Shown here piece by piece: positions 1-25,107 of a stretch of DNA of 25,107 nt. Every line of letters starts with the position of its first letter. Position 1 is the stretch's first letter. The notes beneath the pieces were generated by a model. The model was not told the origin of the DNA and ran no database searches. It saw only the letters and a list, made by a program, of their open reading frames with translations. Source of the stretch: a virus. Position numbers and translations under genes: made by a program. The stretch is taken from positions 1-25,107 of the IMG/VR virus record IMGVR_UViG_3300044678_000880; one strand, 5' to 3'.

Positions 1-333
1 CTGCTCGTCGTGGTACGGGATGTGAATGTCGCATAGAACGCCGACACGGATGCCGCACCCCAAGTCAAACGGCTCCCACTTCTTCGCTAGGCTCGGCGGC
101 AGCTGCGGCTTCGTGCCCGCCTTGCCCTTTGGCCGGAACAAAGACTTGTCGGCCGTCTTCTTGCGGTGGTTGCTGCCGATAGCGCCGCGAATCCGCCTGA
201 TGGTGGTTCGTGCCTGCTCAATCGTACACTTGCACTCGGCCGCGATTCGCTTGGCAAGCGTGCGGTTTGGCGCGTCGGGAAACTTGCGGCAGAGATTCTC
301 AGCTGCCAGCCGCTGCGTTGTCTTCTGAATCAT
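1..333 (-). CDS. HTH-metallophosphoesterase, N-terminal part (cut by window edge)
   Basis: The reading frame stays open to base 1, so only the first 111 residues are present. The ATG has a strong Shine-Dalgarno sequence (GGAGG about 7 bases upstream), which lies inside the preceding gene. Residues ~8-52 are basic and helical and look like a helix-turn-helix domain (ARTTIRRIRGAIG at 41-53). A basic linker follows. Residues ~97-108 read VGVLCDIHIPYH, which carries the Asp-x-His of the first metal-binding motif of calcineurin-like phosphoesterases. The family hydrolyses phosphodiester or phosphomonoester bonds with two metal ions; the substrate here is unknown. The family and domain order are reasonably clear, but later motifs (GNH, GHxH) lie outside the window. 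Phage copies of such enzymes often sit beside replication or DNA-modification genes, so this may begin another module after the tail genes. Confidence 0.75.
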   Translation of the reverse strand, partial: MIQKTTQRLAAENLCRKFPDAPNRTLAKRIAAECKCTIEQARTTIRRIRGAIGSNHRKKTADKSLFRPKGKAGTKPQLPPSLAKKWEPFDLGCGIRVGVLCDIHIPYHDEQ

Positions 334-529
334 GCTGGGCCTCCTTGGTTTGGCATGTGTAATCGTCACAGGCGAGGCAGCATCGCTCGAGCTGTCCGTG
401 CCGGTATTTCGTTTGGGTGCAGATGACGTGCAGCGTGCAGCGGTAAACGGGAACATGCACGCCGCGAGTGCCACAGAGCTTGCTCGGGACGTGCCGCCAG
501 ACTTCGCCGAGGTGGGTGCAGGGTGTCAC
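299..529 (-). CDS. Small Cys/His-rich, probably zinc-binding protein
   Basis: This 76-aa frame starts with GTG, which overlaps the stop of the preceding tail gene as GTGA, and ends inside the next gene (35-base overlap). It is rich in metal ligands: C4 and H6 (CTHLG), C19 (LCG), C31, H34, C37, C50-C51, C54 (CCLAC) and C59. The spacing suggests one or two small zinc sites of the knuckle or ribbon type. No catalytic motif is visible, and the acidic, Ala-rich C-terminus (from ~res 62) looks disordered. A longer frame in the same register runs upstream to about base 775, but that part is fully inside the preceding gene. Small proteins of this style are, to my knowledge, frequent in planctomycete-associated phages; that is recollection and not something shown by the sequence. 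Function unknown. Confidence 0.65.
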   Translation of the reverse strand: MTPCTHLGEVWRHVPSKLCGTRGVHVPVYRCTLHVICTQTKYRHGQLERCCLACDDYTCQTKEAQHDSEDNAAAGS

Positions 530-1314
530 AGTGATTCGTATAGGTAGTTGTCGGCCTTGGCGATGACCATTCCGGCAGCGTATGGCGTGCCCGGATTTGT
601 CTCCGACCGGGGAATGAGAAACCGAAACTGCCGCATAAAAACGCCGGTGTAAAGCAGGCATTTCGCGAGCTTGAAACCGCCAAGCGGAGTTTGCGTAAAA
701 ATTGGAATGTCGTTTATCAGGCAGGTAATGGTCTGATAAACCACGTTCGACGGGTTGAACGTGTCGATGATGCAATCGCTCAGCCGCAGCTTGAGAACGT
801 CGCCCAGCCTTGGCGTGATGCTGCTCACATTCTGGAGGTTGTAATTTGCAGAAGACGGAGACCAGGCAAAGTCTCGGAAGTTGTATTTGACGAGTCCTCT
901 CGCTTCGACGTTGACGGCTTCAAACCACATTTGCCGAGACTCCGCTGCCGACCAGATACCGATGCCAACTCGGCAATCCTCGAACCAGCCGGTGGTCAGC
1001 TGCACCACAGGAAAGCTGACAAGCTCTAAACTGATTTCGATATTGCCAAGCAAGGACTTTTTTTCGCAGACGACATATCCGGTTCCGAAGCTGAAGTTTG
1101 GAGCTAGCGCACTTGTGCCTCTGCCTCGCAGGCTGAGAACGCCGTCTCTTGCAATGAACGACTCTGGGGGGGTTCCAAAATAGTCGATTGAGAAAATCCA
1201 GTCGGCTTCCTCCGCTGGCGAAAAGTCATCGCTAAACGTCTTCAAATAGTCGTTGTCAGGGCAAAGCTCTGAAGGATCAGCGTTGCAACATCCGCATCCA
1301 AGTTTGCCGACCAT
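526..1314 (-). CDS. ConA/LamG-like tail-tip or adhesin protein with Cys-rich N-terminus
   Basis: This 262-aa protein starts at the ATG just after the stop of the preceding tail gene. Residues 1-18 are Cys-rich (GCGCC, then C18). From ~res 28 the text FSDDFSPAEEADW, followed by many alternating beta strands (DGVLSLRGRG, NIEISLELVSFP, VGIGIW), suggests a concanavalin/LamG-like jelly roll of the kind phages use as receptor- or glycan-binding domains. No catalytic residues are recognisable. It is the last gene of the tail block, a usual place for tail-tip or fibre proteins. The fold is inferred by eye and the role from position; a binding target cannot be named. Confidence 0.6.
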   Translation of the reverse strand: MVGKLGCGCCNADPSELCPDNDYLKTFSDDFSPAEEADWIFSIDYFGTPPESFIARDGVLSLRGRGTSALAPNFSFGTGYVVCEKKSLLGNIEISLELVSFPVVQLTTGWFEDCRVGIGIWSAAESRQMWFEAVNVEARGLVKYNFRDFAWSPSSANYNLQNVSSITPRLGDVLKLRLSDCIIDTFNPSNVVYQTITCLINDIPIFTQTPLGGFKLAKCLLYTGVFMRQFRFLIPRSETNPGTPYAAGMVIAKADNYLYESL

Positions 1315-1316
1315 AT

Positions 1317-1739
1317 CTAGCTCGCGTAGTAAAGGCCGGACACGGCGTCAAAATCCAGCGTGAACGTCTGGCCGCTGGCGACTGTGACGCTGTAACCGTA
1401 GTCGAGGTAGCCAATCAGTTCGTCGTTGGTCGCCGTGTCGTTGTAAAAGACTGCGTAGCGAAACGGTCCGATGCTTCCGCCGCTGGCCGTCCACGTCACA
1501 TCCGTGGCAATCAGCGTGTAAAGCCCGCTGGACTGTGCCGAGCTTGTTACGGTCACAGTTGCACCGCCTGAGGTGTATCCGTTGGCAGTTGACAGTTCGC
1601 CGCTGATGTCGCTCTTCTGCGTGTTGCTCAGACTTGGTGCCGTGTTTGTCAGCAGCACCTTTAGCGTGTCGCTGCCGAGGTTGTGCTTCTTTTCGTGAAT
1701 CGCTTCGACGAAGCTGTAAAACTTTGTCAGTGTTGGCAT
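1317..1739 (-). CDS. Small beta-rich phage tail protein
   Basis: A 140-aa protein with an ATG start, two bases after the preceding gene. The N-terminus (LTKFYSFVEAIHEKKHNLGS) is followed by LKVLLTNTAPS and many Ser/Thr-rich beta strands. This pattern is shared with a widespread uncharacterised group of small phage structural proteins in which a short helix leads into a beta sandwich. No enzymatic motif, signal peptide or membrane segment is present. Its place between two tail-tip candidates suggests a minor tail or tip-attached protein. The related-looking 125-aa protein at 19355-19732 has the same style of N-terminus and Ser/Thr-rich strands but lies upstream of the terminase. Exact role unknown. 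Confidence 0.6.
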   Translation of the reverse strand: MPTLTKFYSFVEAIHEKKHNLGSDTLKVLLTNTAPSLSNTQKSDISGELSTANGYTSGGATVTVTSSAQSSGLYTLIATDVTWTASGGSIGPFRYAVFYNDTATNDELIGYLDYGYSVTVASGQTFTLDFDAVSGLYYAS

Positions 1740-1741
1740 AA

Positions 1742-2626
1742 TTAAGCCGGGCCGCTGCCCGTTCCTGTTCCAGAGAATGTGACGTTGTAGAATTGCCCAG
1801 TGCTGACGGCAGGCGTGATTGTGCTGGTATCAATCGCCTCGGCGACCTTGCCGCCTGAACCGCTGCCGGTTCCCGGCCCGACCGTTGAGCCCTCGTCGTT
1901 GCAGTCTTCGCTGACGATGTGCCACTTGCCATCGATGACGCTGGCCAGTCCGTAGCGGTCGCCAGTTGCACAGGCCGCAGACGTGGCCCAGTTGTGGACC
2001 TTTACGGCAAGCGTGCTGGCCGCGAGCTGGTCGTTCGACGTGTTCCTTGTGATAATCGTGCAGGTCGCCGAACCCATCAGCGAACCGACGCGGCCGGGGA
2101 TGCCGCCTGCCGGTGCCTGAATCATCAGCGTTGAAAATGGGAGCAGCCGCGCCAGTGCGACCTTGTTCGTGGAATCGGCAACGTCTTCAATCAGCACCTG
2201 AAAATAAGGCTTGCCGCTGGGATAGCTGCGGGCCTTGAATCCGTCGATGCCGTACCAGTCACGCGTGCCAGGGGAATCGCCGGAATCGTAGACGACCTTA
2301 ACCAGCGGGCCGGATTGCAGAGCGCCATACTTGCCAGCCTCGACGGCGATGCCGCTGTTGGCCATGAATGACGAAGCCGGGCCACCATCGGCAACGCCCG
2401 GTTTTCTGACCTTTAGCACTTCGCGCCCGCCGATTGTCACTGTTCCCTGCACTCGCACGATGCCATAGGCCGGAACCGTTTCGCCGGTGTCGTTGTAGAA
2501 CGTCGTGCTGTCCGGCGACTCCTCGTAGAACTGCGAGCCGCGACGGCTGTGCGTGCCCTGCCGCATCTTGGAATGCTTGGCGACCCACTCAGCAGACTTC
2601 TGATCTAGAACGTAGCGGCGAGGCAC
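1742..2626 (-). CDS. Tail-associated structural protein
   Basis: This 294-aa protein uses a GTG start. The upstream stop is only a few bases away, with a modest AAGGGC ribosome site. The N-terminus is basic (MPRRYVLDQKSAEWVAKHSK) and leads into a beta-rich body (YNDTGETVPAYGIVRVQG, then GREVLKVRKPG). The C-terminal ~50 residues are Gly/Thr/Ser-rich (VGPGTGSGSGG), probably a flexible linker before a short terminal beta segment. The phrase about a value becoming good or stale on the surface (ETVPAYGIVRV) recurs in phage tail or head-fibre proteins that I cannot name. No enzyme motif is seen. Its place among other tail-tip genes suggests a virion component, but the role is inferred from position only. 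Confidence 0.55.
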   Translation of the reverse strand: MPRRYVLDQKSAEWVAKHSKMRQGTHSRRGSQFYEESPDSTTFYNDTGETVPAYGIVRVQGTVTIGGREVLKVRKPGVADGGPASSFMANSGIAVEAGKYGALQSGPLVKVVYDSGDSPGTRDWYGIDGFKARSYPSGKPYFQVLIEDVADSTNKVALARLLPFSTLMIQAPAGGIPGRVGSLMGSATCTIITRNTSNDQLAASTLAVKVHNWATSAACATGDRYGLASVIDGKWHIVSEDCNDEGSTVGPGTGSGSGGKVAEAIDTSTITPAVSTGQFYNVTFSGTGTGSGPA

Positions 2627-2628
2627 GT

Positions 2629-3246
2629 TTAGCCCTTCACGGTTGGCAGCATGTAGAGCTTCATAATGCGGCCGATGACTGCCGTACCGGTGGCGGAATC
2701 GGTGATCGCAATCGTGACGCGGATGTCCAGCTCGTCACCGGCAGACAATCCGGTCGGGTCGATGGTGAACGCTTTGTCCGCAGCGGTCAGGCTGTTGATG
2801 GTCGTGGCCGAGGTGCTGACAAGGTCGCTGCCCACCAGCCCGGTGTTGTCGTTCTTTTTGTAAACCTCAAAGTCAATCGTGGCCGTGCCGTTGGCGACGG
2901 TGGTTTTCATTCCCGCCCATGCCACAACGCTGATGAGCTGGCCGCTGACGTAGTTGTGCGGCAGACGGTAGGTGAACCGTGCCCGCTGCGTTGCCGTTGT
3001 GTTCTTGGCGTCGCTGGTCTGAACTACAACGGCATCAGTTCCGAACGTGCCGATAATCAGGCCGAGGTCGTCGCTGCTGGCCGATGTCGGCAGGTTGGTC
3101 TGGAACGCATCATGCACCCGCAGCAGTTCGAGCGGGATGTTGTCCTTGAGCTGTTCCGATGCCAGCTTGCTGCGTTCGATTGCGGCCGAGGCTGCGATCT
3201 GGGGGTTTGCGATTTCGCCTGACGGAATGAGTACGGTGATCGGCAT
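2629..3246 (-). CDS. Tail or head-fibre structural protein
   Basis: A 205-aa protein with a good AGGAG ribosome site 9 bases before its ATG. Residues ~1-55 form a polar, probably helical section (NPQIAASAAIERSKLASEQL) ending in PLELLRVHDAF. The rest is a beta sandwich with strands such as ARFTYRLPHNYVSGQLISVV and GDELDIRVTIAI. The layout, a short helical anchor followed by a jelly-roll-like domain, suits a virion surface or tail-fibre protein. There is no signal peptide, catalytic motif or membrane segment. It belongs to the run of closely packed tail genes after the tape measure. The exact function is not identifiable from the sequence. Confidence 0.55.
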   Translation of the reverse strand: MPITVLIPSGEIANPQIAASAAIERSKLASEQLKDNIPLELLRVHDAFQTNLPTSASSDDLGLIIGTFGTDAVVVQTSDAKNTTATQRARFTYRLPHNYVSGQLISVVAWAGMKTTVANGTATIDFEVYKKNDNTGLVGSDLVSTSATTINSLTAADKAFTIDPTGLSAGDELDIRVTIAITDSATGTAVIGRIMKLYMLPTVKG

Positions 3247-3263
3247 TTGGTTTTTCTCCTAAG

Positions 3264-4175
3264 TTAGAATCCCATGCTGCCGAAGCTGACATCGGCAAAC
3301 ACGGGAAAGAGCAGGTGATGAGCCTCGACGCTAAATGCATCTTTTGGTTTAATTTTTTGCGTTCCATTTTCGTTAAGCAAAACTGGCTTATTTGACGGCG
3401 CTCCCAAATCGTCTATTCCTCGGTCGTACAAAAAGCCATTGCTAAACGGGTCTGGTGTTTTTACCCAGTACCCCTCGTGCCGCACTCGCTTATACCACGC
3501 CTCCGCTGGCTGGACCCGGTACGGCTTGCGTGCGTGTATCTCAACGCTGACGCTCCAGAACGGGACATCGTTATCGTCTTGGTCGGTGTAGAACTGCTCG
3601 TCTGCGCTGATGTTGGCGATTCGCAGCGTGCCAGGCGGAAAGCCGAGGAACGTGTCGCTGTTCACGCAGTCGATGAAAAGGTAAAAGCTGGCCGGGTCGA
3701 ACGTGCCGAAGTTTTTCTGTAGCCGGACGCCGAGGTCGCTGATCGGTCTGGTGATGCCCTCGATTGGCTCGCCGTTGACTGTGGCGATTGCCTTGCCTTC
3801 AATGTCGTCCTCGATTGGCTCTTCGCTGGTGATCGTGAAGTAGCTGATGACGGTCGGCTGTGTCAGCGGTGACTGGTTGGCGTCGTTCTCGTCGCCTTCC
3901 TTGTAGGGCATGCTTTGATAGTCGGCGCTGACTTCGTAGTGCAGCGGGCCCCGCCGGGTGATGTCAACGCCCATGCACCGCAGTTGGCGGAAGTACGGAT
4001 GTCGGCTCTTTTCATACGGCACTCGGGCATCGCCTCGGACGATGCCCTCGTTGTCGCCGACATCATTACAAAAGGCGTTGAACCGCAGCTGAGCCGAAGC
4101 GGTCGTGAATCCCTTGTCGTCAACGCTTGTCTTGACTCCGCTGCTAAACAGAAGGTCGACGTGTTGCACTGCCAT
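3264..4175 (-). CDS. Distal tail / minor tail protein
   Basis: This 303-aa gene starts with ATG three bases after the tape-measure stop (TAA ACG ATG). In siphophages the gene after the tape measure usually encodes the distal tail or hub protein that closes the tube. The protein has mixed alpha/beta content, with conserved-looking aromatic motifs (RHPYFRQLRCMGVDITRRGP at ~58-77, FWSVSVEIHARKPYRVQPAE in the second half) and an acidic middle (EGDENDAN). The second half, with FWSVSVEIHARKPYRV followed by WYKRVRHEGYWV, resembles tail-protein domains built on the tube fold. The assignment rests on gene order; a direct match to Dit or lambda M/L is not evident. It is compatible with either a baseplate hub or another minor tail protein. 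Confidence 0.6.
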   Translation of the reverse strand: MAVQHVDLLFSSGVKTSVDDKGFTTASAQLRFNAFCNDVGDNEGIVRGDARVPYEKSRHPYFRQLRCMGVDITRRGPLHYEVSADYQSMPYKEGDENDANQSPLTQPTVISYFTITSEEPIEDDIEGKAIATVNGEPIEGITRPISDLGVRLQKNFGTFDPASFYLFIDCVNSDTFLGFPPGTLRIANISADEQFYTDQDDNDVPFWSVSVEIHARKPYRVQPAEAWYKRVRHEGYWVKTPDPFSNGFLYDRGIDDLGAPSNKPVLLNENGTQKIKPKDAFSVEAHHLLFPVFADVSFGSMGF

Positions 4176-4178
4176 CGT

Positions 4179-5429
4179 TTAGCCCTCCACAATTGCAAGT
4201 TCTGTGACGCCGCGACGTTTCTGCAGGTCGAGCTGCTCACGCTGTAGCCTTTCGATTTCTGCCGTCAGTTCCGCCGTCTTCTCGGTGGCCTTAGCAACAC
4301 GGTCGCCGCCGCCAGTGCTGACGCGGGACAGCAGGCGGGATTGCATCGCCTGCAGCGGTGCGGTTGGCTGGGCGAAGGCTTTCTGCCGCTCTTCTTCTTT
4401 TTTCTTTTGTTCGTCGGCCAGCTGCTTCTGGGCTTCGAGCAGTTCGTTCTGGATCGACAGCTCGCGGCCTTGCAGGATCACCTCTTCGCTGATTCCGGCC
4501 ATGCTGGCCTTCATCTCGTCAGCCGCTCGTTTGCCGTTCATTAGCTCTTCGTTGCGAATCTGCAAAGCCGCTAGGTAGTCGTCTTCTTTTTTCCGCAGGT
4601 CTTCTTGTGCCTTTTTTTGGTCGTCCCAGTTCTTGGACCATTCTTGAAATTGCCGCTGCTCGGCAGCCAAGGCTTCGTCTGCGGCCTTCTTTGCTTCTTC
4701 GTTGCTCTTCAGTCTGGCGTCGAGCATTTGCTGTTCGGCCGACGGGTTGCGAATGTCTTGAACTTCTTGATTCTGTTCTTTGAGAAGCTCGAGCTTTTTG
4801 CGTTCGTTCTCAAGGTCCGCCTTGGCTTTGTCAACGTCGCCCTGTGACATGCCGAAGTAGTTGCCAGCCTCGGCCGCTGCCAGCTCCTGCTCACGCATTC
4901 TGACGAAGTCCTGCTGGAACTGGATGTCACGCTGGATTTGTTCCTGCAGCGTCTTCAGTTCGCTGGCCTTCTGGTCGTCGCTTCCCGCCGCCTGGGCAAT
5001 CTGCAGCCGCAGCTGAAACTGTTTGTCGAGCTTCTCTCTGACTTGCTGCTCGCCTTTGTTGGCTTCGTCCAGTGCGTCCTTCAGTGCCTGCTTCCAGCGT
5101 TCAGTCTCAAACACCCACTCGCCGATCATCTTGCCAATGTTAAAACTGGCCGCTGCCACCGCCGCAGCGATGCCAGCTTTGGCGATCATCATCCCAGCGC
5201 CGCCTTTTTCACCGGCGTCACCCAGTTCTTTCATCTGGCCGGAAATGTTGCCGAACTCGCCCGAATAGGCCTGCAGTTCCGACAAACCGAGTGACTCGAA
5301 AATTTTGCCGAACACGCCCGACAGTTTTTGCCCGGTGTCGGCCGTCTTTTTCATCTGGCCAGCAACGGCCGTAAACGCAGGCGATGCGTTGTCAACGCCG
5401 TCGAGAATGATTTCTACAGATTCAGCCAT
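4179..5429 (-). CDS. Tail tape measure protein
   Basis: The 416-aa protein is taken from the ATG at 5429, which overlaps the upstream stop as TAATG. A longer frame from 5504 would only add residues inside the preceding gene. Features in order: a mixed N-terminus (AESVEIILDGVDNASPAF), a Gly/Ala-rich hydrophobic stretch (~res 78-110, GGAGMMIAKAGIAAAVAAA) able to cross a membrane, then a long charged helical and coiled-coil region of Gln, Glu and Lys (~res 115-400), for example KADLENERKKLELLKEQNQE. This matches tape measure proteins, which set tail length and enter the host envelope. At about 1.5 angstrom per residue, 416 residues would give a short tail near 60 nm (a rule of thumb). It directly follows the tail chaperone, as in lambda (G, T, H). 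Confidence 0.85.
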   Translation of the reverse strand: MAESVEIILDGVDNASPAFTAVAGQMKKTADTGQKLSGVFGKIFESLGLSELQAYSGEFGNISGQMKELGDAGEKGGAGMMIAKAGIAAAVAAASFNIGKMIGEWVFETERWKQALKDALDEANKGEQQVREKLDKQFQLRLQIAQAAGSDDQKASELKTLQEQIQRDIQFQQDFVRMREQELAAAEAGNYFGMSQGDVDKAKADLENERKKLELLKEQNQEVQDIRNPSAEQQMLDARLKSNEEAKKAADEALAAEQRQFQEWSKNWDDQKKAQEDLRKKEDDYLAALQIRNEELMNGKRAADEMKASMAGISEEVILQGRELSIQNELLEAQKQLADEQKKKEEERQKAFAQPTAPLQAMQSRLLSRVSTGGGDRVAKATEKTAELTAEIERLQREQLDLQKRRGVTELAIVEG

Positions 5430-6141
5430 TACATCCGCCTGTAGGCTTCCGCTTCCGCCCGGTTTTGCTCCGACCGGAAGCACTCGTAAAACGACACAAA
5501 CCACGCCGATTGATCCAGCACGCCGCCAGCCACCGGCGGCAGTCCCTGCTTCATCAGGTCCGCCATCCGAATGGCCTTGAGCAGGCCGCGATCAATCATC
5601 TCCTTCGGGCATCCGGTTAGTTCGACGTAACCGCTCTGCCCGCACTCATCACACCCGGCTTCGTTGCAGCTGCTGCAGGCAATTGACACGCTGGCCAGTT
5701 CAGTTGGCCGGTCGTGGCATTTGCCCGCCGTGCAGCTGCCGCACAGCAGCCCCTGCCGGATCAGGGCTGCGACGCGGAGTTTTTTTCGTCGGCCTTGCTC
5801 GTGCTGCCGCCCGCCAGAACCTTACGATAAAGCTCGTAGGCTTCGGCAGTTGTGAACACGTCCAAGATCGCTTCGGGGCTGTAGGGAATCTCGCCGCCCG
5901 TTGCCGGGTCTCGAAAATTCCGCCAGCCCGTGATGACTTCGGCCAGTCCCTGCTGCAGCTGTGCGAATAGCTCGCGGCTGCTTTGGCAGTTCTTTAGTCC
6001 ATCCAGCAGGTCGCCGAGGCGTTCCTGCCGTCGCATCGAAAGTGCGACCGTGTAAATCGTCGGCCGCTGGTCTTCTGGTTTGTCGATGTCCCAGTCGAGA
6101 ACGATTGGAAATCGCTCGCCGGGTTCCAATGCTCGCCCCAT
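5429..6141 (-). CDS. Tail assembly chaperone -1 frameshift fusion (G-T type) with Cys-rich extension
   Basis: Ribosomes that slip -1 at A AAA AAC (bases 5785-5779) would continue to the stop at 5429-5431 and make a protein of about 237 aa: 121 residues in frame 0 plus 116 in frame -1. The -1 frame has no stop from 5779 onward. The extension is rich in Cys (CGSC, then K-C-H, CSSC, CDEC and C-P), similar to DnaJ-type zinc modules (CxxC-x-x-x-G-C-x-x-C). The rest (EMIDRGLLKAIRMADLMKQG) is helical. In lambda the equivalent G-T fusion binds the tape measure and guides tail-tube assembly; here the next gene is the tape measure. The GTG at 5689 that could open a separate 86-aa ORF has no Shine-Dalgarno sequence, which favours fusion. 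The frameshift is inferred from sequence. Confidence 0.8.
5746..5785 (-). promoter_or_regulatory. Programmed -1 ribosomal frameshift site (slippery heptamer plus hairpin)
   Basis: On the minus strand the codons are GAA AAA AAC, so A AAA AAC (5785-5779) fits the rule X XXY YYZ in the correct frame. After an 8-base spacer (5778-5771) there is an inverted repeat: GCAGCCCTG (5770-5762), loop ATCCGG (5761-5756) and CAGGGGCTGC (5755-5746). It can pair as 9 bp with one bulged G. The frame-0 stop TGA lies at the hairpin apex, and the -1 frame is open for 116 codons. Heptamer, spacing, hairpin and downstream open frame together make a complete canonical cassette of the dnaX and tail-chaperone type. 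Confidence 0.85.
5761..6141 (-). CDS. Tail assembly chaperone, short (G-like) product
   Basis: Frame-0 product of 126 aa with a strong AGGAGG ribosome site 7 bases before the ATG. It is an acidic, mainly helical protein (RFPIVLDWDIDKPEDQRP at the start, then LGDLLDGLKNCQSSRELFAQ), matching the small chaperones that lie between tail tube and tape measure in many siphophages. The C-terminal residues ADEKNSASQP are encoded across the slippery heptamer and the stop follows shortly. A minor fraction of ribosomes is expected to slip (see the fusion entry). In lambda, excess short product coats the tape measure and is not in the mature virion. Gene order is the main evidence: it follows the tube protein and precedes the tape measure. 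Confidence 0.8.
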   Translation of the reverse strand: MGRALEPGERFPIVLDWDIDKPEDQRPTIYTVALSMRRQERLGDLLDGLKNCQSSRELFAQLQQGLAEVITGWRNFRDPATGGEIPYSPEAILDVFTTAEAYELYRKVLAGGSTSKADEKNSASQP

Positions 6142-6168
6142 TGGTTCCTCCTAGTTAAGTGTGTTTGA

Positions 6169-7104
6169 TTAAGGTGCAGAGAAAGTAAACGAAAGCTCGT
6201 CATTGCCAGCCGCCGCCGACTTGTTGCACTGGAACGTGATCTCGTCGGTGACAACGCCGTTGCGGTCGCCGATGGCCACGTTGGTCCGCTGCAGTTTGGG
6301 TGCTGCAATGGCAAACTTGTCGGTTGCGTTTTCAAGGTCGAAAGCCAACGCTTCCTCGGTCATGCTGGTCCAGATGTCGTAGTTGTCCTTTGTGCCGTCC
6401 AGTTCCATTTCTGGGTTGATGGTTCCGGTTACGGATCGGTCGGTGATGATGGCGGCAGCGTAGCCGCTGCCGTCCGTGCTGGTTGCACACTCACGCAGGA
6501 CGACCGTGTTGCCGGCGTCGATGGTCATCGACTGGAAGCAAGGCGACCAGCTGCCAATGGTAAACGTGGCGTTGCCGACCCGCAGCGGCAGCGCCGTCGG
6601 GTAGGTTGGTGCTAGCAGCGAGACGGCCGAGTTGCCGACGAAGACGCCGGTGAACGTCCAGTTGATGCTGGCGATCTTGCCAGTCTCGAAGGTCATGCTG
6701 AACGTCCCAGCACAGCCACGCATCAGCAGGCGGTTGCCGTCGATGTAGGCTCCGATGGTCAGCGTCTTAACGTTGCTGCCTGGCGTTTCTGACTTCGGCG
6801 TGAACACGCCACCGGCCGCAGTCCAGCCGCAGGCAGGCAGAAAAGTCGACGCCCAGCCGGGGACGCCGCCAGCTCCGCTGCCGTAGACCTCGGTCCTGAA
6901 TGTGCAGGTGCCGCCGTACAGTTCCGGCACGGCTGGCAGGCTTGAGAAACTGCTTTGACTTGGACGCGGCGTCATCGCAATTGTCGGCGTCATCGTCAGG
7001 TCAAAGACGTTGAACGCAGCATCGGCAGCGACGAGGCTTTCGGCACTTCCGCTAGTGACTTCAATCTTGGCGGCAAGAACGTTTTTTCGGCGAAGTAGTG
7101 GCAT
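6169..7104 (-). CDS. Major tail tube protein
   Basis: This 311-aa protein has an AGGAG site 9 bases before the ATG. The body is made of beta strands in two halves, as expected for the tube fold with an extra domain: DAAFNVFDLTMTPTI near the N-terminus, a middle section with CFQSMTIDAGNTVV, and a C-terminal RNGVVTDEITFQCNK. It lies directly upstream of the tail chaperone and tape measure, the usual site of the tube gene (lambda V). At 311 residues it is longer than lambda V (246), leaving room for a surface Ig-like domain. No known fold signature proves the assignment; it rests on position, beta content and the strong ribosome site expected for an abundant structural protein. Confidence 0.75.
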   Translation of the reverse strand: MPLLRRKNVLAAKIEVTSGSAESLVAADAAFNVFDLTMTPTIAMTPRPSQSSFSSLPAVPELYGGTCTFRTEVYGSGAGGVPGWASTFLPACGWTAAGGVFTPKSETPGSNVKTLTIGAYIDGNRLLMRGCAGTFSMTFETGKIASINWTFTGVFVGNSAVSLLAPTYPTALPLRVGNATFTIGSWSPCFQSMTIDAGNTVVLRECATSTDGSGYAAAIITDRSVTGTINPEMELDGTKDNYDIWTSMTEEALAFDLENATDKFAIAAPKLQRTNVAIGDRNGVVTDEITFQCNKSAAAGNDELSFTFSAP

Positions 7105-7116
7105 GGGGTTTGGCTC

Positions 7117-7791
7117 CTATGGTTTGCCGCGAACGATTTGTCCGTCGCGCATGCGTCTGGGGATTTGACCGGTACGGACTAAATATTCAAACTTGATGGA
7201 TTCGCTGACGTTCTTGGAGAATTTAGCCCGCATGACTTCGTTGACTCGCTGCTGATTGCTCAGGCTGGCAAACATGCCCCAGACCGTGATGCCTTGTAGG
7301 AACTTCAGTCGGGTCCGTCGCTTGGCGGCTTTTTCGTCTTTGTCGCGGCCTTTGTTGATGTGCGAGATGTTTTGAATAGCCACCCACAGCGGCTTGCTTT
7401 TTGGAAACACAAACGCGCCGGGGATGAATGATCGGCCTTTGGTCTTTAGTGTTTTGTAGGTGACGCCGCCGCCTGCCTTGGCTACCTGCTTCGCTCCAAA
7501 CTTTGCCAAGCCGGGCCGACGTTCTGGGTGAATGGTCAGTTTGCCGGTCAATTCCGCTGGCTTGGCGCGGTGCATCTTGATTGAATCAATTACATCTTTT
7601 TGTTTGATGTAATACTTTTGAGTGATAATCTTGGCGGACTCGCGGCGACCTTGTTTCAGCGTATCGTTAATCGCACGAGAAACCGCCTGCCTCATCGCTT
7701 TTGGCCATGCACTCAACTGGTCGCCCATTTGCTTCATCTGACTGGCGTCAATCGTAAACTGCAGGGAAGGTGCTTTGCTTAGGTCTGCCAC
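7117..7791 (-). CDS. Minor tail protein Z-like (GPZ family)
   Basis: A 224-aa basic protein starting at GTG (7791), preceded by an AGGAG site inside the end of the upstream gene. Near the N-terminus, helical WPKAMRQAVSRAINDTLKQG and then YYIKQKDVIDSIKMHRAKP resemble the start of prophage minor tail protein Z (lambda gpZ), where a KxKDV-type motif follows a long basic helix. The C-terminus is very basic (KAAKRRTRLKFLQG, RRMRDGQIVRGKP). gpZ sits at the head-proximal end of the tail and is needed for proper head-tail joining in lambda. Placement between the connector genes and the tail tube supports this, although Z and U order appears reversed relative to lambda. Confidence 0.75.
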   Translation of the reverse strand: MADLSKAPSLQFTIDASQMKQMGDQLSAWPKAMRQAVSRAINDTLKQGRRESAKIITQKYYIKQKDVIDSIKMHRAKPAELTGKLTIHPERRPGLAKFGAKQVAKAGGGVTYKTLKTKGRSFIPGAFVFPKSKPLWVAIQNISHINKGRDKDEKAAKRRTRLKFLQGITVWGMFASLSNQQRVNEVMRAKFSKNVSESIKFEYLVRTGQIPRRMRDGQIVRGKP

Positions 7792-7793
7792 GG

Positions 7794-8279
7794 CTAACTC
7801 CTCGCCGTGTAGGGGTCGTTTTCGGTGACACGAAAAACAATCGTCAGCGTCAGCTTAAACCCGCTGGTTTCTTCGGTCGTGATGTTGTCCACCTGGCTGA
7901 TGGTGGAATCGATGGCCAGCGCGTCCCAGTTGTGCCAGCTGGCCGCTGGTGTGCAGATGGCCTTGATGCAGTCTGCGGCAAACGTGTTCCGCAGTGCGTC
8001 AATCTTTGTCGTGGTGCTTTCGGTCGGCATCAGCAGACCGGCAATCGTGAATTCAAGGTCGTAGGCCGTGCGTGGTGGGTTGCCCGGTGCGGAAAGCTCG
8101 TCGTTTCGCGTCAGCGGTCCCTGCGTCACAATCAACTGATTGTTCTGCGGCCGGAATCCGTCGTAACGAATCGGCCGAGCCACCTCGGAAACGGTCAGCT
8201 CATAACCGCCAACAACGGTGATCAGCGCCAGCCTCGTAGCCAGCTTCTGTGCAATCTGTTCGCTGATCGGGGTTGCCAC
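7794..8279 (-). CDS. Tail terminator / head-tail joining protein (lambda U position)
   Basis: The 161-aa protein starts at GTG (8279), with an AAGGCG site a few bases upstream. The N-terminal helix (ATPISEQIAQKLATRLALI) is followed by alternating strands (YELTVSEVARP, YDLEFTIAGLLMP, FKLTLTIVFRV). This alpha-then-beta layout matches tail terminator or completion proteins such as lambda U and its relatives, which stop tube growth and give the surface that binds the head connector. A similar N-terminal helix, a beta body and a closing strand before the C-terminus are typical of the group. No motif is diagnostic, so the role is inferred from layout and from its place between the capsid connector and the GPZ-like gene. 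Confidence 0.6.
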   Translation of the reverse strand: MATPISEQIAQKLATRLALITVVGGYELTVSEVARPIRYDGFRPQNNQLIVTQGPLTRNDELSAPGNPPRTAYDLEFTIAGLLMPTESTTTKIDALRNTFAADCIKAICTPAASWHNWDALAIDSTISQVDNITTEETSGFKLTLTIVFRVTENDPYTARS

Positions 8280-8288
8280 GGTTTCGCC

Positions 8289-8642
8289 TTATCCGTTGAG
8301 AGCCAGAACAATCACGCCTGCGTCGTCGCTGAGCTTGCGTGTTACCGTCATGCGGGTCGTTGCCGTGTCATCGACTCGGCGTTTAACGTCAACGCTGTCT
8401 TGGCCGCGGTTGACTTCGTTGCTCAGCACGCCGCTGGTTGCGTGCCGCTTGATGCGAATGACCATTTCGAACAGCATCGGGTTCCCGGCTTGGTCGAAAA
8501 TAGCCGGAGGGTTACGCTCCAGAATGGCGTCAATAGAGCGTGAACCCCCTCCGGCAAAATAATAGACGACCGGCTCCGCGAACTCGGCGAGTAGTTGCGG
8601 AAACGCGGCCGTCTGGAAACTCTGATCAAACCGACTCGCCAC
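8289..8642 (-). CDS. Head-tail connector protein (lambda FII position)
   Basis: I place the start at GTG 8642, which has GGAG nine bases upstream; a TTG at 8657 is an alternative that would add five residues. The protein has 117 aa (ASRFDQSFQTAAFPQLLAEF...). It is mixed alpha/beta, with strands around EMVIRIKRH and TTRMTVTRKLSDD. It follows the major capsid gene and precedes the tail-terminator candidate, the place of the small head-completion protein gpFII and similar connectors that seal the portal and offer the tail docking site. The N-terminal pattern of a short helix then EPVVYYFAGG is shared with small phage connector proteins, but no motif is decisive. Confidence 0.6.
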   Translation of the reverse strand: MASRFDQSFQTAAFPQLLAEFAEPVVYYFAGGGSRSIDAILERNPPAIFDQAGNPMLFEMVIRIKRHATSGVLSNEVNRGQDSVDVKRRVDDTATTRMTVTRKLSDDAGVIVLALNG

Positions 8643-8660
8643 GGTTGCTGGCTCCAATCA

Positions 8661-9638
8661 CTAGGTGGTGATGTTGCTCAGCAAGTGGCCAGCTTGTGGG
8701 TACAGCACAACCTCGTCCACGTCGTGACGGACGCGGATGATGTTGCCTCGGACGATTTCGTCCCGGTAGCTTTCGACAGTGCCGCCAGGGCTGCTGCCGT
8801 CTTCCGACCAGTGGAACATTCGGCCGATGCAAGGCTCGGCCATGTCGGCCGAAGTTGCGACGCGGCAGACCATTGCGTACTCGTCAGACCAGATTTGCGA
8901 GGCCGCAAACGTCTGGCCTTCCTTGGCGCTGTTTCGGCTGGCACCGGCTACGATGACGTAGTCGAGACCAAACACCGATGCCAGTTGTGCGGCAGTGATG
9001 TCCGATTGCTTAGACGGGTCGCCAGCACCATTGGATTCAATGGCGTCGATGACTTGGGCACAGCGCCGCAGGTTGCGGAAGACCTTTTGGTTGATGATCA
9101 AGGCATTGGCCCACAGGCCGCTGCCGTCCCAAATCTTCTTGACCGCAGCGTCGACGTTGGTGATCGGCACGGCGTTGGCCACGTCGTCCCATTCGTCGGT
9201 AATGCCAGTGGTCAGGGCTGCGCCGTTCCATGTCGTCGTGTTAAACACGGCGTCGGCGACCCGCTGCTCGGCGTTTCGCAGAACGGCAGAAAATGCTCGC
9301 AGGGTCGACACCTGCTCGGCGTCGAAATACTCGCGGTACATCTTCGCTTGGCGGTCGTCGACTGGCTCTTCTGCACCGTGTTCTTCGCAGGCGAAGGTTG
9401 CAGTGCTGAAGGTGAAGTTGCCACGGCTGTAACCGCTGCCGGGTGATCGGTTGGTAGTCCGCTGCTGCAGCAATTGCTCAACAGGGATTACGCCGAAAAC
9501 ACCAGCTTGGCTGGCGACATCAATGACGGGGAAGACCTGCGAGGCGACGTAGCCGAGGCGGTCGCTTTCAAGGTCGAACTCCAAAAAGCTGGCCAAGTCT
9601 GGCCGCAGTGTGGTTAATGCACTGGTGGGTGATGGCAT
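8661..9638 (-). CDS. Major capsid protein (lambda gpE-type HK97 fold)
   Basis: A 325-aa protein with one of the strongest ribosome sites in the window (AAAGGAG before the ATG), as expected for an abundant protein. The sequence opens with TLRPDLASFLEFDLESDRLG, typical of capsid proteins that bind a shell early. A central part, WDGSGLWANALIINQKVFRN, is followed by VFGLDYVIVAGASRNSAKEG and DEYAMVCRV, and the C-terminus has RGNIIRVRHDVDEVVLYPQA. This order of P-domain and A-domain segments matches the lambda E and phage coat proteins of the same class. It follows the decoration gene, as in lambda (D then E). Cross-link residues of the HK97 type are not obvious. The fold is inferred from patterns and order. 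Confidence 0.8.
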   Translation of the reverse strand: MPSPTSALTTLRPDLASFLEFDLESDRLGYVASQVFPVIDVASQAGVFGVIPVEQLLQQRTTNRSPGSGYSRGNFTFSTATFACEEHGAEEPVDDRQAKMYREYFDAEQVSTLRAFSAVLRNAEQRVADAVFNTTTWNGAALTTGITDEWDDVANAVPITNVDAAVKKIWDGSGLWANALIINQKVFRNLRRCAQVIDAIESNGAGDPSKQSDITAAQLASVFGLDYVIVAGASRNSAKEGQTFAASQIWSDEYAMVCRVATSADMAEPCIGRMFHWSEDGSSPGGTVESYRDEIVRGNIIRVRHDVDEVVLYPQAGHLLSNITT

Positions 9639-9666
9639 GTGAAAGCTCCTTTTTCAGTTTTGGTTA

Positions 9667-10407
9667 TTAGGCGTCGACGACGTAGCTGAGAAGTACGTCG
9701 ATGTTGGTGGACGTGGTCAGTGTGCCCGATGCGGTCAAGGTGATCGCAGTGTTGGCATCGCATGGCGCGAACGATGCACCGTCTGCGAGGATGCTGGAGT
9801 TGGCGGTAACGCCAGCCAATACGCGGGTGCTTTGGGTCAAAGCGCCTACGGTGTTGCTGACCAACTGCACGCCAGAGGCGGATTGGGTGGCAGAGATGCG
9901 TACGGCAGTTGCGCCAGCCGCATTGCCGCCGATGGAAATCATCGTCGCATCGACGAGCCGGTAACTGCGGCCGGGAATCGCTGGCAGCAGGGTCGCCCCG
10001 GCGTTGACGTTGGCCGTGGTTGTTCGCACCCGCAAGTGCTGCACGCCGCCAGTGTTGCCGTCAACCAAGACTTCGATCACGTCGTTGTCGGCAGTGGCGG
10101 CTTCGAGTGCCGTGCCGTAGCGAACAGATCCGCTTGCGCCGACCTTGCCCGATGCGGCCAGATAAACCGGGTCGCCGACAGTGATCGCGGCGTTGGCCAC
10201 GCACTTGCGGGTTCCCATCGCGCTGTTTAGACGAACGCCGACCTGCTCGTTGGCAGCGGTTGACGGGTCTTCCATCGTGCCGATGCCGTAGTCGTTCGCT
10301 CCTGCCAGCGCCAACGTGTTGCTGGATGTGAGGTACACTCGCAGGTGCTGACCGATTGCAGCCCCGGCGGTAAAGCCGCGGACTGATGCTTCTACATATT
10401 GACTCAT
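9667..10407 (-). CDS. DUF2190-like capsid decoration/stabilisation protein with extra beta domain
   Basis: The 246-aa protein has AAGGAG eight bases before its ATG. Residues ~10-110 contain the DUF2190-type theme: FTAGAAIGQHLRVYL, NDYGIGTMED, ITVGDPVYLAASGKV and YGTALEAATADNDVIEVLV. In known phages this family lies between the protease and the capsid gene and acts as capsid decoration or head fibre base. The last ~125 residues (SYRLVDATMISIGG..., TTSTNIDVLLSYVVDA) form a second beta-rich domain that the short family members lack, so it may project from the capsid. Family membership is judged by recognisable pattern; the second domain is of unknown function. Confidence 0.75.
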   Translation of the reverse strand: MSQYVEASVRGFTAGAAIGQHLRVYLTSSNTLALAGANDYGIGTMEDPSTAANEQVGVRLNSAMGTRKCVANAAITVGDPVYLAASGKVGASGSVRYGTALEAATADNDVIEVLVDGNTGGVQHLRVRTTTANVNAGATLLPAIPGRSYRLVDATMISIGGNAAGATAVRISATQSASGVQLVSNTVGALTQSTRVLAGVTANSSILADGASFAPCDANTAITLTASGTLTTSTNIDVLLSYVVDA

Positions 10408-10428
10408 GTTTTCGCTCCTTGTGTTTGT

Positions 10429-10905
10429 TTACTTGTTGTTTGCTTCGGCGATGACTGCATCACGCAGGCCAGCGTGTTCGCGTGCCGCCTTGCGGGCAGC
10501 GTCGGCCTTCTTCAGTCCTTGTGCCGTGTAGGTTGCGACAACGCCTTCCCACTGGGCCTTGGCGCTGGCGACCGGCTTTGAGGCGGTGACAGACGCCACC
10601 GGAGCCACGCCAGGACGAACCTTGGCGGCTGGCATCGTGACCATCTCTTCCTTGTCGTCTTCTTCGACTTCGGCGACGGTCGTCTCTTGAGCCTTGGCCT
10701 TGAGTGCGACCATCTCCTCTTCCATCGCTGCGAGCTTGGCCTTGAGCTGTTCGTTCTCGGTCATCATCTCGCTGTAATACATTTCGGCGACTTGGTCTTC
10801 GGTCATCTCGGCAGCGACTGCCTTGACGATGAAGTCCGACGACGCCTTGCCGAAGCGAGCCTGAATGAATTTCACGGTCGCGACGGGCTTGGGATTGCTG
10901 CTCAT
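10429..10905 (-). CDS. Nested scaffold protein (Nu3-like internal start)
   Basis: Within the protease gene, codon 204 is ATG followed by SSNPKPVATVKFIQARFG, and GGAG lies nine bases before it (bases 10915-10918). Translation from here gives a 158-aa, mostly helical, charged protein: a coiled-coil section (EQLKAKLAAMEEEMVALKAK) and an Ala/Lys-rich C-terminus (KKADAARKAAREHAG). Lambda makes its scaffold Nu3 the same way, from an internal start in gene C. The start codon falls just after the low-complexity linker (DSSGETADQTETNS) that separates the two domains, as expected if the domain is made separately. Expression is inferred; the sequence shows only the domain boundary, the start codon and the ribosome site. 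Confidence 0.65.
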   Translation of the reverse strand: MSSNPKPVATVKFIQARFGKASSDFIVKAVAAEMTEDQVAEMYYSEMMTENEQLKAKLAAMEEEMVALKAKAQETTVAEVEEDDKEEMVTMPAAKVRPGVAPVASVTASKPVASAKAQWEGVVATYTAQGLKKADAARKAAREHAGLRDAVIAEANNK

Positions 10906-11514
10906 GGAATTTGTCTCCGTTTGGTCAGCAGTTTCGCCGCTCGAGTCGCCGCTGACGTTCAGCGACTGATTGACCCGCTCCGGCATGTTTCCTGTGAATC
11001 TGGCAACGGCCACGCTCTTGCGGGCAGTCGGCAGAATTAAATCGACGTAGCCGCTGGCCTGTGCCTCGCGGGCATCCAGCCAAGTCTCGGCACGCATCGC
11101 GGCCTCAACTTCTTCGCGGCTCTTTCCTGTCTTGGTTGCGTAGGCGGTGACCATGCTGTCCCGAAGTTTGCCCAGCAGTTCGGATTGCTTCTGCAGCTCT
11201 TCGCTGTCGCCTTCGGTCACGGTGTACGGATTGTGCAGCATCAGGTAGCCGTTCTCGGTGATCTCTACCTTGCCTGCCGCCATTGCGATAAAGCTGGCGA
11301 TGCTGAACGCACTGGACTCAACAACGGCCCGAACTGGTCCCGGCCATGCAGTGATTGCGTCATGGATGCCAAGGCCGTCGAACACGCTGCCGCCTTCGCT
11401 GTCGATGCGAATGACCAGCTCCTGCGACGGATCGCAATCAGCCAGCAGCGACTTGAACGTCGCGCTGGTGATGCCGGGGTAGCCGATGCTGCCGTAGAGT
11501 TTGATTTCATTCAT
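10429..11514 (-). CDS. ClpP/S14-type head maturation protease with C-terminal scaffold domain
   Basis: This 361-aa protein matches lambda C and other prohead proteases. Residues ~32-160 show a ClpP fold: LVIRIDSEGGSVFDG (33-47), the catalytic Ser near position 71 in SSAFSIASFIAMAAG, His94 in GYLMLHNP and Asp158 in GYVD. The second half (~205-361) is helical and charged (TENEQLKAKLAAMEEEM), with Ala-Lys-rich C-terminal helices, as in assembly scaffolds. The start overlaps the portal stop by 8 bases. The protease cleaves capsid precursors and itself before DNA packaging. An internal in-frame ATG at codon 204 would give the scaffold alone (see that entry). Confidence 0.85.
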   Translation of the reverse strand: MNEIKLYGSIGYPGITSATFKSLLADCDPSQELVIRIDSEGGSVFDGLGIHDAITAWPGPVRAVVESSAFSIASFIAMAAGKVEITENGYLMLHNPYTVTEGDSEELQKQSELLGKLRDSMVTAYATKTGKSREEVEAAMRAETWLDAREAQASGYVDLILPTARKSVAVARFTGNMPERVNQSLNVSGDSSGETADQTETNSMSSNPKPVATVKFIQARFGKASSDFIVKAVAAEMTEDQVAEMYYSEMMTENEQLKAKLAAMEEEMVALKAKAQETTVAEVEEDDKEEMVTMPAAKVRPGVAPVASVTASKPVASAKAQWEGVVATYTAQGLKKADAARKAAREHAGLRDAVIAEANNK

Positions 11515-13330
11515 CGGTCAGCTGCTCCTCTGGCGTGTCAATCGTGCCGTCGCTGGCGTCTTCGATGTAAACGTCAATTTTGCTGGCCGGAACGCCGAGG
11601 CTGTCCAGTTCGAGCCGCGCCCGCCGCTCGCTGATTTGCCCGCCGGTCAGTTCCTTCAGAATGTCGTTGATGGCCTTGCGTGCGTTCTGCCAGTTCTTCC
11701 GGCCGACGCCGACCATCTCGGCGGTCGGTGCCTGCTCGGCAGCGGTCGATTCGGCCTGTGCCTCTGCCTGCTGGACCATCGCTTGGCTGTCCTGCATCGT
11801 CATCTGGATGCCGTTTGGCATCGGCAGGCTAATCAGCTCACGCCAGTGAACGGGTGCGTTGTCCTGAAACTGGCTGTTGATGGCGACGGCTCGCTGCTTG
11901 GCCTTGACGATGGCGTAGCTCATGTCCGAGACAATCTCGTCGGCGATTTCTTCCCAGTCCCGCCCGCCTTCAGCGTGCAGCCGCCGTGGGCTGGTCAGTG
12001 CGTTTTGGATCCGCAGGGCATCGCCCTGGGCATCGCTTACCGGGTCGATGTACTGCCACGTTGGAGCGTTCCAGCGATGGCCGAAGATGTCGACGCCGCT
12101 CGCCTTTGCTGCGGCCTGTAGTGCCCGGTCTTCGGCGATCCACTGCCGCAGTTTGAACTCGTAGACTGGCCGGTGCAGCCGGTTCTGCAGGTTTGTCTGG
12201 TTGGTCTTGAATCCCTTGCGGGCTTCATCCACCGCGCCACGCCAGCCGCTGAAGTTTGTCTCGCTGCCGTCCATCAGGACCAAGCACAGCGGCAGGCCGA
12301 GGTTGACGCCGATGATTTGCAGCATCAGTTTGACATGCGTGAAGAACTCGGCGTTGGGGACATTCGGGGAAAAGCCCTGCAGCTCCTCACCCTCGGCCCC
12401 GATGATTTCCATGCCGGGTCCGATGTTTTCGATGTAGCGGGTGCCCTGTCCGGTCGATTCGGTTTGCGGCAGGCCGTAGCCGTCGGTCGATGGCAGCGGC
12501 CCGCCACCGGCAATGGCGTTGCGTTTGCGGAAAATGGCGAAACAGCTGACGACCTGCTGCTGTACCAGTTTGGCAAAGTTGATGTCTTCAAACATTCCGG
12601 CAACGGAGAAGATCGGAGCCAGTGCCGTAACGCCGCGAGTCTGGTTGACTCGGCGAGGGTTGTAAACGTGGAACAGCACCCGGTCGCCGTTCTCGTCTCG
12701 CACGCTGATCGGTTCGGCTGTTTCTTTCTGGTTGCCGACAACGGCCAGCACGCCGCCCGTGCGTTTGTCGGCACTGTACCAGTAATGCGTGCGGCGTCCG
12801 TAGGCGTCGCGGGTCACGCCGAGGAACGTGTTTTCCTGCGGCGTGATGGTCTGGATGCTGTGAGCCTCGATCATCTGCAGCTGGCCACCAGCCGTGCCCA
12901 GCGCCACAATGTCACCGTCCAGCAGCATTGACCGCATGACGTGCCGCTCGATGTCCTGCCAAGTGAACTCACCGGCCATGTCGCAGGCGTCGGCATTGCT
13001 GCTCCAGTCCTGCCACCGCTGCCACAGCTCAAGGTCCAGCTGGCTGTCACCGGTTCGCACGTCGAGCGTAAAACCGTCCTGAACGATATTGGCAACTGCC
13101 CGGTCGATGGTCTGCCCGACGATGGCGTCGTTGCGGTCCATGTCCCGAGCTTTTTCGATGTCCCTGTAGTAGAACTCCTCGGTGCGATAATGAAAATCGG
13201 CACTGCCGCCACGAGGAGCCAGTCCTTGGCGTCGGCGAATGAACCGGCTTTCCCGGCTCATGTCGTAGTCGGCGCGAATGGCGTCAAACTCCGTTGCTAC
13301 TGTTTTTCGCTTGCGAGGCGATGCGGTCAT
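11507..13330 (-). CDS. Phage portal protein (lambda gpB-type)
   Basis: The 607-aa protein overlaps the upstream stop as ATGA. The N-terminus (RFIRRRQGLAPRGGSADFHY) resembles lambda-type portals. The core holds typical segments: DAIVGQTIDRAVANIVQDGF near res 69-88, HVMRSMLLDGDIVALGTAGG, MIEAHSIQTITPQENTFLG and YWYSADKRTGG. Then comes VTALAPIFSVAGMFEDINFA, the helix-rich part that lines the channel in this family. The length is close to the 533 aa of lambda B plus a C-terminal extension of about 70 residues, which is acidic and carries a putative wing or crown (ELTGGQISERRARLELDSLG). Portals make the dodecamer through which DNA is pumped. It is followed by the protease and scaffold gene as in lambda. 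Confidence 0.88.
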   Translation of the reverse strand: MTASPRKRKTVATEFDAIRADYDMSRESRFIRRRQGLAPRGGSADFHYRTEEFYYRDIEKARDMDRNDAIVGQTIDRAVANIVQDGFTLDVRTGDSQLDLELWQRWQDWSSNADACDMAGEFTWQDIERHVMRSMLLDGDIVALGTAGGQLQMIEAHSIQTITPQENTFLGVTRDAYGRRTHYWYSADKRTGGVLAVVGNQKETAEPISVRDENGDRVLFHVYNPRRVNQTRGVTALAPIFSVAGMFEDINFAKLVQQQVVSCFAIFRKRNAIAGGGPLPSTDGYGLPQTESTGQGTRYIENIGPGMEIIGAEGEELQGFSPNVPNAEFFTHVKLMLQIIGVNLGLPLCLVLMDGSETNFSGWRGAVDEARKGFKTNQTNLQNRLHRPVYEFKLRQWIAEDRALQAAAKASGVDIFGHRWNAPTWQYIDPVSDAQGDALRIQNALTSPRRLHAEGGRDWEEIADEIVSDMSYAIVKAKQRAVAINSQFQDNAPVHWRELISLPMPNGIQMTMQDSQAMVQQAEAQAESTAAEQAPTAEMVGVGRKNWQNARKAINDILKELTGGQISERRARLELDSLGVPASKIDVYIEDASDGTIDTPEEQLTDE

Positions 13331-13611
13331 CGGAATCCTTGGCTAATGCCGAAAAACCGAACCTTGGAATTATTGGCCGATGCCGTGTCTTTGGCCGCAA
13401 CGAACGACTGAGCCCGAGCCAGCATCTGCATAACCTGCTGCACGTTGCGGGTCAGACTGCTGCCCTGATTCGACGCACTAGCCGCCACGATTGTCAGCCA
13501 GCGGTTGGCTGCCGTGATGTAGCTCTTGGCGCGGCTCACGCTGCCGACTTCCTCAAAATCTGAGTAGTCCAGCAAGTCGCTTTCGACGGTTGCGAGGTCG
13601 TAGGTGGTCAT
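13327..13611 (-). CDS. Small head-joining protein in the gpW position
   Basis: I use the ATG at 13611, giving 94 residues beginning MTTYDLATVESDLLDYSD. The 118-aa frame from 13683 would extend through a hairpin and is less likely. The protein is almost wholly helical and contains ANRWLTIVAASASNQGSSLT and VQQVMQMLARAQSFVAAKD. It lies between the terminase block and the portal, the place of lambda gpW, the small protein that joins the head after packaging. The size is larger than lambda W (68 aa) and there is no sequence motif that proves homology. The stop overlaps the portal start (ATGA), so the two are likely to be translated together. Confidence 0.55.
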   Translation of the reverse strand: MTTYDLATVESDLLDYSDFEEVGSVSRAKSYITAANRWLTIVAASASNQGSSLTRNVQQVMQMLARAQSFVAAKDTASANNSKVRFFGISQGFR

Positions 13612-13645
13612 GGCCAAATAGTAACCAACTGGACGCCCAGCCAGC

Positions 13646-13680
13646 CGGAATATCCGCCCCGCAAAAATGCGGATTTTCCG
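13646..13680. promoter_or_regulatory. Imperfect hairpin between the 111-aa gene and the gpW-like gene
   Basis: The two arms CGGAATATCCGC (13646-13657) and GCGGATTTTCCG (13669-13680) pair at 11 of 12 positions around an 11-base loop that itself contains CCGCAAAAATGCGG, which can form an alternative small hairpin. The stop of the upstream gene is four bases away (13684-13686) and the next start codon is at 13611. On the transcribed strand no T-tract follows, so it is not a standard intrinsic terminator. It could be an RNA processing or attenuation element, a packaging-related site or simply an mRNA stabiliser. This is the largest gene-free gap in the head module. Confidence 0.5.
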
Positions 13681-13683
13681 CAC

Positions 13684-14019
13684 TTACTCGGCAGCGACCG
13701 ATTCCAGTAGCCACTTGATGGCGTTGGCCGGGTTCTTGATCGGGCTCCCGTCGGCCAGCCGCACGCCTTGACCGCTGAGTGCCTCCTGCAGTTGCCGCAG
13801 CACTCCGCTCTGCCGCTTGGTCAATTTCCGCAGGTCAATTCGCCGTGGCAGATAGCCGAAGTCCGTACTGGCCAGCGGCACGCTTACGCTCTTGGTCTGC
13901 GTTGACATCCTTGCAGGCGGTGCCGCAGCTGCGTCGGCCAGCTGCTCGCTCACGATTTCCTGCTGGTCGATTGCCGCTTCGTCCACGGTTGGCAGTTCCA
14001 TCTTCTTCGCCTTCGCCAT
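13684..14019 (-). CDS. Hypothetical 111-aa protein between terminase and portal block
   Basis: The ATG overlaps the terminase stop as TAATG. The N-terminal ~50 residues are acidic and Ala-rich and probably disordered (AIDQQEIVSEQLADAAAAPP), followed by a compact basic helical domain (LRKLTKRQSGVLRQLQEALS) and a C-terminal helix (NPANAIKWLLESVAAE). A tail with GVRLADGSPIKNP is glycine/proline-rich. It contains no HTH or catalytic motif that I can name. Because no small terminase is seen elsewhere, this gene is one candidate for that role or for a terminase helper, but its place after the large subunit is unusual for a small subunit. Function is unknown. Confidence 0.6.
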   Translation of the reverse strand: MAKAKKMELPTVDEAAIDQQEIVSEQLADAAAAPPARMSTQTKSVSVPLASTDFGYLPRRIDLRKLTKRQSGVLRQLQEALSGQGVRLADGSPIKNPANAIKWLLESVAAE

Positions 14020-16145
14020 TATTTCGTCCTCTGAGTTGCAACAAACGCCTGCCCATGCGGTGTGCTGGCGACGATGCCAGGACGACTACGCTGGGCTGGT
14101 TTCGCTTCCGATCTTGCGATTGCCTTTTGCATCTGGTCGGCCGTGACGCGGGGAATCAGCCGCACGCCGAGACACCCGGCCGCCGCACAGGCCAGCGCCG
14201 CCGAATCCAGATAGTGATTGTTCTTGCTTAGTTCTTTCCACTTCCGCACGACGCCCTTGCCCGGCACGAACTGCTCCTCTCGCATCTCGGCCACGATGTG
14301 ATGGGAAAATGCCATGTGACGTTTCTTGTCGTGCCCGATGTAGAGGCTGAGACTGCCGTCGTTGAACTGGTGGGCCTCGTTAAATGTGGCGGTCAGAAAC
14401 CGCTCCTGCAGCCAGCCCTTCCAGTGTTCAACGTCGATGACGTACAGCCAGATGCGTTCCTGCGGCTGATGGTTGGCGAAGACGTGATCGAACAGTCTGC
14501 GGGTTGGCGACTCGGTGCCGTGGTGAAACTTGCTCGAGGCGTAGCCCTTGCTGGCTGCAAACGGCGTCCCGCCCACTCGGCGGATGAACTCGTAAACGGC
14601 TGGCGAATAATCGCCCGAATCGACGAGGCAGAAGTCTGGCGGGTTCTTGGCCATGATGTCCGTTCGCCACAGCAGCAGGCTTTGCAGCAGGGCAATCTCA
14701 ACCGCTTGTGCATCGGTCGCCGCCTGCATCCCCGGCGTCTCCATCACGCCGTAGTCAATGATCACGCCCGTTGCATTGCCGAACCATGCGATCTTGGTCC
14801 AGTGGCTGTAGTACTTGCCGAGGTCCAGCCCGACGGTGATTTTTACGTCTTCCACCTTCGGCAGCTCGTGCTGCTCCAGCCCGCTTACCCGGCTGGCGAC
14901 CTTGTGAGCGGTCAGGCCCAGCGTTTCGGCCTGCTCCTCTTCCGGTGGTGCGTTCTGGATCTCGGTCAGCACGTAGTTTAAACCGTTGTCGCTGATCAGG
15001 TTGTAGATCGACTGCAGGGCCGTATGCTCAATCTGATTTCCTTCGCGGGTCATCGCCCGGCTGTAGCGTTCTGGGTTTAGCACCTCGCTGCCGCGTTCCA
15101 TGTCTTCGCGGTTGGCCAGATAAAACGCCGTCGCATTCAATCCGCACCCGTCGCCGTTTCGCTGGTCGTCTTGGCGCTGGTCAATGTACTGCTGCCACAG
15201 GTCCGCCCGTTCCGGCCACTGACGGACGCCGCTGTACCGGCGACCGTTCCAGCTCGGTGCTTTCGCTTGGTTGGTCAGTTTCTCGGCGAGGCAGCGGTTG
15301 TTTTGAATCGTACACAGCACGACACGGCTGAGCCGCTTCCGCCCGTCGGCCAGTCCTGCAACGTCACGGTTAAGGATCACGTCCCGCGTCTCGACTTGGT
15401 TCTCGTGGAACGCACTCTCCCGCGTCTCAGGGTCATCGACCAGCACGAAGTCAGGACGGTTGCCACGGATGTTGATACCACGAATGGCGGAGTCCATTCC
15501 GGCCCACGCCATGCAGACGGACGAATAAATGCTCACGCCGCCCTCGTGCCACGGCTCGCCCTTGATGGTCGGCGGCAGTCCGTCAATCTTGGGGAAGACG
15601 ACCTGATTGCTGGACCACTGGATTTCGGTCGGCTTGCCGTTGTGCGACTGCTTGGCCGCACGCTGCGGCGTTCCCTCCAGTGCCGCACATGGCACGCACA
15701 GCTCGGGGAAGTCTTCGATCAGCTTTTCATTGCTGTCGAAGTGCCGCCGGATGTCGTCGAAGATGCGACTGGCAAACGTGCCGCTGGCAGCGATGACCAG
15801 CGGGAACCGCACCAGCCCACGGCAGATTAGGTAGACGATCATTGCCTTGGTGATTTCCGTCTTGCCGTCTCCGCGAGGTGCAGCGATTGCTTGGTCGCCG
15901 CCGAACTCCGCAACGTCGACGATCAGCTGAATCATCTCCTTTTGGTACTCGGCAAACGGCGACCAGAACCGGTCGGGAAAGTAGTATTTCAAGAACGCCA
16001 CCGGGTCGGCCAGCAAAGCTCGCCGTCTCTGCAGGTCGACCGGTGGCGGAATAACGATACTGTTCCGCTCAAGCTGTTTTCGCTCGGCGTAGCGTGCCTG
16101 TTTTGACTGCTGCTCGCCGCTGTATTTCATCGCTGGTTTAATCAC
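14019..16145 (-). CDS. Terminase large subunit (GpA-like)
   Basis: The 708-aa protein starts at GTG 16145 with an AAGG purine site upstream; ATG at 16130 is an alternative. It carries an ATPase and a nuclease: Walker A AAPRGDGKT (88-96), Walker B FVLVDDPE (233-240), and nuclease acidic residues Asp441 (VGLDLGKYYSHW), Asp509 (CLVDSGDYS) and Asp647 (NNHYLDSAALACAAAG). The layout with late NHxxDS matches GpA-type terminases that cut at cos sites and pump DNA into the prohead. No small terminase with an HTH is evident upstream; the preceding gene is beta-rich. The C-terminal ~60 residues after the nuclease are basic and may contact DNA or portal. Confidence 0.88.
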   Translation of the reverse strand: MIKPAMKYSGEQQSKQARYAERKQLERNSIVIPPPVDLQRRRALLADPVAFLKYYFPDRFWSPFAEYQKEMIQLIVDVAEFGGDQAIAAPRGDGKTEITKAMIVYLICRGLVRFPLVIAASGTFASRIFDDIRRHFDSNEKLIEDFPELCVPCAALEGTPQRAAKQSHNGKPTEIQWSSNQVVFPKIDGLPPTIKGEPWHEGGVSIYSSVCMAWAGMDSAIRGINIRGNRPDFVLVDDPETRESAFHENQVETRDVILNRDVAGLADGRKRLSRVVLCTIQNNRCLAEKLTNQAKAPSWNGRRYSGVRQWPERADLWQQYIDQRQDDQRNGDGCGLNATAFYLANREDMERGSEVLNPERYSRAMTREGNQIEHTALQSIYNLISDNGLNYVLTEIQNAPPEEEQAETLGLTAHKVASRVSGLEQHELPKVEDVKITVGLDLGKYYSHWTKIAWFGNATGVIIDYGVMETPGMQAATDAQAVEIALLQSLLLWRTDIMAKNPPDFCLVDSGDYSPAVYEFIRRVGGTPFAASKGYASSKFHHGTESPTRRLFDHVFANHQPQERIWLYVIDVEHWKGWLQERFLTATFNEAHQFNDGSLSLYIGHDKKRHMAFSHHIVAEMREEQFVPGKGVVRKWKELSKNNHYLDSAALACAAAGCLGVRLIPRVTADQMQKAIARSEAKPAQRSRPGIVASTPHGQAFVATQRTK

Positions 16146-16168
16146 CGACCGCTCGCCTTGGGTCTTTG

Positions 16169-16489
16169 TTATGAAATCGCCTCGATGCCAGGCTCAAGCA
16201 CCTGAGCAAATCGCTCGTCCAGAACCAGCCGAACGGCACGCCCGTCGCTTAGAATTGCCTTGACGCTCATCACATGCTGCGTTGCCTGCAGCGTTCCTGT
16301 TTGCACGTCCGTAATCGTGAACGATGCCACACCGGCAGCGGGGACCGTCGATACGACCAGCCCCGCCGCGTCGCTCACGGCGTCGGTGGTTTTGATCGCC
16401 AGATAACACTTGGTGACGGTCACGCCACCGGGAACCCCGACCAGCGTTACATCAATGGTCACATCGCTCAGTCTGGCAATTTCGATCAT
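16169..16489 (-). CDS. Small beta-rich structural protein upstream of terminase
   Basis: A 106-aa protein whose ATG overlaps the preceding stop as ATGA. It contains many short strands (IDVTLVGVPGGVTVTKCYLA, GVASFTITDVQTGTLQ) and a single Ig-like or jelly-roll domain is plausible; the motif KCYLAIKTTDAVSD recalls phage proteins that describe a field of the virion surface. It is in the place of a small terminase but shows no HTH. It more likely belongs to the group of beta-rich virion proteins of 16-21 kb. Function unknown. Confidence 0.6.
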   Translation of the reverse strand: MIEIARLSDVTIDVTLVGVPGGVTVTKCYLAIKTTDAVSDAAGLVVSTVPAAGVASFTITDVQTGTLQATQHVMSVKAILSDGRAVRLVLDERFAQVLEPGIEAIS

Positions 16490-17295
16490 GGCTGGACCAT
16501 CTCCGCTCTAAGGGTGTTTGTTTGAAATCTGGCTGCGGCCGTCAGTTTGAACTCGCTCGCTCGCACGCTGTTTGCCTGATAGATGGCTGCGGCCGTCAGC
16601 TGCGGCCACGCGGCCCGTGCCGACAGTGCGGGATAGGTTCCACGCAACTGCACCGTCTCTGCCGCGAAAATGTCGTAAAGTTCAGGCTGACCAAGCACAG
16701 CCAGCCCGCCCGTAATCGACGCCAGCGACAGCTCGACCGCTCCGGTCTGCACGCTCAGCACAGGCTGGCCGCACACCGGCGAACCCGTTGCCAGTCCGCT
16801 CAGCGTAAACGCATGGTTTTGGCTGAGCGTGACACCTTGCAAAACCGGCGACCCGGCAACGAGTCCCGTTGCTGCGAGGCCGTGGTTCTGCGAGAGCGTT
16901 GTTGACCCGACCACTGGCGAACCGGTGGCGAGGCTGTTTGCCGCAAGGCTGTGGTTCTGCGAGAGGGCGGTCGTTCCGCAGACTGGCGCGGCCGTGGCCA
17001 GTCCGCTGGCGGTCAGGCTGTGATTCTGCGCGAGGGCTGGCTGGCCGCAAACCGGAGTCCCGGCTGTCAGGCTCAGCGGTTCGAGCGTTCCGGCCAGCGT
17101 GACCGTTGGCTGGCCGCAAACTGGCGAGCCCGCTGCGAGGTTGTTCGGCCCGAGGGCGTGATTCTGCGTCAGGGTTGGCTGGCCGCAGACCGTCGCACCG
17201 GCAGCGATTCCGCTCAGAGTCAGGGCGTCATTGCCGACGCCTCCAGCCCCAAGCAGACCGCCAAACAGGAATGTCAGCCCTTGCAGCTCAGCCAT
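16486..17295 (-). CDS. Tandem-repeat virion surface protein
   Basis: A 269-aa protein. Residues ~24-205 hold about eight degenerate repeats of ~23 aa with the pattern NH-x-L-x-x-x-x-L-A-x-GSPVCGQP-x-L-S-Q, for example NHSLAANSLATGSPVVG and NHGLAATGLVAGSPV. A second, shorter duplication is at the C-terminus (LTAAAIYQANSVRAS and LTAAARFQTNTLRAE, ~18 aa apart). A regular repeat with Gly, Pro and a central VCGQP suggests a beta-solenoid or stacked-strand fibre. Cys in many repeats could matter for folding or metal. In many phages such proteins are short fibres or spikes. It follows a 53-aa coiled-coil gene, and both may form a fibre with its chaperone. Role inferred. Confidence 0.65.
   Translation of the reverse strand: MAELQGLTFLFGGLLGAGGVGNDALTLSGIAAGATVCGQPTLTQNHALGPNNLAAGSPVCGQPTVTLAGTLEPLSLTAGTPVCGQPALAQNHSLTASGLATAAPVCGTTALSQNHSLAANSLATGSPVVGSTTLSQNHGLAATGLVAGSPVLQGVTLSQNHAFTLSGLATGSPVCGQPVLSVQTGAVELSLASITGGLAVLGQPELYDIFAAETVQLRGTYPALSARAAWPQLTAAAIYQANSVRASEFKLTAAARFQTNTLRAEMVQP
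16681..17226 (-). repeat. In-gene tandem repeat, ~69 bp unit
   Basis: The DNA encoding residues ~24-205 of the repeat protein consists of about eight units of ~69 bp. Neighbouring copies share GTGGTTCTGCGAGAG-type segments 69 bp apart on the plus strand (near 16881 and 16950) and a recurring CTGGCCGC segment. Copies differ at many third positions but keep the frame, so the array is coding and under protein-level selection. Such arrays can gain or lose units by recombination or slippage, changing the length of a surface protein. Confidence 0.8.
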
Positions 17296-17299
17296 TTAT

Positions 17300-17461
17300 T
17301 TACAGGCTCCGCAACGCCTCAAGCGTCGTTTCTGTCTCCGCGATTTGAACGTCCAACTGCTCGACCTGCTCAATTTCACCGAGCGCGGCCGCGCTGGTGC
17401 GCAGCATCGAAAGATTGGCAACTTTGCGCTGTAATAGTTCGATGAGATAGGCAATCGTCAT
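17300..17461 (-). CDS. 53-aa coiled-coil protein between kelch and repeat genes
   Basis: An ATG at 17461 overlaps the stop of the kelch-like gene as TAATG and leads to 53 residues ending at TAA (17300-17302), only a few bases before the repeat-gene ATG. The protein starts MTIAYLIELLQRKVANLSM and is a single amphipathic helix or coiled coil with heptad Leu/Ile and charged faces (EIEQVEQLDVQIAETETTLE). It fills the ~165-base gap exactly, has the same strand and is coupled on both sides, which supports it as a real gene. Small coiled-coil proteins beside fibre genes often act as attachment or assembly helpers. Homologues and function are unknown. Confidence 0.75.
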   Translation of the reverse strand: MTIAYLIELLQRKVANLSMLRTSAAALGEIEQVEQLDVQIAETETTLEALRSL

Positions 17462-18891
17462 TAAATCACCATTTGACGCAGGAGGATGGTTGAAGTATTA
17501 AGCAGCATGTAGACGTAAAGAATGTCCGTCGATCCGTCTCGGTACATTACGTCAAAAGCCGTGTCACCAAGGATTGCTGCCCCCTGCGGATAAAGCATTG
17601 TTCCCCACGGGAACATTTCCGCACGCGCAAAGTCGTAGGCGAACCAGCGGCCCGTCGCTTCCTTCTGAATGTAGAGCCTGCCGCCTTGCAGCGAATACTT
17701 CGTGCCCGTCGTGAACGTCTCGGTTGCGGGTCCGTAAGCGACCGCCGACCAAGTGTTGCCAGCAATGTCGTAGCGGTCGAGCAATGCGCCAGCAGCACCA
17801 CGGAAAGAGAAGATGTATCGCCCGTTCTGGATCGCGCTTTCGTTTGTCCAGTCCGCTTCGGTGGACGAGTGAACCCAATGGCCCGACATGCCCGTCGTAG
17901 GCGCGCCGCCGCGAGCGACCCCCGGCGAGAGTGTTGACCATGTATTTGCAGCGATGTCGTAGCGGTACATGGTCACGGCGTTGTTGCCGATGTAGTAGAG
18001 AAAGTTGTCGTTACCCTCGATAGCGTAGGTCGAGGTCGCATCAGGGTTGGTAGTCCAAGTCGCAACTGTCAGCGTGTCGGTAGTGTTCGCGGTAATCGTT
18101 CGGATTTGGCCCGCGCCGGTTCCGCCCGTGATGCGAACCTGCGAGTTGATCCACTGGCTCGCAGTCCACGTCTTGCCCGTCTGCACCAGTGTCGTGCCGG
18201 TTGCACTGGTCGCGGTCCCGGTGGCAAACGTCTTGAAGTCGCCATCAATTATCGAAGGGGTTGAGATCAGCTTGCCGTCAGTCGCCAGCGATGCGGGCAA
18301 ACCAGTCTGCGAGAGCGTCGTCCAAGTGTTCGTGGCGTAGTCATAGACTCGAAAACTTGCAGTCGTAAGCGTGCCTGCGCCAACCACATAATATCGCGGA
18401 GTGAGCAAACGATAGACCGTCGAGGCGCTGAAAGCAGTTCCTTGCGTGGCGACCGTGATAACCGAACTCGCGCCCCTTGTGTTACTGACAATCTCCAGCA
18501 CCGCGCCATTGTTCGGTCCAGAGAGAATGTGGACCTTGTAACCTCGCAAATCGCGCTGAAAATTCTGGTTCGTCGTGATTGTCGATGTCGTGCCAGCGGT
18601 CGCCGTCAGCGAAGCTGCGCCAACGGTCGAGCCGGTTGACCATCCGCCTGCGGTTCCGCTCGCGCCCGCGCCGAACGTGCCAGCAAGGCCGGGAGACGCA
18701 ATGTTGATCCAACCATCTTCACTTGGGTTGTAGATCAACGCGATCGTATTAGAGACGACAAACATTTGCTGATGGCAGAAGTGGCGCGACGAGATGATGA
18801 ACGAACCCGCCGCGCTGGAGTTCGGTGAGGGCGCGCAAAACTCCCAACGCTTGAGGTCCAGAATTTTGCGATTGCCGTTGGTTGTTGGCAT
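17461..18891 (-). CDS. Kelch-like beta-propeller virion protein
   Basis: The 476-aa protein has an AGGAAG site before its ATG. Kelch-like blades are seen at ~51-61 (ALIYNPSEDGW), ~181-191 (RVYDYATNTWTTLSQTG), ~308-319 (MYRYDIAANTWSTLSP), ~371-382 (LDRYDIAGNTWSAVAYG) and a last one near 416-430 (RWFAYDFARAEMFPWG). Between some blades there is a repeated small insert: LRGYKVHILSGPNNGAVLEI (115-134) and WINSQVRITGGTGAGQIRTI (247-266), both followed by Ser/Thr-rich strands. This gives an irregular propeller with inserted domains. Propellers in phage virions are usually binding or structural parts. It has no signal peptide and no catalytic motif. Its place is among other surface proteins upstream of the terminase. 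Confidence 0.7.
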   Translation of the reverse strand: MPTTNGNRKILDLKRWEFCAPSPNSSAAGSFIISSRHFCHQQMFVVSNTIALIYNPSEDGWINIASPGLAGTFGAGASGTAGGWSTGSTVGAASLTATAGTTSTITTNQNFQRDLRGYKVHILSGPNNGAVLEIVSNTRGASSVITVATQGTAFSASTVYRLLTPRYYVVGAGTLTTASFRVYDYATNTWTTLSQTGLPASLATDGKLISTPSIIDGDFKTFATGTATSATGTTLVQTGKTWTASQWINSQVRITGGTGAGQIRTITANTTDTLTVATWTTNPDATSTYAIEGNDNFLYYIGNNAVTMYRYDIAANTWSTLSPGVARGGAPTTGMSGHWVHSSTEADWTNESAIQNGRYIFSFRGAAGALLDRYDIAGNTWSAVAYGPATETFTTGTKYSLQGGRLYIQKEATGRWFAYDFARAEMFPWGTMLYPQGAAILGDTAFDVMYRDGSTDILYVYMLLNTSTILLRQMVI

Positions 18892-18901
18892 GGGTTGCTT
18901 C

Positions 18902-19351
18902 CTAAGTTACTGAAATGTTTCGCCGGAGATTGTCTGACTGCATGTGCATCAGGGCTGGAATTTGGTCGTTGGCGGCGAACCCGCCGATCTGCGTTTGGTT
19001 CGTGAGCGTCGTAATCGTTCCAGACCCAACCGTGACTGTGCCAGACCCGATTGTTACGTTCATGTTCGCCGCCGTTGCCTGCCGCACTTCCATAATTGGA
19101 AAGCCTTGCGCGTTCGGTAGTGCCATGCCGATCGTCTTGGTCAGCGTGTTAATCGCAAACCGCATTGCTTCAATCGCCTCCATCAATTCGCCCACACCTT
19201 GCACGGGCAAGCCATTGACCGACGACACGTCGCCGTCGTTGACGCCATCTGCGCCATGCACCAGCTTGATTCGCTGGAACTGGACGCCGCCGATGTCATC
19301 AGACGCTGCGGTCGCTCCGCTGCCCGGTGTGATGCCTACATTGTCTGCCAT
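18902..19351 (-). CDS. 149-aa virion-associated protein
   Basis: The protein begins MADNVGITPGSGATAASDDI, a Gly/Ala/Ser-rich flexible lead, and continues with FQRIKLVHGADGVNDGDVSS. A helix (VGELMEAIEAMRFAINTLTK) follows and the C-terminal half has repeated VTIGSGTVTVGSGTI strands. I have seen this N-terminal style in uncharacterised phage structural proteins, where it is often near capsid or fibre genes, but no function is established. It lies between the kelch protein and another small beta protein. No membrane segment or enzyme motif. The short alternating GSGTITT pattern could form a small beta-helix that packs in trimers. Confidence 0.6.
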   Translation of the reverse strand: MADNVGITPGSGATAASDDIGGVQFQRIKLVHGADGVNDGDVSSVNGLPVQGVGELMEAIEAMRFAINTLTKTIGMALPNAQGFPIMEVRQATAANMNVTIGSGTVTVGSGTITTLTNQTQIGGFAANDQIPALMHMQSDNLRRNISVT

Positions 19352-19354
19352 GTG

Positions 19355-19732
19355 TTAGCTCGCCTGCGGGATGCGAATGGTGAATGAACTGGTCGAGAAC
19401 GTGTTGCCGTTGGTCACGGATTGCGACGAGGACAAAGCACCAGTCGCCAGCAGACGGGAGTTGCCCGTGTCGGTGATGGCGTAGTGCGTTGCCGTGCCAG
19501 TGGCCGTGACGCTCCCGGCGGTCAAGGCCTGAACCGTCACCTGCCGACCGTTTGGCGAACCGGCTGCGGGTGCGCCAATGTCACCAGCCCCCAGCGTTTT
19601 ATTGCCGAGAGTTAGCGTGCTTGTTGCCTCCGTGTAGGTCGTCGGCTCGCTGGAGCAGATGTCTAGTCGGTTGCCTTCGGTGTCCAGAACCGTAAGCCCG
19701 TTATCGAATACCCGGTCATTGAGAAATGGCAT
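19355..19732 (-). CDS. 125-aa beta-rich virion protein
   Basis: The ATG follows a GGAGCG site that lies inside the end of the upstream gene. Residues ~1-35 (LNDRVFDNGLTVLDTEGNRL) are followed by CSSEPTTYTEATSTLTLGNK and a Thr/Ser/Ala-rich beta body ending in FSTSSFTIRIPQAS. It resembles the 140-aa tail protein at 1317-1739 in length and in its strand-rich style, which suggests two virion proteins of the same general kind at two ends of the structural region. There is no catalytic motif. Function unknown, most probably a minor structural or surface protein. Confidence 0.6.
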   Translation of the reverse strand: MPFLNDRVFDNGLTVLDTEGNRLDICSSEPTTYTEATSTLTLGNKTLGAGDIGAPAAGSPNGRQVTVQALTAGSVTATGTATHYAITDTGNSRLLATGALSSSQSVTNGNTFSTSSFTIRIPQAS

Positions 19733-19735
19733 TGA

Positions 19736-20143
19736 TTAGATCGCTCCTGTTTGAATGTAGCCCTCGCTGATCGCCTGCTCGACCGTCAAGATGTACGGTT
19801 GCCAGCTTGGCGGCACCATGTCCGCCAGCCGCACGGTTTGGCCGACCATTCCAGCGACCGCCTGTTTAATTCCGTCGGACTCTTCCTTGGTGATGCCGTT
19901 GTTGGCAACGAAGATGTCGAGAAGCTGCCGCAGCTCTCCGCCGTCGGCATCAACGTGTATCGGTACGGTTTCAATGTCGGGCAAACTCAGCAGCGGCCAT
20001 GCGGTGCCGTTGGGATGGTTGATGATGCCGCAGTACTGGTCGGTGACATAAGACTGGTCGCGCAAATGCGATGGACGCAGTAGCCGCATGATGGCTTGGT
20101 TGAACGGCTGGATCAGCTGCGGGTCGACTGGAATCATCGGCAC
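19736..20143 (-). CDS. Hypothetical 135-aa protein
   Basis: A GTG at 20143 with GGAGGG seven bases upstream is the preferred start; an ATG at 20137 is possible. The N-terminus is PMIPVDPQLIQPFNQAIMRL and the middle has a line of Trp/Pro-rich segments (GTAWPLLSLPDIETVPIHVD), followed by a helical part (LRQLLDIFVANNGITKEESD) and a C-terminal VEQAISEGYIQTGAI. No domain is recognised. It sits between the arabinofuranosidase-like and small beta proteins, so a virion or assembly role is likely, but there is no motif evidence. Confidence 0.55.
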   Translation of the reverse strand: MPMIPVDPQLIQPFNQAIMRLLRPSHLRDQSYVTDQYCGIINHPNGTAWPLLSLPDIETVPIHVDADGGELRQLLDIFVANNGITKEESDGIKQAVAGMVGQTVRLADMVPPSWQPYILTVEQAISEGYIQTGAI

Positions 20144-20145
20144 CG

Positions 20146-20994
20146 TTATGCCCTCCAGTAACTGGATTGATTTGTGCGGATTAGCAGCTGGCTGGACGCT
20201 TGGCTGGTTGTGAATCCGATTACTTCATTTATGAGAAAACTCTGCTGATTACCGACACTTGTCCCACTGCCGATGCGAATACCTGTCGGCATGTTAAAGT
20301 CTTCGTTGCCGTCTGCGATGTTAATGTCTGCGGCGGCAGTTGTGTTAAGGTATGTCTGGATAGTCGACCTGTCTGCCGCATCGTGCCGGACTGTAGTTTG
20401 CGATACCGTCAAAGCAGTGCCGTTGGCGACTCGCAGCGATGATCGGACAGTAGCAGTTCTAACCTGCCTTGTCGCGTCGTTGTAAAGCGAAAGAAGGCCA
20501 CGGTCAGATGGAGTGCTGTTGATAAACTGCGGAAACACACCGTCAGCGGTCATTGAATAAACTGAGAAATAACCGACATAAGATTGCGTGTTGGCATACC
20601 ACGGCGATAATTCCAAGAATGGACCTAACGCTCCAGAACTTGTGTCGATAATACGAAGTGCTGGTTTCGTAAACTCATTAACAATCGTTGCGCCGCTCGC
20701 CACAATTTGCGGCTGACTTCCAGCAGTTGCCTGCACTGCGTTATTGCTGCCAACTTGGTCATACCAAGTAGTGACGAAACCATCACCAGCACCGCAGAAA
20801 CTTAACAGCGACGCCGTGTCAAGGTTATTGCCGCTGAAACCAATGTCCTGCTCAGCCGAATCACTGGACCGACGCACACGGATGGCCGACCCGCTGTAGG
20901 CTGTCCGCAGCTTACGTAGCGAATAAGCAACCGCCGCCGTGTATTGGTCCAGCAGCTTACGTTCAGAATCACCCAACAACAGCAACAGTCCCAT
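20146..20994 (-). CDS. Arabinofuranosidase-B/ConA-like adhesion protein
   Basis: The 282-aa protein begins MGLLLLLGDSERKLLDQYT and has at ~24-77 AYSLRKLRTAYSGSAIRVRR, then NLDTASLLSFCGAGDGFVTT followed by WYDQVG. These are the hallmarks of the alpha-L-arabinofuranosidase B catalytic-type jelly roll that phages reuse as glycan-binding or tail-surface domains. The rest (PFLELSPWYANTQSYVGYFS, and a C-terminal SFLINEVIGFTTSQASSQLL) keeps a ConA/LamG-like beta sandwich. Glycosidase activity cannot be inferred from this. The gene appears richer in A and T than its neighbours, which may indicate a recent exchange of an adhesion module. It follows a 17-codon micro-ORF that begins with the same MGLLL. 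Confidence 0.75.
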   Translation of the reverse strand: MGLLLLLGDSERKLLDQYTAAVAYSLRKLRTAYSGSAIRVRRSSDSAEQDIGFSGNNLDTASLLSFCGAGDGFVTTWYDQVGSNNAVQATAGSQPQIVASGATIVNEFTKPALRIIDTSSGALGPFLELSPWYANTQSYVGYFSVYSMTADGVFPQFINSTPSDRGLLSLYNDATRQVRTATVRSSLRVANGTALTVSQTTVRHDAADRSTIQTYLNTTAAADINIADGNEDFNMPTGIRIGSGTSVGNQQSFLINEVIGFTTSQASSQLLIRTNQSSYWRA

Positions 20995-21048
20995 TTACTT
21001 CACTCCGTATTTGGCGACCAACTGACCCATCATCAGCAGCAGGCCCAT
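20995..21048 (-). CDS. 17-codon micro-ORF in a coupled chain
   Basis: ATG at 21048 overlaps the upstream stop as TAATG. The frame reads MGLLLMMGQLVAKYGVK and stops at TAA (20995-20997), directly before the ATG of the next gene. It fills the 53-base gap exactly. The product would be a hydrophobic amphipathic helix; its first residues MGLLL equal those of the next protein. It could be a real micropeptide, a translational bridge that keeps ribosomes on the message, or the relic of a duplicated gene start. Too short for independent coding evidence. Confidence 0.4.
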   Translation of the reverse strand: MGLLLMMGQLVAKYGVK

Positions 21049-21398
21049 TAAACGACCTCGCAAAAATGCAGCGTGATCGTCTTTGCGCCAGTCTCCGCAC
21101 TGCCGCTGACCAGTTTGAGAAACGGAGCCACGATGAAAACTCGCGGGTCGAGTGCGACCGTCTCGCTGGACGTGACCGTGATGCTGTACCGCGACGCACC
21201 GCCGACTTCACGAATCGGCGTGTAGGTTCCGGTCTCGGTCGTTGCCCGCTCAAAGGTCATCGTCGTGCCGGTCATCGACGCCGGGAACGTGACGCCAACC
21301 AGCTGCGTCTCCGAGTAGTTTGAGGTGAGGCCGGTATCGACCGCGCCGCTGGTGGTTGCGGCGTTGGCAATCGTCACAGTCTTATCGTTCAGGGCCAC
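21048..21398 (-). CDS. 116-aa beta-rich virion protein
   Basis: The GTG start at 21398 has AAGGAG nearby (AAGGAGTAACCT before GTG). The sequence is a single beta sandwich: KTVTIANAATTSGAVDTGLT, VGVTFPASMTGTTMTFERAT, IREVGGASRYSITVTSS, LDPRVFIVAPFLKLVSG and KTITLHFCEVV. This looks like the common small phage proteins that describe a surface or decoration domain. The stop overlaps the ATG of the following micro-ORF. No enzyme motif or signal peptide. Function unknown, probably structural. Confidence 0.6.
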   Translation of the reverse strand: MALNDKTVTIANAATTSGAVDTGLTSNYSETQLVGVTFPASMTGTTMTFERATTETGTYTPIREVGGASRYSITVTSSETVALDPRVFIVAPFLKLVSGSAETGAKTITLHFCEVV

Positions 21399-21401
21399 AG
21401 G

Positions 21402-21596
21402 TTACTCCTTGGAATCAAGTCGGTTGTTAATTTGTGTAATGCGTTGCCAAAGGTTCTCGCGGTCTTGACGGCAGGTGATGACCTCTTTCTTTAGTTCGTC
21501 GAACTGCATCACGAACCAGCGAAACATCCAGGTCGTCGCTCCGGCCAGCGAACCAACGGCAACGGTCAAGGCTCCAATCAAGCTCAAATCAGTCAC
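21402..21596 (-). CDS. 64-aa one-TM plus coiled-coil protein (XhlA/Rz-like layout)
   Basis: GTG start at 21596. Residues ~5-30 form one hydrophobic segment (LIGALTVAVGSLAGATTWMF), followed by a charged helix FDELKKEVITCRQDRENLWQ and RITQINNRLDSKE with heptad spacing. This layout, a membrane anchor followed by a coiled coil, is common in phage lysis or accessory membrane proteins such as XhlA-like or spanin-like proteins, and also in phage proteins of unknown role. It follows the papain-like peptidase gene with a short gap. No lipobox is present. The role is inferred only from layout and neighbours. Confidence 0.6.
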   Translation of the reverse strand: MTDLSLIGALTVAVGSLAGATTWMFRWFVMQFDELKKEVITCRQDRENLWQRITQINNRLDSKE

Positions 21597-21608
21597 GGCG
21601 ATGACCTT

Positions 21609-22415
21609 TCAGGAAATGACTTTCGGTGTCGGAAAACTCATCCCGTCCGGCGCGTAACCGATAAACACCGTCCAGCGGGCTTTAAGAGCCTCCTTGACGC
21701 CGTCAATCGTCCATTCGTGGACGCCGTCGCCATTCCACCGCGTGCCCCACGAATTGATGTTCACGATGTTTCCACTGGCTCGCCGTTGCCAGAACACCGT
21801 CGAATGTCCGCCACCGGAACGGGATGAATAGTTTGAAACGACTTCTTGGTCGCAGGTGCTGTTCCAAGTCAGTCCGGTTTGAATCGGCAGGCCGGAATCC
21901 AGCCACGCCAGCATGGCGTCGATGTCTTTGAGTGGCTTGGTGGCCTGCAGCTTAAAATTGAATTTGCCGTTTGCACTTGGCGGCATCGCTGGGTTATACC
22001 GCTGCGGGTACGGCCAGTCGGATTCAAGGCACATCCCGTGCTGGGTTGCGACCCACTGACCGCCGCTAAGTGTGCTGCCCTTGTCGCCGCTGATGCCGTC
22101 CTTCTTCTGTGCCAGATAGTAGCCCGCCGAACGGCTAAACGTCTCGTGCCGACCGGTTGCCAAGAAGTAGCAGATGCTGAACACCTGCGCCAGTGCGTTG
22201 CCTTGGCAGCTGCCCTGCTGCCCTTGGTCAAACACCTTCAGCAGGCCCAGCGGGTCCGCCTGCGTGTTGAACTTCGGGAAGGCGTCCCGGTAGTGCTGCA
22301 GCACCAGCTCGGCCTCGCTGCCCCGGTCCTCCAGTTCGTCGAGTCGCTCCCAGTCGAAAGCGTAACCCATTCGCCCAGGCGTGAGGTCTTTTGTCGGCTT
22401 CTTTTCGTTGCTCAC
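21609..22415 (-). CDS. Papain-like (C1) cysteine peptidase
   Basis: The 268-aa protein starts at GTG 22415, overlapping the upstream stop as GTGA. The catalytic set is intact: oxyanion Gln64 and Cys70 in FDQGQQGSCQGNA, His204 in SGGGHSTVFWQ and Asn221 in NIVNINSWGTRWNGDG. The length of the catalytic domain (~res 50-255) fits the C1 fold with no large propeptide and no signal peptide. It therefore acts in the cytoplasm or is released at lysis or with the virion. It follows a secreted Ig-like protein and precedes a small TM protein. Possible roles: a protein-degrading lysis enzyme, a virion peptidase or a processing enzyme. The family is clear, the role is inferred. Confidence 0.85.
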   Translation of the reverse strand: MSNEKKPTKDLTPGRMGYAFDWERLDELEDRGSEAELVLQHYRDAFPKFNTQADPLGLLKVFDQGQQGSCQGNALAQVFSICYFLATGRHETFSRSAGYYLAQKKDGISGDKGSTLSGGQWVATQHGMCLESDWPYPQRYNPAMPPSANGKFNFKLQATKPLKDIDAMLAWLDSGLPIQTGLTWNSTCDQEVVSNYSSRSGGGHSTVFWQRRASGNIVNINSWGTRWNGDGVHEWTIDGVKEALKARWTVFIGYAPDGMSFPTPKVIS

Positions 22416-23185
22416 TTGGCCCGTGCCTCCAGTGCCGTCGCCACTTCCGTCAGTGCTTTGAACCAGTCCTCGCGGCTGAAACTGCCACGCTTGGCCTGCG
22501 AGGCCTTCATCGCCTCATCCAAATTGACCTTCCATTTTCCCCACGCCTCGCATTTGCCTAAGTCGCTGCACTGACGACCGGCGACCGTAGCGCCAATGTC
22601 CGCCAGAATCTTGTCAACGGTTGAGAGCCCACCAGTGCCGAACAGCTTGCCAGCCCCGTCGCGGTAGACCTTGGCAAACTTGGTCAGGTTGGCCGCATCG
22701 GCTGGTGCCTGCTGGTATGTCAAAAGGCCGACGCCGTAGTCGTTGGGGACGACTTCCGGCTGTGGCTCCGGTTCCGGCGTCGGCTCGGGAGGTTTCGGTG
22801 GGGCTGGCTTGCCGCCGATGTCGAATTTGATTTCAGCGTCGTCGATGCCTTTGTCGGGGTCGAATACCGTAACCTCGACGACATACGAACCCGCACCGGC
22901 AAACAGGTAAACATTATCGGCCAGCTTTTCCGGCTCGACCCGGTTGCCGCTGACCCGTGCCTTTACCCGCTGAAACTTGTAGCCGCTGCGGACCTCGAGC
23001 AGGACAACATCGGTAACGCTCACGTTACTATCATCGCCAACGAGAATACGGTTGCCCTGCACCTGCGGATTGGTCACGCCCAGCAGTGCCTTCTTGCGTG
23101 TGACGGTCGTCTCGACCTGTGCCTGCACAAGGCCGCAAAGCAGCAGGCAGGTCGTAACGAAAAAGGCAGTTGTTTTGTTACGCAT
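22412..23185 (-). CDS. Secreted Ig/PKD-like protein with Pro-Glu linker
   Basis: The 257-aa protein starts in a TAATG overlap. Residues 1-22 (MRNKTTAFFVTTCLLLCGLV...) are a signal peptide with likely cleavage after VQA. A beta-rich Ig or PKD-like domain spans ~25-125 (VRSGYKFQRVKARVSGNRVE, then SYVVEVTVFDPDKGIDDAEI). A Pro/Glu/Lys linker (~127-147, KPPEPTPEPEPQPEV) separates it from a helical C-terminal domain with a Cys pair (CSDLGKC at 206-212) and KVNLDEAMKASQAKRGSFS. The protein is exported, so it probably acts at the cell surface or envelope. The lipobox is incomplete (LLLC), so lipidation is unlikely. The Ig-type domain is by eye, and its target is unknown. Confidence 0.7.
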   Translation of the reverse strand: MRNKTTAFFVTTCLLLCGLVQAQVETTVTRKKALLGVTNPQVQGNRILVGDDSNVSVTDVVLLEVRSGYKFQRVKARVSGNRVEPEKLADNVYLFAGAGSYVVEVTVFDPDKGIDDAEIKFDIGGKPAPPKPPEPTPEPEPQPEVVPNDYGVGLLTYQQAPADAANLTKFAKVYRDGAGKLFGTGGLSTVDKILADIGATVAGRQCSDLGKCEAWGKWKVNLDEAMKASQAKRGSFSREDWFKALTEVATALEARAK

Positions 23186-23421
23186 TACACCACCGAAAAG
23201 GCTTTGAGAATCAGCAGCACGATTTCCAGCACCTTGGCCCAGTCGACCTTCGACCAGTCGATGTTGGCCTGATGGGTTCCCAGTTTGACGGCGACTTCCT
23301 CTTCAATGCACGCCGCGAAATCGAAGTCACGCCGGCAACGCCGCGCCAACCACCGCAGGCCGATTCGCCGGTGCAGCGGTTCGTTCTTTGCCTTGTCTTC
23401 CAGTAATTCAACGAACGTCAT
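23185..23421 (-). CDS. 78-aa protein in the accessory arm
   Basis: ATG at 23421 lies inside the 33-aa frame that precedes it; the stop overlaps the next start as TAATG. The sequence is basic in the middle (HRRIGLRWLARRCRRDFDFA) and the C-terminal 25 residues form a hydrophobic helix (VDWAKVLEIVLLILKAFSVV), which could be a weak membrane anchor. No family is recognised. As the neighbours are small membrane proteins, it may belong to the same membrane group, for example as a lysis regulator or antiholin-like protein. This is inferred only from context. Confidence 0.6.
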   Translation of the reverse strand: MTFVELLEDKAKNEPLHRRIGLRWLARRCRRDFDFAACIEEEVAVKLGTHQANIDWSKVDWAKVLEIVLLILKAFSVV

Positions 23422-23509
23422 CTTGCCCTCCGTGAATTTCAGCCAGCACGCTCAGCATGCCCGTCAGAATCAACGCCAACAGCATCAGCCCGACCCACTC
23501 GCTGCTCAT
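23408..23509 (-). CDS. 33-aa single-TM peptide
   Basis: ATG at 23509 overlaps the upstream stop as ATGA. The frame reads MSSEWVGLMLLALILTGMLS followed by VLAEIHGGQDDVR, then TGA at 23408-23410. A single hydrophobic helix spans residues ~6-22 and the tail is polar. It occupies the gap between the holin-like gene and the 78-aa gene, and a GGAGG-type Shine-Dalgarno sequence for the next gene lies in its tail (GGAGGGCAAG). One-TM peptides of this size are frequent beside phage holins. Real expression is likely from the tight coupling but not proven. Confidence 0.6.
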   Translation of the reverse strand: MSSEWVGLMLLALILTGMLSVLAEIHGGQDDVR

Positions 23510-23757
23510 CGCTTCGGTTCCACGTACTTCGGCGAGACTTTAACCAGCAGCAGCGTTTCCAGCATCGGCCACCGCTTGGCCAGCAGGCCTATTCCGGCAT
23601 TGGCCAGCCCTGTGAGGATGATAATCATCGCTGCCTCAACGGCCAGCGACTGGTCGGCGGTAAACGCCAAGCCCAGATACTGCAGCAGGAATGCCGCCAG
23701 CCACGCCCAGACGGACGAGGCGGCAACGCGTACAAATCGTGTCAAGATTTCAGACAT
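23506..23757 (-). CDS. 83-aa two-TM holin-like membrane protein
   Basis: I choose ATG 23757, which overlaps the upstream stop as TAATG. A longer frame to 23859 would overlap most of the upstream gene and is unlikely. There are two hydrophobic segments: ~9-32 (VRVAASSVWAWLAAFLLQYL) and ~39-60 (AVEAAMIIILTGLANAGIGL), with a short polar loop and a basic C-terminus (VKVSPKYVEPKR). The size and the two TM segments are as in class II holins, but they are also shared by other small phage membrane proteins. It stands beside one-TM peptides and peptidase genes. Assignment as a holin is a hypothesis. Confidence 0.65.
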   Translation of the reverse strand: MSEILTRFVRVAASSVWAWLAAFLLQYLGLAFTADQSLAVEAAMIIILTGLANAGIGLLAKRWPMLETLLLVKVSPKYVEPKR

Positions 23758-23963
23758 TAAAACCACCTCTTGCGCTGTGCCGGTTCCCAGTATTTTTCTG
23801 CATAGTAGCCCCGCATCCATGCAATTCGCCGAATGCTGCCGCCCTTGCTGCTTGGCCACGGGCAGCAGCTGCTTTCCTTGCCAGTCAGAAACGCCTTGCG
23901 GCCTTCCCTCTCGTCGTCCTCGTAAGTCAACAGCGGGCTGCCTTCCGTAGCTGTGTTGGCCAT
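23757..23963 (-). CDS. Ribosome modulation factor-like (Rmf/CrpP-type) small protein
   Basis: The 68-aa protein has a strong GGGAGG site seven bases before the ATG. The core (~18-58) has the Rmf pattern: GRKAFLTGKESSCCPW aligns with the E. coli Rmf segment with G-x-x-A-x-x-x-G...CP, and RRIAWMRGYYAEK aligns with its QWLGGWREA segment. Rmf binds 30S subunits and promotes 100S dimer formation in resting cells; phage and plasmid relatives (CrpP group) have been given other roles. A phage version could slow host translation, but the sequence cannot decide. A short acidic N-terminus (LTYEDDEREG) precedes the core. The match is by eye and the alignment covers only ~35 residues. Confidence 0.65.
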   Translation of the reverse strand: MANTATEGSPLLTYEDDEREGRKAFLTGKESSCCPWPSSKGGSIRRIAWMRGYYAEKYWEPAQRKRWF

Positions 23964-23991
23964 CCGTTAGCCTCCCGCTTGTTTGTTTCGC

Positions 23992-24669
23992 TTATCGTTT
24001 GCCCAGCAGTCTGCGAACTGCTGAACAAGCTCCTGCGCGAACCGGTGCCGTGATGCTGGTTGCGTGTCCGTACACGTTTTTCAACTTCTTCTTGCACCAG
24101 ACCGAACCGCCTGACACCACGCCGCAGACCTTGCCAGCTGCATTGACAACTGGCCCGCCGCTGTCACCGGGTATCGCGTAGGAAAACAGCACTTGTGATT
24201 TTTCACCAACGCCAGCCACCTTGGCCTTAAAGCACCGCAGCGGCCCGCCACCACCAAATCCGCAGACGTTGACCTCGTCGCCTTCGTTGACTTCATCGGC
24301 GACTTCCAAAACGCTACAGCCGCCTGGCGTTTGGCAGTTTAAAACCGCAACGTCCGCCTCTTGGTCGATGCCTCGCAGCGTTGCGTTATTGGTCGCCGTG
24401 CCGTCGTGAAAGCTGACCGTAAACGACTGATTGCCGTCGGCGATGTGTGCGGCCGTCAGAATGGCTGGGCCTTCATTTGCCGCCACGATGCAGCCGGTGC
24501 CGGTGCCGCCGTTGCTGTTACCGCGAACGACGACCACCGCACTCTCGACGCAGGGGTCGCACTTAACGAACTCCCAAAGACCCGAATCCTTGCCGACTTG
24601 CGCCACAGCGTGCGGCACAAACAGAGAAAAGACGACCAGAACTGATAGAGACAGTTTGGCGAGATTCAC
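23992..24669 (-). CDS. Secreted trypsin-like (S1) serine protease
   Basis: The 225-aa protein starts at GTG 24669 behind an AGGTGA site. Residues 1-23 form a signal peptide (SVLVVFSLFVPHAVA, cleavage before Gln24). The S1 triad is complete: His75 in ILTAAHIADG, Asp106 in QEADVAVLNC and Ser170 in PGDSGGPVV (168-176), followed by VCGVVSGGSVWCKKKL. About ten Cys in the mature chain suggest disulfides, consistent with export. The mature domain (~200 aa) is a normal trypsin/DegP-like core without a PDZ domain. It would act in the periplasm or outside the cell, perhaps on envelope proteins. As a phage gene near small membrane proteins and another peptidase it may take part in lysis or surface modification. 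The enzyme class is clear, the role is inferred. Confidence 0.85.
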   Translation of the reverse strand: MNLAKLSLSVLVVFSLFVPHAVAQVGKDSGLWEFVKCDPCVESAVVVVRGNSNGGTGTGCIVAANEGPAILTAAHIADGNQSFTVSFHDGTATNNATLRGIDQEADVAVLNCQTPGGCSVLEVADEVNEGDEVNVCGFGGGGPLRCFKAKVAGVGEKSQVLFSYAIPGDSGGPVVNAAGKVCGVVSGGSVWCKKKLKNVYGHATSITAPVRAGACSAVRRLLGKR

Positions 24670-24704
24670 GGATCACCTGCCTTTCGGGTTGGACGAAACG
24701 CCAT
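24666..24704 (-). CDS. Possible 12-aa upstream ORF coupled to the secreted protease
   Basis: ATG at 24704 is preceded by a G-run (GGGGG) and gives MAFRPTRKAGDP, ending in TGA that overlaps the protease GTG as GTGA. The protease ribosome site lies inside this ORF. It could be a leader that couples or tunes translation, or it may be chance. There is no other support. Confidence 0.25.
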   Translation of the reverse strand: MAFRPTRKAGDP

Positions 24705-24723
24705 CCCCCGAATAGTAACAGGC

Positions 24724-24746
24724 TGGACCGATGTTTAGCCGGTCCA
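24724..24746. promoter_or_regulatory. Perfect 7-bp inverted repeat upstream of the secreted protease
   Basis: TGGACCG (24724-24730) and CGGTCCA (24740-24746) are an exact inverted repeat around a 9-base spacer. It lies in the 98-base gap between the zinc-ribbon gene and the protease. On the transcribed strand no T-run follows, so it is not a simple terminator for minus-strand genes; on the plus strand ATTTTGT follows. It could be an operator for a dimeric regulator or an mRNA hairpin. Confidence 0.4.
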
Positions 24747-24767
24747 ATTTTGTATAACGCAACAAAG

Positions 24768-24971
24768 TCAGGGCTGATCCTGCAGGACTTCGCGGGCCAT
24801 CTTGTCGACGTGGTCGCAGCCCTCGACCGGACATCGCAGGTAGGCGACGCGGCCGACGCTACTGCGAACGTGCAGCCGCTCGCCATGAACCGGACAACGC
24901 GGCCGATTGTGGGGACTGGTGACCCACTGCGTTTTTGCGTCTTGCTCTGACGTGCTTTCAGCGCCTTCCAT
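24768..24971 (-). CDS. 67-aa zinc-ribbon protein
   Basis: The ATG at 24971 lies after GGTGAAAA. Metal ligands are C26 and H29 (RCPVHGERL) and C47 and C52 (LRCPVEGC), i.e. C-x2-H-x17-C-x4-C, suited to one zinc ribbon. The first 20 residues are polar and acidic, the last ~12 helical. Such proteins may bind DNA or RNA or partner proteins. It is the first gene seen in the transcription direction and is followed by an inverted repeat, so it might be a regulator. This is weakly supported. A similar Cys/His-rich protein lies at the other end of the window. Confidence 0.65.
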   Translation of the reverse strand: MEGAESTSEQDAKTQWVTSPHNRPRCPVHGERLHVRSSVGRVAYLRCPVEGCDHVDKMAREVLQDQP

Positions 24972-25107
24972 TTTTCACCCGTTTTGGCCTGTGGCGTTTG
25001 TTTTGCCGCTAATTTTTACCCTAGAAAAATGCCTGTTTTCATTCGGCGACAAATACCCCCCCCACGGTACGTAAAATAACTGTGAGTTTTTTGCAATTTT
25101 TCCCAAC
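24972..25107 (-). promoter_or_regulatory. Gene-free A/T-rich leader region at the right edge
   Basis: No credible gene is seen in these 136 bases. On the minus strand the region contains A/T-rich blocks (TTGCAAAAAACTCACAG, TTATTTTACGTA, TTTTTCTAGGGTAAAAATTA) and a run of eight G (25056-25063). It is the only A/T-rich non-coding stretch of this size and lies upstream of the first gene of the long minus-strand series, so a promoter is expected here or just outside the window. No good -35/-10 pair with 16-18 base spacing can be picked, so no specific promoter is called. Confidence 0.35.

Follow-up and report, generated by a model that had tools for sequence, protein, structure and literature searches.

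The window (the whole stretch of DNA analysed, 25,107 bases of an IMG/VR virus record) carries tail and head genes on its minus strand. Among them lies what we take, with a probability of about 0.78, to be the G/G-T tail-assembly-chaperone pair of a siphovirus-like phage, in which a -1 slip near the end of the short ORF G would fuse it to an extension, T, that probably folds as a Cys8 zinc domain. The features of the locus, in the order in which they are discussed, are as follows.

5779-5785, minus strand: slippery heptamer A AAA AAC, in the G frame (direct reading; relatives)
5771-5778, minus strand: 8-nt spacer from heptamer to hairpin (direct reading)
5746-5770, minus strand: hairpin, likely frameshift stimulator (folding; 88% of pairs kept in 12 relatives)
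5432-5779, minus strand: T extension, 116 codons in the -1 frame, stop TAA at 5431-5429 (reading frame; dN/dS)
5761-6141, minus strand: ORF G, tail assembly chaperone, zero-frame product of 126 aa, MGRALEPG...ADEKNSASQP (position, weak PHROG match, orthologues)
4179-5429, minus strand: tape measure protein, 416 aa (equivalent ORFs of relatives match tape-measure PHROGs)
6169-7104, minus strand: probable tail tube protein, 311 aa, predicted partner of T (synteny; phrog_290 in L026 and L120)
5609-5743, minus strand: four-Cys scaffold, putative zinc site 1, C13, C16, C21 and C57, then P58 (cysteines invariant; isolates match)
5642-5677, minus strand: extra knuckle, putative zinc site 2, C35-x2-C38-x4-C43-x2-C46 (invariant; absent from isolate T proteins)
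5498-5527, minus strand: GGVLDQSAWF motif, T residues 85-94, leading into the C-terminal helix (conservation; counterpart in isolate T proteins)

Direct reading of the minus strand bears out the cassette described in the first-pass annotation: A AAA AAC in the right frame, an 8-nt spacer, a 9-bp stem with one bulge and a 116-codon open -1 frame. The 3' end of G reads GAC GAA AAA AAC TCC GCG TCG CAG CCC TGA; re-reading the last base of the heptamer continues decoding as CTC CGC GTC GCA... and enters the -1 frame, which is open only from 5821, giving a full G-T fusion of 237 aa, as had been estimated. An in-frame heptamer of the X XXY YYZ type at the end of G is thus found together with a conserved open -1 frame. 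The stem, GCAGCCC(UG)/(CA)(G)GGGCUGC, has 9 bp and one bulged G, and the minimum free energy fold is an alternative with 8 bp and a 9-nt loop. AAAAAAC occurs three times in the window against 3.9 expected, so the heptamer alone is not rare, and for a sequence of its composition the hairpin has no more than modest stability (z of -0.73 against dinucleotide shuffles and -1.5 against synonymous-codon shuffles). In 12 relatives, 88% of the hairpin pair cells are kept, the changes are one-sided, to G-U, and the stem shows no covariation; an Rfam search gave no match. Other clades carry different hairpins, some with z below -3, and the form seen in the window is not kept in distant relatives. The hairpin alone is weak evidence for recoding; it is a candidate for the exact stimulator structure, and a role as stimulator is likely. 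The significance of the cassette comes from its position and its conservation.

With regard to position, ORF G sits between a tail ORF of about 311 aa and the tape measure gene, a placement conserved in relatives, and shows a weak match to a tail-chaperone PHROG (phrog_313, E 0.009). The ATG of the tape measure gene shares 1 nt with the T stop. Neither the tape measure nor the tail ORF of the window itself matched PHROGs significantly; the ORF that follows T in L069, L120 and L026 matches tape-measure PHROGs (E 1e-23 to 1e-30), and in L026 and L120 the ORF before G falls to the tail-protein family phrog_290. Relatives keep the order tail ORF, G, T, tape measure, and in the window as in the relatives the ORF pair lies between the tail tube and tape-measure genes, as a G/G-T chaperone pair does. 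The proposal of a frameshifted tail chaperone upstream of a tape measure is in this way strongly supported by the comparison of relatives. A lambda-type portal and terminase are found further upstream of the tail genes. Three proteases or protease-like ORFs were also noted on the minus strand of the window: a ClpP-related head maturation protease (10429-11514; NF045542 above cut-off), a 268-aa ORF whose motifs QGSCQGNA, GGGHS and NSWG suggest a papain-type cysteine protease and which has no NCBIfam match (21609-22415), and a secreted-looking trypsin-like protease of 225 aa that matches MarP/HtrA-type models below their cut-offs (E 1.5e-15; 23992-24669).

Conservation was followed in three IMG/VR scans, which gave 27, 22 and 230 relatives, the best 80 of the 230 being kept from the last. 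All 53 distinct T sequences among the relatives kept, with identity to the window T down to about 40%, have an in-frame A AAA AAC (16 sequences) or A AAA AAA (37 sequences) at the junction, the frame being defined from T. In the near group, the median dN/dS is 0.16 in the T frame, and the two shifted frames give 1.97 and 2.52; judged by these ratios, the -1 frame is under purifying selection. Moreover, synonymous variation has nearly gone from the 13 codons after the slip site, where 11 of 12 codons for invariant residues are unvaried as compared with 15 of 58 elsewhere (P 3e-5); with the dual-coded codons left out, 7 of 8 are unvaried (P 0.001), both P values being optimistic because the sequences are related. 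The stretch of reduced synonymous variation coincides with the hairpin region. Taken together, the heptamer, the selection and the synonymous constraint seen in relatives make the recoding cassette well supported, and a programmed -1 frameshift very likely. Two relatives depart from the pattern at the junction. In L009 (1030-1054), a near relative, the slip site has A6, not A7, and G would extend to 163 aa; as a consequence of the A6 run, the G homology frame disagrees, with T in another frame relative to G, as either an assembly error or a broken cassette would explain. In L027 (4889-5183), the T-like protein has GGVLDQSAWF but no cysteines and lies directly before the tape measure; its ORF has its own ATG, which overlaps the G stop (TGATG), a frameshift-free arrangement.

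RNA polymerase slippage is known at run lengths of A8-A9; if polymerase likewise added an A at the A7 run, a fraction of the transcripts would encode the fusion and no ribosome would need to slip. The slip site is a run of A in every relative, and many have A8-A9. However, in the window and the 15 relatives closest to it the run is never longer than A7, with C as the next base (L009 has A6), and the synonymous constraint downstream fits ribosomal frameshifting with an RNA stimulator, less so polymerase slippage. In addition, ribosomal -1 frameshifting is the mechanism used by known tail chaperones (PMC5009743). Transcriptional slippage is, on balance, unlikely, and we infer that the slippage is ribosomal and that it involves a minority of ribosomes.

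The cysteine clusters of T noted in the first-pass annotation form a real and conserved module, although the H of "KCH" is not conserved while its cysteine, C21, is. In the window the clusters read CGSC, CSSCNEAG and CDEC. In a set of 31 nonredundant sequences (below 97% identity), all eight cysteines (C13, C16, C21, C35, C38, C43, C46 and C57) are invariant, as are G79, P82, G85, G86, D89, Q90 and F94; P58 is nearly so, and GGVLDQSAWF is the most conserved part of T. The AlphaFold model built from these 31 sequences is a confident predicted fold (pLDDT 85, pTM 0.76), in which a short helix at the N terminus precedes a Cys-rich region that includes a small hairpin, followed by helices; it supersedes a poor model from 14 sequences (pLDDT 69.5). 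T has no significant family in Pfam, NCBIfam or PHROGs, and its Cys-rich domain is a version not represented in these collections as searched. A Foldseek search of the PDB with the T model found no significant match (the best, anti-TRAP, had E 0.8), and Z in VIA-align did not exceed 2.8; a missing match does not by itself show a new fold. In BFVD, several small unnamed phage proteins were found with high probability, with E above 0.03 and over about 50-65 columns.

Most likely, going by its residues, the T part is a small Cys8 domain that folds round two zinc ions; from the eight invariant cysteines we infer zinc at two four-Cys sites, which is the simplest reading of the pattern. A description of a zinc T domain was not found in our literature search, which was incomplete. 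The frameshift could be real and the cysteines could instead form disulfides or another metal site, in line with the finding that no solved zinc protein matches the domain significantly along its full length. Against this stand the CxxC pairs at knuckle spacing, the strict count of four plus four cysteines, and a local resemblance to the Cys segment of PheRS alpha (profile, E 2e-4) and, weakly, to anti-TRAP; moreover, disulfides are unlikely in a protein of cytoplasmic assembly. We give a non-zinc role for the cysteines a small chance and retain zinc as the preferred reading.

There is a very slight chance that T is a separate protein made from an internal start, as apparently in L027 with its TGATG overlap: an early TTG codon is common among the T genes of relatives and the window has GTG 5689, but 25 of the 53 T genes, that of the window included, have no start codon near the T start ahead of the first Cys, the -1 frame of the window has no ATG, GTG or TTG upstream of the first Cys cluster, its earliest start codon, GTG 5689, lies within the Cys region, has no Shine-Dalgarno-like sequence before it on direct reading (as had been claimed of T at the outset) and would delete the invariant C13, C16 and C21, and residue conservation begins at the slip site itself, where the heptamer is universal.

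The T extension can be linked to cultured phages. A tblastn search with the window T gave no real match in phage isolates, and the sole match to a genome contig, L125, was a chance GGVLDQSAW inside an unrelated 600-aa protein. The Cys-free T-like protein of L027, in contrast, led to T extensions directly before the tape-measure genes of Agrobacterium phage JP1 and Alteromonas phage P24 and, through JP1, the search reached Rhizobium phages (L338C, RHph_I4, RHph_TM16) and Rhodobacter phages (RcDurkin, RcZahn). With respect to the ORF ahead of them, the T extensions of the isolates are read in frame -1, and A AAA AAC is present in JP1, P24, RcZahn and RHph_TM16. They have four invariant cysteines, C-x2-C ... 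C ... CP, together with a G...G..Q tail as in the window family; the CxxC-x4-CxxC knuckle is absent from them. The window T, likewise a -1 extension ahead of the tape measure gene, shows the same layout, C-x2-C-x(n)-C ... CP ... G ... G..Q. Profile-profile comparison of the window family with the isolate T proteins gave a probability of 97.6% (E 2.6e-12) over the CP-to-helix part, that is, the C-terminal half; the match of the N-terminal CxxC rests on order and spacing, and the automatic alignment left the pairing of the third cysteine open. As read from these alignments, the scaffold pattern, CxxC-x4-C ... CP ... G ... GG-x2-DQ plus a long helix, is common to other phage groups.

The paper on RcZahn reports no clear frameshift signal (PMC8601537). 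Around 1500-1522 of RcZahn (L129) we see an in-frame A AAA AAC at the G/T junction, which suggests that the signal was overlooked. The Cys scaffold and the GG-x2-DQ motif tie the T proteins of uncultured phages to those of cultured alphaproteobacterial and Alteromonas phages and offer a handle for spotting other overlooked frameshift cassettes, RcZahn being an example. Because they diverge so far that they can no longer be recognised, T extensions rank with the most poorly understood phage assembly factors; their structure and their contact with the tail tube become testable here on a small, probably zinc-stabilised domain.

In the scheme that we propose, most ribosomes would terminate at UGA 5761-5763 and release the 126-aa G, while a minority would slip -1 at A AAA AAC, probably aided by the hairpin, and produce the 237-aa G-T. 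In lambda, the tape measure is bound by many copies of gpG and a few of gpGT, whose T part binds the tail tube protein (PMC5009743); by analogy, G units would here coat the tape measure and a few G-T units would bring the tail tube protein to it through the Cys8 T part. The idea of a zinc-stabilised chaperone for a tape measure, put forward in the first-pass annotation, probably misplaces the zinc part, because in lambda it is G that contacts the tape measure and T that contacts the tail tube protein (PMC5009743).

As proposed for the window, lambda gpG/gpGT and HK97 gp13 with its -1 product involve a slip near the end of the chaperone ORF, between the tube and tape-measure genes. The lambda heptamer is G GGA AAG, unlike the A AAA AAC of the window; there is nothing unusual about the slip site as such, however, since AAAAAAC was also the heptamer predicted for the Acinetobacter phage Loki tail chaperone (PMC5313236). 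Characterised G/T pairs share little sequence (PMC5009743), and the T profile has no detectable similarity to the T of lambda or HK97; what is in common is therefore the arrangement and the mechanism, not a demonstrated sequence family. The T parts of lambda and HK97 are cysteine-free after the slip site, whereas the window T has eight cysteines.

The comparison with zinc modules is less favourable to the DnaJ-type assignment made at first. CxxC knuckles are in common with the DnaJ Cys-rich domain (PF00684) and with anti-TRAP/RtpA, and many relatives have CxxCxGxG, L025 with two such repeats. However, T is not a DnaJ module: a search with PF00684 picked up just 2 of 14 members (best E 0.21), the window protein not among them, T does not have the four CxxCxGxG repeats by which DnaJ is defined, and a profile check against DnaJ (1exk) gave E 7.6; the window T has one knuckle pair only and a different four-Cys scaffold, with no significant match to DnaJ or anti-TRAP. 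It is doubtful that the extra knuckle acts as a zinc module of the chaperone type (DnaJ- or anti-TRAP-like), one that would give T its own substrate-binding or oligomerising activity and would make tube nucleation zinc- or redox-dependent in this clade. Residues 29-58 of T have the same 30-residue pattern as the CxxCxGxGCxxC segment of bacterial PheRS alpha (PDB 4p71, 2rhq), a different protein, to which the T model is not significantly similar in Foldseek (E 0.9); the likeness is probably convergence of a short knuckle.

The closest comparison is with the isolates JP1, P24, L338C, RHph_I4, RHph_TM16, RcDurkin and RcZahn, whose T proteins resemble that of the window in their -1 frame, their place before the tape measure and their four-Cys layout, and differ from it in lacking the second knuckle and in being annotated as hypothetical or as tail assembly chaperone; no description of them as zinc proteins was found in the literature searched. 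The unfamiliarity of a Cys-rich extension, remarked on at the outset, holds with respect to lambda and HK97, but a four-Cys form exists in cultured alphaproteobacterial and Alteromonas phages. On the strength of the isolate comparison, the window T reads as a four-Cys scaffold with an extra knuckle between scaffold cysteines three and four. The mechanism is ordinary for tailed phages; the novelty is in the Cys-rich T domain, with eight cysteines here and four in the isolates.
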